64,000 bases of DNA, taken from NCBI GenBank assembly GCA_022641835.1, contig CP048724.1, forward strand, positions 248,001 to 312,000, read 5' to 3'. Positions within the stretch are counted from its first letter, which is position 1; every line of letters starts with the position of its first letter. A program made the position numbers and the translations under genes. This document shows, piece after piece, positions 1 to 64,000 of this stretch. This stretch comes from Petasospora fabianii (taxonomy: Eukaryota; Ascomycota; Saccharomycetes; Phaffomycetales; Wickerhamomycetaceae). The notes under the pieces were generated by a model. That model did no database searches and was not told the DNA's origin. It was given only the letters and a program-made list of their open reading frames with translations.

Positions 1-3000
1 CCTTGGAAAGCTTCTCAACTGGTTGACCCTTAGAGATGGACAAGAAACAAACAGAAATCAAGAGACCAGAGACGGTGGCTTGGCCATCACCAAACTTGAC
101 ACCAGCCAAGTAAATAACAGAAAGGGAGTAAGCAGAAATCAAACAGTTCAAAGCGAGGATCTTGTACATCTGGATGGTAGAGACAAGAGCACAACGACCT
201 TGACGAATAATCTTGGTAACAGCGGAAACATTGGCCAACTTGGAAGTGAAAGGAGCAGCACAGGAAGCATCACCCAACTTCAAAGTTGGAGCCTCACTCT
301 CCTCTTCGAGCTGGTTCAAGGAGTTCATTAGCATACCAGACAACTCGCCCTGAGCGTTCTGGTTGACAACACGACCGTTACGGTCAACAACTGGAATATC
401 CTCCTCAGTCTTAGCTGCCTCAGCGAGTTTTCTCATTTCATCAGTGACTTCAATACCCTGCTTTTCAATGGCCTTCAAATAGTTAGGGTTGCTTGGACCT
501 GGTGGGTACAAGTGAGCAATAACAATTGGAGCAGGTGGGTTTGGCTTACCCCATCTAGTCATCAATTCGCACTGCTTCTCGTAAACCTTTTGAGTAGCCT
601 CAATCTTTCTCTGTTCGGCAATCTTCTTCATACCTTCTTCAGTACCATTCAAGAGGGCAACACCAACATGAGCCTGCTTCAAAGCACCAACGTCGTTGGT
701 ACCATCACCACACATCAAGGTGTTGTAACCCAAGTGCTTCAAAGTGTTCAGGATGAACTCCTTCTGGGCTGGGGAAACACGGGCATAGACCCAAGTGTGC
801 TTAATCAAGTCGTGCAACTGTGGGTGGTTCAAAAGCTTAGCAAGGGCAAAACCGGTAATAGCAATGTCGTTAGTCTTAAACATAGTAACGTCAATCTCGG
901 AGGACGAGCTGAATGGAATGATCTTAGTCTCATCAACGTTTCTCCAGATCAATTCATGATCACCGTGGTGCTCCTCTGGAGCATCCAAGATGAGCACCTC
1001 ACGCTCGACAATTTTAACCTCATTGGCAACAAAGACAGCAGTAAGAGGGTTATCACCGGTAATCATAATGGAACGGTGGGATGACTGGTTCAACATGGCA
1101 ATGGTCTCGATGGCATCATCTTTGAGTGGACAGTGGAAAACAAGGAAACCGGCAAACTCCAAACCTTCTTCGACATCCTCACGGTCAATCTTGTTAACTC
1201 TGGCATGGGTGATGTTATCTTCTAAGAACTTGTAAGCGATAGCCAAGACACGGGAACCGGAACGAGTAAAGGATTTGTAAATGTGTTCGTAGTTATCTGG
1301 AACAGTGGTCAATCTGGAACGAATAGTCTCTGGGGCACCTTTGACGGAGACTAAAGTCTTACCGCCATCAACAGTGGAGATGGAAGCAGATCTCTTCAAA
1401 GCAGAGGAGAACTGGAAACGACGAAGGATCTTGATCTTTTCAGCATTCTTGCCCTCGCCTCTGAAGACGACATCCTTTTCGCCAATATTCCAACCAACAG
1501 CCTCTAAAGTGGCCTTCTCCATTGGATCACCGACAACTTCACCATCATCGAGTTTGACAAGAGCATGAGCAGAACCAAGAACCAAGTTAGTAACATTTGG
1601 AACTTCAGATGGCTTAGCCAAGTGACGGATATCCTTACCGAAACCAGCCAAACCTTCAAAGACAAGATCTTCACCGGTCAAGGTACCAGTTTTATCGAAA
1701 CAGCATACATCGATTCTACCAGCCATTGGAATTCTGAAGGGCTCGGTACAATAGATGTAAAACTTGGAAAGGGCAGCCAAAGAGGTGTTAACAGCCAAGG
1801 TCAACTCCATTGGCAACTCAGGTGGGACAACAGAAGTGATAATCAAGACACAGTCCAAGATCAACTTGTTTTGAATACGGCCCATCTTGGTACCTTCAAC
1901 CCAGACGTACCAGGAAGCGGCAATTGCGAAAACAAGCAAGAAGAGGATGAAAAAGAATGATTCCATGTTACCAACTGAGACACGCTCAGCGGAGAAGATC
2001 ATAACACGAACGAGGGATCCCTGGGAAGTCTCGAAACCAGTCTTAGACACGATGGCGAGAGCACCCTTATCTGGAGCTGGGGCAACGATTGGCTCAGTTG
2101 GAGGTGTAACCTGAAGGGCCTTGGTACCACCATGCAAGACAGAGTTCTTATCCAAACCCTCAAGGTCCAACTTGGTATTACCAGGACGCAACTTGATAGA
2201 CTCTTTCAACAATGGAGTAGACTCACCGGAAAGCATGGCCTCGTTAACAATGGCGGCACCATCAACAAGAACCAAATCACATGGAATGGCATAATCGTCA
2301 CCAGTACGGGTAATAGAAACCAAATCACCTGGCAAAAGCTCGGTGGTCTCGGTCTGTCTCCATTTACCATCTCTGTGGACCCAGATGGAGAATGGCTTAA
2401 CACCCATAGTTCTGAATTCACCCATAGTTGTACGACGCTGGAAGACGGTGGTACACTCGAAAGTGACGAGCATAAAGAGGGTGAAAAGCGAATAGTACCA
2501 AAACTCATCGAGCAACCAAAGACCGACACAGAAAATCTGGAAGACAAAGAATGGTGCAGTGGCGTGTTCTTTGAACAATTCCCAGAAGGATGGGATTGGG
2601 ATGTCAAAGTGGTTTTTACCGTAGACACGAGTGAGCTGAGAGAGATCACCAGAGATACCCTTTGAAGTCTGGAGCTCCTTGAGAAGAGGCTCCTCGTCAA
2701 TCTTAAACTGTGGCGGGGTAAACTTACCAGACTCTGGGTGGTAAAGGAAACGTCTTTTCTGGAAGATGAATGATGTCTGGATCTCATCGGAGTACTTGTG
2801 ACGAGTGATCTCAGTGATGGCACCGGCACCAAAGTTAGGAGCAGCATGAAGAAGGATGTGAGATGCCTCGGAGAGCTTGTCCACCTTAACGTAATTGAAA
2901 AGAGCATCGATAGAGATACTCCAGTTTGGAGCAAGCATTAGCACAGCATGAATGGAAATAATGGATCCCAGGTAAACAAAAGTCCACTCTGAGCCCTTAA

Positions 3001-3142
3001 TGTACGTATCGTACTGGTTCATGTACACCTGGAAGAAGAGCGGGTATAACACGAGGAAGGGCGTGACGTAGACGCGCTGCATCAGGTCACGAGGCCTGAG
3101 CAGCTGCGACGACTGTACCGCCACGTTCTCAACAAGAGCCAT
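1..3142 (-). CDS. SPF1: P5A-type ATPase of the endoplasmic reticulum (3' end beyond window)
   Basis: Spf1/Cod1 is the P5A ATPase of the ER membrane, known to extract misinserted transmembrane helices; its loss disturbs ER protein and sterol balance. The minus-strand frame is open from ATG 3142 to the left edge, about 1047 residues; S. cerevisiae Spf1 has about 1215, so only the last transmembrane segments are missing. Seen in order: an N-terminal membrane hairpin (roughly residues 20-65), an actuator region with LSGESTPLLK, the P5A signature PPELPMELT (near 440), the phosphorylation loop FDKTGTLTGED (Asp near 482) and the hinge CGDGTNDVGALKQ (near 810). The PPELPMELT motif separates P5A from other P-type ATPases, so the assignment is firm. 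The start MALVENVAVQSSQLL is the first ATG of the frame. Confidence 0.97.
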   Translation of the reverse strand, partial: MALVENVAVQSSQLLRPRDLMQRVYVTPFLVLYPLFFQVYMNQYDTYIKGSEWTFVYLGSIISIHAVLMLAPNWSISIDALFNYVKVDKLSEASHILLHAAPNFGAGAITEITRHKYSDEIQTSFIFQKRRFLYHPESGKFTPPQFKIDEEPLLKELQTSKGISGDLSQLTRVYGKNHFDIPIPSFWELFKEHATAPFFVFQIFCVGLWLLDEFWYYSLFTLFMLVTFECTTVFQRRTTMGEFRTMGVKPFSIWVHRDGKWRQTETTELLPGDLVSITRTGDDYAIPCDLVLVDGAAIVNEAMLSGESTPLLKESIKLRPGNTKLDLEGLDKNSVLHGGTKALQVTPPTEPIVAPAPDKGALAIVSKTGFETSQGSLVRVMIFSAERVSVGNMESFFFILFLLVFAIAASWYVWVEGTKMGRIQNKLILDCVLIITSVVPPELPMELTLAVNTSLAALSKFYIYCTEPFRIPMAGRIDVCCFDKTGTLTGEDLVFEGLAGFGKDIRHLAKPSEVPNVTNLVLGSAHALVKLDDGEVVGDPMEKATLEAVGWNIGEKDVVFRGEGKNAEKIKILRRFQFSSALKRSASISTVDGGKTLVSVKGAPETIRSRLTTVPDNYEHIYKSFTRSGSRVLAIAYKFLEDNITHARVNKIDREDVEEGLEFAGFLVFHCPLKDDAIETIAMLNQSSHRSIMITGDNPLTAVFVANEVKIVEREVLILDAPEEHHGDHELIWRNVDETKIIPFSSSSEIDVTMFKTNDIAITGFALAKLLNHPQLHDLIKHTWVYARVSPAQKEFILNTLKHLGYNTLMCGDGTNDVGALKQAHVGVALLNGTEEGMKKIAEQRKIEATQKVYEKQCELMTRWGKPNPPAPIVIAHLYPPGPSNPNYLKAIEKQGIEVTDEMRKLAEAAKTEEDIPVVDRNGRVVNQNAQGELSGMLMNSLNQLEEESEAPTLKLGDASCAAPFTSKLANVSAVTKIIRQGRCALVSTIQMYKILALNCLISAYSLSVIYLAGVKFGDGQATVSGLLISVCFLSISKGQPVEKLSK

Positions 3143-3422
3143 AATGGATGCTTTAGGGCAATGGGAGATAGCGGACTAGGGCGGTTGTGGTAAAGAAGAA
3201 GTGGCGGCTTCTTTATCGTTTGCGTGGCGACGAAGTGAGCGCGCCACGAGCAGCAGCCGCTCCATCTCGACGAGATCAGGGTCGCGAGTGGTACGGACAC
3301 GCTTGTTGTACCCGATAGGGGTCTTTACCTATGTTGTGGGAATAATGCCGTGGACGATTTCTAGACATGGGGAGAATTTACTATATTAAATGCATTATGC
3401 TATGAAAGATATGAAGTGGGTA

Positions 3423-5366
3423 TCACATATTGTATGAGTTCTCGTCGCCAACCATCTTGAGACGCATCATTGTCTTCCATTTCTCCTTGTCGTACTCACC
3501 AATCACCTCAGAAGGGAAAACACTATGGTGCGAGTGTTCTGACCAACTCGAGTCCGGTGTCGTGTTGGTTGCATCCTGGAGGACATTAACTGTCTTGCTT
3601 CTCTTGATCGGTGTGTTGGTGTCAATGGCCGGCAGCGTCATTGCCGTCTTCTTCCTTGATGGTGAGTTTTGAAGCTCATGCACATAACTAAAGTCTGGTG
3701 CATCATTCTTGTCGTCTTTGTAAACGATGCTCGACAATGACAAATTCTTGATTCCGAGCTTTCTAGGTGACTGTCTCTTAGACTTGGATCTTCTCACTGG
3801 GGAGCCTGGCATCGACATACTGTTTCCTCTATTAGAAAACTGTGAGCCCTTGCGACTATGACCAAAGATGGACTTGTGAGGGGAATGACCTTTTCCCTTT
3901 GTAGACATTGTGTCGAAAGCTTCGAGCGCCTGCAAATTGATACTCGACGTCTGTTGATCCATCGCAGCTTTCAACATGTCCTGGTCTGCATTCCCTGCAT
4001 CCTGCGCATCTTCCAAATACTTCATGGCCTTGTCGGTAGAATCATCAGGGGACACGGCAGATTCTTGAGCTGATTCCACAATACTTTCAATAGCGTCTGA
4101 ACTTGGGATTGGTTCCATTTCTAACTTGGCATGCTCCTCGTGTGGTAGTTCCGAGAAGAGATCAGAAGTACGATATGGTTGAAAACCACTATTCTGTGAC
4201 ATTTGAATACGATCATAGTTTCTCTCGTAATCCTCCAATGAAATGGTTCTCATACCCTTGTTTTCTTTGAAATATGGCATGATTGGATTCACGGTAGCGG
4301 CTCTTGGGATCTGTTGCATGACGGGCTCCACTTGGAAGTAATGGTGGGAGATGTCTTTAGTCGTGTGAGATGTCGAAATCATTGGATCACTACCACTTCT
4401 CTGATTTTGTCCGAAGGAATTCTTGTCATGTGGTCTGAGATGTGGTGGAAGTAAAGCAGGTGGAATTCTCTTCAATGCATCTCTCTCCATCAACATGTTC
4501 TTTGATGACGACTCAAAGTCCTTTGAAAGTGAAATTGTTGGAGTGAAGAGCCCGCTCTTGATTGTGTTGGCTGAACACGAGTGCTTAACTGATCCCAACT
4601 CGGTGATGTTCATTGAAGATAAGGACTGATTTATCACAGAGAGTTTCTTGATGGAATAGTTTGGAATAGATCCTTTAGTAGCTGTCTTAGATCTCTTGTA
4701 CGAGAATGCTGATAGTGAAGCCTTGGAACTGTTCTTCGATCTGTTGGACTGTGAACGTGATAGTGGGTTGTAGTTATTGTTGTTGCTGCTGTTGCTGTTA
4801 TAATCATCGCCGTGTCTGCCAGCAGTATCGACGAGTGTAGCAGCGGATGCCTTTAGTGATACCATCTTCTTAAGGGAGTGTGCACCACTATTAGATCTGT
4901 AACGGTGTTGCTTTTCTGCACTGTCCATGTCTTCAAATATGACCACATCGTCTGTTTCTGTGAAGTATGCTTGGGTCAAACATCCGATTGTGATGCCTCC
5001 AAACAGAAGAGATGCGACAAAGAGGAAAACAAAGGATTTGAAGAGGATTGGTAATGATGGTGATGTGTGGCTCATGATAATAGAGTCATTGAGTGTAAAG
5101 AGACCAGCTCCGAGTGAAAGGAATGAAGAGATGAGCGTTGTAGCGATGCATGATATGAGTCCATAGTCTGATGATATCAATAAGAATGGGATGGCGAGGA
5201 CACTGATAAATTCACCAACTAATAAGGAGATCAATCCTGCTGTTTGGAAGTATGCTTTGTTATGGTGATATGTAACTGTGCCTAATGTTCCTGTTGCGAT
5301 TGAAATGAGGACCGAAGGTATCGTAACCATTAGGGGCAGCCCGGGCCTTGTATGTCTTTCGGACAT
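3423..5366 (-). CDS. Four-span membrane protein with long disordered Ser/Asn-rich tail, unknown function
   Basis: 647 residues from ATG 5366. Four hydrophobic segments occupy roughly residues 10-30, 38-62, 68-92 and 104-130. About 500 hydrophilic residues follow, rich in Ser, Asn and Lys, with basic patches such as RRSKSKRQSPRK and many Ser/Pro sites that look like phosphorylation targets. The last 30 residues (VIGEYDKEKWKTMM and following) look more ordered and may be a conserved short motif. The topology suggests a plasma-membrane or cortical protein with a large cytosolic regulatory tail. I do not recognise the family. No signal peptide is evident; the first span probably acts as signal anchor. 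It lies head-to-tail upstream of SPF1, which has its own 280-bp promoter region. Confidence 0.85.
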   Translation of the reverse strand: MSERHTRPGLPLMVTIPSVLISIATGTLGTVTYHHNKAYFQTAGLISLLVGEFISVLAIPFLLISSDYGLISCIATTLISSFLSLGAGLFTLNDSIIMSHTSPSLPILFKSFVFLFVASLLFGGITIGCLTQAYFTETDDVVIFEDMDSAEKQHRYRSNSGAHSLKKMVSLKASAATLVDTAGRHGDDYNSNSSNNNNYNPLSRSQSNRSKNSSKASLSAFSYKRSKTATKGSIPNYSIKKLSVINQSLSSMNITELGSVKHSCSANTIKSGLFTPTISLSKDFESSSKNMLMERDALKRIPPALLPPHLRPHDKNSFGQNQRSGSDPMISTSHTTKDISHHYFQVEPVMQQIPRAATVNPIMPYFKENKGMRTISLEDYERNYDRIQMSQNSGFQPYRTSDLFSELPHEEHAKLEMEPIPSSDAIESIVESAQESAVSPDDSTDKAMKYLEDAQDAGNADQDMLKAAMDQQTSSINLQALEAFDTMSTKGKGHSPHKSIFGHSRKGSQFSNRGNSMSMPGSPVRRSKSKRQSPRKLGIKNLSLSSIVYKDDKNDAPDFSYVHELQNSPSRKKTAMTLPAIDTNTPIKRSKTVNVLQDATNTTPDSSWSEHSHHSVFPSEVIGEYDKEKWKTMMRLKMVGDENSYNM

Positions 5367-6091
5367 TATATGATGAATGTGTTATGAGATGTATGGGATC
5401 TGGATGACAAGGGATGAATTGTTGTGGTTCTTGATCAATTTTATCTACTTCTTCAGGATCTAGATATTTGAGAACTCTTTTTGCCCCGTGTGCCTGGAAT
5501 TGGGGAAATGTGGGAGTTGATCGATAATTTGAGAGTTGGATGTAAAAGGAGTGACTATGACAATGGTGTGTGGGTGGGTGTGTATGAATGTTTGTGTTTG
5601 TGTTCCCAGTGTACCGATGAGTAACAGTGTCGTGATGATTAGAACAGTGGAAAAACTAAATCAAACGGCTGTTTCAGCAAGGAGTCCCGTTCTTTGGATT
5701 TTTGCTTGTTTATTTTGATATGCGGCAGTTCATGCGCTCTTTGTTTACTTTTCGCCCAATGCGGAGGATTGATTCTGCGCGATGAGCAGATCTTCACACA
5801 AGGGAACGTCTCCTTTTCACAGTGTTCCTTCTAGCCTTAAAGGGAGTCTTTTGGGTATTTTAAGGATAAGATCTGTGTATTGGTTTGGTGCTCCGCCTGA
5901 TATAGTCTATTTCGTGGGTGAAGGATGCTGCTGTGTGGGCATGGGGCATGGGGCATGTGGCATGTGGCATGGGCGTGGACTTTCGCCAATCGCCAAATCG
6001 CACAGTGAGACGATCGCCATCACAGATCTACATCAGTTGAAAAACATTGCCCTGGAGACATTCTGCAAATTACGGTATCATAAATCATAGA
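5367..6091. other. Intergenic region, promoter of the four-span protein gene
   Basis: 725 bp between the start of the minus-strand membrane protein and the stop of the minus-strand kinase. Apart from the 7-bp tandem array, no gene, tRNA or strong motif was seen. Confidence 0.6.
5937..5971. repeat. Five tandem copies of a 7-bp unit
   Basis: Three copies of GGGCATG are followed by two of TGGCATG, then a degenerate GGCGTGG. The block lies between the four-span protein gene and the 3' end of the kinase gene. It is a short microsatellite-like array, and no function is apparent. Confidence 0.85.
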
Positions 6092-7135
6092 TCATAAACA
6101 CACCTCATGAACTTTCTTCATGCAAATGCGAATGGTACGCTGGTGGATCTTCAACCCACACTCTGTATGTTGTGGTGTCTTCTGCCCCATAACAGTTTGT
6201 AGCTGTGTCATGGTTAGTCTCTTTGTCGGATCAACTTCAAGAACATTAGTAGTAGCATCCCATAGTGACTCTGGATATTTATCCTTGAGTACATCTTTGT
6301 CCAGGAGAAAAGCCTTAAACTCCGGATCTGACTCTCTTGCAACCTTCCATGCGAATGACAAATTGAGCATGCTATATAGTAGAACCGCCAACCCCCAGAC
6401 GTCATTTGCCTCAGCGTCATACTTTATTGACGAGAGCGCCTCTGGTGAAACCAATGCCTCAGTGCCAACATTCCCCGTCGCAAGCTTCTTTTCCTTTCCA
6501 AAGTAAAATGCAGTACCAAAATCAATGAGCTTAAGTGTAGCAGTCTCATCCACAACGATATTCTCCATCTTTAGATCACGATGTGCAACATTATTCTTAT
6601 GTAAAAATAAAACACCTTCACATACTTGTCTAAAGAAGCAAGTGATCTCCTCCTCACTAGGTTTAACCATCTGTATCACTTTTAACAACGAATATGGTGC
6701 AAATTCCATCACAATCTGAATTGTATGGAACCCAGGGATGAAATCATACATTTTTAGAACATTCACATGATTTAATCCATAGACCACGTTAAACTCATGA
6801 CTGCAACGAGCCTTATATTCGTCTCGTGTCTCGTATGATTCCTTTGGGTTGAATGTCTTGATTGCATAGAGCATGCTTGTCTGCTTATGGTGATAAAGCT
6901 CCACTTTAGCGGAAACACCATGACCTATTGTATCGATTTTCTTCCCGTATGACTTGGTGGATATACCAATGGATGCTAATGAGGAGCTTGATCCTGTTCG
7001 TGATACAATGTTAGACGTTCTAGGTGACGATGGACCCGAGGGAGAATCAGATGTGGGAGATAGGTCCGGGGAACGTAGCTTTCGAAAGAGACCCTTAAGA
7101 CCCCTGCGGTTGGAGTCAAACAGGAGCTGTGCCAT
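6092..7135 (-). CDS. Serine/threonine kinase of the fungal HAL4/HAL5/NPR1 type
   Basis: 347 residues from ATG 7135. A basic, Ser/Pro-rich N-terminus of about 60 residues precedes a complete kinase domain: glycine loop IGHGVSAKVEL, catalytic lysine in YAIKTF, catalytic loop AHRDLKMEN, magnesium loop LIDFGTA and a VSPEAL version of the APE motif. Sequence style and the C-terminal Arg/Lys helix resemble the fungal-specific kinases that stabilise nutrient and potassium transporters at the plasma membrane (Hal4/Sat4, Hal5, Npr1, Rtk1). Those relatives are usually 600-850 residues with long N-terminal extensions, so this is a compact member. The exact orthologue cannot be decided by eye. It is transcribed divergently from SHM1 across 931 bp. 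Confidence 0.88.
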   Translation of the reverse strand: MAQLLFDSNRRGLKGLFRKLRSPDLSPTSDSPSGPSSPRTSNIVSRTGSSSSLASIGISTKSYGKKIDTIGHGVSAKVELYHHKQTSMLYAIKTFNPKESYETRDEYKARCSHEFNVVYGLNHVNVLKMYDFIPGFHTIQIVMEFAPYSLLKVIQMVKPSEEEITCFFRQVCEGVLFLHKNNVAHRDLKMENIVVDETATLKLIDFGTAFYFGKEKKLATGNVGTEALVSPEALSSIKYDAEANDVWGLAVLLYSMLNLSFAWKVARESDPEFKAFLLDKDVLKDKYPESLWDATTNVLEVDPTKRLTMTQLQTVMGQKTPQHTECGLKIHQRTIRICMKKVHEVCL

Positions 7136-8066
7136 TCTTTATGTTTACGGTTTGTAGTGTAAGTGGTTCAAGATCACACTGAGACATGTAGAGGAGAGCT
7201 TTTTCTGGTGGCGTTGAGTGATTGTCTCGGGTGGAGTATATGGGGAAGTTTAAGCGTGTTTACCGGAGATGGCGGTTTGTTTTTCCGACTCGTCTTTACC
7301 TTTTTTTATCGGCTGCACATCATATGGGGGAAACCGGTGCGTGTGCGGGGAATCGAGAACATTGTTGGGTTTACCTCTGTTTTATGGATTATATGACTGG
7401 CTCTTTTCCAGTTTGATTTGTCTCCTCTGATTCTTGTAAGAATCCCATCTCTCAGTGATTGGCCTTGGCCATGAGTCTTTGCTCTTAATGCGCTGGAGGT
7501 TTAAGTAGGCCCCTAGTTCAGACACATCAGATAGCTACAGAAGCCATGGATCAAAATGACCATGGTGAATCACATGATACTATCAATATATACCATCATA
7601 GCACACTTCTTATCACCACTAGATCAGGAGTTGCTCGATGTCTCGTGGTCCGGGTCAGATCTCCAAGGATCCTCAGTAGCCACCGAGTCAGTCTTCCGCG
7701 TTCAGAGTCAGCGCAACGACTAGGGACTCGGGCCACCACCTCTTCTGCCCAACTGTATATGGGGAGTTATATACAAACTTGGTCATATAAAGAGTACTCT
7801 CCCTCGAATTACTCCGATTAGCATCCAAAGATCATATAATAACGTAGGAAACACCATCAGCTTCGACTCTTAGCCACCACACCCCACGCAGTTTAGTTCA
7901 AACCCTCATTCTGCCCTCGGATTAAAAAAGAACAAAACTTCGCGAGTTCCGACCCACATCCATCCAACGACTCATCATCGCTAGACGTTACCTGCGCCCC
8001 TAGCACTACAATCTCAAGGCAATACACTTTCACCTCGGCTTCCGCTAGTGTCACTCACATATCATA
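7136..8066. other. Divergent promoter region, kinase and SHM1
   Basis: 931 bp between the two ATGs. It contains a pair of GAGTCA boxes (7685 and 7705). An open frame of about 90 codons at 7546-7821 shows no protein-like features. No tRNA was seen. Confidence 0.6.
7685..7710 (-). promoter_or_regulatory. Two TGACTC (Gcn4/Bas1-type) boxes upstream of SHM1
   Basis: GAGTCA at 7685-7690 and again at 7705-7710, each TGACTC on the minus strand, exactly 20 bp (about two helical turns) apart and about 360-380 bp upstream of the SHM1 ATG. TGACTC is the core bound by Gcn4 and Bas1 in S. cerevisiae, where Bas1 controls one-carbon and purine genes. A regulatory role here is inference. Confidence 0.4.
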
Positions 8067-9657
8067 ATGCTCCGTACTCAGCTCCGCTCGCTTGCTCTCG
8101 CCCAGAGGGCCACTAAAACCATCACCGTATGTCCAATGCTTACGCAACTTCCCCCAGGGGTCATCAAGCTCATCGCTTAATGTGTGGTTCTTCTACCCCC
8201 TAGGACCCTTCACGTCCCCGTACTAACCCATGAAACAGAGAAACTATGCCGTTTCCACTAAGGCTCAGGAGCTCCTCTCCAAGTCCGTTCAGGAGATTGA
8301 TCCAGAGATGGCCGACATCCTCTCCCAGGAGCGTCTCCGTCAGAAGAACTCTGTCACTTTGATCCCATCTGAAAACTTCACCTCCAAGGCCGTCATGGAC
8401 TTGCTCGGTTCCGAGATGCAAAACAAGTACTCTGAAGGTTATCCAGGTGAGCGTTACTACGGTGGTAACGAATTCATCGATATGGCTGAGTCCCTCTGTC
8501 AAAAGAGAGCCCTCGAGGCATTTGGTCTTGATGCTGCTGAATGGGGTGTTAACGTTCAACCATTGTCTGGTGCTCCAGCAAACTTGTACGCCTACTCTTC
8601 GATCTTGAACGTTGGTGACAGACTCATGGGTCTTGACTTGCCACACGGTGGTCACTTGTCTCACGGTTACCAGACACCTTCTACCAAAATCTCCTACATC
8701 TCCAAGTACTTCCAGACTATGCCATACAGATTGAACGAGGAGACCGGTGTCATTGACTATGATGCTCTCGAGAAGTCCGCTGAACTCTTCAGACCAAAAG
8801 TTATCGTCGCTGGTGCCTCTGCTTACTCTAGAGTTATCGACTACGAGAGAATGAGAAAAATTGCTGATAAGGTTGGTGCCTACCTCATGTCTGACATGGC
8901 TCACATCTCTGGTCTCGTCTCCGCTGGTGTCACACAGTCTCCATTCCCATACTCCGATATTGTCACCACTACTACCCACAAGTCTCTCAGAGGTCCAAGA
9001 GGTGCCATGATCTTCTTCAGAAAAGGTGTCAGAAAAGTTACAAAGAAAGGTAAGGAGGTTCTCTACGACTTGGAGAAGAAGATCAACTTCTCTGTCTTCC
9101 CAGCTCATCAGGGTGGCCCACACAACCACACCATCTCCGCTCTTGCCGTTGCCCTTAAGCAGGCTCAGAGCCCAGAGTACAAAGAGTACCAACAGAAGGT
9201 TGTCGACAACGCATCTTACTTTGCCAACGCCCTCCAATCCAAGGGCTTTGACCTCGTCTCTGGTGGCACAGACACCCACTTGATTCTTATTGATCTCCGC
9301 TCCAAGGAAATCGACGGTGCACGTCTCGAGGCCGTTCTTGAGAGGGCAAACATTGCCGCTAACAAGAACACCATCCCAGGTGACAAGTCTGCCCTCTTCC
9401 CATCCGGTTTGAGAGTTGGTACTCCAGCTATGACCACAAGAGGCTTCGAAACCAAGGAATTTGATCAGGTTGCTGAATACATCGAGAAGGCTACCGTCAT
9501 CGCTAAGGATTTGAAGTCTAAGGCCCAGGGTGAGGACGCCAGATCCCTCCTTGCTAACTTCAAGCAGCTCGCTGATGAGTCCGCTGAGGTCAAGGCTTTG
9601 GGTGAGGAGGTTGCCGCTTGGGTCTCTGAATTCCCTGTCCCAGGTGACTTTGCCTAA
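8067..9657 (+). CDS. SHM1: Serine hydroxymethyltransferase, mitochondrial, one intron
   Basis: This PLP enzyme converts serine and tetrahydrofolate to glycine and methylene-tetrahydrofolate. Exon 1 (8067-8126) encodes the 20-residue presequence [20 protein letters not shown]. The intron is 8127-8238, with GTATGT at its 5' end, TACTAAC at 8221-8227 and CAG at 8236-8238. Exon 2 (8239-9657) joins in phase 0, giving 492 residues against about 490 in S. cerevisiae Shm1. The PLP lysine lies in [13 protein letters not shown]. Codon use is strongly biased, as in a highly expressed gene. An in-frame ATG at 8230 sits inside the intron just before the acceptor; reading from it on unspliced RNA gives a 475-residue enzyme without presequence, a possible cytosolic form. 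Confidence 0.96.
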
Positions 9658-9812
9658 GCACTTATCATGTCTAATATAATCAGTGAAAAAAGAAAGACTT
9701 AAAGATTGCAATTCACATCGTCATGAGGTTTTATGATTGTTGTGCTACAGTAGAAAGTGTTGGAGTACTAGGGTATTATTTATTAGCTATCGATCGTAAT
9801 CTATCAGTAATA

Positions 9813-11500
9813 TCACTTCAGAAAGTGTTTAAATTGGCACGCCACTTCGTCACAAGATCCATTTACAAGCTCAAGAGGACATAATGTGTCATTGGAGCTT
9901 TCTGTTGTGGCATTCTTGTTAGTATACCCCAAAGATTTGTATGGGGTGAAGTGGGCTGCCTGGGCCTGCGAAAAAATAGTTGTTAGTAAAACAGTGTTCA
10001 TAGTTATCACTCTTGAGGGGGAATAATTACCTTGGGAATCTTATGAATAGTGTCCCCATATACAGCGGGTTCTGCCGTGTTCGGCGTAGTCATGGAAGAC
10101 TCCTGTTCTTTTGTAGTAGTACTTGTGGAAGCTCCAACCTCTTGTGACGATGTGTCATCTTCAATTTCGATCGGCTGCTCGACAGTGGATCCTAGCTCTT
10201 TTTGATCTGTTGGTTGTTGATCTGATTCCTGCTCGAACTGTATCACAGTCTTTAAGTTCTCTGTGGATTGCTTCTTAAGCTTCTTCTCCTTCATCTGTCT
10301 GATAAGCTTGTTACGCAATTCAACTCTCTTATGTTCAGATGCCAAGAGGCGAGCCTCCTCGGCTTCCAACAAAGCAAGTTGTTTCACGTAGTTTTGATAC
10401 TCGGACTCAAGTGCCTCGATAGCTTCATCCTCTTGAGTCAAAGTTTCAACATTCTCTTGAAGCTCCTCGACAAATGACTCCAGAGTGTGAATCATACTAT
10501 AAAGGTTTTCCATCTTCGCTTCGTTTTCCTTGATCTGCTTACCTGTCAGTTCAAGACTCAACTTGATCTCGCTTCTTCTCTGTGCACGGGAAGACTGCGT
10601 CCGTCCTAATGACTCAATTTTACTCTTCAACAATTCCATCTGTAATTTTATGTCATCCAGTGTCAACAGTCGATGACGTATTTCGTAGGAAAGTCTTCTC
10701 TTCTTCACTTTAAGATTCATTTCAGGGTCGTAATCGTCATTAGTAACATCCACTTCACCTAAAGGAACATTGATTTCACTAAGAGAAGGCGTCTCACTGC
10801 TTGTTCGGCTTCTCTTGTGTGATATTTCCACAAGCTCTGGGACATATGGGTCATCTTCAAACTCAATATCAGAGACTCTGTCTCCAGAGCTGGTCTTCTT
10901 CGCATTACCTGGTTTCTGGTTCTCCTCCTGCTCAGCTTCTACTTCCTTAACATTCTCAATATCCTCATGGTTTTCACTCTCATCTTCACTCTCGTCTGAA
11001 CTCTCCTCGTCAGATGATTCCAAGCTAATAACCAATTGGTTACACCACTCTGGCTTATCGTCAGTAGAGCGATAAAACTTGTTAGAATTGTATTGCCTCG
11101 ACTTGACGTATGTGTTGTTCACCAGCGGAACAGAATAACTTCGCTCTGGAACGATGGGATCAACGGGGGCTGTAGGTACGGGGAAGTTCCAACGGATGTA
11201 GCACTTCTCAAGGAAATCTCTCGAAACACCTGATGCTCTAACGATTGTATCAAATGAGTATCCCAGACTTCGAAGGTCTAATATGGCATCCTCTAACGAA
11301 GCTAGCATATCAGTGCCTTGTGTGACACTTTCATTCACAGTATTCAGTGCTGCTTGCGACATGACGGGGGAAGCTGTAGCAGACGCACTGCGGGAGGCTG
11401 TTCGCCGCTTCATGGAGGCAAGCACCGCTTGTCTCTTAGCCTCCAAGTCGGACATCTTGGTGGTGGTGGTGGTGGTGGTGGCAGTAGCCGTCTCTGACAT
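9813..11500 (-). CDS. Coiled-coil protein with C-terminal CCCH zinc finger (Red1/ZFC3H1 type), one intron
   Basis: Exon 1 runs from ATG 11500 to 10031. The intron is 10030-9966, with donor GTAATT, TACTAAC branch point and acceptor CGCAG. Exon 2 is 9965-9813, giving 540 residues in all. Without splicing the protein would end seven codons later and lack the finger. Seen: a Thr run near residues 8-14, an acidic Ser/Glu stretch (about 160-200), a long coiled coil (about 285-415) and a C-terminal finger in CPLELVNGSCDEVACQFKH with spacing C-x8-C-x4-C-x3-H. That spacing fits the putative zinc-finger family of S. pombe Red1 and human ZFC3H1, which link the nuclear exosome to RNAs marked for decay. 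A role in nuclear RNA surveillance is inferred from this one domain. Confidence 0.85.
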
Positions 11501-11891
11501 AACTCTTGATGGAGGTTTCCTGTCTCAACACAAACCGGGGCTCCGAGGGTATTCAATATGATGAGGGTATATATGGCGTGAACGTGTGAGATAAAGTCAA
11601 ATATGGCAGCAATAGCTATAAGTTAGTGTCCGGGTGAACAGTCTATCGGTCTTTTGTCGTGATGAGTTAAGGTGAAGGGATACTGAAGGAGAAAAGACTC
11701 TGTGCATTTGTTATTTTTCATCTCCATCGAAAAGGGCAGTGCTCATAACCTCCCTTCGCGTTGTTGTGGTGATTTGTAAACCGAACCCATAGTTTCAACA
11801 AATACTCAAACATGAGACAAAAGAAGCTTCATCTTCCTTCATTTCTTGTCGCTTGAGTCTAAAAAACACCAAGATAGTTGACATTGGGATA
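11501..11891. other. Divergent promoter region
   Basis: 391 bp between the zinc-finger gene and the dehydrogenase gene, read outward in both directions. No further gene or clear motif was seen. Confidence 0.5.
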
Positions 11892-13082
11892 ATGAAATTG
11901 TTGTTCTTCCATGCGTTCGTCACTCTGTGTCTATCGTCACTCTGCTGTGGCCTTATCATTCCGGGGATAAAAGATCTTCTACTCGACAATAACTGGGACA
12001 AACATCTTCCTATTAACAATATCATCTCTTGGTTTGTTACTCCAGAACTCTCGACAAAATCTGAACTTAACGTTTTCATCACAGGTGCTACTGGATACAT
12101 TGGTGGACAATTTCTACACGAGATTCTACACGATAAGAAGCACAACTTCAAGGTCAGGGCGTTAGTACGGACAGAGGAGAAGGCCCAAAAACTGTTTTAC
12201 AAGACAAATTATGAAGTCGATACAGTCATTGGAGACCTGGATTCCTTGGATCTACTCAGGGAGGAGGTTTCCAAGGCCGATATCGTGATCAATGCTGCTA
12301 CGAACAACCATCTTCCAAGCACCCAGGTTATGGATGAGGTGATCTCTACCAAGACTTCCACCACTATCCTCTTCCACATCGCTGGTGTCTCAGTACTGTC
12401 TACACACAATCAAAGTGACAAGTACGTCTGGTCCGACATCGCCGATAACAAAAGAATCAACGAACTCCCTGATGACAGACCGCATATCGGGATTGACCGG
12501 TTGGTGATGAACATGAAGAACAAGAATCCGGCATATGCAAGACCGATTGTGATCTCACCGGCTCTGATCTATGGAACAAGTCATGGGTACGATAATGTTC
12601 ATTCGGTACAAGTGCCATTACTAGTGAGAAAATCTATTGAGTTGGGTCAAGTCTTCATTATCGATGACGGTGAATACGATTGGAGTAATGTGCACATACA
12701 TGACCTCGGTGCAATGTTCCGCTTACTTCTACATAAGCTCATCCACAATAAGAACAGTGTCAAGACTGGAACTGAGGGCTATTATTTCGCAGAGACTGAC
12801 AACCATACATGGATCGATGTCAGTGTAAGGGCGTCGGAGCTGTTGTATGAGATGGATGCTGTAAACACCACAGCCATTGCCCATCTGACTGAAGAGGAGT
12901 CTGATAAGTTGTTTGGAACACCATTATCATCACTATACAATACCAATGCCTTGACAAAGGCTGATCTGGCACGTTCCTACGGGTGGGAACCATCTCATCA
13001 GGGAGAGTTTTGGCAGAGTATCGAAGTCACTGTTGCTGATGAGCTCCATCCAGGCGATAATTTTTTAATATATTTAACATAA
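11892..13082 (+). CDS. Extended short-chain dehydrogenase/epimerase-like protein with signal peptide
   Basis: The frame is open from a TTG at 11853, but the first ATG is 11892, giving 396 residues. The product begins MKLLFFHAFVTLCLSSLCCG, a good signal peptide, followed by about 40 residues and then a Rossmann fold with FITGATGYIGGQF (GxxGxxG). The rest resembles atypical extended SDRs of fungi similar to S. cerevisiae YLL056C, including VISPALIYG and a motif around YDWSNVHIHDLG. A classical YxxxK pair in the usual place is not obvious, so substrate and chemistry are unknown. Such enzymes are normally cytosolic and start right at the nucleotide-binding loop, so the secretory leader is unusual. 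No ER-retention signal was noticed at the C-terminus. Confidence 0.85.
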   Translation: MKLLFFHAFVTLCLSSLCCGLIIPGIKDLLLDNNWDKHLPINNIISWFVTPELSTKSELNVFITGATGYIGGQFLHEILHDKKHNFKVRALVRTEEKAQKLFYKTNYEVDTVIGDLDSLDLLREEVSKADIVINAATNNHLPSTQVMDEVISTKTSTTILFHIAGVSVLSTHNQSDKYVWSDIADNKRINELPDDRPHIGIDRLVMNMKNKNPAYARPIVISPALIYGTSHGYDNVHSVQVPLLVRKSIELGQVFIIDDGEYDWSNVHIHDLGAMFRLLLHKLIHNKNSVKTGTEGYYFAETDNHTWIDVSVRASELLYEMDAVNTTAIAHLTEEESDKLFGTPLSSLYNTNALTKADLARSYGWEPSHQGEFWQSIEVTVADELHPGDNFLIYLT

Positions 13083-13334
13083 TATCCTCATAACAGCACC
13101 AGACACTCCTATAATATCCCATTAATCAAAGATTAAACCTCATTATTCCTTGCCGCATTGTAGAGATCTTGTGCTCCCCGCGATCCAATCTGGTTGATGG
13201 CCCGGAAAAGCGAAAGGGTCCACACCACACACAATGAAACCACATGCCACTACACCGACATGTAACACGCCACAATTGTCTCACGCTCCTTTTGACACTG
13301 TCGCTCCTTCCTTCAGACACCCTCGTTTAGGATA

Positions 13335-15447
13335 ATGTCACAGAGTGAGACTCCAATTCCTAGGGCTAGCGGTCACTCGCGGACCCGTTCGCTTGCCTCG
13401 GTGTTCTCCACCTCGCCGAAGAAGAAGGATAACTCGGGCAAAATCAGACACAGCATTGACAGACCAGTTGTGACCACACCAGCGTAAGTATACTCTCGTT
13501 TGTTTGATACAGTATAGTTGGATACTAACATTCATATGAAGTGCCGATGAGCAGCGTTTTGGAAGCGCAATTGGTAACAGAACGGCAACGTTGCCTCAGT
13601 ATAAGGATCTCGGCCCACCTGATATCGTCCACATCACACACTACAACAGTCAGAAAAAGAAGGAAGAAGGACAGTATCATTATATCACAGGTATAGATGT
13701 CTCGTCCACTGCTGCACCAATGGCTTATTTGTCGATGTTGACATTGAACGAGACCAACGTGTCGTTGAGACATCCAATCATCTACACGTACTGCACATAC
13801 AACAGTTTCAGCAGATGTGATGTCAGAATTAGAACTGAGTACCCAACTGAGTCGCAGGGAAGCTATCAATTACAACTTTTACCATCTGACAGACGTAACA
13901 AGACACTATCCGAAGTATCTCCACAGATTTGGGATGAGTTATACGTTAGTGGAATGGTGAGATCGTTGATCACAGGGGTGGACATTGAACGCAAGTCACC
14001 AATGTTGGTTGAGAAGGTGCCCTGCCAAAATGTTTCACAGTCCAAGTATGCCATTTCAATGCTCATCAGATTCCTCGATAGAGGTGCTCAACTCGGTGCG
14101 TCGGACAAAGTGAACAAACCATCTATTCAGGAGAACTACTTGATTGATGCATTGATGATCCTAACTGAGTTCACGGGCCTACATGGCTATGCTATTGAAG
14201 AGTTGAAGAAATCAGGAAGATCTGATATGGATCTGATCATTATCAAACTACTCTTTGCCAGTAATCAGGAGATTGAAGCTGTCCGTTATATGCATTCTGC
14301 ATTGAAGTCCAATCCTAGAGATGCACTTTTGTTGATTGAACAAACCAAATTCTTGATTAAGAAGGGAGAGACCGAATTGGCTCTTAAGACAGCACTCAGG
14401 GCTGTCCGTACTGCTCCTTTGAGTTCTGATGCTTGGTCACAATTGACTTTGGCGCATATCCTTAAAGGTGACCTCAAGTCCGCATTGATCTCCTTGAACT
14501 CGATACCAATGTATGGTATCCGGCCAAAGGATTTCTGCTCACCAGGTTTGAAAGATGAGTTAAGATATCCGGAACCGATTGAAGGTAAAGTCAAGAGCGT
14601 TTGGGAAGATTTAATTCAGGTATGGGGTCCTCGTGCTGATAATCTGATTGAATTTTGTCCAAAACATGAAGTCCAAGCTGTGGATCCAGCCTTGTTGAGA
14701 ATCAATAGACAAAAATTGAAAGGTACACACGCTGAAGCATATGAATTGCTTATCATTATGATCAATCAGGCCGGATGGGATGGCTTGTTGAAAGCTAGAT
14801 CGGAAGTGTTCCTTATGGCTGAAGAGTTCGAAAACATGTCGACGACATCATTAGCTGAAAATGGTGATGCATTTGGTGTGACCAAGAAGAGACAATGTGA
14901 GAGATGGTTAGATGATTTGTTCTTGGTATTGTATGAAGATTTAAGAGTTGTCTTGATTGTGGAGAACGAGTTACAGAACCAAAGACAACTCAAGCATAGT
15001 GCACTCGAATGGGAGTTAATTGGTCTTACTGGTCTGAGAACACATCATTTTAAGAATGCAGTTGCCGCTCTGAGAACTGCATTGAATGTCAGATTCGATA
15101 TCATTTCCGCTAGATCATTAATCCAAATCTGGGAGCTTCGTTACCTGAACAAGGACGCAAGTATCACGCAATCTCTCATGAACAATGGAAGCATTGACAT
15201 GTCGCTGGACGTTGTCTTGGATGTGATAATGAAGGTTATTGCTTATAACATTCGCTTCTATAACGAGTTTAGCCTGGACGTGGTACTATTCCTTAAGAGA
15301 TTCTTCGCCATGTACGACTCAGAACTGGTGCAGAACAAGATCCAAGTACAGTTCGAGAACGATAATAACGACTACAAAAACTCTGGTGTGATTCCACCAT
15401 TCGACAAGATGGTGGCACTGATCCACACTTTCAACCCAGACCTGTAA
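13335..15447 (+). CDS. BCH1: ChAP-family exomer cargo adaptor, one intron
   Basis: Exomer components Bch1, Bud7, Chs6 and Bch2 carry chitin synthase Chs3 and other cargo from the trans-Golgi to the plasma membrane. Exon 1 (13335-13483) encodes MSQSETPIPRASGHSRTRSL and onward. The intron is 13484-13541 (GTAAGT, TACTAAC at 13523-13529, acceptor AAG). Exon 2 (13542-15447) continues in frame, giving 684 residues; S. cerevisiae members have about 720-765. The hallmark YKDLGPPDIVHITHYNSQ followed by YHYITGIDVSSTAAP is the ChAP N-terminal core, and tetratricopeptide-like helices fill the remainder. The protein ends AlaLeuIleHisThrPheAsnProAspLeu, resembling Bch1/Bud7 ends. Which of the four yeast paralogues it matches best was not decided; Bch1/Bud7 is the likeliest pair. 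Confidence 0.92.
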
Positions 15448-16209
15448 ACAAGACAATAAAAAGAACATGGGGAGGTATAAATGAATCTCAACTCATCCTG
15501 TAGAAACAATGGACCCAACCAGACAGCGCGCGAACCCAGGGCTTGTAACCGCTGGTACGCGCCACATGGAAAAAAGTGGGCGAGTCAGCAGTCGACCAAA
15601 CAATTCGAGAAGTCGCAAATTTGGGGGGGGGGAAGCACAGCGGAAGAAACTAGGTCTAAGAAACATACCAAGGCCGCCCAGAGCATAAGTTGTCTCCCGG
15701 ACCTGTTAGAGCCTTAAACAAAAGTCTCACAGAGCAAAACATTTGCCGCTTTCCGCGCGCCACTTGCCGCCCAGTTACAGCAACCCGCCCGTCGCATCAC
15801 TCAAAGGCACCAACTCCACCCACTACGCCCGCTTCGGCCGACACTCTCAAAGTAATTAGGTTGTTGACGTGTGGTATTTTCATCATATTGGGCCCATTGC
15901 ATTCAGTATCCGTTAGATCTTCCTGGTTTTGAAGTCTTGGTCATTGTGGTTTACCGCTCATACTGCCTTGTACCTACCCCGCTGATCATCGAACTCAGTG
16001 AGAGCTTTGCCTCCAAGAACTGAGATCCCCACCCGCCTCCAGTGCTTTGCCACCTTCAAGGACATCACCACTACGTGCACTGCATAAGGGTCCAAGGGAA
16101 TCATTGCAGAAACACGTTCCACAGTTTGCAGCCACAAGCCTTTCTTTGAGAGCCATTTGCCCATCGAGCATCACCAAGGACATTGCACACGACACCTCAT
16201 CACATTACA
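15448..16209. other. Intergenic region, promoter of the SAP gene
   Basis: 762 bp. It contains a run of nine G near 15622 and a GGTACGCGCCACA 13-mer near 15555 that recurs near 21853. Several short open frames look non-coding. Confidence 0.5.
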
Positions 16210-19074
16210 ATGTCTGGCTCATTCTGGAGGTTTGGCAACGGTTACAATGAGGTCTCCTCATTGAATGCGTTGCTGGAGAATGCCTTTGTTCCCACACTCA
16301 ACAGACAAAGGACAGCGTCCACCTCAACATCATCGTCGGAAAGTACAGACTCTGAAGATGATAACACGCATGGTGAGAACCCAGATGAGACAATAGAAGA
16401 GGAAGAGAATGACTTCACACCGAACTTAGATATCCTGGGTCAGCTGTTGGATGAGCAGGATATTCTTGATGAATTAGCTACTTCCAACTTGAAGCTTATT
16501 GAATTTTTAAGGCATAGAGAAGTCCTAGAGGAGCTCATCAAATATATCGTTACGAATGAGAACGATAACACGGAAGAGGAGCCCCTACATCCAGAAGAGG
16601 CGAAAAAGGAAGAAGAAACTGAAGCAAAGTCTGAGACATCATCCGACGACAAGAGCTCTACAACATCTAGCTCGGATTCTGAGGACATGAGCAATCTTGA
16701 CCAACCAGAGACACCGCAGGAGACACATGCCAGAAGAGCGCAAGTTGCTGCTGAGATTCTGAGTTCGGATTCTTGGTCCCTCACTGACTCGTTCATGGAT
16801 AACCATGACCTTCTGGATAAGCTTTGGTGCGTTCTCGATAATGAATCATTATCCATGGTACTGTCCACCTACTTTATGAAGATCAACGAACACTTATTAG
16901 ACCTGAAGATTGACGAGATGCTCAACTTTTTGCTCAATCAAAACAACTTGGTTGACAGATTCATCAGACACATTGACAACCCACCACTCATGGACTTCCT
17001 TCTGAAAGTTATTAGCACGGATAAACCTGATGCAAGCACTGGTATCATTGAGTGTTTGAAAGACCAAGGTTTGATTCCTAAACTCGTTGACTTCCTGCAT
17101 CCAGATGTCAACCCAAGCATACAGTCTGCCGCTGGAGATTTCATAAAGGCATTCGTAACGATCAGTGCGAACTCTAATGCTGATAACTCCACAATTGGTC
17201 CTAACGAGCTCACCAGAGAGTTGGTGTCTGAACCAATAATGGAGAAGTTGTGTGGCTTGATGCTTAATGGAGGAACAAGTTTGGCTAATGGTGTCGGTAT
17301 CATCATTGAAATCATCAGAAAGAACAACTCTGACTACGATTTCGTCCCAGTATTATTCATCACTATCGAATCACATCCACCAACGTCTAGAGACTCCATC
17401 TATCTTGGTCATTTGATCAAGGTGTTCTCCAGAAACATTCCAAAATTCGCAAAGATGCTTGGTGATACCAAACTTGCAGACTTGGACACTCCGTTCGGAT
17501 CCATTGAGCCACTTGGATTTGAGAGATTTAAGATTTGTGAGCTCATCGCCGAGCTGTTGCACTGTTCTAACATGGCCCTGTTGAACGATGTATCTGGTGA
17601 GGAGATCGTTCGTGAGAGAGACATTGAGAGAGAACGTGTCATTGCATTGGAGAAACAGCAGAGGGACGAGGAATTTGATACTGATGCTGCTATGTCTAGA
17701 GACGTCAGCGGACTCGCTTTAGAAGCTGAGGATGAGAAGGAGAGTGATGAAACTGATTGGGAGATGAAGGCTGATAAAAAGACTGAAGATTCTGAAGGGT
17801 CTGAAGATACAGATACCAATGAAAAACAGTTGAATGAATTCATCTCTGAAAATGCCGAAGATGCATCTGAGGAACAATCGACACCCGCAGAATTCCCTGA
17901 AGAAACCAAGAAGACAGGCACCCTTGAATCTGAGCCAGACTCCGATGGTGATGGTGAGACACTAGAGATCCAGTATGATGAAAATGAAGCAATCCTTCGT
18001 AAGGATCCAGTTGTTGGTGATCTTTTGAAAATTGCACTTGCTGACAACGGTGTTATTTTGATGATTCTGAAGATGTTCTTCCGTTTCCCATGGAACAACT
18101 TCTTGCACAATGTTGTCTTTGATATCGTGCAGCAGATCTTGAATGGATCTATGAAGATTGGATACAACAAGTATTTGTCTATCGACTTGTTTGGCCGTGG
18201 TCAGATCACCAAGCTTATCATTGAAGGACAGGAGAAGTGCGAATCGTATGAGGAGGAGAATGGTTTGAGACTTGGTTACATGGGTCATTTAACCCTCATC
18301 GCTGAAGAGGTTGTTAAATTCACTGCGCTCTTCCAACCAAGCACTATCCATCAGCTTGTTCTTGATGCAGTCTCTACTTCAGAGTGGACACTGTATGTTA
18401 CCAAGACTTTGGTCGAGACCAGAGAGAAGTATAATGCCCTTCTCGGTGGCGAGGAAGCTAAAGATGAAGATGATGACGATGATGATGATGAAGAGAAGAC
18501 CGGTTTGGCTCTCGATCCAAATGTTGATCATGACATCATTGGATCTGGGGCTGATTTGGGCCATGATAACGATGATGATGACGATGAACACCGTGATGGG
18601 GATGAAGATGAAGGTGATCAATTCTCCCGTTATATCTCACAACAGATGACAAACGACCTTCCAGATAAGTTCGGGTCTTCCGATGAGGATGACGATGAGG
18701 ATGATGTCAACTTCCATGGTCATCAAATTTACTCCGGTAGCGACTACTTCCAAGTTGACGATGATGATGATTACGTTGATCCAAATGATGATGGCCAGTC
18801 CTATACCAAGAAGGATCACCCATTCTACCATGACATGGTCTCTCCAACATCAGAGAAGCCACCGTTTGACGATGATGAAGATGAGTCCTCGAGCGATGAG
18901 GATGATATCGATGCCGATCGGGATGTCAGTAGCGGAACTGGTCTCACCAGAACCAAGAGCAAGGGTGAACTGAACTGGGATGACGACGAGCAGAACCGTC
19001 TTATCAATATGGCTAGCTACATCAAGACTCACACAAAGTCTCCTTCCTCTTCCAATGACGCTGACAAGCAATAA
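16210..19074 (+). CDS. SIT4 phosphatase-associated protein (SAP family)
   Basis: Sap proteins (Sap4, Sap155, Sap185, Sap190 in S. cerevisiae; PP6 regulatory subunits in animals) bind the Sit4 phosphatase and help control G1 progression and TOR-dependent signalling. The chosen ATG at 16210 gives MSGSFWRFGNGYNEVSSLN, the classic SAP N-terminus; the frame is open 27 bases further upstream without need. 954 residues. A Ser/Glu-rich insert (about 35-175) precedes helical repeats typical of the family (about 185-485), a second acidic insert (about 495-610), more helices (about 615-745) and a very acidic tail with Asp runs (after about 760). The single copy here may stand for all four S. cerevisiae paralogues. 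Confidence 0.94.
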   Translation: MSGSFWRFGNGYNEVSSLNALLENAFVPTLNRQRTASTSTSSSESTDSEDDNTHGENPDETIEEEENDFTPNLDILGQLLDEQDILDELATSNLKLIEFLRHREVLEELIKYIVTNENDNTEEEPLHPEEAKKEEETEAKSETSSDDKSSTTSSSDSEDMSNLDQPETPQETHARRAQVAAEILSSDSWSLTDSFMDNHDLLDKLWCVLDNESLSMVLSTYFMKINEHLLDLKIDEMLNFLLNQNNLVDRFIRHIDNPPLMDFLLKVISTDKPDASTGIIECLKDQGLIPKLVDFLHPDVNPSIQSAAGDFIKAFVTISANSNADNSTIGPNELTRELVSEPIMEKLCGLMLNGGTSLANGVGIIIEIIRKNNSDYDFVPVLFITIESHPPTSRDSIYLGHLIKVFSRNIPKFAKMLGDTKLADLDTPFGSIEPLGFERFKICELIAELLHCSNMALLNDVSGEEIVRERDIERERVIALEKQQRDEEFDTDAAMSRDVSGLALEAEDEKESDETDWEMKADKKTEDSEGSEDTDTNEKQLNEFISENAEDASEEQSTPAEFPEETKKTGTLESEPDSDGDGETLEIQYDENEAILRKDPVVGDLLKIALADNGVILMILKMFFRFPWNNFLHNVVFDIVQQILNGSMKIGYNKYLSIDLFGRGQITKLIIEGQEKCESYEEENGLRLGYMGHLTLIAEEVVKFTALFQPSTIHQLVLDAVSTSEWTLYVTKTLVETREKYNALLGGEEAKDEDDDDDDDEEKTGLALDPNVDHDIIGSGADLGHDNDDDDDEHRDGDEDEGDQFSRYISQQMTNDLPDKFGSSDEDDDEDDVNFHGHQIYSGSDYFQVDDDDDYVDPNDDGQSYTKKDHPFYHDMVSPTSEKPPFDDDEDESSSDEDDIDADRDVSSGTGLTRTKSKGELNWDDDEQNRLINMASYIKTHTKSPSSSNDADKQ

Positions 19075-19387
19075 TGAGTGATGATTGAAAGTTCAATTTT
19101 ACGTCTTACGCTGCTCTTTCACGGTTTGGGTTTGGGCTTGATGCGTTTCCACCTATGTTCAACGCAGACACTAATATCTTACAAATAGACCAGACCATTG
19201 TTATATGTTTTAATTTCTGCATTCATACATGTATATGCTCCGTAGGATTGTAACCCACGGCTCATCTCGCGCCCAACAAAAGCGCGTCCTTGAAAAGAAA
19301 ACATGCCGAGTCTTCTAAAAGACAATCACTATATACTCCTTGCTCATCGACGCCCATTAGGAGACTATTGCTTAAACGCTAAGCACA
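19075..19387. other. Intergenic region between SAP and PHS1
   Basis: 313 bp holding the SAP 3' end and PHS1 promoter. Nothing else was recognised. Confidence 0.4.
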
Positions 19388-20077
19388 ATGGCTCAATCAC
19401 AGACACCTGAGCAAGCGAAGCCCGTCGCAAGGGCCGATAGACCGGCAACCAAGAAAATGCTTGCCAGATACAACAATACGTCCGCACTGTTGTGGAGTAT
19501 CATCTTCTTCAACACCATATTCATGTCACTTCTAATGGGCCAGCCAAAGCTGTTTGCCTCCACCCACAGAATTGTCATCATCATTCAGACCGGTGCCCTT
19601 TATGAGGTGTACAATTCCATTGTCGGTAACGTTAGATCGCCGGTCATCACCACCGCAATGCAAGTCGCTTCCAGACTTGTGGTTGTCTGGGGTATCTTCG
19701 CCCTCTTACCAAACTCTCCGGCCAACTTCCACTGGGCCTACATCACACTGTGCGTTGCATGGTCTGTCACTGAGGTTGTCAGATACTTCTACTACGCTCA
19801 GAGCATTGTCACAAACGGTAATCCACCAAAATACCTTACGCTATTGAGATACAACTTGTTCTTCGTGTTGTACCCAATGGGTGTTGGTTCAGAGTTGGCT
19901 ATTATCTTCATGTCTCTCGGTGAGGCTGCTTCTCAGGTTGGTGTCTGGTATCAGTACGGTTTGATCTTTGTCATGTTGACATACATTCCGGGCTTCCCAG
20001 TACTCTTTGGCCATATGTTGAAGCAGAGAAAGAAGGTTATGAAGTCTCTCAAGGCGGATGCCAAGAAGCAGAAGTAA
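19388..20077 (+). CDS. PHS1: 3-hydroxyacyl-CoA dehydratase
   Basis: Phs1 performs the dehydration step of very-long-chain fatty acid elongation in the ER membrane, feeding sphingolipid synthesis. 229 residues from ATG 19388, against about 217 in S. cerevisiae. Six hydrophobic spans are visible. The family's catalytic pair is present in VLYPMGVGSEL as Tyr162 and Glu169, seven residues apart as in the yeast enzyme. The C-terminus is lysine-rich (LKADAKKQK), and its KKQK ending fits a dilysine-like ER-retrieval signal. It is followed at 270 bp by MRPL49 on the same strand. Confidence 0.95.
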   Translation: MAQSQTPEQAKPVARADRPATKKMLARYNNTSALLWSIIFFNTIFMSLLMGQPKLFASTHRIVIIIQTGALYEVYNSIVGNVRSPVITTAMQVASRLVVVWGIFALLPNSPANFHWAYITLCVAWSVTEVVRYFYYAQSIVTNGNPPKYLTLLRYNLFFVLYPMGVGSELAIIFMSLGEAASQVGVWYQYGLIFVMLTYIPGFPVLFGHMLKQRKKVMKSLKADAKKQK

Positions 20078-20347
20078 GCGATAGCTAATGAAAAACACAT
20101 GTAATTCATGACGCAAACTAGATAAACTACGGTGATATCTGGAAATAATGCTGTAGATCAGTCAAGTTGGCCCCTCTCTCATCAACACTGCCAAATCCGG
20201 ATGATTGCCTAATTGGGACATTTTCGTTAAAGCGCCCGTCTGGAAAAAAAAGAAGCTCAAACCACGAACATCAATCCTTAAACAACAGTTTTTACTTTCT
20301 CTCTAGATCTTCTCTCACACAGCTTAGGCTAATACCAAAGAGCAATA

Positions 20348-20881
20348 ATGTTTTCTCGTACACTGGGAAGAATCTCCCTTGCACAGGTGAGCAGACCACT
20401 CGTGGCTCTCCCAAGACTCGCCATCGCATCGACGCTACCACGTTCATTCACAACCTCCACCATCAATTTCAACCAGACCACACAGACACAGGCTGCCTCT
20501 GCCCCAGTCACATCACAAATCACACAAGATCTCACACCTCTCAAGCTCGAAGGTGATCTCTATGCCGTCGTCAGAGTTCACAGCAACCCATTCCTCGTGA
20601 CTGTTGGTGACAAGATGGTTCTTCCATTCAACTTGAAGACTGCCCAGGTTGGTGATGTCCTCAATTTCCACGATGTTACCACCATTGGTAGTCGTAACTA
20701 CACACTTACAGACTCACCTATTGATCCAGCTGTCTATACCATCAAGGGTGTTGTGCTTGAGAAGACAAAGCTTCCAATGAGAGTTAGAGAAATCACCAAG
20801 AGAAGACAGAGAAAAGTTAGACATGCTATCTCCAAGCCTGAAAGAACGATAGTAAGAGTCACTGAGATATCTCTCAAATAA
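20348..20881 (+). CDS. MRPL49: Mitochondrial ribosomal protein bL21m
   Basis: 177 residues from ATG 20348. The first 40 residues are rich in Arg, Ser, Leu and Thr with no acids (MFSRTLGRISLAQVSRPLVA), a mitochondrial presequence. The L21 fold follows, with YAVVRVHSNPFLVTVGDKM, the loop VGDVLNFHDVTTIGSRNYTL and a basic RNA-binding C-terminus KRRQRKVRHAISK. It belongs to the large subunit of the mitochondrial ribosome. Length and motifs agree with S. cerevisiae Mrpl49 (161 residues). Confidence 0.94.
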   Translation: MFSRTLGRISLAQVSRPLVALPRLAIASTLPRSFTTSTINFNQTTQTQAASAPVTSQITQDLTPLKLEGDLYAVVRVHSNPFLVTVGDKMVLPFNLKTAQVGDVLNFHDVTTIGSRNYTLTDSPIDPAVYTIKGVVLEKTKLPMRVREITKRRQRKVRHAISKPERTIVRVTEISLK

Positions 20882-21953
20882 GATGTTTGCTTTTGTCATA
20901 TAAGATGGTGAAGTTGACTGAGTTACGGTTTGCACATTGTAAATAAAGGGCCATGTACATATCATCTTTGATGAAGATTAACTTCTCTTGTAGCTTACAC
21001 TTGATGAACTCCTGTTCACACCACCCTGTACCTGTAAACTACGTAATAACTTGCTCGACTGATACCGTACAGCTCGGGTATTAGAAGAGGTACAACAATG
21101 ATGGTCGTCTTTACCATCATCAGCTTACTTGACAGCACATAACTTGTCAAGTCCACTTTAAAAATCACCTCTGATACCAGTAGTTACTTATCTTGCTTCG
21201 GAGTTCTCTGTTGGATGATAGCAGTTCATTATTGGAATTCATTAAATTCTGTTTTCACCAAATAAATTTTTAAAAGAAGAGTGTAATAAACTCTAGTTTG
21301 ATGATTGAGAAGAAGAATAGCATACATAAACTTACAAAATTAGGTTACGAACGGTACAAAGTGTATCTTGATTAGCTTTTATGAAGGCTAACCACAAGAA
21401 TTTAAAAGCACAGCATACCTAAAATCTACTTTAAACAAAGCGTATGAAAGAAATAAGTCGGCTAGGTACAGCTTATATGTCCGGGTTTATGCAAGTTAAG
21501 ATGCACAAGTTGATTAGTAGACGAAGATTTCACTATCACAAAGGTCCCAAGATCGTTGAATATTGATAACTTCAAGAGAGATGAAATGATTAACCCTCTA
21601 ATTTAAAGGGAAACTAGTAGCACTAATGTTTTGACTCCGTTATTTGAAGGTATTGATCATTGATGAGCTAGATGACAAGCATTGATGATCAAGCCCGTTA
21701 ACATGAGGAGCGCTGATTCAAATGAAGCAGCAAGACATAAGATATACACAAACTGTTTCCTTGACAACTGATTACTTACATATAAAGAAGCACTTATTAA
21801 AAAGAGAATCCAGATGTATAAGTATTTGTACTACTGTAGTTAAAGAGAACCCGGTACGCGCCACACGCTTCACCGGGGCACTACTATTACATAAAGAACG
21901 TCCGATGACCTTTACGATTCACTTATCGAATACTTCTTTATTGTAAGTCACCG
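20882..21953. other. Long intergenic region upstream of the first F-box gene
   Basis: 1072 bp, AT-rich, without a convincing gene. A 74-codon ATG frame at 21722-21946 stops 7 bp before the F-box ATG; it has no recognisable features and could at most be an upstream reading frame. No tRNA or repeat was recognised. Confidence 0.5.
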
Positions 21954-23909
21954 ATGACTCAACGGCTTACACTACTCGATCTTCCTAATGAGATCCTTTT
22001 CAAGATTCTTTATCAGCTGACGGATATCAAGGACTTGGCTTCACTAGCTCAAATCCCCGAGATCAAACGGGAGATGGCTCAATTTGTCAGAGTAGTTCTT
22101 GTGCCCGGTGAGAAGCGGATTATGTACTTGGACGAAGTGTTTCATGATTTCCCAGTGTCAAGCTTTGCTGATCGTGCTCCCGAGCTTAGTATCAACCTGT
22201 GTGAGTGGGATGTGGGTCGGTATCTACGGTCCAGCAGTGAGGTGAGCACAGTGAGCTTGGTAGAAACTATCAGGTCAAATATTCTCTCACAGTGCAACAT
22301 CCGCAATTTCTTGTTTGTTTCAAGATTGAGTGAGATTGGGAAGTTTTCGGATGTACAGACGGAGGCATTTCTGATACAGGGGCTCATTGAGCCATTGCTG
22401 AAAGATCGAAGATTTGTCATCACCTTCCTTTCAAAGACGATACGGATGCGTTCGACCGATTTGACAGATGCTGATATAAAGCTGCCCAACATCACCGAGA
22501 TGACGATGCAAGATGTTAATGGAGAACCATACCGTGAATTTCAGAAGCTTCAACCGTGGAATTTGAGTGTCTATGGAAGCACACGAAGAAACTGGACCTC
22601 CGTCATAGACACTGAAAACATTGAAAAGATCTTTGTTCAATCTACACACATGGCACACACTGGTGAGTTTTTGACATTACAGAGCAGAACACCAAGCCCC
22701 GACCCATTTACACTCCGCTCTCATACATTTGCCAATCTGAAAGACCTTTCCCTTGCATCCATCAATTGCCTTTGCGACCTAACTTTCCCACTTCTCGAAA
22801 ACCTCACACTCCAGATAACCCCATTCACCGAGACAACAAGAGTTGTGGTTCCAATCATATCCAATATTTCAGCGCCAAGTTGTGCTGCTCTATGGGTTTC
22901 AATCAGTACAACATCCCCACCAGAACTCCAATCAAAAGAGTTCCCATACATTCTACCTCTAGTGGAGAGGATCAACATGCCACAGTTGACTGTTCTCGAG
23001 ATGCGAATCACACCGACAACGCTTCGATTTGGTGAGAATGAGAACTCTCATAATGAGAATGGTGATAGACTCGCCTACATGGACTGGGAGGAGACGTTTG
23101 GTATCAATGGGTTCGATCGTGTTGGATGCACATGTGATCATAATGATGAAAACGAAGCGATGGCTTGTAAGCATGGGTGGCCCTCTGCTGGTATGATCAC
23201 GATGTCTGGTGCTACTGCTGGTATGAAGCTTGGTCCAGAGTTTTTGGGACAGCAAAAATTCTTCAATGTATCTTTTAGAGACCAAGGGAGGGTTCCGAGC
23301 ATTGGGGTCGAGTTGGGGAAGATGCATTTGTTGCATTCAATCAACGTTACGGACTTGAGAACTAAGGGTGAAATGTTGAGGGTTCCCTCTGTGATTCCAA
23401 AGCTGAAGAACTCGTTGACGTTCTTGCAGATCCATAGATTGGGTAGCGAGGAGGATGAAGAGCCCGTGATGAGTATTGATTTCCCTGAAATTGCTAAAAG
23501 ATTCCCAGATCTCCATGCGCTGGATGTTTGTGAGATTGCAAGTGAAGATGTTGTTGACGCTGATTTGTCACTGGTTTTCAACGATATTCATCTGTTGGTG
23601 CTACAGAACAGTCGAATGGATGATATACTGGAGTTTTTGGAGTCATTCAAGGCACCGAAATTGGAGGCATTGGAGATTATTGATTGCATCAAACCAAGAC
23701 TTGATTTTGAGGACACACCGACTCTTTTGCGGAGATTCAAAGGATGTGTTGAGGACCACTTTGCACACATTGAGAGATTAGCAGTATCGTTTGGTGACTG
23801 GTCAGAAAAGTCTTTGATCGAGGAGGCACTCGGAGATGACATTGTGGACATGACAAAGTTTCCACACTTGACGGACGTGACGATCAGACGGCTTCCTGTG
23901 GCGCAGTAA
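21954..23909 (+). CDS. F-box protein with LRR-like repeats, lineage-specific family member 1
   Basis: 651 residues from ATG 21954. An F-box fills residues 5-45 (LLDLPNEILFKILYQLTDIK), followed by the family motif QFVRVVLVPG. The rest consists of irregular leucine-rich segments such as FANLKDLSLASINCL and FPDLHALDVCEIAS. F-box proteins recruit substrates to SCF ubiquitin ligases through Skp1. The substrate is unknown; diverged LRR regions usually do the recognition. A Cys/His-containing stretch near residues 382-403 (CTCDHNDENEAMACKHG) is peculiar to this copy. Three more members lie in the window (26054-27202, 29656-30945, 51899-53784), and this is the longest intact one. No S. cerevisiae orthologue is recognised. 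Confidence 0.85.
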   Translation: MTQRLTLLDLPNEILFKILYQLTDIKDLASLAQIPEIKREMAQFVRVVLVPGEKRIMYLDEVFHDFPVSSFADRAPELSINLCEWDVGRYLRSSSEVSTVSLVETIRSNILSQCNIRNFLFVSRLSEIGKFSDVQTEAFLIQGLIEPLLKDRRFVITFLSKTIRMRSTDLTDADIKLPNITEMTMQDVNGEPYREFQKLQPWNLSVYGSTRRNWTSVIDTENIEKIFVQSTHMAHTGEFLTLQSRTPSPDPFTLRSHTFANLKDLSLASINCLCDLTFPLLENLTLQITPFTETTRVVVPIISNISAPSCAALWVSISTTSPPELQSKEFPYILPLVERINMPQLTVLEMRITPTTLRFGENENSHNENGDRLAYMDWEETFGINGFDRVGCTCDHNDENEAMACKHGWPSAGMITMSGATAGMKLGPEFLGQQKFFNVSFRDQGRVPSIGVELGKMHLLHSINVTDLRTKGEMLRVPSVIPKLKNSLTFLQIHRLGSEEDEEPVMSIDFPEIAKRFPDLHALDVCEIASEDVVDADLSLVFNDIHLLVLQNSRMDDILEFLESFKAPKLEALEIIDCIKPRLDFEDTPTLLRRFKGCVEDHFAHIERLAVSFGDWSEKSLIEEALGDDIVDMTKFPHLTDVTIRRLPVAQ

Positions 23910-24522
23910 TGTGCATGCAATGATCCGAAGAAGGCGGCCGTAACTCTTAGCTATCATAATTCCCGTAAGTATGTCTGCACGCACGGTACCATTTGCCGTT
24001 TTGCGCAAGCAAGGTGCTATGCCTGACCCAACTCCAATCTATCAATCCATGTAGGGCACACAATGTAAGATATACTTGAGGCTTCTATTGGAATGGGCTG
24101 TACCACCTTCAGCGACCAAGCCCTAGATAATCATTCAAGGGGTTAAGCTGCGCTAGTCAACTGGAAAACGGGTGTTTTGCGTAACACCGGTAAGTACATG
24201 CAGTAACGGCCTAGTCGTGTACGTTTTCTGAGTGATTAGCCCTGATCTTGAAAAACACACTTATTACACAGCCATAGATAACATGCGAGGATACTCTTGA
24301 ACTGGTAGCGTCAAATCCACCAAGCACCCAGCAAAATCTTGTTCAAAGCGTCATTCTCTGAGCCGTGAACACTCCTGCGAGATGCTGCGGCTTTACGGGC
24401 TCGAAGTTTTGGGGCGGAAAGTGGACGTGACTTTACGGTCTCGGAACTTTAGTTTAAAAAGATGCCTTTTACCTGCTTTTTCTGTGGGGTGTTTAGTGCT
24501 TGTTGTGTCTAGCCACATCGTA
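23910..24522. other. Intergenic region, promoter of the yapsin-like gene
   Basis: 613 bp. The yapsin reading frame stays open back to an ATG at 24382, but the secretory leader starts at 24523. A small inverted repeat, GGTGTT (24171-24176) and AACACC (24183-24188), was seen. Nothing else is recognised. Confidence 0.5.
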
Positions 24523-26037
24523 ATGCACCTTCCACAACTACTGGCTCTGGCCTTGGTCACCCCGGCACTCGCTGCAACAAGGCTCACACTCAGAGGCCCA
24601 GCCACTGGTCGCGTGCCTACCCGCTTCCACAAGAGATCAGACTCTCTCTCCTCTGCCACATTGGAGGGTCACTACACCTACCAGGTTATGGCGAAGATCG
24701 GTACTCCGCCTCAGGATGTCAGGATGAACGTGAAGTTCACATCCGGTGATATCTTTGTCTCATCGGCTACCACTCCCAATGATGGTATCGACAAAGACTT
24801 CCTCTTCAACGAGACCGCGTCGTCTACATGGGGGTTCAACGAGACATATACCGAGTGGAACACTGCTGACACATACTTGGGCTTTTATGGCACCTACCAG
24901 GACGACAGAAGCGGAAGGTATGGTAATGATACCTTTAGATGGAACAATTACACCGTCAACGAGATGAAAATGGCCTGGGGTAACGGCTCCGAGTCATATC
25001 TTGGCCTCGGACCAAACTGGATGCAAGATTCCTCCACTGGTCATAACTTTGCATACGAGTATCCGACGTTTACCCAGAGACTGGTTGAGAATGGTGATAT
25101 TGGCAATGCCACAATGTCTCTCTACTTTGAAGAGGCTACCAGCGGTGAGCTTACTGTCTTGCTTGGTGGTATTGACGCCAATAAGTTCTTTGGGGAGCTA
25201 TACACGGTCCCCCTTGTGGAAGCTGGCCAAACTGACGTTTCAATCACATTATCCAATATCGGATTCATTATCAACGGTGAAGAGACTACGACACACCGCA
25301 TCGCTGATAAGTACCCAGTGCAAGTCAACTATGACGAAACAGGGTCTCGTCTCCCATTCGAGGTTTACAACCAGCTCATGACTTTACTCAACGCCACATG
25401 GAGTGAAACTTACCACGAGTACTCCATTGATTGCCCATCTACCAATTTAGAAGCATACAACACAAGTTTGGTTTTAGATTTCCAAGGAAAACCCATCCAG
25501 GTCCCAGTTGCATATCTGATCGACTATCAACAAGATGGTCAATGTTTCCTCGACCTCGCTCCAGATGACGGTCTCAGCTATCTCATTTTTGGCACATCCA
25601 TGCTCAAGTCAATGTACATGCTTTTCGACTATGAGAACAAGGAGGTCTCCATTGCACAAGCCAGATACACCACCGACAAGGACATAGAGCAAATGGATAA
25701 CGTCCATGCGAGATCTGCCCCAGACTACCACAATACATATGTGTACACCACAAAGACCAAGACGGTTAAGAAGGACGAAATTACATTAGCTACTGAGATC
25801 ACCGATCCGACTCAACTGGGTATGACTGGTAACAGTGAGTCCTCTTACTCTTTTTCAATTGTGTCGGAAGTGGAGTCTTACTACGAATGGGTTTCTACCA
25901 ATGGCAGTATTTTTGGAAGACCATACTGGAATGTTAGTAACACTAGTTCCTCAAATGGTGCTAATGTTGCTACTGCTACTAGTGTACCAATTGTCGCATA
26001 CTGCGCTTTGTTTTATGTCGGTGCATTGTTGTTGTAA
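24523..26037 (+). CDS. GPI-anchored yapsin-like A1 aspartyl protease homologue lacking both catalytic aspartates
   Basis: The chosen start gives MHLPQLLALALVTPALA, a signal peptide; an ATG 47 codons upstream would bury it. 504 residues. A pro-region ends in Lys37-Arg38, a Kex2-type site. The pepsin fold is recognisable (YTYQVMAKIGTPPQDVRMNV, LYTVPLVEAG, FGTSMLKSMYMLFDYENKEVSIAQARY) and many Asn-x-Ser/Thr sequons are present. Where yapsins have LLDTGSADLWV this protein reads NVKFTSGDIFV, with Lys71 at the Asp position. Where the second lobe has LLDSGTT it reads QVNYDETGS, with Asn269 at that column. No DTG or DSG triad exists, so proteolysis is very unlikely. The C-terminus is a Ser/Asn-rich spacer plus a hydrophobic tail ending GALLL, typical of GPI anchoring. 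It may be a wall protein or a decoy. The frame is intact, so it is under some constraint. Confidence 0.88.
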   Translation: MHLPQLLALALVTPALAATRLTLRGPATGRVPTRFHKRSDSLSSATLEGHYTYQVMAKIGTPPQDVRMNVKFTSGDIFVSSATTPNDGIDKDFLFNETASSTWGFNETYTEWNTADTYLGFYGTYQDDRSGRYGNDTFRWNNYTVNEMKMAWGNGSESYLGLGPNWMQDSSTGHNFAYEYPTFTQRLVENGDIGNATMSLYFEEATSGELTVLLGGIDANKFFGELYTVPLVEAGQTDVSITLSNIGFIINGEETTTHRIADKYPVQVNYDETGSRLPFEVYNQLMTLLNATWSETYHEYSIDCPSTNLEAYNTSLVLDFQGKPIQVPVAYLIDYQQDGQCFLDLAPDDGLSYLIFGTSMLKSMYMLFDYENKEVSIAQARYTTDKDIEQMDNVHARSAPDYHNTYVYTTKTKTVKKDEITLATEITDPTQLGMTGNSESSYSFSIVSEVESYYEWVSTNGSIFGRPYWNVSNTSSSNGANVATATSVPIVAYCALFYVGALLL

Positions 26038-26053
26038 TAGCGCCCATATAACT

Positions 26054-27202
26054 TTAACGGATCTTGTCATCTTTGAAATATAGGACAGGCTCCGGCTGAT
26101 ACGTAAACACTTTGAAGTCAGCCCAAGACAGATCAGAATCTATAGTGGTGAATATTGACAGCGCAGGAAACTCAACCTTATTCAGCATTGGACATCTCAA
26201 TGCCTCGACTTTCCCATCTAGAGTCGCATGTATGGAGAGATTTTCCAGAACATCAAACCCGGAAAGCTTGATCTTCACCTCACGTTGCTCTCGGGACTCA
26301 CTATCAAAGCAAGCTACTGATAAACGAAGCGAGCGTAGGGTGGACCCCAGGACCTTAGACATTGCTGCAAGCATCTCATCAGTATCGTATTGCTTTGTAC
26401 CCTGCATCTTAGCAGAGAAATCGACACCAATATCAATACTCTTCACATGGGAGAATATGTTACAAGGAACACCACCAGCCATCAACAGAGCAGACACAAA
26501 TGTCATTTCCGCACTGATTATGGTCAATTTTTCCAATTTTTCGAGACGAGGAGGGAGTTTCTCTCTATTAACGACTGCTTTCTTTCGACTAAGCCCCTGG
26601 TTCCAAGGACATGGACGCATCGCCTTCGAATGCCAGCTGTAAACCGGTCTCGAACCTCGTATTGTCAATTCTTTCAAGAATGGGAAATTGAGGAAGCAAT
26701 GGTCGATGTTACAATCATCAATAATGAATGATCTGGACAAGAAAACGAGAGTTGACCTCGAGTCAGGTATCACTTTGCTAGAGAGCCTGCGGCTTGTGAA
26801 GATCGCTTGACATCTGGCTCGATACTTGACTAAGGAAGTGCTGGTTGGGTCAATGATGTAATTTGAAATATGACGTTGGATGAAGAATTTGTCAGTGTCA
26901 AACTCAAATCCTTCGGATATACTTACTGGATTCTCGTTGGAGTAAGTGTACTCAATGATGTTGATGCTGTATTCCGGGGCAATGTCCTGAATGTTCACTA
27001 TGGGGAGGTTATGCTTTACAAAGTTATCCTGGAGGAATGCAGAGATCTCAGCGTTCTCGGTGACACAGATACGTATCATTTTTTGGAGGGTGGTCATCAG
27101 TTGTGGGATTGATAGGATTGATATGATAACCTCAATATCGTGCACATAAGAGAGGATGAGGAATAACACTTCGGAGGGGAGATCAAGTACTGATATGGGC
27201 AT
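26054..27202 (-). CDS. F-box protein, lineage-specific family member 2
   Basis: 382 residues from ATG 27202. The N-terminal F-box is SVLDLPSEVLFLILSYVHDI. A segment parallel to the longer paralogue follows, with APEYSINIIEYT matching APELSINLCEWD in the 21954 gene. LRR-like stretches include LKELTIRGSRPVYSW and LEKLTIISAEMTF. It is shorter than the 651-residue member and ends abruptly after the repeats, possibly a natural C-terminal shortening. It converges on the yapsin-like gene with only 16 bp between stop codons. Function is inferred to be an SCF substrate receptor. Confidence 0.82.
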   Translation of the reverse strand: MPISVLDLPSEVLFLILSYVHDIEVIISILSIPQLMTTLQKMIRICVTENAEISAFLQDNFVKHNLPIVNIQDIAPEYSINIIEYTYSNENPVSISEGFEFDTDKFFIQRHISNYIIDPTSTSLVKYRARCQAIFTSRRLSSKVIPDSRSTLVFLSRSFIIDDCNIDHCFLNFPFLKELTIRGSRPVYSWHSKAMRPCPWNQGLSRKKAVVNREKLPPRLEKLEKLTIISAEMTFVSALLMAGGVPCNIFSHVKSIDIGVDFSAKMQGTKQYDTDEMLAAMSKVLGSTLRSLRLSVACFDSESREQREVKIKLSGFDVLENLSIHATLDGKVEALRCPMLNKVEFPALSIFTTIDSDLSWADFKVFTYQPEPVLYFKDDKIR

Positions 27203-27491
27203 GGCTTGGGTTCCCTTGAAGTTGGCACTGTGTGTGATTACTGATGGGGAGGGTATTCGAGCAGTCAGTGATATACACTTGCTTCTATGAACAGGGCGTG
27301 TGTAAAATAAGATCGAAGAGAAAGCGGGGGACCCATATGCGATAAGATAAAAAGAAAGGGGTGTACGGATGTTTCCGAGGGCTCACCCATGACAGACAAT
27401 ATGGTTTCTACAATAATCGATAGGTAGTCGATGAACATCACTACATGTGCTTCTCATGATCATGATGTGGTGTAATGCATTAGTTGAGTGT

Positions 27492-28178
27492 TTAGATGAG
27501 GATTGCTCTCCCGTCCAGCACATGACTCCGTACAGCAGAGTAACGAATGAGATAGATACCACCTCCAACCAAATCAATCTCTTCGTCACCGATGTAGATT
27601 GTATCAACGACATCGTCAAGCATCTTAACAAATACCGGGGAGTCCATGTCTGGTTCTTCAATCATAGACAGACCACCACCGGTATCATCAAGTGCCTGAA
27701 GATGTTCTGGCATCTGTGAGAGGAACAATGAGTTGTAAAGTTGGACGAGTGCCTTGAAGTGGTTCTCCATGTATGTTGTCTCCTCTGCTGATAAACGTTT
27801 CACCACGTCTTCAGATGTGCGAATGTGTACTGTGTACTTGTCAATCTTGGAGAGTCGTGTCCTGAGATATGATCTGATGAGGAAGTTGACTCTATCGAGC
27901 TCAGATTCCACAATCATGAGGTGGAGTTTGATATCCTTCTCGGCGGTTTGTAGTTCGATGGAGTTCATCTCGATAAATTCCACTTGTTGTCGTATGCGTT
28001 CCAGTAGTCTTTCGAGAAGATCCTCCTTGTAGTCAAGGAGCTCGGGACACATACGTTCAGAGATCCATGCCTGTGTCAATTCAGCGAGGTCTCTGCGCTT
28101 GAGCTCTGTGAGATCGAAACCTTCTGGACGGGTATCACGATCAAAGTCTCGGAGAATGTCGTCAAAGGAGACTTCCAT
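27492..28178 (-). CDS. SLD5: GINS complex subunit Sld5
   Basis: Sld5 is one of four GINS subunits, which with Cdc45 and Mcm2-7 form the replicative helicase. The ATG at 28178 gives MEVSFDDILRDFDRDTRPEG and 228 residues; the frame continues upstream only through a TTG. The helical A-domain carries ERMCPELLDYKEDLLERLLE and FLIRSYLRTRLSKIDKYTVH, close to yeast FVIRSYIRCRLSKIDKFSLY. The small B-domain ends GGGIYLIRYSAVRSHVLDGR plus AlaIleLeuIle, matching the yeast ending. S. cerevisiae Sld5 is longer (294) owing to a low-complexity insert missing here. MCB and SCB-like boxes lie about 100-130 bp upstream, fitting G1/S expression. Confidence 0.96.
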   Translation of the reverse strand: MEVSFDDILRDFDRDTRPEGFDLTELKRRDLAELTQAWISERMCPELLDYKEDLLERLLERIRQQVEFIEMNSIELQTAEKDIKLHLMIVESELDRVNFLIRSYLRTRLSKIDKYTVHIRTSEDVVKRLSAEETTYMENHFKALVQLYNSLFLSQMPEHLQALDDTGGGLSMIEEPDMDSPVFVKMLDDVVDTIYIGDEEIDLVGGGIYLIRYSAVRSHVLDGRAILI

Positions 28179-29052
28179 GGCAAAAAGAATGTGTGAAATG
28201 TCCCTGAAGACTACTCTGAACAAAGCAGATAGCAGAGAGATGATCGAATGCCAAAGTTAAAGAGAAGAGCCGAGTCCAACGCGTTTCGATATTTTCGCGT
28301 TTCGCGTTGTGTGTTGTCATGACGACGCAATAAATTAACGGGACCATCTTAAAGGTCTCTCTATATAGTTAACTCTTTTGATCCAAGTTAGTTAAATTAC
28401 TTTGAGAGATACAACTCTGTGGAAAGGTTTGCAGAAGGTATTCTTACTATCAACGATAAGCAGGATGAAATTTTATCTATGGATCGTTTGTGTGAGTTAG
28501 GAAGAGGGAGGAGATCTGTGAAAGAAGAAAAGCTCACTTGATGATGAGGCGGGATGGTGAGGGCAATGGTGCAACCAGAGATAAACTCAAAGGTTTTGAG
28601 TACACACTATGAGCCATAATGGCATGAAAAAGGAACTTTGGGAAGAGGTTACGGATTTGCTAAAGGCATACGTAAGAGATGCTCTCAAGTCAGAAGTACT
28701 TATGGAGCCCATTTGGTGATTGTCAATGATACAAGAGCTTGATCCCCACTTAAAGTCAAGATCAAGAGTGCGATTGGGCCTAGAGATGCAACTTGAGTGA
28801 CCTAGAACATGTGATGCTCTACTTAATCAATTTCTTTCGAAGCTCTAACTCCAAACTTTCCCGCCTAAGGGTAACCCGGCCTTTGAGCATGCAGGGTCCG
28901 CTTATCTCCACCTTTCGTTCTTATCTTGAGCCCATCAAAGAGTAGCTCAGATCTTCAACTTGCCTTCAACTGATTCAGGTCACACAGCTGTGAGATACAC
29001 TACTATAAGCGCACAAGATACACGTCATAGGGCCAGAACCCCAATATATAAC
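28179..29052. other. Divergent promoter region, SLD5 and orphan gene
   Basis: 874 bp. It holds the cell-cycle boxes near SLD5 and a TATATAA stretch just before the orphan gene's ATG. No other gene was recognised. Confidence 0.5.
28279..28306. promoter_or_regulatory. MCB box and two SCB-like boxes upstream of SLD5
   Basis: ACGCGT at 28279-28284 (the MCB core bound by MBF) is followed by TTTCGCG at 28293-28299 and 28300-28306 (CGCGAAA on the other strand, the SCB/Swi4 core). They lie 101-128 bp upstream of the SLD5 ATG. S. cerevisiae replication genes use such boxes for G1/S transcription. They could also act on the divergent gene at 29053. Confidence 0.65.
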
Positions 29053-29592
29053 ATGTCCAGTGATCCAGAGAAGGACAACTTTAAAGACGAGTGGGTCATG
29101 GTACCAGGAAATGACGCATCCCAGCCCATCGATCTCCAAAAACTAAAGAGCGTCAATGATGTGTTCAAAAGACATTTAAAATCTGGATTGTCCTCCTCAG
29201 TGGAAGATGTTACCAGCCTTGCCCAAAATGTCATCCATTTTAACGACGTACTAATCTCCTTCCTTAGCCTCCAGGTTAAAGCCGATGGGACCAGTATCAA
29301 GTTACCCGAGGACTCGAAAAGACAGGGAGTTGCATCGGAGGATTTAAGCACCAATTCTAGTCTTGACTTCAATGGTGGTGGTGGAGGTGGCGGTGGCTTT
29401 GGAGGAAAGATTGACCTTGGTGATGGATGTGGATCTCATGCTGGTCGTCAGCATGGCACCAAAGATCATCAACAGAACGATGAACCAAGAGTCGATTTGA
29501 GAAATGATGATAACAAAGGTCAGACGCTCAAGATTTCTAATATTCCATCAAACATGTCCTTGGACTTGCAATTTGTTGCATCTAAGCCGTGA
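29053..29592 (+). CDS. Orphan protein with glycine run, unknown function
   Basis: 179 residues from ATG 29053; the frame stays open further upstream but only through a TTG, and a TATATAA stretch ends just 3 bp before the ATG, arguing for a short leader or a slightly downstream start. Hydrophilic and acidic at first (DPEKDNFKDEWVMVPGND), then a helical stretch at residues 35-80 with LKSVNDVFKRHL and VTSLAQNVIHFNDVLISFLS, then a flexible tail with eight consecutive glycines (about 112-119) and His/Asp/Gln-rich sequence. No signal peptide, transmembrane span or known domain was seen. Its 3' end faces the F-box gene at 29656 with 63 bp between stops. I do not recognise a homologue. Confidence 0.6.
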   Translation: MSSDPEKDNFKDEWVMVPGNDASQPIDLQKLKSVNDVFKRHLKSGLSSSVEDVTSLAQNVIHFNDVLISFLSLQVKADGTSIKLPEDSKRQGVASEDLSTNSSLDFNGGGGGGGGFGGKIDLGDGCGSHAGRQHGTKDHQQNDEPRVDLRNDDNKGQTLKISNIPSNMSLDLQFVASKP

Positions 29593-29655
29593 CTTGTGTC
29601 ATCACCTACATGTTCCTGTAATATACACACAACGTTTGTCTTTATCTTATTTCAA

Positions 29656-30945
29656 TCATGCTGCTGAGATAGTCTTCAGACCACATTTAGGTGATGGGGA
29701 TGTGACAACTTTACCAGTCAAAGTTGCTTCCTTCAAGTGTTCCATTCCCTCGGAACAAATCACTGTCTCAACTGATGATGGTACTGCAACTTTAGAAACT
29801 TTATTAACCACTGCCGAGCCTAGAAGTCGATGAACAAATGGCACAACTGTGAAGTTGAACTGCTTACATTGCGGTAAGTCTAGATCCATGATCTTTGGAA
29901 GAACATCTCCATAGACATCCAACGAGAATGTCTTTGCAATTGGTGCTGAGACGTTCTTGATCATTGGTTGTGCAAAGATACCGTTTGTTTGACCTGGAAC
30001 GGTCTTTATCACAAGTTTTAAGAGTGATGGTAGTGTGATGTTCTCCATGTGTTTGATGCCATTAAGCTCAAGATTTGTCAAGACTGGGAAGTTAAGGTTG
30101 GATAGTGTAGAGTATTTTGTCTCTTGATGGAAATGCTTTCTTGAATTGCTTTCATAGACGTTCTTGGATAAGAACGCATCAGAGTTAGTAGTATAAAACT
30201 CCCAGTCATTAAAATCAATAGTTAATGATTCAAGACGACTAATGTTTGCCTGTGTGATACAGTAAGCTGGGAAACGTTCGAGATGAAGTGTCTTTAGTTC
30301 CCAGGCGGGGAATGCAACATCAGCCCAGTCATAGACATTAAGCATACTGCGATGATTTTCCTGACCTTGCACTCTAAGTGATTCCACTGATGGTGCAAAG
30401 AGCTTCTTAGACTTGTTCCACCATGATGTTGTGATGTGATCATTATCTGCCCATCTTTTATTTTCCCTCTCTTCAGAGTCCTTGATGAACGACATCTCAA
30501 CGTTTTTAGATGCTAAGAACACACTCTCAAACATACCTAAGTTCTCCTCAAGGGGAAGACGAACATATCCTTCATTTTGCTCTGAGGGGATCCCGACACC
30601 AAGAACAACACGAGTCTTCTTGAATGTGGAAGCAGTCTTAAGAATCTCCTTACATTTGGCTAAATTGTCGGGGTTATTGAGTTCAACAAAGGCGATTGTG
30701 AACTCCTCAATCAAGAAATCATCAAGTGTACTTGCAAGCCAACCCTGGGAGCCATCCACGAAGGGGAACTCATTGAACACTTTCAATGCGTTGGTATCAT
30801 CGCTATAAACGCGGACAAATTGTCCCACCCTCTCGCGGACGGTGGGGGAACATGCGGCGATATTAGCGATATCCTGTGGGTCTTGGAGGTGCCAACAGAT
30901 CTCAAACAACACCGGTGTTGGGAAATCAAGATATGAGGTTGTCAT
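29656..30945 (-). CDS. F-box protein, lineage-specific family member 3
   Basis: 429 residues from ATG 30945. The N-terminal F-box is YLDFPTPVLFEICWHLQDPQ, followed by the family tag RERVGQFVRVYSDD. LRR-like segments follow (FPAWELKTLHLERFP, ISRLESLTIDFNDWEF, FPVLTNLELNGIKHM, LPSLLKLVIKT). The F-box and the QFVRV tag align with the other three copies, while the repeat region has diverged strongly. An adaptor for an SCF ubiquitin ligase is inferred; the target is unknown. Confidence 0.83.
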   Translation of the reverse strand: MTTSYLDFPTPVLFEICWHLQDPQDIANIAACSPTVRERVGQFVRVYSDDTNALKVFNEFPFVDGSQGWLASTLDDFLIEEFTIAFVELNNPDNLAKCKEILKTASTFKKTRVVLGVGIPSEQNEGYVRLPLEENLGMFESVFLASKNVEMSFIKDSEERENKRWADNDHITTSWWNKSKKLFAPSVESLRVQGQENHRSMLNVYDWADVAFPAWELKTLHLERFPAYCITQANISRLESLTIDFNDWEFYTTNSDAFLSKNVYESNSRKHFHQETKYSTLSNLNFPVLTNLELNGIKHMENITLPSLLKLVIKTVPGQTNGIFAQPMIKNVSAPIAKTFSLDVYGDVLPKIMDLDLPQCKQFNFTVVPFVHRLLGSAVVNKVSKVAVPSSVETVICSEGMEHLKEATLTGKVVTSPSPKCGLKTISAA

Positions 30946-31309
30946 GTTAACTATATGCCTTTAGTTAGGACAATTGAGCAAGAATAATGATGGATTAATG
31001 AGGGAGGGTAACGAAAAAAACAAATAGTTCGTTGGTGGGGGGATCCTAGTTGGGTGTTGATCTGCAAGCTTATTATTATTATTCTAACGCCATAGAAACC
31101 GTTAGCGAGAACTTAATCCCATAGTGTCTTATTGGCATAGCAGTTAGTATAGAGTTCTAGATAAGAGCTATAGAACAGATCATAGATGATGAAATGACAT
31201 TAGAAACGATATTAAGCCGGGCTTCATTAAGCTTTTTGATGAGTGTTTGAAGATCCGTAACAAATAAATAGTTTTAGTGCGTGCGCAATGGATGGATGGA
31301 TGACACGCA
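30946..31309. other. Promoter region of F-box gene 3
   Basis: 364 bp with short ATT (31071-31084) and GGAT microsatellites. A TACTAAC on the minus strand near 31143 has no matching exon and is probably chance. Confidence 0.4.
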
Positions 31310-32731
31310 CTAAGCAGCATCTGCTGTTCTAACTGGTTTCTTTATAATGGTAGCCTGTTCTCCAGTTCTAACAATCTTTCGACCTTCAGAGTCCTGCTTC
31401 AATGGCACATCCTTGTTTTCAACTTGTTGTTGCTTCCAAACAATCTGCTCTGTACCACCACTAAGAACAGCAACACGCATTGTAGCGAGAAGGTTGTGAG
31501 CAGCAGTACTATGGTCATATACTGCACCGTTAAATGCTGATGTAGCATCCTTACCGATAGAGGTTCTGATAAGGGCTACTCCACCAGGATGATCATTGAT
31601 GAATGGTGTAACGTCATGAACAATTCCTGCAACGGCGATAAGTGCTCTGTGTGGTGCTTCATCCTTAGCGAGTTTTCTAAATTCTTCAGGGGAGATGATT
31701 GGTAATTGATCAATTGGCATACCCCAATTAAGCTTGGATCTTTTGCGATCAATAAGTTTTTGTTGTTGTTGAATAATGCATTGGTAAATTGCGGCATCCG
31801 AGGTGCGATAAAGGTTATCAACTAAACCAAACCAGGACATTATAACCAAATGCCATTTAACTGGGTCGAAATCATACCAGTGGATACCGTTTCTGAAATC
31901 AGATGAGAATTCATGATGAAAATTGTTCATACCTTCTCCAAACGATAGTAATGATAAAACGATGTTATTTCTGTGAGATTTACGATCATCAAATGGTTGA
32001 GTTCCAAATAAATGACCAAGTGAATTGACAATGAAAGTTGTTTGTTGAAGTGCTGCACCTCTAAGGATACCAGCAAAGACAAGACCTCCAAAGTAGTCAC
32101 CCCAACCTAAACCAGCAATCATAGCGGGGACAAGAAACGTTGTTAAGATCATAAGCTCTTTATAATTTCTCTCCTGCCACTCGAGCAAAGTATCTTTCTC
32201 TAAATCATCACCCATGCACTCCTTACATGAGTTTCTCACTTTGATGTGTGGTTTTGTCAACGCCCATCCCATATGAGCAAACCAGATACCTCTACGGATC
32301 GAATGTGGATCCTTCTCAGTATCGATGTATCTGTGATGAGCTCTATGCATAGCTGCCCAACTCTTAGCCGACCCTAATCCAGCAGAGGTACCAAAGCACG
32401 CATAAAACAACTTAACTGGTATTGTAGCTCTGAAAGAGCGATGTGCCCATAGACGATGGTATCCAGCTAGAAAAGCCGTTGTAGTCAAGACGTAGTATGC
32501 AAGGGAGAACCTCAGTGTATTGAGGTCCAAAGGCGTATAAAGCCCCCAATAAACACCAAGCAGTGGTATTAGCACAGTTATTAACAATCCTGTCCAACTA
32601 ACATGTCTATAAAAATTCCACAATGTCCAGTGCGTCTCGTTAATGTGACGTCTGACGGCAAGCTGTGGGGCCGTCTTCACTGACACACGTTGCGGAGTTG
32701 GCTTCTTCAAGTGTGCTGCCGACTGGTCCAT
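31310..32731 (-). CDS. OLE1: Delta-9 acyl-CoA desaturase fused to cytochrome b5, altered third histidine box
   Basis: Ole1-type enzymes make palmitoleic and oleic acid in the ER membrane. The first ATG is 32731, giving 473 residues; the frame is open to a GTG at 32830 but that stretch is probably leader. Membrane spans flank box one HRLWAHRSF (His92, His97), box two HRAHHR (His129, His132, His133) and the NSLGH ligand pair (Asn236, His240). Box three, normally HNFHH, reads GMNNFHHEF: Asn269 replaces its first histidine, a metal ligand in known desaturases. The C-terminal cytochrome b5 domain is intact (HPGG and a second His in YDHSTAAHNLL). The copy may be a diverged paralogue with weakened or changed activity. 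OLE1 here denotes the family, not proven orthology. Confidence 0.88.
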   Translation of the reverse strand: MDQSAAHLKKPTPQRVSVKTAPQLAVRRHINETHWTLWNFYRHVSWTGLLITVLIPLLGVYWGLYTPLDLNTLRFSLAYYVLTTTAFLAGYHRLWAHRSFRATIPVKLFYACFGTSAGLGSAKSWAAMHRAHHRYIDTEKDPHSIRRGIWFAHMGWALTKPHIKVRNSCKECMGDDLEKDTLLEWQERNYKELMILTTFLVPAMIAGLGWGDYFGGLVFAGILRGAALQQTTFIVNSLGHLFGTQPFDDRKSHRNNIVLSLLSFGEGMNNFHHEFSSDFRNGIHWYDFDPVKWHLVIMSWFGLVDNLYRTSDAAIYQCIIQQQQKLIDRKRSKLNWGMPIDQLPIISPEEFRKLAKDEAPHRALIAVAGIVHDVTPFINDHPGGVALIRTSIGKDATSAFNGAVYDHSTAAHNLLATMRVAVLSGGTEQIVWKQQQVENKDVPLKQDSEGRKIVRTGEQATIIKKPVRTADAA

Positions 32732-33238
32732 GTATACCACCGTATTTAGGATCACTCTCAATATTGTTACTGATACCAGCGTACGTGTCCTTGTATCTCT
32801 TAAACTCCTGTTATTAGAGAGCTGTGCCACCTTCCCTCATCGCCCTTCGCCTTCGCCTCGGATCTGCCAAAAGACAAAGGGTTAATATCATATAAACCCA
32901 TACACCACATTTCTGTCCACTTCTTGGCACGGGCCACTACCACGGTCTCCTCTATGTTACGTCATTTCGTAGCAAACTCAGATCTCGAAGGATTTCGAAG
33001 CCGCATTTAAAGCAAGCAATAGTGGAGACAACGCCACATAGCTACTAGGGTTTGCTAGAAGTATAAATATCGCATCATACCCACAATGTAGTTTCTTCTA
33101 TTGTTTAGTTATCCTTCAATATACTATACAAGCTTAAGCCACTAGTTCAATTGAAACAATCGCAATCAATTGCACTGTATAACTACCCCACACACACACT
33201 ACACTACACTACACTACTACAACACACTACTACAAAAC
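32732..33238. other. Divergent promoter region, desaturase and RTC3
   Basis: 507 bp. A (CACTA)n simple repeat fills the RTC3 leader. No Mga2-type element was identified. Confidence 0.5.
33189..33232 (+). repeat. CACTA-type simple repeat in the RTC3 leader
   Basis: Repeated CACTA and ACTAC units run almost to the RTC3 ATG at 33239. It is a low-complexity, G-free 5' leader, a type often seen before well-translated yeast genes. Confidence 0.7.
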
Positions 33239-33577
33239 ATGTCCGGTCCAGTGAAGGTTTTCTACAAGGGTGAGAACATTGACTTTATCGTGTTTGTCGA
33301 GTCTGAGGAGATCGCTCAGAAATACCAGAAGGACTCCACAATCCCATTGTCAGAAGTTGTCGGTACATTCAAGATTTTCACCTCGGATCAGCGTAGAGGT
33401 TCTGAAGGTGTCTTTGATGAGGCCTCGAGACAGGAGCTTGAGACTGAATTTGGTACCAAGTCTGTGGAGGAGGCCATTGAGAAGATTATCAAAGAGGGAA
33501 CATATTTGAACGCAACCAGTCTGAACAAGAAGACATGGAACTCTACAAATGACTCAATGGGTCGTGCTGCAGTCTAA
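33239..33577 (+). CDS. RTC3: SBDS-domain protein Rtc3
   Basis: 112 residues from ATG 33239; an open frame upstream starts at non-ATG codons in the simple repeat. It is a single-domain relative of the N-terminal SBDS fold, with VKVFYKGENIDFIVFVESEE and GTFKIFTSDQRRGSEGVFDE matching S. cerevisiae Rtc3/Hgi1 (111 residues). Rtc3 is a stress-induced protein linked to RNA metabolism; its precise role is not settled. Length and motifs agree over the whole protein. Confidence 0.93.
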   Translation: MSGPVKVFYKGENIDFIVFVESEEIAQKYQKDSTIPLSEVVGTFKIFTSDQRRGSEGVFDEASRQELETEFGTKSVEEAIEKIIKEGTYLNATSLNKKTWNSTNDSMGRAAV

Positions 33578-33625
33578 ATCTAAATCCATTATCGATTTTT
33601 TGAATACATTTGCATGTTATAATCA

Positions 33626-35860
33626 TTAAAGTTTACGTAGACAATCATCTTTTGCTGATTCAGTAGCTAACAGATGTTGCTTCAGGTGCTCCGCAGGCGC
33701 ATGGTCATCCTCAAACGCAGGAGTGATGAACAAAGATCTCAAGGCATCGCCAACAACAAGCGATGTGCGTCTCATTAACGATACTCTCTTGTTGATGGTC
33801 ATCTCCGAAGAACAAACCCGTCCAGAGTGCACTGGAATCACCTCAGGACTATCAGGATAACTCGGATGTATTAACAGTCGGGAACGTCTCATTGTCCGTG
33901 CACTCTTCTTTCGCCGACTCAAGAACTCTGTTGTGACCAATTCATCACTCCACAATTCTTCCAAGAGATTCTCAACTGTAGACCTCTCAATAGCTTTCAA
34001 GATCACAACGTTTTTCCGCTCTTTATGCTGTCTGAACCTTACAGAGTTTATTGATCCATGTGTCTCTTCTGAAATGACAATGTTGATCTGGATGATCTTT
34101 CGGAAGTAACATGTATCATAGAACAGGTAAAAATGATGTAAATGCCTTGAACGGATAGTCGTATTAGGTATCTTGTCAAGTTTAGTGTCCATTGACTGCA
34201 TTGTGATCGGAATGATTGTAGATGAAAAAGTGCCCTGCTCCTCATGATGCCTTGACGATGAATAGTCAAACTTGTAAGGACCATTGACAATCTTGGTGAA
34301 GATCTCAAGCTTCTCTTTCCAAATTTCCAGCTCATTACAATCAATGGCAGTCAACAATACCTCGTACAATTTGAAAGAATGCTCAAACACCAATTTGAAA
34401 CTGTTCTCATGATAACAAGTCATACCACCTCCAACATCATCTGAATCAACAACTTTACACACGGAAAGCGGAATGAGGAATTTGACATCAAACCTAGTGC
34501 TTTTGGAGACTTGGGCAAGGATAAGGTGTGATTTGAATAAGAACACACCGAGTTGCAGACTTGTTAAGTAATTCTCAGTGGATTCAACCCAAGTGATCAA
34601 AAGAGCTCCTGATAACAATGGAGGACCTAAATACTCAACAGGGAAACGTAATGCTGTAGTACCAAACATCAACCCTGAAAAGAGAGTGGATGCCTTTATT
34701 TTCTCTTGAAGACCATACCGGTTAACTTCCATAATAGAGTAATCAACTCTGACGATACAATCCTGAATCTTCTGATGGCAAGCTACATCTTCCTCGAAGG
34801 GAGTGAGCTTGGACAACAGCTCCAAGAATAATTTGTACTTTGGAATTCTTTGGATAGGTTTGTGTATCAATGACATAAAGGATAAATCCAATTTTTCATT
34901 CTCCTTCTGTGTTGACTCAAGGAAATGTTGGTAACTCTTTGTTAATGCAAGACCAATGTCAGGATCATCTTTCTTCGATTCCATCAACTTCAACACCAAA
35001 TCGTAAGTACTGTTATATTCCTGGTATATGAAAACGGGTATAGCTCTCAAACTGATCAATTCTGCTACTAAGGCAGCCATCACTGGTGAGGAGGGCCTAT
35101 GAAAGTCCGGTGAGGCATCATCAGCCTGGTATGATGAATATAATGGCACTTTGAACAAGAATCTCAAGTTGGAGAGAAACTCCGAGTGTGTAGAGATAAG
35201 CATCTCAATATATCCATGAGTTGCTTTAACTGGGATTCCATTGTTGCCCTTGTTGATAAGAGTCTCGAGATATATTCCTGAAAGCATTTTTAAAGAGCTG
35301 ATGTAGCTCTCTTCTGTTTCAATGATCTCTTCAATGACATTCTTTCTTCCAATGGATCGCTTTGTCACCGGAGAGATATCAGCATAGTTCTGGGGCAGGA
35401 ATGATAAAGACAGGGAATCGGGATAGTGGTCTGAAGATGAGAATGTGCCACATGAGATTTGTACAGTGCATACTCTGGGAGATGATGATGATGATGTTGT
35501 TGTTGAATGTTTCGTCATTGTTGTTATCTCGTAGAGCGAGTTGATCGAGAGTGACCCTAACATGTCTAAGCCATTATCCCTAGAGTTTGGCTCAGCATGA
35601 TTATGTTTTATCATTAGAGAGACGGGACTCGAGGTTTTCAAGTTAAGAGAACCGGCAAGTGTTGAGTTTGAGTTATCTTCATTGTCTTGAGTCACAATGG
35701 TGGTGATCCCAGACAGAGAGAACTCTTCGATGCTCACCGCATCAGGTTTAAAACTTGTAAAGCTCTTGAGGGTGTCATCTGCAGAGGAGAGAAGTGTACT
35801 GCGTGTATCAGGACGGCTTGGTGGCAGTGAGTGTGGACCAGGTTGGGATAATGAAAGCAT
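33626..35860 (-). CDS. Rho-family guanine nucleotide exchange factor (DH-PH)
   Basis: The first ATG is 35860 (MLSLSQPGPHSLPPSRPD), giving 744 residues; the frame begins upstream at a TTG. A Ser/Thr-rich N-terminus of about 185 residues precedes the DH domain (about 185-395), which begins RKNVIEEIIETEESYISSL, the conserved first DH helix, and carries HKPIQRIPKYKLFLELLSK, the most conserved DH helix. A PH-like domain follows (about 410-540). The C-terminal 200 residues are basic with Ser/Arg patches. It should activate a Rho or Cdc42 GTPase in cell polarity or wall signalling. No CNH, CH or PB1 domain was seen, so it is neither a Rom2/Tus1 nor a Cdc24 orthologue. Confidence 0.87.
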   Translation of the reverse strand: MLSLSQPGPHSLPPSRPDTRSTLLSSADDTLKSFTSFKPDAVSIEEFSLSGITTIVTQDNEDNSNSTLAGSLNLKTSSPVSLMIKHNHAEPNSRDNGLDMLGSLSINSLYEITTMTKHSTTTSSSSSPRVCTVQISCGTFSSSDHYPDSLSLSFLPQNYADISPVTKRSIGRKNVIEEIIETEESYISSLKMLSGIYLETLINKGNNGIPVKATHGYIEMLISTHSEFLSNLRFLFKVPLYSSYQADDASPDFHRPSSPVMAALVAELISLRAIPVFIYQEYNSTYDLVLKLMESKKDDPDIGLALTKSYQHFLESTQKENEKLDLSFMSLIHKPIQRIPKYKLFLELLSKLTPFEEDVACHQKIQDCIVRVDYSIMEVNRYGLQEKIKASTLFSGLMFGTTALRFPVEYLGPPLLSGALLITWVESTENYLTSLQLGVFLFKSHLILAQVSKSTRFDVKFLIPLSVCKVVDSDDVGGGMTCYHENSFKLVFEHSFKLYEVLLTAIDCNELEIWKEKLEIFTKIVNGPYKFDYSSSRHHEEQGTFSSTIIPITMQSMDTKLDKIPNTTIRSRHLHHFYLFYDTCYFRKIIQINIVISEETHGSINSVRFRQHKERKNVVILKAIERSTVENLLEELWSDELVTTEFLSRRKKSARTMRRSRLLIHPSYPDSPEVIPVHSGRVCSSEMTINKRVSLMRRTSLVVGDALRSLFITPAFEDDHAPAEHLKQHLLATESAKDDCLRKL

Positions 35861-36167
35861 GAAAGCATGAAAGATGGAGCGTATAGCGGATGGATAGCAG
35901 GGAGACAGAGCAAGTACTTGATAGATCAATCAAATGTCATATGGGGTATAAATATATGTATCCAAGGCTTATTGTATAGTACAGCTGTCAAATGCTCGAG
36001 ATCAAATCGGAGTTGTACACAAAGCTCATCCATCGCCTTTAACGGGATTGTGTCTCCGCACCCTTCCGGAATAGTTCACTAAATGAATGTTGTTTAACCA
36101 TATATCTATTGAATATTTTTATTTACCTGAAACATATCCCATGGTCCCCTTTGGCATAGTAAAGCCC
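35861..36167. other. Rho-GEF promoter and ADH 3' end
   Basis: 307 bp. Nothing distinctive was seen. Confidence 0.4.
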
Positions 36168-37322
36168 TTACTTACCGGTACCAAAGAACTTGTGGAAACC
36201 GGTCAAGGTGAATCTGTATCTAACATCACCTTTATCCAATCTAGTCAAAGCCTGAGAAACGTTCTCCTCGTTAATGTCGAGAGGCTCAACCCATGGTCTA
36301 AAGTTGTGCTTAGCGGCAAGGTTCAAGAGTTCAATAGCTTCAGCTCTAGAACCCAAAGCAGAAGAACCAAACATTGAACCGTTACCAAAGAAGGAGAATG
36401 GAGAGAAAGTGAGTTTCTCATCAACGTGTGGGAGACCAACAGAGACGAAACGTCTGTTAACCTTCAATGTACTAAGGAAACCATCGAGGTCCATGTTTGT
36501 AGAAGTGGCACAGTTAAGGACAAAGTGGAAAGCGTCAAAGTTTTTAGAGACCCAGTCCTTATCCTCAGCGGTGGCGACAAAGTGCTTAGCACCCATCTTG
36601 AGGGCATCCTCCTTCTTAGAAGAAGATCTAGAGAAGGCAGTAACCTCAGCACCGAGAGCGTTAGCAATCATGATGGCCATGTGACCGAGACCACCAATAC
36701 CAATGATGGCAACCTTTGGAGTCTCTTTACCAGCATCGAGAACGTCCTGGATAGCTCTCTTGATTGGAGAGTAAACGGTGAGACCACCACACATCAATGG
36801 AGCCACAAGGTGAGATTCAAGGGCATCTGGAATTGGGAAGATCATACGCTCATGAGCTCTAACATGGGAGGCGTAACCACCTTGAGAGACGTAACCATCT
36901 GGGTAACGAGAGGCATAAGTAGTGACAATATGTGGACAGTATTGCTCATTGTCACTCTTACAACGAGCACACTCGGTACAACAAGAAGCAGCAGCACCGA
37001 GACCAACTCTATCACCAACTTTAACACCAGTGGTACACTTGTCACCAACTCTAAGAACCTTACCGACAACTTCATGACCGACACACTGAGTCTTTGGACC
37101 AACAGTGGCAGACTTACAAGCCATATCATCGTGAGACCACTCATTCTTCAAAGTGAAAAGCTCAGAGGCACAAACACCACAACACTCAATCTCAATATCA
37201 ACATCGTGATCCTCGAACTTCTTTGGTTCATAAGAAGTAAGCTTTGGATGGTTCCATTCAGAAGGGTCCGAGATGGCAAAACCCTTAAACTCTGTTGGAT
37301 AGTTAACTGTTGTGAAGGACAT
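36168..37322 (-). CDS. ADH6: NADPH-dependent zinc alcohol dehydrogenase, ADH6/ADH7 type
   Basis: 384 residues from ATG 37322. This medium-chain dehydrogenase family reduces aromatic and branched aldehydes. Catalytic zinc ligands lie in ECCGVCASEL, VGHEVVG and PLMCGGLTVY; structural zinc is bound by CTECARCKSDNEQYC (C-x2-C-x2-C-x7-C). The nucleotide loop is GIGGLGHMA, followed by FSRSSSKKEDALKMGAKH, whose Ser/Arg/Lys side chains mark NADPH preference as in yeast Adh6. Codon use is highly biased (AGA, GGT, TTG/CTT mix), suggesting strong expression. S. cerevisiae Adh6 and Adh7 have 360 residues; the extra length is in N-terminal loops. It is one gene of a usually multi-copy family. Confidence 0.93.
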   Translation of the reverse strand: MSFTTVNYPTEFKGFAISDPSEWNHPKLTSYEPKKFEDHDVDIEIECCGVCASELFTLKNEWSHDDMACKSATVGPKTQCVGHEVVGKVLRVGDKCTTGVKVGDRVGLGAAASCCTECARCKSDNEQYCPHIVTTYASRYPDGYVSQGGYASHVRAHERMIFPIPDALESHLVAPLMCGGLTVYSPIKRAIQDVLDAGKETPKVAIIGIGGLGHMAIMIANALGAEVTAFSRSSSKKEDALKMGAKHFVATAEDKDWVSKNFDAFHFVLNCATSTNMDLDGFLSTLKVNRRFVSVGLPHVDEKLTFSPFSFFGNGSMFGSSALGSRAEAIELLNLAAKHNFRPWVEPLDINEENVSQALTRLDKGDVRYRFTLTGFHKFFGTGK

Positions 37323-38072
37323 TGTAGCTTATAATTTGTCGAATACTAAAGGGCAAAAGAAAGATCGTCCAAGGGTGTTGCTGTATGGGCGATCTGCTGC
37401 ATTTTATAGATAACAGAAAAGTGTTGCGGCCCCTGACAAACTTTATAACGGCGGCGCCATGCTGCGCTCGGCTATGCCCCGGAGGTCGGTCGGAGTTGGT
37501 TCCGAACACAACACTATTAGACAAAGGGCTGATCTACAAAGCAATAGAATGGAAGGTTTCTTCCATACTGTAAATAACTGGAAAGCAAGTGAACAAACTA
37601 AAAATACAGTTAAGAAAAAGAAACAATTATATATATATATCATAACTAAAGAGACAATAGAAGACTTAAGAACCAATTGGAATAGCAATCGGATTGCATA
37701 GTTTATCCGATTAGGCCTTTCGCGCTTTTTTTCTTTTTTGGCGCTCCCAATTAGTAAGGTGGAAGCTGCCGCTTGGGTCATGCTATTAACTGCGGTAACA
37801 AATCCGTCGGGGTATTTGTTTCCGAGTTTATCATATGCTTCATTACAACCAGTATTTGTGGATCATATGCACAACCGTTTAAACCGGGTGTGGGTGGGTA
37901 GAGTTTGAGTAGTGTGGGGGTGAGCGTATAGAGTTGAGTAGCGTAGAGTTGAGTAATTGGGTGGGGGTTGTCTTGGATCAACAACGGATACGGCTGATTG
38001 TGCAGATGGACATCACTACGAATAAGATACATATCCATGATGTATGGCTGAGTTAATGCAGTTTTGATTAAA
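37323..38072. other. Promoter region of the ADH gene and RQC1 3' end
   Basis: 750 bp. It contains an (AT)n tract near 37630, a GGGTGTGGGTGGG stretch near 37886 that resembles Rap1-type sites, and a triplicated TAGAGTTGAGTA element. A hydrophobic 112-codon minus frame at 37443-37781 looks like AT-rich chance coding. Confidence 0.5.
37899..37955. repeat. Three copies of a TAGAGTTGAGTA element
   Basis: Exact copies lie at 37929-37940 and 37944-37955 (15-bp period), with a one-base-longer copy TAGAGTTTGAGTA at 37899-37911. They lie about 580-630 bp upstream of the ADH ATG. They could be a regulatory array or a local duplication. Confidence 0.75.
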
Positions 38073-40067
38073 TTAATGGTCCTGAGTATCATCAACCTGA
38101 ACACCACGTTCAACCAATTCCTGTAGACTCATGTTACGTACCATCTCCATCAGTCTCTCTTCATCAAATACAGTACTTAGATACTTCTCATCGATAAAAT
38201 CACTCAGAACTTCAACATTACCAACCTTGGGAGGAAGAACATCATATTCAAATATCTGATTTTGTTCCCACACTTCAGTTGGAATCCTTGCCATAACTTT
38301 ACCTTCACCTGACAATATGGCAAAACGTAGGAAATTATCGGGGATAACCCCACAATCTCCGATAACTTCAAACTTGACTTTACCCTCAATGCATTTAAGT
38401 AATGTATCATGAAGGAAATTACGTTGATGAGTCTCCTTCCAAATATGCGGCGCCTTTAACAGATATGCCTCGGTTTGTATCTCCGTCTCAGCACCAACTT
38501 CAAAGATACTATAATCATAAACTGGTATATCACTTGCAAGACCAATAGTCTCTAACAACTTATAACCAACATATGGATGCTTAATGAATGCCCTCTTTAA
38601 CTCCTCTTCGGCCTTAGTCTTATTGCCAAGTGCCAAATATGCTAATGGTACAGTATATGCAATAGAAGATGTATACCACTGTGCATATGTCTTCACAAGT
38701 GCACTCTCAACAAATTCAATAAGCCATTGGTATTCACCAGCAAGAATGGCATAGAAATCCATAAAATATCTTGTACCAAGTGGATCATCAGCTGGTGAGA
38801 ATGCCAATAGTAATTTACAATACGTAAAAGCCGTATAGAAAGTTCCCTTCTTGGTCAAAACTTCAATATATCTGAATATGGCAAGATAAAACTCACGATT
38901 CAAATAATAGTTGAAAGGGAGACGTGTTAACCCATTTGAAATGTCAAAATTCTGCTTGAATCCACGATCAAATGCAAATAGTGCCCTTTCAACAAGTCCA
39001 TTACTATTACTCTTATCACCTTGTCTAATCAAAATCAGGGCAACTTGTAAAATGGTCTCCACGTGATATGGGAATCTAGGTAGTAATTGCATCAAGTTCT
39101 CATGATTTGGTGTAACAACAACTGATGAATAGAATTGAGAGTTAGCAACTTTTGAGTCAATTCCTCTTTCAAATTTGTAATATCTGATACCATGCTTGAT
39201 CTCATTGACAACTTCTTCCTTAATGACATCAGCCCAGTCTTCTGTAGAGGCTAATCTATCTTCAACTAAATCCTTTGCTGAAAGTTCCTCCATAGAGATA
39301 TCTTTCTTCTGTGTAGGAATCCAATCATCTCTCACTTTTGTAAGGATCAATTTTCTCGAGGTACCAGGAATGGATCTTCTATCACGACCTCCCCATCCTC
39401 TAATAACCCTAGCAAGTTTCTTAATTTGTTGAAGTTGCTCAGGTGGGATTGATGTAGACGTTGTAGAATCAGCATCATCAATAGCCTCCTGAGATAACTT
39501 ACCAAACAGCTTCTTAAATTCATTATCCGGATCTAAATCCTTAACATCAACACTGAGTAATTTGGCACATGCAACTTGTTTGCGTGGGGTGAAGTATCGA
39601 TATGATGGATCAATGTTTGGATGTGTAATATTCAACTCGAGTTCATTATCGACATCACCATCAAGATTTGCAGTCGTATCAATCACTTGTTGATTGTTTG
39701 CACCGTGCTCTTTCAAAAGTCTATCAAATTCATCATCTTCAGCGGTGTTGGTTCCATCATTATCATCTTCATCCTCAGCAGGGGTATTAGCTCGTTTCCC
39801 TTTCTTCTGTGCTTTCTTCTTCTTTTTCCTTTGTGACTTAGTCGTCAATACAACTTTCACCGGTTCTGATAGCTCTTGATCATTCTCTTCGCTAGTGGCG
39901 TTCTTGCCACTTTCCTCATCATCATCATCATCATCACCATTCATCAACGCGAAGAGGTTCTGCGTCTTCTTGGCCATAATCACCGGCTCATCTTCCACCA
40001 CGGGATCAGCTGCAAGCTGTTCTGCCTCACGCTGCTTCTCCAAACGACGAAGAGCTCTAGAAGACAT
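38073..40067 (-). CDS. RQC1: Ribosome quality control complex subunit 1 (TCF25 family)
   Basis: 664 residues from ATG 40067. Rqc1 belongs to the ribosome quality control complex with Ltn1, Rqc2 and Cdc48, which marks and extracts stalled nascent chains from 60S subunits. The N-terminus is short and acidic/basic (Asp run near 45-50, then KSQRKKKKKAQKKGKR). The TCF25 core follows, with PSYRYFTPRKQVACAKLLSV, the basic RGWGGRDRRSIPGTSRKLIL and HPYHVETILQVALILI-like helices (here RFPYHVETILQVALILIRQG). S. cerevisiae Rqc1 has 723 residues, so length agrees. Confidence 0.94.
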   Translation of the reverse strand: MSSRALRRLEKQREAEQLAADPVVEDEPVIMAKKTQNLFALMNGDDDDDDEESGKNATSEENDQELSEPVKVVLTTKSQRKKKKKAQKKGKRANTPAEDEDDNDGTNTAEDDEFDRLLKEHGANNQQVIDTTANLDGDVDNELELNITHPNIDPSYRYFTPRKQVACAKLLSVDVKDLDPDNEFKKLFGKLSQEAIDDADSTTSTSIPPEQLQQIKKLARVIRGWGGRDRRSIPGTSRKLILTKVRDDWIPTQKKDISMEELSAKDLVEDRLASTEDWADVIKEEVVNEIKHGIRYYKFERGIDSKVANSQFYSSVVVTPNHENLMQLLPRFPYHVETILQVALILIRQGDKSNSNGLVERALFAFDRGFKQNFDISNGLTRLPFNYYLNREFYLAIFRYIEVLTKKGTFYTAFTYCKLLLAFSPADDPLGTRYFMDFYAILAGEYQWLIEFVESALVKTYAQWYTSSIAYTVPLAYLALGNKTKAEEELKRAFIKHPYVGYKLLETIGLASDIPVYDYSIFEVGAETEIQTEAYLLKAPHIWKETHQRNFLHDTLLKCIEGKVKFEVIGDCGVIPDNFLRFAILSGEGKVMARIPTEVWEQNQIFEYDVLPPKVGNVEVLSDFIDEKYLSTVFDEERLMEMVRNMSLQELVERGVQVDDTQDH

Positions 40068-40274
40068 GTTTTACTCTGTCTTCTCAAAAACCTTTGAACT
40101 AGGGGAGCTTGCTGATTAACTCGGCGTTAATTCAACCTCTCTCCCGATTGGGGGCAATGGGTTACTTATTTCCTTCGCGATTTTGGGGTGGTGTTTGGGT
40201 GTGTAACAGTCTGTGTTCTATTCATTGATATTTATATTTTAACCTCAGGTCTTCAATTAATGTTATCTATAGAT

Positions 40275-41783
40275 TCAATTCTTAGATGGAGACAACTCGT
40301 ACCCGCCATTCCATTGTTGTGGAGCACTCAGTTGGTGTTGCGATGGAGTTGCCGGTGGAAGCATCTGTGGCTGACCTTGGTAATCAATCTTGTTCCCCTG
40401 TTGGTCATCATGCCATCCATAATACGATTTGGCCCTTACAAATCCAAAGATGAAATTAGAAGTGAATGCCCATGCAACAAATCCCAATGCAAATACAACC
40501 ATGGCCTTAGCTCCAATCGGCTCAATCAATGAGTTAACAATCAAACCAAGAGTCTCTGCACTGACACTGGCTTTACCAGCCTGTACGCGTGGATCACGGG
40601 ACATACATCTCTCCCAGCCAATACAGAGCTCTTCTAATGCGGCAACACGTGTCTCAGGATCACATCTGTTCTCCATATATGATCTGGTACAACTTCTCAC
40701 TTCCAATGCGATTTGAGTTGCGTACTCCTCCATCTTTATATTGATATCGTTACGCACTGTGCGAATGGCAGAAATTAGGATGTAAATCGCAATACCAGAT
40801 GTCGTAGCGTTGAAAAGAAGTTGAAGGTAAGAAGAGATGAGATATGGTGTTGGTGCCTTTGGTTCAGCAGTGCGGGACCATGGTGCTGGAAGAACAATGG
40901 CATTCTCATCGGCGCCCCCTTCTGTCGTAGTGGCATATTGACCTTGTTGTGGATGCTGTGGGGAATAATAATGGTGGTAATGCTGATGCAACTGTAATTG
41001 GACCGGTTGTTTCGAGTATGGTGTCATATAGAGAGCTGGAGAGCTTTGAGCAGATGAAGAAACTCCACTATCATCCGTAGTGTAGTCTATTGTGGTCTCA
41101 CCTTCAGAGTTGGAGACGTATCTGGAAAGACCTGATGACCTCTTGGGTTGATGTGGTCCACCTCTGCGCTTCACCTGAGAGTTTACACTTGGACTATTGA
41201 GTATCGAACCATTACTGAGAATTGAGCCAGATGATGTATCCACTGTTGAATCTTCGTCAAGTTCAGCCAATAAACTATCATCTTCAACGGAAGATCTGTG
41301 CGTCTTAAGTTCAAGCTTACTTAATCTTGGTGAGTTATTTGCAGTGGCAACACGAGCACCTAGTGCAGTGGGGTTGAATAAAGCTGCCATATGTTTCGGT
41401 GGAGAGCGGAGGAAGCTACTGGTTTCACTGTTATCGGTGTCAGCCATACTGACATCATTATCTGATCCAATCATGTCGTGGTCTTTTTCATCAGCGGACT
41501 GAGATAGCTTCAAAGGTGATGATCTTTTTGGAGTGAATGTATGTGAGCGCATATGTTCCGGAACAGCACCAAACCTTGTGCTCGAGCTTGAACTTGAACT
41601 TGAACCTGAACCCTGATCTAATGTTTCCATGGGCACATCATTATCACCATCTTCAAGACTCAGACTCTCCGTTGCAGTCAAAATCAACTCCTCTTGTGAA
41701 TTTTGTAAAGGTTTCGAAGGCGTAGATGCAAACTGAAGTTCGCTTTCTCTCAAAGAGAGGGAATCAAGTGAGATATCCGCCAT
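40275..41783 (-). CDS. BRL1: Nuclear envelope protein of the Brl1/Brr6 family
   Basis: Brl1 and Brr6 act at the nuclear envelope in nuclear pore assembly and membrane lipid homeostasis. 502 residues from ATG 41783. The first 300 residues are low complexity and Ser-rich. The conserved domain (about 310-455) has two membrane spans, YLQLLFNATTSGIAIYILIS and AKAMVVFALGFVAWAFTSNF, around a lumenal loop with cysteines in RSCTRSYMENRC and ELCIGWERCM, the family's disulphide pattern. The long N-terminal extension fits Brl1 better than the shorter Brr6, though the two are hard to separate by eye. Confidence 0.9.
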   Translation of the reverse strand: MADISLDSLSLRESELQFASTPSKPLQNSQEELILTATESLSLEDGDNDVPMETLDQGSGSSSSSSSSTRFGAVPEHMRSHTFTPKRSSPLKLSQSADEKDHDMIGSDNDVSMADTDNSETSSFLRSPPKHMAALFNPTALGARVATANNSPRLSKLELKTHRSSVEDDSLLAELDEDSTVDTSSGSILSNGSILNSPSVNSQVKRRGGPHQPKRSSGLSRYVSNSEGETTIDYTTDDSGVSSSAQSSPALYMTPYSKQPVQLQLHQHYHHYYSPQHPQQGQYATTTEGGADENAIVLPAPWSRTAEPKAPTPYLISSYLQLLFNATTSGIAIYILISAIRTVRNDINIKMEEYATQIALEVRSCTRSYMENRCDPETRVAALEELCIGWERCMSRDPRVQAGKASVSAETLGLIVNSLIEPIGAKAMVVFALGFVAWAFTSNFIFGFVRAKSYYGWHDDQQGNKIDYQGQPQMLPPATPSQHQLSAPQQWNGGYELSPSKN

Positions 41784-41967
41784 CTGTGATACCTATAGGC
41801 TCTCTTTCCCTAAGTGAAATAGACCACCTGGCCATCTCAAAAAGCTCACTTTTGTTTTTGTTTTGAATATGTTGCGCGAACCAAAAAAACAAAAGTATTG
41901 ATCCCCCCCCCGGTTGATTACATAAGTCACAATTTATTGATACATCATTAACGCATTACAATCTATC

Positions 41968-43073
41968 TTACTGCTGCTTATCCTGTTCTTCATGCTCCTT
42001 GACAACTTCCTCTACGAGAACTTGTAGCGTTTTGGCCGCCTTACCTGCTTCACCACCTTCCTTGATGATGTTTTCAACGTTCTTCAATACATGTGGGGCA
42101 AAGAACTCAACAAATACACGTCTTCTTGTGAGATAATCTTCGCATGCGACCGTGTTGAGATCTAACGTCTTGTCTCCAGTATCAGCTGCCTTACCACTGT
42201 TGTTTGTCAATTCACGAGTAAAGAGTTTAAGGTGTGCAAATGGCTGAGGTGTGACAGGTATAAGATACTTCTGGGTGAGTGGATGAGATGTGATAGCCAA
42301 CTTTTTCCTCGTTTCAGCTTCAGATGGGCGACAGCCTGCCTTAATGAACTTAGCAAATGAGTCAAGCGTTTGCTTCTTGGCCTTAGATGATGTGTTGATG
42401 ACAGAACTTGTCGTGACAGCAAGGGACACAGATTGTTTAGAGTCGGTGAGTGTCCAACTCATGAGCGTGAAGAAGGCACGAAGTGTCTTCACCCAAGCAC
42501 TGCGTACGAGTGAATCTGGGCTGTATTCAATGAGAATATCGAGGAATCGGGTGGAATCGTGTCTGATAGCCGGTGTGATGTGTGTCATAGCCGAGTGAAC
42601 GAATAATACCACAGAGCGAGCATGAAGCTCCATGAGATTTGGCTGCTTCTTTGCTGCTGCAACCAGCAGATCCACAAGAGCAGTACGTACAGATGCCGAG
42701 ATATCCACCATAAGAGGCATCACAGCTGTGAGAATTTGCTTGTAAAGAGATGGATTCTCTGGAAGATGTTGTTCGATGTAGATCAAAGTCTCTTTTCTTG
42801 TTGTGTTCTGGTGGTGCTTGACAAGCGTTAAGCGCTTAATAATATCAGCCTCTCCTTCAACATTTCTGGAAATGGATTGATTCGGTAGAGAAATTGTCTT
42901 TGCTGTAAAAGATGTATCTGTGAAGTTGGTTGGCTTGGCCTTCTCCTTACCGACTTTAAGTTTCGTTTTCTGTAATCCTTATGTTAGCCTCTTACTTTGA
43001 ATCGCCTCTGATAAAACGCACTTACACGAAAATCTTTTTGTTTATCTTTCTTCTTCTTGGATGAGGAACCCAT
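41968..43073 (-). CDS. IPI1: Pre-60S Rix1 complex subunit, one intron
   Basis: Ipi1 works with Rix1, Ipi3 and Rea1 in ITS2 processing and late 60S maturation in the nucleus. Exon 1 is 43073-43026 (MGSSSKKKKDKQKDFR). The intron is 43025-42970, only 56 bp, with GTAAGT donor, a GGCTAAC branch-like site and ACAG acceptor. Exon 2 is 42969-41968, starting KTKLKVGKEKAKPTNFTDTS. Total 349 residues, against 334 in S. cerevisiae, whose start is likewise basic and followed by KKLKVGK and NATDTSFVSKTIS. The IEQHLPENPSLYKQILTAV helices and QPFAHLKLFTRELTN motif are family-typical. Without the first exon the product would lack its basic N-terminus. Confidence 0.93.
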
Positions 43074-43318
43074 TATGCTATGATCTATAAGAATCAAGCG
43101 AAATATAAATCTAAACGAGAGACACAAGCTCATCTCATCTTGCAGATTGGAGATAAAAATTTCGGGGCATATGAAAATTCGACAGGGCACGTTAACATCC
43201 AGACACCATCTAACCTCCATTATATACACATTGATTAAAGAGATACTCTTATAGGATAGATATATTATCTACTTGAGAATACAGTAAAAAGAGTATTTTC
43301 AGTACTAATCATCGGACA

Positions 43319-44173
43319 CTAAATAGTGGTGTCCTGCTGCTTCTCGATCACACCAGAAAGAACCTCAGCCAACGTGAGCTTGTCCCTCTTCCCCAGCCTC
43401 TTCATCATACTAAGAAACTCATCCGCTATCTGCCTATTCATTCTGCGACTCAATTTTTTAGAAGCAGCTTTGGAGCTTGAAACTTCTGCAAGACTGTTGA
43501 CCCAAATCTTGAAGCATTTTTCATAAAGCAAGGCGTCCTGTATGGTTTTGAGGACACAGGCCAAGGGAGATTTCGTCTCCCTGAGGAACAATATGTACTC
43601 ACCCTGCGTCCTCTTTAAGTGGTATTTTAAACTTGCAGATGCAGATCTCGTGCACTGGTACTTAACCATCTCACTAGACATCAGGTACAACTTTTGCCGA
43701 TCCGATTTGACCAACTTGTTCCACAAGCGGATTAGTCTGTAGTTGGTCTCCGTGAATGCCTCATGTGGTCTGGAGATAGCAACGTGTGGGGTCATCATCA
43801 CAATAAAAGCCAGAATCTCCTTCTGGTGATGTAAACGTGCCCTCAATATCTCAGAGAGGGTGATTAACCTGGTGGGCTTGTCATCAAAAGCTCTGTATTT
43901 CTGTCTGTAGGTCTTAAAGGAGTCCGGTGGCTTTAGGTCATACTGTAGTCCTTGTGATCTGTGGGAATCATCACTCACGTTTAACTCTTCACTCGAATGT
44001 TCTTTCCCTAGTGAATTGGACTCTTGTGTGTAGGCGCTGCTCAAAGCAACACTATCAGCTGGAGTTATGGAGGGGATTGGTGTCCTGCCAAGTTGACCCT
44101 TTGTGAATTTCGACCTCTTGGACTCGGTGGTGAGACTTCTTCTGAACGTGAGCGTAGTGATAGTCTTGAGCAT
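43319..44173 (-). CDS. Probable mitochondrial protein, unknown function
   Basis: 284 residues from ATG 44173; a GTG three codons upstream is not needed. The N-terminus MLKTITTLTFRRSLTTESKR is rich in Thr, Arg and Ser with no acids, a good mitochondrial presequence with RRS-type cleavage. The rest is very basic and helical, with ILRARLHHQKEILAFIVMMT and SKKLSRRMNRQIADEFLSMM. The character suggests a mitochondrial ribosome-associated or RNA-binding protein, perhaps one of the poorly conserved factors needed for respiration. I do not recognise a specific family. It lies upstream of, and divergent from, the pheromone genes. Confidence 0.75.
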   Translation of the reverse strand: MLKTITTLTFRRSLTTESKRSKFTKGQLGRTPIPSITPADSVALSSAYTQESNSLGKEHSSEELNVSDDSHRSQGLQYDLKPPDSFKTYRQKYRAFDDKPTRLITLSEILRARLHHQKEILAFIVMMTPHVAISRPHEAFTETNYRLIRLWNKLVKSDRQKLYLMSSEMVKYQCTRSASASLKYHLKRTQGEYILFLRETKSPLACVLKTIQDALLYEKCFKIWVNSLAEVSSSKAASKKLSRRMNRQIADEFLSMMKRLGKRDKLTLAEVLSGVIEKQQDTTI

Positions 44174-44759
44174 TACTGGCACATATGAATGGGTTCAACA
44201 GGCATAGGCACCTTATTGTGAGATAAGAGACCTGGATCCTCTTAAGTAGCTTCAACAACATCCGATTTCTTTATCAAACATCGTCAATTCAAGTCTGTTT
44301 CAACCATCGATCAAGGCCTGCTATCCTACTCACAGTAGCTAGTCAGCTATTTGGAAACATCACCTAGAAACAAATACCTGACAGCTAACACAAGTGTGCC
44401 AGTTTCTCTCAAGGAGTTATCCAACTCATCCATGTTGTCAGGGGTTCCCCACAAAAAGATCCGAGACTTCCCAATCGGGAAGTCACAATTGGATTCAATG
44501 GCCAACATCAAACATGACAGGGCCCATTGGTTTCATCACGATCTTCTTGAATTGTTTCGTTTCAGCAAGATATGGAATCACATGGAGAAAATGCACAAGA
44601 GTGCCACGAAAAGTGAATAGATTATAAGCAGGAAGAGTGTATCGTATCCCCTTTCGGCTTTGACAATCGTGTTCAAGGTGACTATGGAACATTCACAAGA
44701 CGGTCCTTGTGATAAAAATGGAATTATCTAACTATTTCACTAGAATAGTTTAGGTTGAT

Positions 44760-44767
44760 ATGTTTCA
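44760..44767 (-). promoter_or_regulatory. Pheromone response element-like ATGTTTCA
   Basis: TGAAACAT on the minus strand, matching the Ste12 pheromone response core TGAAACA, 43 bp upstream of the TATA box and 128 bp upstream of the first a-factor ATG. S. cerevisiae mating genes carry such sites. One copy of a 7-mer can arise by chance, but the position is right. Confidence 0.45.
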
Positions 44768-44809
44768 TTTGTTGAACAGCTCATATATCACTGGGCTTTT
44801 GTCCTCAAG

Positions 44810-44818
44810 TATAAAAAG
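44810..44818 (+). promoter_or_regulatory. TATA box of a-factor gene 1
   Basis: TATAAAAAG lies 77 bp before the ATG at 44895. The leader between them is a C/A/T-rich tract with almost no G, usual for strongly expressed yeast genes. Confidence 0.6.
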
Positions 44819-44894
44819 GACCCAATCCCCCACTTCTTCTCTTATCAAATCCGTTCTCATCTCCACATCACAAATCACTACAAACTCTTCTACA

Positions 44895-44999
44895 ATGCAA
44901 CCTTTCACCACTTCAACTGCTGTTCCAAACACCTCTGATAACCAGGACAACAAGAAACTCCCATGGGCTGACAGAAACAAGCCATGTGTTATTGCCTGA
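44895..44999 (+). CDS. MFA1: a-factor-type lipopeptide mating pheromone precursor, copy 1
   Basis: 34 codons plus TGA. The start MQPFTTSTAVP closely follows the S. cerevisiae a-factor precursor start MQPSTATAAP, and the protein ends in CVIA, exactly the CaaX box of both yeast MFA genes. Known maturation: the Cys is farnesylated by Ram1/Ram2, AAX is removed, the Cys is methylated by Ste14, the N-terminus is trimmed in two cuts, and Ste6 exports the lipopeptide. The leader is rich in Asn and Asp (DNQDN). After Lys20-Lys21 the likely mature region is LPWADRNKPC, with one Trp as in yeast a-factor; the exact N-terminal cut is inferred. The frame is open upstream to 44760, but the TATA box and leader point to 44895. 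Confidence 0.92.
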   Translation: MQPFTTSTAVPNTSDNQDNKKLPWADRNKPCVIA

Positions 45000-45598
45000 A
45001 GGGGTTATAGCTTTGGTGATTATCTCACCTATTGCTGGTATATCTTCATTGATGACAATGATATACTTGATAGCTTAAACAAAGCTTATTTAACACGCTT
45101 ACTATACTCTTTTCAAAGAAATAAGTCGTAGGATAATCGGTGATAGTCCTCCTAGCTCCTAGGATAGGTGACCATAAGATACTAGACTTACTAACAGCCT
45201 TCCATAAACCTCGGCTTAATAATTGGCGTCAAGTGCCTCTCATGGACTTAAGTTCAGAGGTGTAGAGCAGGTCTTAATGCATTTGACCTAGAAATCCTTC
45301 TCACTTGGGTTGTGTTTCCCAAGTTCCGAAGCTTGTCCGCCACACGATTGAAACCCATAAAGGTGGATATGATCTGTGATGCATCAAGCTCTTGGCATAC
45401 AGAGTTTTTGTTTGAAACCTGTCTCAGGAGCCATTGAGAGCTTCCAAATCGGTTAAGCAAAACACTAATCTCTTACACTCACTCATTATCAAAGGATCAT
45501 GGCACAAATATAAAAGCTAGTCGAACGCCCCTGATGTTTCACTTGTTGGGTTGGTAACCATTAGCTGCACACTTAAACAACTACATCAAACTTCAACA
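45000..45598. other. Spacer between the two a-factor genes
   Basis: 599 bp, the promoter of copy 2. It holds a perfect inverted repeat ACTTGGG (45303-45309) and CCCAAGT (45318-45324), a TGAAACC near 45413, a TACTAAC at 45189 that lacks partner splice sites, and no further CVIA-ending frame that I could find. Confidence 0.55.
45509..45541 (+). promoter_or_regulatory. TATA box and ATGTTTCA element of a-factor gene 2
   Basis: TATAAAAG at 45509-45516 lies 83 bp before the ATG at 45599, and ATGTTTCA at 45534-45541 is the same 8-mer as upstream of copy 1. Here it lies between TATA and ATG, so a role as a Ste12 site is less likely; it may be inherited from the duplication. Confidence 0.4.
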
Positions 45599-45703
45599 AT
45601 GCACCCATCTACTACTTCTCATGCTTCCCCAAACAACACTCAGGACAACGAGGACAACAGCAAAATCACCAGCTGGCCAAGAATGTGGTGTGTTATCGCT
45701 TAA
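45599..45703 (+). CDS. MFA2: a-factor-type lipopeptide mating pheromone precursor, copy 2
   Basis: 34 codons plus TAA, the same length and strand as copy 1, 600 bp downstream. It starts MHPSTTSHASPN, shares the DNEDN acidic stretch and ends CVIA, so prenylation and export should be as for copy 1. The leader matches copy 1 at most positions (Met, Pro3, Thr5-Ser7, Ala9, Pro11, Asn12 and the Asp-Asn pairs), but the part before the Cys is quite different: after Lys22 it reads ITSWPRMWC, against LPWADRNKPC in copy 1. S. cerevisiae Mfa1 and Mfa2 mature peptides differ at one residue. Either the copies signal differently or one is losing function; the frame and CaaX box are intact. Confidence 0.9.
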   Translation: MHPSTTSHASPNNTQDNEDNSKITSWPRMWCVIA

Positions 45704-45871
45704 TCTTTGCTTGGATGAGTGAGCTATGCTACTCGGTTCTTTCTGAGGCATAATTTACATTTGAACTTAGAAAAACCACAACAATATACACTTTAAACTT
45801 TAAAACCCCAAGAGAATATAGACTTAACCTTACAGTATAAACACCCCACAAATATACACAGCTACCATTTA

Positions 45872-47458
45872 TCAGGCCTTCACCTCGCTCTCTGAGCCCG
45901 TGATCTCCTCAGCAATCACGCATGTGACTTTCTGCTGCTGGACCACATCTTCAATATGGTCTCTCACCCTGTTCTGATATCTGTCAAACCACACCATCAA
46001 GCCGTTGTAAAGGAACTGTGCACATGCAAGACCTAGAGCCACCTTCATGCCACTAGCGAACTGTGGTGCATACTTGGTGTTGAATAGCATGATACCCATT
46101 GGAGTAGTAGCGAAAGAGCACACCAAGTTCAAAGAACCGAGGGTAAAGGCTCTGATTTGAGCATCCTCTCTAGTCATCTCGTTACACCATGAAACGACAA
46201 CGACTGAGACTGGAGCACAGACACCAATGATGGAGTAGGCGTAGAACTCAGCAGCACGGGGGACATCCCATTGGACGAGAATGGCAAGACCTGAGATCCA
46301 AAGGACAATTAGAACAGCATAGGCCTCACAGTATCGTCCACGCCAGTCGCAGATGAAACCAATAACCAGAGAGGTCACTGCCTTGACTCCCGCTTGGATG
46401 GATGGGATGTTATTCCTATCATAAATATTGTATCCCTGGCTCTCTAAGACAATACTCCAGTAGTTACCAGCGGACTCGGTCATTTGAGAAATGGTGTAGG
46501 CAATTGTGAAGACGTAGAATTGCCAAGAGGAGAGTGCTCTAGCTATGAGGCCCCAGTTAAAGTTGTTGATATTCTCAACGTCCTTCACAGCTTGTGTCTG
46601 TCTGTGAATGTATTCGAGCTCCTTAGTATTGAGATAGAAATTTGGCTTACCCTTTGCTGGGTCATCTGGAAGGATTAGATAACCGAATATGGCCACTGGG
46701 ACGGAGATACAGAAATCAATGACAAACGGCCATTTCCAAGCAGCAAGACCACCTGCACCATCAATCGAGACGAGTCTGGCTTGGAGAAGGCCACCAACTA
46801 GTGGGCCGACACAACCGGACATGATGAAAACAGCTGATCTGGAAACCAAGATGTCTGGAGAGTAAAGAGTTCCAAGAATGTAGAAGATGGATGGGTAGGC
46901 GATACCCTCCATAGCACCCTGGATGTTTCTGACAACCATTAAAGTAGCGTAGCTCTTGGTGGTGATAACAAGGATACAAGCGATGGACCAGCCAATCTCA
47001 AACAAGGGGAACACAACACCTGGAGAGAAACGGGTCATGAGCAAGGGACCAAGAAGACCAAAGACGGAGTACGTGATGTAGAAGGAGTTGTCAAGCCAGT
47101 TGTAATCGGCATCTTTCATATCGTAGGCCTCCTGCATACCAGAAACGTACGCGTTTGAGATGTTAGAGGAGTCCAGGTACTTGATGAAAAAGGAGAGACA
47201 GACAAAAGTCAAGACGAAGCAGTCGAGCTTAAAGATGACTTTCTTTTCCCATGCCGTGGAGTTGGCTGGGTACCAAACAAAGAATGGTCTCTTTTGACGA
47301 GATTTACGTGGCGATGCCCAGGACCAGAAGAGTTTCTTTCTGGTCTGGTAATCAACCTCAACATTGTTGAAGGATACATCTTGTTGTGGTACGTCCTCGA
47401 AAGAACAAACAGAGGCGATGTCCTCAACCTGAGCAGCCTGCTTTTCAGATGTAGACAT
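45872..47458 (-). CDS. MFS transporter of the Dal5 (anion:cation symporter) family
   Basis: The ATG at 47458 gives MSTSEKQAAQVEDIASVCSF and 528 residues; the frame runs on to another ATG at 47617, but those 53 residues are atypical for the family. Twelve membrane spans are predicted. Family motifs include FFIKYLDSSNISNAYVSGMQ after span one and a DWRGRY loop between the halves. Closest in style are S. cerevisiae Seo1, Fen2 (pantothenate), Vht1 (biotin) and Liz1-like carriers. The substrate is probably a small carboxylate or vitamin taken up with protons at the plasma membrane, and cannot be read from the sequence. It faces the oxidase gene across an 802-bp divergent promoter. Confidence 0.88.
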   Translation of the reverse strand: MSTSEKQAAQVEDIASVCSFEDVPQQDVSFNNVEVDYQTRKKLFWSWASPRKSRQKRPFFVWYPANSTAWEKKVIFKLDCFVLTFVCLSFFIKYLDSSNISNAYVSGMQEAYDMKDADYNWLDNSFYITYSVFGLLGPLLMTRFSPGVVFPLFEIGWSIACILVITTKSYATLMVVRNIQGAMEGIAYPSIFYILGTLYSPDILVSRSAVFIMSGCVGPLVGGLLQARLVSIDGAGGLAAWKWPFVIDFCISVPVAIFGYLILPDDPAKGKPNFYLNTKELEYIHRQTQAVKDVENINNFNWGLIARALSSWQFYVFTIAYTISQMTESAGNYWSIVLESQGYNIYDRNNIPSIQAGVKAVTSLVIGFICDWRGRYCEAYAVLIVLWISGLAILVQWDVPRAAEFYAYSIIGVCAPVSVVVVSWCNEMTREDAQIRAFTLGSLNLVCSFATTPMGIMLFNTKYAPQFASGMKVALGLACAQFLYNGLMVWFDRYQNRVRDHIEDVVQQQKVTCVIAEEITGSESEVKA

Positions 47459-48260
47459 TGTACTGGAGGGTTTACAGTATGTGGAGAATCTTGGCAGGTC
47501 AGATGGAAATACGACACATGGTAGGATTTGTGACTGGTATTTATGTGTCACGCGTACAAGGATAAAGACTGGGAGATTGATAAGAGCCGCGTAAAATCTT
47601 GTACGAGAGGCAGCCATTACGGACGGTATTTCATCCAGATATGGGTCAGCAAGCAGGGCTTGCTATTTCCAAGGTGAATTTTGGGCGGTTCAAGCTGCAG
47701 GTCAATACGAGCTGCGTATCAGCCCCTAGATCTTTCTAGTGTTGAACAACAGTAACGCGCTGACTTGATACCTCTGAAAGTTCAATGGAGACGGTTCAGA
47801 ATGTCAACAAACATTTCAATGACCCAGTGGAACCACTAAAACTAGTGGAACCAGTGGATTGACAGTCATCTCCACCGCGATAAGACTAAAAATGAGCTGT
47901 CGGGGCTGTAATGTCGGTCTAACATCCTTATCGGGACAGAAGAGGTAGCCTCGTGCGATTAGACATGGCGATCTTAACCTTTCGGCGAATAAGCAACTCA
48001 ATGTCTCAGAACCAGCTACGCTTATTGGTGACTTTTGAGGGATTTAAGCAAACCAATTATCGGCGAGGTGGCTGTTTCTGGGGTAGTTTTAATGGCGTGG
48101 TTAAGATCTGGTCGTCTCTACCTTCCCTTGTCGAACCCAGCGCGCATCATATCACCCTTACTCCACTATTTAAATGCCCACGGGACAAAATAACATTCTC
48201 CACATCTACCAAGTATGGTTAATTATCCATTGACCATCCATTATCTAAGGACCACCTACA
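47459..48260. other. Divergent promoter region, MFS transporter and oxidase
   Basis: 802 bp. A 10-bp direct repeat AGTGGAACCA (47826-47835, 47844-47853) encloses an inverted repeat CCACTA-AAAC-TAGTGG, a candidate operator for co-regulating both genes. No other gene was recognised. Confidence 0.5.
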
Positions 48261-49547
48261 ATGTCCTCAGAGAAGATCGTCATTATCGGTGCCGGTACCT
48301 TTGGCCTCTCCACGGGACTCCACCTCCTCCGCAAAGGTTGTAAAGATGTGACACTGATCGATCCATATCCTGTACCATCTCCCCTTTCGGCCGGTAACGA
48401 TGTGAACAAGATCATGCAGTCATCCTCAACGCATCCATTTTATGGTGTGCTCGCCCTTGAAGCCCTTGAAAGTTGGAGAACGGACAAGACTTTCAGACCG
48501 GCCTTCCACGAGACAGGTATTGTCTATGCTGCGAAGAATGGCGATGAGCTCATCGACAGCAAGAAGTTCAAAGAGTCAAACGGTCTCACGTGTAAGGACA
48601 TCAGTGAGGAAGAGTTGAAGAAGCTTGTTCCAGATACCCAAGATGGTAATGCGGCCAGATTCGAAGGTTGGAATGCCTTCTATCAGACAGATGCATGTGG
48701 TTGGACATTTGCAAAGCAAGCACTTGAGTTGGCCGCTGAGGAGATCATCGCATTGGGTGGTAAATTCATCGTTGGTAATGCTCAGGAGATCTTATATGGT
48801 AAGTCTGTTGAGGTCACTGGTGTCAAGTGTGCAGATGGCACCATTGTTCATTGTGACAAGTGTGTCTTGGCAGCTGGTGCCCAATCTTACAAGTTCTTGG
48901 ACTTCCAAGGCCAACTGTTAGCCAAGTGTTGGACAGTCGGACATATTAGATTGGATGAAGAGGAAAGAAAGAGACTCAAGGGTATCCCTGTTCTTCTCAG
49001 TTATGATCATGGGTTCCTGTTTGAACCAGATTCCGTTGGTGATCTCAAGTTTTGTAATGAGTTCCCAGGCTATATCAACAGACCTGACGGTGCAGACTCT
49101 ATTCCATTGTACAAGGATGCAGTTCCACAAGAGGCAGAAGACTACATGAGAGCATTCCTTAAAGAGGTTTTCCCACATCTGGCAGAGAGAGAGTTCAGTG
49201 TCGCCAAGATCTGCTGGTGTACCGATACTGCTGATAGAGACTTCCTTATTGGTACCCACCCAGATCACAAAGGTCTCATTCTCGGTACTGGTGACTCAGG
49301 ACAGGGATTCAAATTCATGCCAATCATTGGTAAGTACATCTCTACCGTGGTCATGGAAGGTGATGAGGCATTGGGTGAGGAAAAGCAGTCAAGATGGAAA
49401 TGGAGACCAGAATCTGGTAAGAAGAGAGACATATTTGACCTTCAGAAACGCTCTGGTGGTACTGATCTCATAAAGGACCTCAACGATGTTAAAAGTTGGA
49501 CCGATGGTAAGCTGACTGGCATCACCAAAAAGCTGGAGTCTCTTTGA
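48261..49547 (+). CDS. FAD-dependent fructosyl-amine or saccharopine oxidase
   Basis: 428 residues from ATG 48261. It belongs to the monomeric sarcosine oxidase/amadoriase family, which oxidises secondary amines. The FAD-binding motif is IVIIGAGTFGLSTGLHLLRK (GxGxxG). KICWCTDTADRDFLIG contains the Cys (318) that aligns with the covalent flavin Cys of this family, followed by GLILGTGDSGQGFKFMP, a hallmark of fungal amadoriases and S. pombe Fap1/Fap2. The likely substrate is a fructosyl amino acid or L-saccharopine, letting the yeast use glycated amino acids or lysine intermediates as nitrogen source. S. cerevisiae lacks a clear orthologue. The C-terminus KKLESL is not a good peroxisomal PTS1, unlike many relatives. 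Confidence 0.88.
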   Translation: MSSEKIVIIGAGTFGLSTGLHLLRKGCKDVTLIDPYPVPSPLSAGNDVNKIMQSSSTHPFYGVLALEALESWRTDKTFRPAFHETGIVYAAKNGDELIDSKKFKESNGLTCKDISEEELKKLVPDTQDGNAARFEGWNAFYQTDACGWTFAKQALELAAEEIIALGGKFIVGNAQEILYGKSVEVTGVKCADGTIVHCDKCVLAAGAQSYKFLDFQGQLLAKCWTVGHIRLDEEERKRLKGIPVLLSYDHGFLFEPDSVGDLKFCNEFPGYINRPDGADSIPLYKDAVPQEAEDYMRAFLKEVFPHLAEREFSVAKICWCTDTADRDFLIGTHPDHKGLILGTGDSGQGFKFMPIIGKYISTVVMEGDEALGEEKQSRWKWRPESGKKRDIFDLQKRSGGTDLIKDLNDVKSWTDGKLTGITKKLESL

Positions 49548-49661
49548 TACTCTGGTATTTTGCCCTAAAGAAAATTAATTTATACTGTGATATAACAATA
49601 CACGAAACAATCTACAATGCCAACATGTACTGTAATTAGTTCGATGCGTTATGTCTATAAA

Positions 49662-50993
49662 TTACTTGGTGAACACAGCACCAACAGCATCTCTGAAGAT
49701 ATCCAAACCGGCCTTGATAACATCATCCTTAATGTTCAAAGCTGGAACGAATCTGACTGTGTTACCACCAGCAGTAATCACAAGCAAACCACGTTCTCTA
49801 GCGGCATCAACAATTTTTGAAGGGTCCTCCTTGAATTGGATACCGAGGAGAAGACCTTCACCTCTAACTTCAACAATGGATTCTGGGAAGTCCTTCTTGA
49901 GCTCTTCGAAGTAAGATCTAAAGATCTCAGATTTCTTAGACACATCGGAAAGGAAATCAACGTCAGAAACTTGAGACAAGACGTAGGATCCAACTCTAGC
50001 ACCAAGTGGGTTACCACCATAGGTAGTACCGTGATCACCAACCTTTAGAGCCTGCTCAACCTTCTCAGTAATCATAGTAGCACCGATTGGGTAACCGTTA
50101 CCAAGGGCCTTTGCCATGGTCAAAATATCAGGGTGTGCCTCCTTTGGTAATCTTCCATGGGCCCAAAGTCTACCGGTTCTTCCAAGACCACATTGGATCT
50201 CATCGTGGATGACAAGGGCACCGTGCTCCTTAGCGAGTTTTTTCAACTCAACTAGGAACTCGGTCTCAACAGGACGAACACCACCTTCACCTTGCACTGG
50301 CTCAATGATGATACCACAAGTTTTATCGGAGATGACCTCCTTAATGGATTCCAAGGTGGTCTTGGCAACCTTAACACCTGGGATCAATGGGGCAAATGGT
50401 GCCTGATATTTTGGATTTGGAGTCACAGAGAGGGCACCCATGGAACGACCATGGAATGAGGATTCAAAAGTGACAAACTCAGTTTTGTCATCAGCAAGCT
50501 GCTTACCATGCTTTCTTGCAAACTTAAGGGCAGCCTCATTGGCTTCGGTACCAGAGTTAGCGAGGAAAACTCTAGAGGCATCGTGCATACCACCAGAGGC
50601 CTTGGTTGCCTCCACGAGCTGACGGGACAACTCACCAGTCCACATGTTGTGGTAAAGATTTGAAGAATGAACAAGGGTCAATGCCTGGTCATAGAGGATT
50701 CTGGCGACCTCTGGGTGTGCATGGCCAAGAGCAGTGACGGCGATACCAGCAGTGAAGTCAATGTACTGACGACCCTCCATGTCCCACAGATGGGCACCTT
50801 GGCCCTTCTCAAAGACAACAGAAGGACGGGAGTATGTAGTAACGGAATACTTCGAAGTCTCGGTAATAAACTTGACGGACTCAGACTCCTCTGTTGGGTC
50901 TGGGTTGGAGAGAGCATGGTTGAAGACAGGTCTGGCCGTGGAGAACGCTCTGGCAGCAGCCGAAAGCTGTCTCTTGGACTGAAGACGGAGCAT
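49662..50993 (-). CDS. ARG8: Acetylornithine aminotransferase, mitochondrial
   Basis: Arg8 makes N-acetylornithine in the mitochondrial matrix during arginine synthesis. 443 residues from ATG 50993. The presequence MLRLQSKRQLSAAARAFSTA has a typical RAF-ST cleavage region. The class-III aminotransferase fold shows ANSGTEANEAALKFARKHGK, SSFHGRSMGALSVT, the Asp of HDEIQCGLGRTG (about 264) and the PLP lysine 295 in LTMAKALGNGYPIGA. S. cerevisiae Arg8 has 423 residues. A Gcn4 site lies 53 bp upstream. It is divergent from MRPL25. Confidence 0.96.
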   Translation of the reverse strand: MLRLQSKRQLSAAARAFSTARPVFNHALSNPDPTEESESVKFITETSKYSVTTYSRPSVVFEKGQGAHLWDMEGRQYIDFTAGIAVTALGHAHPEVARILYDQALTLVHSSNLYHNMWTGELSRQLVEATKASGGMHDASRVFLANSGTEANEAALKFARKHGKQLADDKTEFVTFESSFHGRSMGALSVTPNPKYQAPFAPLIPGVKVAKTTLESIKEVISDKTCGIIIEPVQGEGGVRPVETEFLVELKKLAKEHGALVIHDEIQCGLGRTGRLWAHGRLPKEAHPDILTMAKALGNGYPIGATMITEKVEQALKVGDHGTTYGGNPLGARVGSYVLSQVSDVDFLSDVSKKSEIFRSYFEELKKDFPESIVEVRGEGLLLGIQFKEDPSKIVDAARERGLLVITAGGNTVRFVPALNIKDDVIKAGLDIFRDAVGAVFTK

Positions 50994-51045
50994 TGTGCAG
51001 AGTCTAAGGATAAAGAGAAGAAAGAGGAAAGACTTTCAAGAATCA

Positions 51046-51052
51046 TGACTCA
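51046..51052 (+). promoter_or_regulatory. Gcn4 site upstream of ARG8
   Basis: TGACTCA, the full Gcn4 consensus, in ATGACTCAG, 53 bp from the ARG8 ATG and about 190 bp from the divergent MRPL25 ATG. ARG8 is a known general amino acid control target in S. cerevisiae, so function here is likely. Confidence 0.7.
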
Positions 51053-51238
51053 GTTTGTAGTGGAGAAGAGCATCGGTATCAGCGATTTTTTATCAGTCAC
51101 CAGTAGCGGGAGATGTGCGCCTACCGAAAAATTTCTTCGCGGGAAAATCAACAGCTTCAACAGGAAGAGCATGGACTTTTAACTGGACGTTACAAGGGAT
51201 CTGGTTGAAGAGTCTTGTTTTTGTTGGTATAATCCGCT

Positions 51239-51766
51239 ATGAGATTCTCACTTGCCCTTTTGCAACAGGCTAAGCAGGCCACCACAACTGCTTCTCACGA
51301 TGCTGCCCTTTTCGAGCGTCTACCAGAGACTCTTCAACGCTTCTTTGAGCGCTACCCACCAGCTCCATTCAAGCAGTACGCTACAAAGCCAACCCTCACA
51401 ACAGCTGAAGATGCCAACCCATTCCTGGCGAACAAGCATCCAGTCACACAGAAGTACCACCAGCCGAAGTACTCGCTGAGAAGACAATCCGAGCTCTGGA
51501 AGCTTGCACACCACTTTGGTGTGGCCGACTGTCTACCACAACTCCAAGGTGACAAGTCCTTCTACCAGGAGAAGTATGATGCCAACGAGTTCATGAGAGG
51601 TCAGCTCAGACCAAAGGGTCACAAATACGACAAGACTAAGCAGCAGAGACGCGAGAAGATCCAGGCGGCTGTCGAGCAGGCTGATGAGAAGATCATCGCC
51701 GTCAAAGGAAACAAGTATAAGAGACTTCTCGAGAGAAGGGCCAAGAAGTCCACAACGTGGATCTAA
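51239..51766 (+). CDS. MRPL25: Mitochondrial ribosomal protein mL59
   Basis: 175 residues from ATG 51239. Fungal YmL25 is a component of the mitochondrial large ribosomal subunit. The sequence is strongly basic, with LPETLQRFFERYPPAPFKQY near the start, then NPFLANKHPVTQKYHQPKYS and KGHKYDKTKQQRREKIQAAV, ending in a lysine/arginine helix (KGNKYKRLLERRAKKSTTWI). These are the family's conserved blocks. S. cerevisiae Mrpl25 has 157 residues. Confidence 0.92.
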   Translation: MRFSLALLQQAKQATTTASHDAALFERLPETLQRFFERYPPAPFKQYATKPTLTTAEDANPFLANKHPVTQKYHQPKYSLRRQSELWKLAHHFGVADCLPQLQGDKSFYQEKYDANEFMRGQLRPKGHKYDKTKQQRREKIQAAVEQADEKIIAVKGNKYKRLLERRAKKSTTWI

Positions 51767-51898
51767 AAGAACACTTGCTGCATATCCTATTCTGTATATA
51801 TATCCTCAAAAATCATGTTTACGACTTATTCTGCAAATCAGATCGAAGCTGTGTAGTGCTTATGTCTGGATCATGATGATGTAGCCAATGTTTACCCG

Positions 51899-53784
51899 TT
51901 ATTGGGCCCTCGAAGGTGGAATCAAACGAACATCTCTCTCGATACCTTTATGCACCTTAAACTGTTCGATGTGATGACAAATCTCCTCGATTGAACTTTC
52001 TGGTCCGATACCACTCCCGTCATTCTCGGAATAGTTATCACGTGAAATATAGTAAGAGAGTCTTTTCAATTGTGGAAGATCATCAGCATATAAACGTTTT
52101 AAAGCACCCCCATCTAAGCTGATACTTTCAAGTGCATAACATCCAATGAGCTCAAGCTCTGTGATATCGAGTCCAAGATCAAGGTAAACAAGACGACGAA
52201 ACCCCGTGAGCCTCATTGGAGATTCAAGTGTCAGACGGTGATCTGCCAGGCCAAGGTACATACTAAGCCCCTTTAAATAGTTTTTGACTCTTTCAAGACT
52301 GACTATTAACTTCTGTATGATTGAAGTATGTGTGCTCGGATCAATTGTGGTAGTGATGCCCCTGGAGCTAATCACTTTGATCTTTTTCATGTGGGACAGC
52401 TTAAAGCATTTGACCACTTCTGTAAGGACCTCGAGATCACAATCAGCAAGAGAGAGGCCCTCTAGCTGTGGGAAATGGATACCTTCAGTGAAACTGTCTT
52501 CAGATGTAACTCCTCTAATCGTTAAGCTGTAAATCATGGGGAAATCGTGTGCAAGGGCATTAAAGTCCAGCGCCATATGTGAGTTTGAGTCTCTCACAAT
52601 TGTAAGGCACTCCAATGACTGCATTGAATTCTTTAGACCGATGACACGGGCAATCTCTCTATCTCCTGTCCCCTCAAGGGAGTTAATATTGCAAAATGTT
52701 GAATCACTGACATATTCAGCCATGTTGCAGACGATAACACAGATGTCTGCCTTCGGTAGGTCAATTACTGAACACTTGGAATGATCAATGGGTAGCAAGG
52801 CAGAACAGCATTGTGATGGAAGATCCATCATTAAAAATTTCTCACAGGTCTCTGGAAGAGATAGCTTATCAATAATTGGTTCCTGGCGAGAAGCGATAAG
52901 CATGAAATCCCTGACATTTGGCATGCTGACATTGGTAATGCGTGGGGTAGCATTACCGTTGGGGGAGTCAGGAGTGAGGTAACACTTGAACGATACCAAC
53001 GAAGGGAAAGAAGAGTTTTCTAAATAGACTATATTGTTGAGGTTAAGGTGTTTAAGCATTGGAAAGTCAACATCTGAGAGGCCAACCATAACGTCACTCT
53101 TAGCGAGGTTTCTGTACCGGGAGAGTGGTCTATAGGAGGCCCAATCCACATTCACATCGATATACAGTTGTCTGAGCCTATCAAGACAGAGCCTCTGAAT
53201 AAACGGTCGGTACAGCCTCTAATTAAAGCTCCTGTTGGAGCCATGCGTATGGGGTGGCTTCCCTTGAAGTCCACCATGTGCAAAGAGAGCTCTGTTTCAG
53301 GGTTTGTCGCCTTGATCGTGTTCTCCAAGACAGTATCCATTATATAGATCCTCTCCGTTGAGGTGAAGATGACAACCTTGTCGTTATGGCTCATATGGGG
53401 ACACAGTTCATTGCTAAAAAAACCTGACCATGATCCTTCATCCAATACACCGATATAGAACTGGACATGGTGTAGCCCGGAACGTAGAGAGTCGCAAAGT
53501 TCTGAGCACTTGGTGGGATCAATTTCGAGTTCAATTTCGAGTTCAATGAGACTTATGGACCAATCGGGGACTTGTGACAAGATCTTGTCTTGTGAGCAGA
53601 AACTAAAACCTTTGAAGTACGCTGGAGGACCACCATTTGCCGTAAGAACACGTATGAACTGACCCAATTTTCCTCTGAGTTCTTTGGAAGCTTGCGCTAA
53701 GCTTAAAAGATCCTCGTAGTCATCAAGCTGGAGACAAATGTTGATCAGAACCTCTAAGGGACAACAGTGCAGAAACGATGTCAT
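51899..53784 (-). pseudogene. F-box/LRR-like family member 4, split by a frameshift
   Basis: ATG 53784 opens a 210-codon frame with the F-box (CCPLEVLINICLQLDDYEDL) and the family tag GKLGQFIRVLTANG; it stops at 53152-53154. The LRR-like remainder continues at -1 relative to it down to 51899, with good repeats such as RLRQLYIDVNVDW just before its first GTG and FPMLKHLNLNNIVYL later, about 430 residues. The change of frame must lie between 53219 (a stop in the second frame) and 53152. No intron signals or canonical slippery heptamer were seen there. Summed length (about 630) matches the intact 651-residue paralogue. It is either a recent single-base loss with the rest undecayed, or a sequencing error. 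Confidence 0.75.
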
Positions 53785-54076
53785 ATGTTGTTGGGTCTTT
53801 ATCTCCAGTGTAACAATGAAATAAAGAGGAGGAAACAGGCTTCAAACGCATAACACCCCACCATTTACACTGCATGATTGCTAATGGGGGCTGCTAAATC
53901 AGATAACGTAAGGAAACGGTAAGCGCACGTTAGACGCTAGTACAATCTAGGTGTCCAGGTGTTATGAGCTCATCAAAATAAACAAAGACACACACACGTC
54001 AGGGATAGGCTAAATTTGTTCATTTCACATCTGTTTCAGGTGTTGCATTTTGTGCTTCAGAGCCTTATAGTCTATC

Positions 54077-55678
54077 ATGTCCTCACGAAGAAGCGAGATT
54101 GAAGCGAAAAGAGCACGTTTAGCCGAGCTCAGGCGTCAACGTGAGGAAAAAGAGCGCCAGTTCAGAAGCTCTACTCCAAACGTCAGCCCTGAGACCATAC
54201 AAAAGCCAGCTATCCCAGTGCACGACGGTGGTGACAGTAAGAGCATTGACCACATTGTGGCAGAGCTCGTCGGGGATAAGAAGCTGAAAGATACTCGCAA
54301 GGAGCAGAGATCGATCTCAATCCAGACGGAGGACATCGCAGGCGATGCCCTCCCCACACGAATCACGTATAACAAGAGTACACAGACCGAGATTGAGGAG
54401 TCCGATGAGGAGAATGATGACTCTGTCGAGCAAATGAAAAAAGATGATCAGGAAGCAACGACACCGGAAACTACACCAGCTCCAGAAATTACACATGATG
54501 ATACCCCCTCGGCGCTAACCAATGTTGACGACTCCGTACTTTCATCCTTCTTCACGAGGTCTTTCAAAGTGATTAACAGGGCCTTTGAGGAAGACTCAAA
54601 ACACGATATCCTTCTAGAATACACACAACGGAAACACCAAGCACTCGAAAAATCTCGTCCATACGTTCTTGTCGATACTCTATCATTCGATTCTGCAGTT
54701 CGTTGCATTGACACATCCCCATTCTTCCCAGACCTCATCATTATCTCGACAGGCCCCTCGATGAAAGTCTACAACTCGACATTCCGTACATTTGAATACA
54801 ACTTCAACTCGCAAACACAAATAATCCAAGTCCAATTCTCGCAGTCTCAATCAAATTTTATCTTTGGAACAGGATACAACGGTAAACTCCACATCTGGGA
54901 TCTCGAGTCTACCTCTCACCTTCCTTATCTCACATCGATGGTCAGTTCCTCCACTCATTCATATCCCATCTTCTCCATTGATCAAGTACAGGAGAACAAC
55001 GGAGTCATCATCACTGGTTCAACTGATGGTCGTATCCTCCATTGGGATCCTGAGATCCTCGCCCGTCCTTCTCAACCGGCAATACAACTCCGAGTACCCA
55101 AGTCGCTTGCACTACGTTACGATGAACTCACACCATGGTGCATCGCACACCTTAAGGACGATCATGGTTTCCTTCTTGTTGGGTGTGAGGACGGGAACAT
55201 TTATAAAGTAAAACGCTTCGATAACAAGATAAATGAAGATGCTATTGATGATATCATCACTGCACATGATGCCCCCGTTACTGCCATTGATCCATCCTTT
55301 GAGTTCACAAACCTGTTTATCTCATCTGCAATGGACTGGAAAGTCTACCTCTGGGATATAAATGCGGTAGACGAGCCGCTGATGGAGGTTTACAAGTCCA
55401 ACACTATAGTTGGATGTGCCTGGAGACCAGAACATGCAACACAGATTGGGTATGCATATGAAGATGTGTTTGAAATCTTGGATTTGAGTATCGATGCAGT
55501 GACTCCAGTGCTGAAGATTGAGACAGCAAAGACCATTACTGGGTTCAAGTTCACAAAGAATGGGGAACGGGTGGTCATTTCTACTTTTGATGGAGATGTC
55601 GTGATCTATGAGCTTATGTTGCAAGATATCAAGTCAGACATGTCGAGATTTAAAGGTCTGTACATAACACCGAAGTAA
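54077..55678 (+). CDS. PAC11: Cytoplasmic dynein intermediate chain
   Basis: 533 residues from ATG 54077, the same length as S. cerevisiae Pac11 (533). The N-terminal coiled coil, residues 1-30 (RRSEIEAKRARLAELRRQRE), is the dynactin/Nip100-binding helix shared by all intermediate chains. KSIDHIVAELVGDKK follows. Two dynein light-chain (Dyn2) docking motifs are visible: SIQTE at 81-85 and KSTQTE at 100-105. The C-terminal half is a WD40 propeller with GTGYNGKLHIWDLES, TGSTDGRILHWDPE and SSAMDWKVYLWDIN blades. It carries cargo adaptors for the motor that positions the mitotic spindle at the bud neck. Confidence 0.93.
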   Translation: MSSRRSEIEAKRARLAELRRQREEKERQFRSSTPNVSPETIQKPAIPVHDGGDSKSIDHIVAELVGDKKLKDTRKEQRSISIQTEDIAGDALPTRITYNKSTQTEIEESDEENDDSVEQMKKDDQEATTPETTPAPEITHDDTPSALTNVDDSVLSSFFTRSFKVINRAFEEDSKHDILLEYTQRKHQALEKSRPYVLVDTLSFDSAVRCIDTSPFFPDLIIISTGPSMKVYNSTFRTFEYNFNSQTQIIQVQFSQSQSNFIFGTGYNGKLHIWDLESTSHLPYLTSMVSSSTHSYPIFSIDQVQENNGVIITGSTDGRILHWDPEILARPSQPAIQLRVPKSLALRYDELTPWCIAHLKDDHGFLLVGCEDGNIYKVKRFDNKINEDAIDDIITAHDAPVTAIDPSFEFTNLFISSAMDWKVYLWDINAVDEPLMEVYKSNTIVGCAWRPEHATQIGYAYEDVFEILDLSIDAVTPVLKIETAKTITGFKFTKNGERVVISTFDGDVVIYELMLQDIKSDMSRFKGLYITPK

Positions 55679-55923
55679 CGATATAAATACCCCCGCTATA
55701 TAATGTTCTATTGTATAATCAACTCTCCGCATAAGACCTGATAGAATCAAATCTGTAGATGAAGAAGTATAAGATACCAGTCAAGGAAAAGATGGGTCGG
55801 GTAACCCCCAGATCGCGAATTCGCGCTCTTGGGCTGCTCGCTATCGGGATTTTGGCAGCACTTAGGGGAGCCAGTTTTGTTACTAGAGACAAGACCTGAG
55901 ACCGCCAGATACACATAACAGAG

Positions 55924-56494
55924 ATGGTAAGTTCAATTCATGTGATTGTTGGATGGAGAGGTTTTTGACCCATTTTGAACTGCTCACCAATGAGCGCTGC
56001 TTGTACCGTGGGGACTTCCCTGTGCTCTACCAACCAACCAGCCAACACATGGCGATAGATCTCTACTCAACGCTGAGATCAAATAACACCCCGCCATCAT
56101 CAATTATGATACTCTTCGTTGCTTTTTGAACAGTCACTAACAAAGCTCACAGTCCACACAATCCGGAATCCAGACACTGCTTGACGCCGAGAAGGCTGCT
56201 CACTCCAAGGTTGCAGAGGCCAGAGCATACCGTGCCGCTCGTCTTAAAGCTGCTAAGACAGATGCCGCTGCTGAGATTGCCGCCTATAAGAAGAAGAAAG
56301 AGGATGAGCTTAAGAAGTACGAGGCTGAGCACTCTGGCTTGAATGAGACCGCTGATAAGGAGGCTGATGAACAGGTTAAGGTTGAATTGGAGTCCATCCA
56401 GAAGACTGCTGCTTCCAAAAAGAAGGATGTCATCAAGTTGCTTATTGATGCTGTCACTAAGCCAACTCCAGAATTGCACATCAACGCTGCTTAA
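55924..56494 (+). CDS. VMA10: Vacuolar H+-ATPase subunit G, intron directly after the start codon
   Basis: Exon 1 is just the ATG at 55924-55926. The intron is 55927-56152 (226 bp; GTAAGT donor, CACTAAC branch at 56135-56141, CACAG acceptor). Exon 2, 56153-56494, gives 114 residues in total, the same as S. cerevisiae Vma10, whose gene also carries an intron at its 5' end. Subunit G is a stalk of the V1 sector joining it to the membrane sector. Hallmarks: GIQTLLDAEKAAHSKVAEAR, LKAAKTDAAAEIAAYKKKKE and the end KPTPELHINAA. The CTG at 56177-56179 encodes the first Leu of the conserved TLL, evidence for standard decoding. Confidence 0.94.
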
Positions 56495-57698
56495 ACAGTC
56501 TGACTCGTCATTCTCATAAAACATTGGCCAACATTGACCTACTGTTTCATTTCTTGCCGCCTTTGCTACTTCTCGCATCGCATGTCGACTCATGTAGTGG
56601 TTGGCATCATACACCATAATGATTATTAAGTGTACATTTCATTGTTTTTATCCTTACGATTGTAGATCAATCAGTCATTGATTGGAGCGTCGTAATATCA
56701 GTCCATGACGATGGCTGCTATTATCAGATCAAGATGTAACAATGACACCTGCTGATGGTAAACCAATCTTTTCACCTGTATCACATGTACTTATTAAGTA
56801 GAGCTTTACCTTACACCGCATGTAATCTCCAGCACATAAGTATTCTGAAATCATAATGAAAGCTAGTCTCATGAGCTTTAGTAAGAGCCACAGTGGCACC
56901 ATGCAACTCTTTTGTCCCGGGAATGAGATGAAAGGGTGTTCCAAGACGCTAATCGCTGGTTTTAGATACCAGGTCTAGTCAGATGTTCATAATAACATCT
57001 CTTCTTGACTCAATCGCTATTGAGTAAGAATATGTGACACCTTTCAATGGCCAGATCAGGCAAGTCACTCAGCACAAATAACCTTAAGTTTCCCCCCAAA
57101 TATTCCATCAAGACTCGACCAGGAGTTGTAGTAATAGAGCATTTGCAGGTTCCTTAACTAGATCAAATGGGTAATTTCCGAGATATGTCACTAAAGAATC
57201 CAACTTTGCACCCCCATTTGCCTATCCACAAATGAGCCACATGTCTTGATGTCTTGATTCCGACGCCGATGGGCCCAATACTGTAAGGGACTAATCTTTA
57301 ACTTGGAAATTACCGAAACTTGCTAAAAATGCAAAGTGCATTTCTTAGAAGTTCAAATAGCCGGCTTGGTTACAACCTATTGCGCTGGGTGTGAAGTGTA
57401 GAGGGTCATTTTGCACCACGGGCATATTGATTCACTTTGGGTGAGATCCGCAGATCTTTACACATATCTCTCCAATCACTCATGCATTATGAGGGCCCCT
57501 ATCATCTTCAAACGGTACAAATTTCCCCCTAGGGAAGGTGAAGTATTCAAATAGCTTGATGAACAGATTTCTTAGCCGTCGAGGATGACACCCGGCTACT
57601 CTGCTTGAAGACAAGTATAAAAGGAGCTGAGGGAGACTTCAAAACATTGAACAACTGCTATCATTAGATCTTCTCATCATTCAACAATAACAAATAAA
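56495..57698. other. Long promoter region of the small secreted protein gene
   Basis: 1204 bp without a recognisable gene or tRNA. A TATAAAAG lies at 57616-57623, 76 bp before the ATG at 57699, with an A-rich, G-poor leader, fitting strong or regulated expression. Short runs of C and CGACGCCGATGGG near 57260 were seen. Confidence 0.5.
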
Positions 57699-57932
57699 AT
57701 GAAGTTCACCACCATTGCCTTGCTCGCCGTTGCTACCCCAGCTCTTGCTCAGTCCGGTTCTGATTGGGTCACTTACACGAAGTCCTTGGCCTCTACTACT
57801 GTCACCGTCACCAGATACCTCGGTACCTCCACCTTCCTTTCTGGTACCCAGTTCACCACCAAGACTGTCATTGCTTCCTCCAATGGTACTCCAGTCTACA
57901 CTGAGGTTGTCACTGGTGTCAACACTGCCTAA
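57699..57932 (+). CDS. Small secreted protein, 77 residues, unknown function
   Basis: ATG 57699. Signal peptide MKFTTIALLAVATPALA with predicted cleavage before Gln18. The mature 60 residues are almost all Thr, Ser, Val, Tyr and Gly, with no Cys, one sequon (Asn62-Gly-Thr) and many Thr/Ser for O-mannosylation; there is no dibasic Kex2 site and no GPI tail. It resembles the N-terminal module of yeast cell-wall mannoproteins but stops there. Codon use is extremely biased (GTC, ACC, TCC, GGT), a mark of abundant expression, and a TATA box is well placed. It may be a free secreted wall or biofilm peptide. I do not recognise a homologue. Confidence 0.8.
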   Translation: MKFTTIALLAVATPALAQSGSDWVTYTKSLASTTVTVTRYLGTSTFLSGTQFTTKTVIASSNGTPVYTEVVTGVNTA

Positions 57933-58799
57933 AATACTCCACCTTAATCGTTATATTAAATGCCAGTTTATATGAGAGGCATGGTCTTGGGATGTTGTTA
58001 ATTGCTTGAGTTTGCACGGCTCTTGTTCAATGTATGACTTATAGGACCGACATCTACTTGTAGTTTATCATCCATAGCCAACTGTTCTTAAGGTTGTTCT
58101 GCAACCTGATATCGGCTTGAGTTTGAAGAAGTATTAGTAAAGCGGTGATATGCAGGAACAACGCCTAGACTTTAAGCTAAGCCTACAAGTTATCAGCTTC
58201 AGAGTGTACAGGAGAATCAGTATATCGTATTAAGATATGTTGAATGTTGCCTAGTTGTGATTATACCTACACATGGCAACAATATGACTGTAACACGCAG
58301 TAGTATACATATATTAACACTGAACTCAAACCGATACGTGAGACTATCCACGCTGATTGCAAGTGAACTATCCAACCTCGGATCAGTCACATTCAACATA
58401 GTCAACACTGGATAAAGGTAAAATTTTGATAAAAAGAAAGAAAGGAAATTGGGTGTAAGGTAAAAATATAGAAAGAGAGAAAGAGACAGGAACTGAATCC
58501 ACTTGAACCGTTAAGGTACAATGGGGATGTGAGGAGAGGATGGAAAGATTATCAATGATAACACCAAACTGAGCAGTCATCTGACTGTAAAGCAATGAAA
58601 AGAAAGAAAGAAGTACAAGAAAAAAATAAGACAGACGACAAAAAAATACCAAGTTCCCAAAAAAAAAAAAAAAAAAAGGGCTGTTTGTTCATCAGTTGTG
58701 AGTCCTTTTCTAAGAGAAGATCACAGCATGTTCAATGAACCATTCGATTGAATCATATTCGATGAACCACATCAATAAGAAGACCAAACCATTTCCCGA
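57933..58799. other. Intergenic region between secreted protein and MCM1 3' end
   Basis: 867 bp, AT-rich and purine-rich near 58430-58680, including a run of 19 A at 58659-58677. No gene was recognised; an 89-codon hydrophobic minus frame at 58383-58652 begins at a TTG and looks non-coding. Confidence 0.5.
58659..58677. repeat. A19 homopolymer
   Basis: Nineteen consecutive A, 120 bp beyond the MCM1 stop. It is probably a nucleosome-excluding tract or terminator-associated sequence; length calls here are error-prone. Confidence 0.8.
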
Positions 58800-59429
58800 T
58801 CAGAACTGGTTCTGCTGACTGTTCATACCACCAAAGTAAGTCTGATAAACAGCAGCTTGTTCCGGGTTGAGATAACCAGTGTTTGGAATACCTTGTTGAG
58901 AGTTGTAAGCACCTTGAGGAGCACCCTGTGGGGGACCTTGTTGACCTGGAGTAGTAGAACCAACTTGGGCGGATTGCTGAGCAGCTTGAGTTGGAGGAGC
59001 ACCAGCCTGTGTACTTGTTGGGGTCGAAGCTTCTTCTTCTTCACCTGCATCTTCTGGAGCGTTAAGACAAGCCTGAATCAAGTTTTTACCTTCAGGTTTT
59101 GTCACCAGTGGTTGCAACTTTGGAGTAGTGAATGTATAAACGAGTCCAGTTTCGGAAACAACAAGGAGAAGAACTTGAGTACCTGTAAGCACAGAGAGTT
59201 CATAAGCCTTTTTCATAATACCAGCTTTTCTCTTAGAGAAAGTGATATGACGTCTAGATTTATCTTGAATGAATCTAATCTCAATCTTTCTTCTCTCTCT
59301 TGCCGAAGATTTACCTTCATCTTCATCATCGATATCCTCTTGACCGGCATTGCTGTTAGAGCCAAGTGGCTGGTTATTCACAAGGTCCTCCTGTTGATCC
59401 ACAAGTTTCTGCTCTGTTATTTCGGACAT
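58800..59429 (-). CDS. MCM1: MADS-box transcription factor Mcm1
   Basis: 209 residues from ATG 59429. Mcm1 works with a1/alpha2, alpha1 or Ste12 in mating-type control, with Fkh2/Ndd1 in G2/M, and at early-cell-cycle boxes. The MADS and SAM domains (about 44-125) are nearly identical to yeast: RRKIEIRFIQDKSRRHITFS, KRKAGIMKKAYELSVLTGTQ, VLLLVVSETGLVYTFTTPKL and GKNLIQACLNAPED. An acidic stretch (DIDDEDEG) precedes it, and the C-terminal tail is rich in Gln, Pro and Gly, shorter than in S. cerevisiae (286 residues). It is likely essential. Mcm1 would be expected to act on the pheromone genes 14 kb away, though no clear P-box was found there. Confidence 0.97.
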   Translation of the reverse strand: MSEITEQKLVDQQEDLVNNQPLGSNSNAGQEDIDDEDEGKSSARERRKIEIRFIQDKSRRHITFSKRKAGIMKKAYELSVLTGTQVLLLVVSETGLVYTFTTPKLQPLVTKPEGKNLIQACLNAPEDAGEEEEASTPTSTQAGAPPTQAAQQSAQVGSTTPGQQGPPQGAPQGAYNSQQGIPNTGYLNPEQAAVYQTYFGGMNSQQNQF

Positions 59430-60565
59430 CTGATTGTGTTAGTTAATATGTCGATGATTGTATACAATGACGATTAGGTTATCATGTTGTAGTTTGACCT
59501 CATGTAGATGATAACGGCGGCAAGCCACAACAACAAACATGAAACCGATAGGTATTCATTGGGAACGGAGATGAGGACCCCTTTAACCCATTGTTATGAC
59601 ACCATCAGTCTTTAGATTCAACCTTAGAAAGGTTGCCTTAGACAGTACCCGTTACCGCTGTTTGGTGCCCTTCGTCCCAAAGGGGTAGTTGACCTCTTTG
59701 AGAAGGGGGGGTGCCAAAAGTGGAATAGGTGCGCCATTCTGTCTCCTAACTTCAGGCCCCTTGTATTGTGAAACTGATGCGATTGATGATGTTAAATATC
59801 ACCTGTGTCTCTAAACAACATATAACTATCGTCAAATGTATTAATACTCACTGTTGTGTTGATAGTTTAAAGTGGTTGTTTATCACTCTTTATAGCTGTT
59901 TGTTGTTGGTGTGGGATTGGATTTTGGCGTTGATTTGTTTGAAAAGGGAAAAAAGAGAAAACTGAGAAAAACTCTGACTTTGGCAAAATGACTTAAAAAA
60001 GCGCGGATTACGCAATTGGCGAAAACTCCAATTCCCCCCAAAATGCTCATTGGCGAAAAACATGTGGCGAAAAATAGTAAACTTTGGCGCTTTATTTTGC
60101 CTAATTTAGTAAAAGGAGTGTGCGTACCGCATGCCGACCAATCAGTGCGTTGCTCCGGAGCAGTGCTTTATCTCGTCATTTGGTTGAGAAGACCATATGG
60201 AACCTATAGAACCGTAGAACTGGTAGACAGACTTAGTAGGTTAGGCAGGCGTTAACTGATACTGTCAGATTAAGATTAACTCTAGATTAGATGATTAATA
60301 GACACTACAAAACATTACAAGGGTAAAGCGGTATTAATCTAAAGAAGCCAATTCCTCCTCTCACCAACAAATTGAGCAATAGTGCTATAACGTTTCCAAA
60401 GAGAACAACACCAGCCCTTCGGATAAAGGAAACAATAAAAAAAAGACAAAAGGTATTAGCAATAAGAAGGTAGGTTCACCGTAGACAGCCTAGCGGTATG
60501 ACATTTGAAGGACAAAGAGATTGGGGAATGGGCCTTGGACAATTTCCACACACATAGGTGTGAAT
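59430..60565. other. MCM1 promoter region and PMP1 3' end
   Basis: 1136 bp without a recognised gene. A cluster of GGCG boxes lies at 60016-60090. The remainder is AT-rich with G/C runs near 59705. Confidence 0.5.
60016..60090. promoter_or_regulatory. Cluster of four TTGGCGAAA-like boxes
   Basis: TTGGCGAAAA at 60016-60025 and 60050-60059, TGGCGAAAAA from 60065, TTTGGCGC at 60083-60090. They resemble E2F/DP and MBF-type cell-cycle sites (TTTSSCGC). They lie about 590-660 bp upstream of the MCM1 ATG and about 480 bp beyond the PMP1 stop. The regulator is unknown. Confidence 0.45.
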
Positions 60566-60833
60566 TTAGAACTGCTGGAGAGCAGACTTTCTCTTCTTCA
60601 AAGCCTTCAAGACCAAGATGGAGAAGACGGCGACACCTGGTTTAGTGTTAGTAACTATATTCAATGAAAACAGTAGAATAATCAATTGGGTGTGCTTGGT
60701 CCCCCCTTATGGTGAAAACAACCAGTAAAAAGGAGGAAAGCAGCCAGCAGTCGAGAACAACTGAGAATAAGTGTGTTTACGTACCGACAAGGAAGATGAG
60801 GACGAAGACGAGAATGACACCGGCTGGAAGCAT
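60566..60833 (-). CDS. PMP1: Proteolipid associated with plasma-membrane H+-ATPase, one intron
   Basis: A 39-residue membrane protein. Exon 1 is 60833-60785 (MLPAGVILVFVLIFLV plus one base). The intron is 60784-60637 (148 bp; donor GTACGT, TACTAAC branch, acceptor CCAG). Exon 2 is 60636-60566, encoding VAVFSILVLKALKKRKSA and LQQF. S. cerevisiae Pmp1 (40 residues) begins MTLPGGVILVFILVG and ends RGLQRF with the same basic tail, so start and end both match. Pmp1 and Pmp2 are isoproteolipids that copurify with Pma1 and raise its activity; the cytosolic Lys/Arg tail binds phosphatidylserine. Unspliced, the frame would end two codons into the intron. Confidence 0.92.
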
Positions 60834-61794
60834 TGTGAGTTGCTGAAGGGCTGTGTGTTAGTCTATATGATGTAGGCAAAGACAAAATAAGGTCAATACG
60901 CACTTAAGAGAGTTGTGTTATAGCGAACAACTTTGGTTAAATAGGAAGAAGAAGTGAAAGTGAAAGCTGAATTTTTCGATATGCGCGCCCGAACGCATCC
61001 GGCAAAAACGCTTCCCAATTCGGTTTAATTCCATATAAACAAAAAAAAAAAAAAACCATCCAGCCAGCCCATCAGCCAACCGGCCTCTCTAGTTTAAACT
61101 CTTCCGCTTATTTTCTACTATTATCTGTATAAACGAATTCGCGGGGTCAAAATAACTCATCCATAAGGGACGGCCCGGCAGGGCGTGGGCCATTCATTCA
61201 TTAGCTTAGACTTAGTCTTAGTCTTTATAGGGGCATCACGGGATACTAATTCACGGAGGAGGAGAGGGGGGCCAGGGAAATAAAGTATCTCTGTACCTAC
61301 CTGCCTCATCCCCCCGTGCCTTCTCCGTGCCTATTCTCAATAATCATCGGTCTTGAACCTTCGTAGCCGATGATTATGTCTCCCCGGCACAAGACGGCCC
61401 GTTGATTCGCCAATCGGCCAGCCTCGAAACGTTAGGCCGCGGACAATCAGAGCCGTTCTTACCATATTGATACGCAACGGCACGGGAATCAACTTACGTC
61501 ATACATAATCTCTGTGATCACATATGTAAGTATGGACTTCTCGGGAATACCGTTCTAACGTCTGAGTTTATATATCATGTATCAAGAGTTGATCTTTCCT
61601 CCATCATCTCTTTCTCTGCCGGGCCACGGAAATATATCATCCATCGCTTAACTCTGCCTCATGCAGTACACGAGACGAGGTATTTACTTATCAGGATCAT
61701 CATTACGGAACTAGTCGGGACCATCGGGTCACCATCTACAAACACAACACATCAAAGTTAAACAAACTGTCATTTCAAACATCTGTAACTCATC
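60834..61794. other. PMP1 promoter and nucleoporin 3' end
   Basis: 961 bp, partly GC-rich. It holds an A15 tract (61041-61055), CTTAGT repeats near 61210-61225, and an 11-bp inverted repeat (61340-61377). No gene was recognised. Confidence 0.5.
61340..61377. repeat. Perfect 11-bp inverted repeat
   Basis: ATAATCATCGG at 61340-61350 and CCGATGATTAT at 61367-61377, separated by 16 bp, about 510-540 bp upstream of PMP1. It could be a dyad factor site or a hairpin; no transcript is evident. Confidence 0.75.
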
Positions 61795-64000
61795 TCAACT
61801 AACAGTCTTCTCCACTGTGAAAGTCCAATCACCAGTCTTAGAATCATATGACACAAACTTTGTACCTTCAATATTTTGCAATCTTTGCAAATGCTTCTTG
61901 TACAGAGTATGAGAAGCATCCTTGATTGGCTTCCTCGTATCCTTGGAAATTGGGTAACATCCCTCCAATGTAATTCTGGCTGGTACATTTAAACCTTCAC
62001 CAACTTTTGTTGGCTTATTATCATCATTTGGATAAACAACAAATGATTGCTTCAAGAATACAATCAATTCACCTGGAATAGATGCAAGGGAACTGATACT
62101 TGTCAAATCAACATCACCAATGAATTCAATCTTACCATAACCTTCACGGCCAACAGTCAATCCTTTAACTTTACGCAAATCCAATAATGACATCTCCTCG
62201 AGCTCCTCCAAACTTGGTGACATCCAGTATCCTTCCTCATCCAGAACATTAGTATCCTTCACACGAGAAGCAGTAACTTTAGTAGAAATAGCCTCCTTAA
62301 CAACAACCTCAGGTTCAACCTCGGTAATATTAACATTCTCCTTTAAAATCTCAGGCTGCTCAATAGCCTTCTTCTTCTTCTCGTCATCTTCACCAATACT
62401 CGATCTAATAGCAGTACTGAAAACCTTACGATCAATCTTAGCACCATGGGAGAAGGCTAAATCCTGTAAGATAGCCTCATCAGTAGCACCATTTAACAAC
62501 GAAGTCTTCTTACCACCCTCAATAGCCTTAACCTGTGATGAGCCAAGGTTCTCCACGGGACTCGATTTACCGCTAGACTTATCATCTTTCTTAGCCACAA
62601 ACAATGGCTTAGGGGCAAGACGGTATGCACTACTCAAATTTGGTTGTTTCAACTCAGCAACAACTGGTTTAGCAAGTGGTTCCACTGGTGGAGTAACATT
62701 CATCGTAATGTTCACAGAACCACCGTTAAACAATGGATTGTTACCATATGGGTTCTGATCAATGGTAGCGACAAGTTGATAAGATTGTGGACCTTGTGCC
62801 GTTTGACCATTTTGTGAGTTTCCAAATAGACCATTCTGTTGCGTTTGTTGTGTCTGTTGTGTGTTACCAAAGAGTCCACCTGTTGTACCTGGTGTGGTGG
62901 ATGTATTGGAACCAAGTCCACCAAATAGTGATGGTTTTTGTTGTGTAGATGCACCAGCGTTATTACCAAATAGACCACCTGTTGTAGAAGATTGATTAGT
63001 CGTAGAATTGTTGTTTCCGAAAAGACCACCAGTGGATCCGGTATTACTAGCACCAAATCCAGTTGTTGTGGCTGGCTTGGCTCCAAAGAGACCACCACCG
63101 GTGTTTGAACCGAATCCTGTGTTGGTAGATCCAGTGTTGTTGGCATTGTTGTTACCAAAGAGACCACCTCCAGTGGAGCCTGTGTTGGTAGCACCAAATC
63201 CTGTAGATGTGGCTGGCTTAGCGCCAAAGAGACCACCAGACGTATTGTTGTTAGTTGCACCGAATCCAGTAGAGGCAGCGCCATTGTTGGTATTGTTGTT
63301 ACCAAAGAGACCACCACCAGTGGAGCCTGTGTTGGTAGCACCGAAACCGGTAGAGGTGGCAGGCTTTGCACCAAACAAACCACCTGATGAGGCAGTATTA
63401 TTGTTATTATTGTTACCGAACAGTCCACCACCAGTGTTATTAGTAGCAGTATTGTTGTTGTTGCTACCAAATAGACCACCACCAGTAGAATTTGTGTTGT
63501 TGGAAGTGTTACCAAAGAGACCACCGCCTGAAGCTGGCTTGTTACCAAACATGTTTGTAGTGCTGTTGTTCGATGGCGTTGAAGGGTTACCAAACAGTCC
63601 ACCTGATGTGGCATTGTTGGTGTTGTTGTTTCCAAAGAGACCACCACCTGTGTTGTTGTTGGTGTTATTGTTGGCACCGAATCCAAATCCGGTGGATCCG
63701 GTATTGGATGTGTTATTGTTGGCACCAAAGCCGAATCCTGAAGATCCAGATGCAGTATTATTGTTGTTGGAACCAAATGGAGATGGATTGGATGCACCAA
63801 ATGCGTTGGTAGTGTTGTTGTTGGTGTTACCAAAGAGACCACCACCAGTATTATTGTTGGAACCAAAGGCAGAGCCGGTATTATTGTTGGACCCAAAGAG
63901 ACCACCACCACTAGTATTGTTGTTGGAAGCACCAAATGGAGATGTAGTGTTGTTGTTAGCTCCAAAGAGACCTCCTGATTGTGTGTTATTGTTGTTGTTG
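61795..64000 (-). CDS. NUP100: GLFG nucleoporin of the Nup98 family (5' end beyond window)
   Basis: The minus frame is open from the right edge to the stop at 61795-61797, about 735 residues visible. The first 500 are dense GLFG, FG and Asn/Thr-rich repeats (GGGLFGNNN, GLFGAKPATSTGFGA), the permeability-barrier type that binds karyopherins. A linker (about 500-585 of the visible part) precedes the Nup98-type C-terminal domain, EGYWMSPSLEELEEMSLLDL, TVGREGYGKIEFIGDVDL and LEGCYPISKDTRKPI. It ends WTFTVEKTVS without the His-Phe-Ser autocleavage site of Nup145, so Nup100 or Nup116 is the likely counterpart. A Gle2-binding (GLEBS) segment, which would mark Nup116, is not in the visible part. Confidence 0.9.
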   Translation of the reverse strand, partial: NNNNNTQSGGLFGANNNTTSPFGASNNNTSGGGLFGSNNNTGSAFGSNNNTGGGLFGNTNNNTTNAFGASNPSPFGSNNNNTASGSSGFGFGANNNTSNTGSTGFGFGANNNTNNNTGGGLFGNNNTNNATSGGLFGNPSTPSNNSTTNMFGNKPASGGGLFGNTSNNTNSTGGGLFGSNNNNTATNNTGGGLFGNNNNNNTASSGGLFGAKPATSTGFGATNTGSTGGGLFGNNNTNNGAASTGFGATNNNTSGGLFGAKPATSTGFGATNTGSTGGGLFGNNNANNTGSTNTGFGSNTGGGLFGAKPATTTGFGASNTGSTGGLFGNNNSTTNQSSTTGGLFGNNAGASTQQKPSLFGGLGSNTSTTPGTTGGLFGNTQQTQQTQQNGLFGNSQNGQTAQGPQSYQLVATIDQNPYGNNPLFNGGSVNITMNVTPPVEPLAKPVVAELKQPNLSSAYRLAPKPLFVAKKDDKSSGKSSPVENLGSSQVKAIEGGKKTSLLNGATDEAILQDLAFSHGAKIDRKVFSTAIRSSIGEDDEKKKKAIEQPEILKENVNITEVEPEVVVKEAISTKVTASRVKDTNVLDEEGYWMSPSLEELEEMSLLDLRKVKGLTVGREGYGKIEFIGDVDLTSISSLASIPGELIVFLKQSFVVYPNDDNKPTKVGEGLNVPARITLEGCYPISKDTRKPIKDASHTLYKKHLQRLQNIEGTKFVSYDSKTGDWTFTVEKTVS

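Follow-up and report, generated by a model that had tools for sequence, protein, structure and literature searches.

Copies of the a-factor gene within one yeast normally give nearly identical peptides, and it is because of this that the gene pair described here is unusual. In Saccharomyces cerevisiae, for example, MFA1 and MFA2 lie at separate loci and encode cores that are one position apart (YIIKGVFWDPAC and YIIKGLFWDPAC), and the second N-terminal cut of the precursor falls after an Asp-Asn pair (DN). Smut mating loci carry two pheromone genes per locus. Farnesylated CAAX pheromones of differing specificity are known from the triallelic smut loci of the Sporisorium reilianum type (PMC3248468). 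In the fission yeasts Schizosaccharomyces pombe (three genes, mfm1-3) and S. octosporus (six genes, mfm1-6), all copies give an identical mature peptide (PMC6342294). Finally, the MFA1 and MFA2 of the budding yeast Saccharomycopsis fibuligera are tandem a-factor genes with two mature peptide types, one amino acid apart (PMC5106798).

The pair lies in a window of 64 kb, the whole stretch of DNA that was analysed, which is nuclear budding-yeast DNA with a GC content of 44% and large, intron-poor genes. CTG codons occupy hydrophobic-looking positions in the homologues of SPF1, OLE1 and ARG8, indicating that the host reads CTG as Leu and is thus not a CTG-Ser yeast. The GC content and the Mfa-like leader might, very tentatively, suit a yeast of the Phaffomycetales, for example a Cyberlindnera. 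The features of the locus are collected in Table 1.

Table 1. Genes and promoter features at the a-factor-type gene pair (positions within the window)
Feature	Position	Strand	Remarks
Divergent neighbour gene, 284 aa	43319-44173	-	without Pfam or PDB match
Mcm1 P-box-like palindrome CTTCCCAATCGGGAAG (tentative)	44467-44482	+	upstream of copy 1
Promoter element ATGTTTCATTTGTTG, copy 1	44760-44774	+	-135; presumed Ste12 PRE ATGTTTCA, then HMG-like TTGTT
TATA box (TATAAA), copy 1	44810-44815	+	-85
a-Factor precursor gene, copy 1	44895-44999	+	intact 34-codon ORF MQPFTTSTAVPNTSDNQDNKKLPWADRNKPCVIA, CVIA end
Weaker P-box-like site CTTCCAAATCGGTTAA (tentative)	45441-45456	+	upstream of copy 2; not significant alone
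TATA box (TATAAA), copy 2	45509-45514	+	-90
Promoter element ATGTTTCACTTGTTG, copy 2	45534-45548	+	-65; 14/15 identical to 44760-44774
a-Factor precursor gene, copy 2	45599-45703	+	intact 34-codon ORF MHPSTTSHASPNNTQDNEDNSKITSWPRMWCVIA, CVIA end
MFS transporter	45872-47617	-	Pfam MFS_1

Two a-factor-type precursors in tandem

An earlier note on this DNA had reported two 34-codon genes on the same strand, about 600 bp apart and both ending in CVIA. This is borne out: both ORFs are intact and 599 bp separate them, and each encodes a short precursor with a terminal CAAX box. They are the sole CVIA-ending frames of 20-80 codons in the window, no third copy or relic was found among its CaaX or CVIA frames, and 60 windows randomised with a second-order Markov model contained 0 CVIA-ending short ORFs. 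The frames are short, as chance ORFs would be, but about 0 such CVIA-ending ORFs are expected where two were found, and their leaders and promoters are homologous. The randomisation counts, together with the shared leaders and promoter elements, refute a chance origin, which we regard as hardly conceivable. Both copies begin in the context ACAATGC. In copy 1, another in-frame ATG lies upstream at 44760 and would give a frame of 79 codons; this extended form was rejected, since the TATA box lies downstream of that ATG. As the ATG at 44760 precedes the TATA box and belongs to the promoter element described below, 44895 is the credible start of copy 1.

The likeness of the leaders remarked on earlier (MQPFTTSTAVP and MHPSTTSHASP) is well founded, with an alignment score (z 6.7) that none of the 2000 shuffles equalled (0/2000); for the whole proteins without Met and CVIA, z is 5.6. 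Both leaders are also homologous to known a-factor leaders: against S. cerevisiae Mfa1 and Mfa2, z reaches 5.9 and 4.9 for copy 1 and 4.1 and 3.7 for copy 2, with 0-2 of 2000 shuffles as good in these comparisons. The S. cerevisiae sequences used here were confirmed as members of Pfam PF17317 (MFA1_2), at 66.4 and 76.8 bits. Copy 1 matches this family at 10.2 bits over leader positions 1-19 only, below the gathering cutoff of 25 bits, and copy 2 has no match in Pfam, MFA1_2 included, so that neither copy is formally a member. This is expected, because the 34-position model takes in the S. cerevisiae core and neither core found here resembles it (YIIKGV/LFWDPAC; z between -0.3 and 0.7). Nevertheless, the CVIA ends and the leaders akin to those of Mfa1 and Mfa2 support the assignment of both frames as a-factor-type precursors. 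CVIA is the motif of the S. cerevisiae a-factor, and it is cleaved by both Rce1 and Ste24 (PMC9231725, PMC5014548).

The sequence DN immediately precedes the core in all four precursors, that is both copies, Mfa1 and Mfa2. Cleavage is likely to follow this conserved DN, which gives the predicted mature peptides KKLPWADRNKPC for copy 1 (12 residues) and SKITSWPRMWC for copy 2 (11 residues), in place of the 10 and 9 residues shown previously; the calculated [M+H]+ of their farnesylated methyl esters is 1673.99 and 1612.87, respectively. Unlike the leaders, the cores (Cys left out) are no more similar than the shuffle mean (z -0.1), and the two mature peptides are not a near-identical pair of the MFA1/MFA2 type. 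The earlier claim that they share almost nothing beyond a Trp holds as far as overall similarity is concerned, but the codon alignment also places a Lys (AAA) and an Arg (AGA) in common, giving 3/9 aligned residues identical, plus 3 gaps. All four residues preceding the Cys differ (RNKP in copy 1, PRMW in copy 2). The suggestion that processing signals have been conserved on either side of a diverging core is therefore supported by the leaders (z 6.7), the cores (z -0.1) and the retention of CVIA.

Promoter elements and neighbouring genes

The 15-mer ATGTTTCAYTTGTTG is present as two copies in the whole window, one in each a-factor promoter, their common form being ATGTTTCA[T/C]TTGTTG. Its first half, ATGTTTCA, which we take to be the canonical Ste12 pheromone response element (PRE), occurs 4 times in the 64 kb, both strands included, and was found in both promoters in 0.2% of randomised promoters (P=0.002). 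A shared 14/15 match arose in 3% of the randomised trials (P=0.03), none of those with a PRE. The TTGTT that follows the PRE could be an HMG-type site. The activator Mata2 belongs to the HMG class. In most pre-duplication yeasts, a-specific genes need Mata2 (PMC5748462). Two further elements, resembling the Mcm1 P-box, are suggestive at the level of sequence. The one upstream of copy 1 contains a perfect palindrome (TTCCCAATCGGGAA, 44468-44481), with one other TTCC-N6-GGAA in the window, at 57523; it lies in the intergenic stretch that copy 1 shares with the 43319 gene, and so also in the promoter of this divergent gene. The 12-mer CTTCCNAATCGG common to the two sites is within chance at such a search size. 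Pheromone-induced expression of both copies through the PRE and the TATA box can be predicted from these promoters.

The gene pair is flanked by the divergent 43319 gene and a convergent MFS transporter, and no receptor gene was found within the 64 kb window. The product of the 43319 gene may carry a mitochondrial presequence, and visual inspection suggests stretches resembling an HMG box (LWNKLVKSDRQKLYLMSSEMVKY); single-sequence fold prediction gave no usable model (pLDDT 36), and a search with this gene against the viral_contigs collection, the sole collection scanned, revealed no relatives of the locus. An internal CVIA near the C terminus of the MFS transporter (45922, minus strand) lies 220 bp beyond copy 2 and seems to be due to chance. 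An MCM1-like MADS-box gene (58800-59429, minus strand; SRF-TF, 76 bits) lies about 13 kb from the pair; factors of this class regulate a-specific genes, and the linkage is probably coincidental. In addition, four dispersed F-box/LRR-like paralogues, 22-44% identical, occur within 32 kb (21954-23909, plus strand; 26054-27202, 29656-30945 and 51899-53784, all minus strand), which suggests a locally expanding family. The last of these is broken into two frames (53152-53784 and 51899-53089) and is probably a pseudogene or the result of an assembly indel.

Divergence and selection between the copies

About 50% of the synonymous sites differ between the copies (pS 0.50 overall). In the leader and CVIA, pN is 0.17 against a pS of 0.50-0.52 (p=0.006), and the CVIA codons show 0 nonsynonymous and 2 synonymous changes; as pN lies far below pS, these parts are under purifying selection. 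In the core, pN rises to 0.40, plus three codon gaps (p=0.03 against leader and CVIA). The codon alignment behind all these values was made by hand so that it favours identity in the core, and with a single pair of short genes the statistics are weak. At the level of amino-acid identity, leader and core do not differ significantly (p 0.14; with CVIA included, 0.07). The core pN of 0.40 does not exceed the corresponding pS of 0.43-0.50, and positive selection is therefore not demonstrated: since the core evolves at about the synonymous rate, selection for a new specificity accounts for it no better than relaxed constraint does, and functional divergence of the cores is not required by the data. 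The core DNA of the two copies is no more alike than shuffled DNA. A compensating frameshift was tried as the source of the core difference and rejected, no convincing alternative frame pair being found (best p 0.03 among nine).

The early decay of one copy had been raised as a further possibility, and in its favour copy 2 has the weaker P-box-like site and lacks a Pfam signal, and the cores differ strongly. However, with about 50% synonymous divergence between the copies, copy 2 still has its start, stop, frame, DN, CVIA, TATA box and PRE, and the probability that an unconstrained copy would retain ATG, frame and CVIA is about 0.04 at 0.2 substitutions per site and 0.002-0.003 at 0.4. Both this low chance and the purifying selection on leader and CVIA (p=0.006) argue against the decay of either copy, and we regard a decaying or unexpressed copy as very unlikely.

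These data are probably best explained by an a-factor gene that was duplicated in tandem long ago, both copies remaining working pheromone genes while their cores diverged. Each copy would be transcribed from its own TATA promoter and induced via Ste12 at the PRE. The CVIA cysteine would then be farnesylated, VIA removed by Rce1 or Ste24, and the product methylated by Ste14, yielding a farnesylated methyl ester. N-terminal cleavage in two steps, the later one behind the conserved DN, would release the peptides for a Ste6-type export, and an a-cell would thus secrete two lipopeptides, KKLPWADRNKPC and SKITSWPRMWC. The cores most likely drifted or diverged over a long time, most likely because the original interaction with the receptor could do without the peptide of one copy.

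Receptor recognition and known pheromone systems

For the M-factor of S. pombe, changes at the final four positions ahead of the Cys are strongly depleted, and a foreign M-factor fails (PMC13099959, PMC6342294). Given this stringency and the difference between RNKP and PRMW, one Ste3 should by analogy not read both peptides well, in which case copy 2 (or copy 1) would have a different partner or role, or be weakly active. The fission yeast analogy spans a very large evolutionary distance and receptor evidence from elsewhere points both ways; on this analogy, it is unlikely that one receptor reads both peptides equally well. A single Ste3 might still respond to both if recognition depended mainly on the methyl-esterified farnesyl-Cys and on a small number of residues (Trp, basic), the second gene adding dose and the core being weakly constrained. 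The Lys, Trp and Arg common to both cores, their similar length and charge and the near-synonymous rate of core evolution are consistent with this, and MFA1 and MFA2 of S. cerevisiae are redundant; the stringent recognition of lipopeptides in fission yeast, where duplicates encode identical peptides, speaks against it, and we hold it to be a tentative and rather doubtful possibility.

Alternatively, both duplicates may have been kept because they signal to different receptors or receptor alleles, or because copy 2 blocks or jams a receptor. All four residues before the Cys differ, which is the stretch read most strictly by the fission yeast receptor Map3, the processing and promoter signals are preserved in both copies, pN is higher in the core than in the leader, and the multi-pheromone mating loci of smuts provide a precedent. 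On the other hand, the core pN of 0.40 is not above pS, with no sign of positive selection, and budding yeasts are generally described with a single a-factor receptor, Ste3. Retention for such reasons seems unlikely to us, and we would give little credence to two a-factors of different specificity, with copy 2 read by a second or allelic receptor, serving as an antagonist or acting on another species.

Under the duplication with both copies still working, which we favour, the locus bears on a wider problem. Pheromones have to change in step with their receptors, and it is an open question how new ones can arise without causing sterility. A duplicate a-factor gene with fixed processing and control but a changing core, the part that is recognised, would make a candidate intermediate, as mating could be maintained by one copy while the other varied freely. 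Provided that both peptides are made, the pair offers a direct test of the tolerance of Ste3 and of the capacity of a yeast for two mating signals. Should one receptor read both, the a-factor core would be far less constrained than the fission yeast data suggest; should the specificities differ, mate recognition on the lipopeptide side would not follow a scheme of a single ligand for a single Ste3.

In the literature searched, the main survey of yeast a-factor genes (Srikant et al. 2023) apart, we came across no budding yeast with tandem a-factor genes whose cores cannot be aligned; that survey may already list such a pair. As in S. cerevisiae, the precursors have 34-38 residues, an MQP start (MHP in copy 2), a Ser/Thr-rich leader followed by Lys, Asp and Asn with DN at its end, a core of 11-12 residues and a CVIA end, whereas here the genes form a tandem, and no more than three residues of their cores can be aligned. 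The smut loci likewise have several farnesylated CAAX pheromones in one mating system, there of different specificity; they are basidiomycete loci linked to receptor alleles, in contrast to the receptor-free window analysed here. Several genes per farnesylated pheromone are also found in S. pombe and S. octosporus, although there the mfm copies are identical in the mature peptide. The closest case, Saccharomycopsis fibuligera, is equally a tandem budding-yeast pair with two mature peptide types, but these differ by one residue, compared with 9 of 12 core positions that differ or are gapped here. Duplicate a-factor genes are ordinary, and what seems new at this locus is a tandem pair with clearly different cores; the PRE-bearing element and the TATA boxes of both genes add to what the earlier note had reported.
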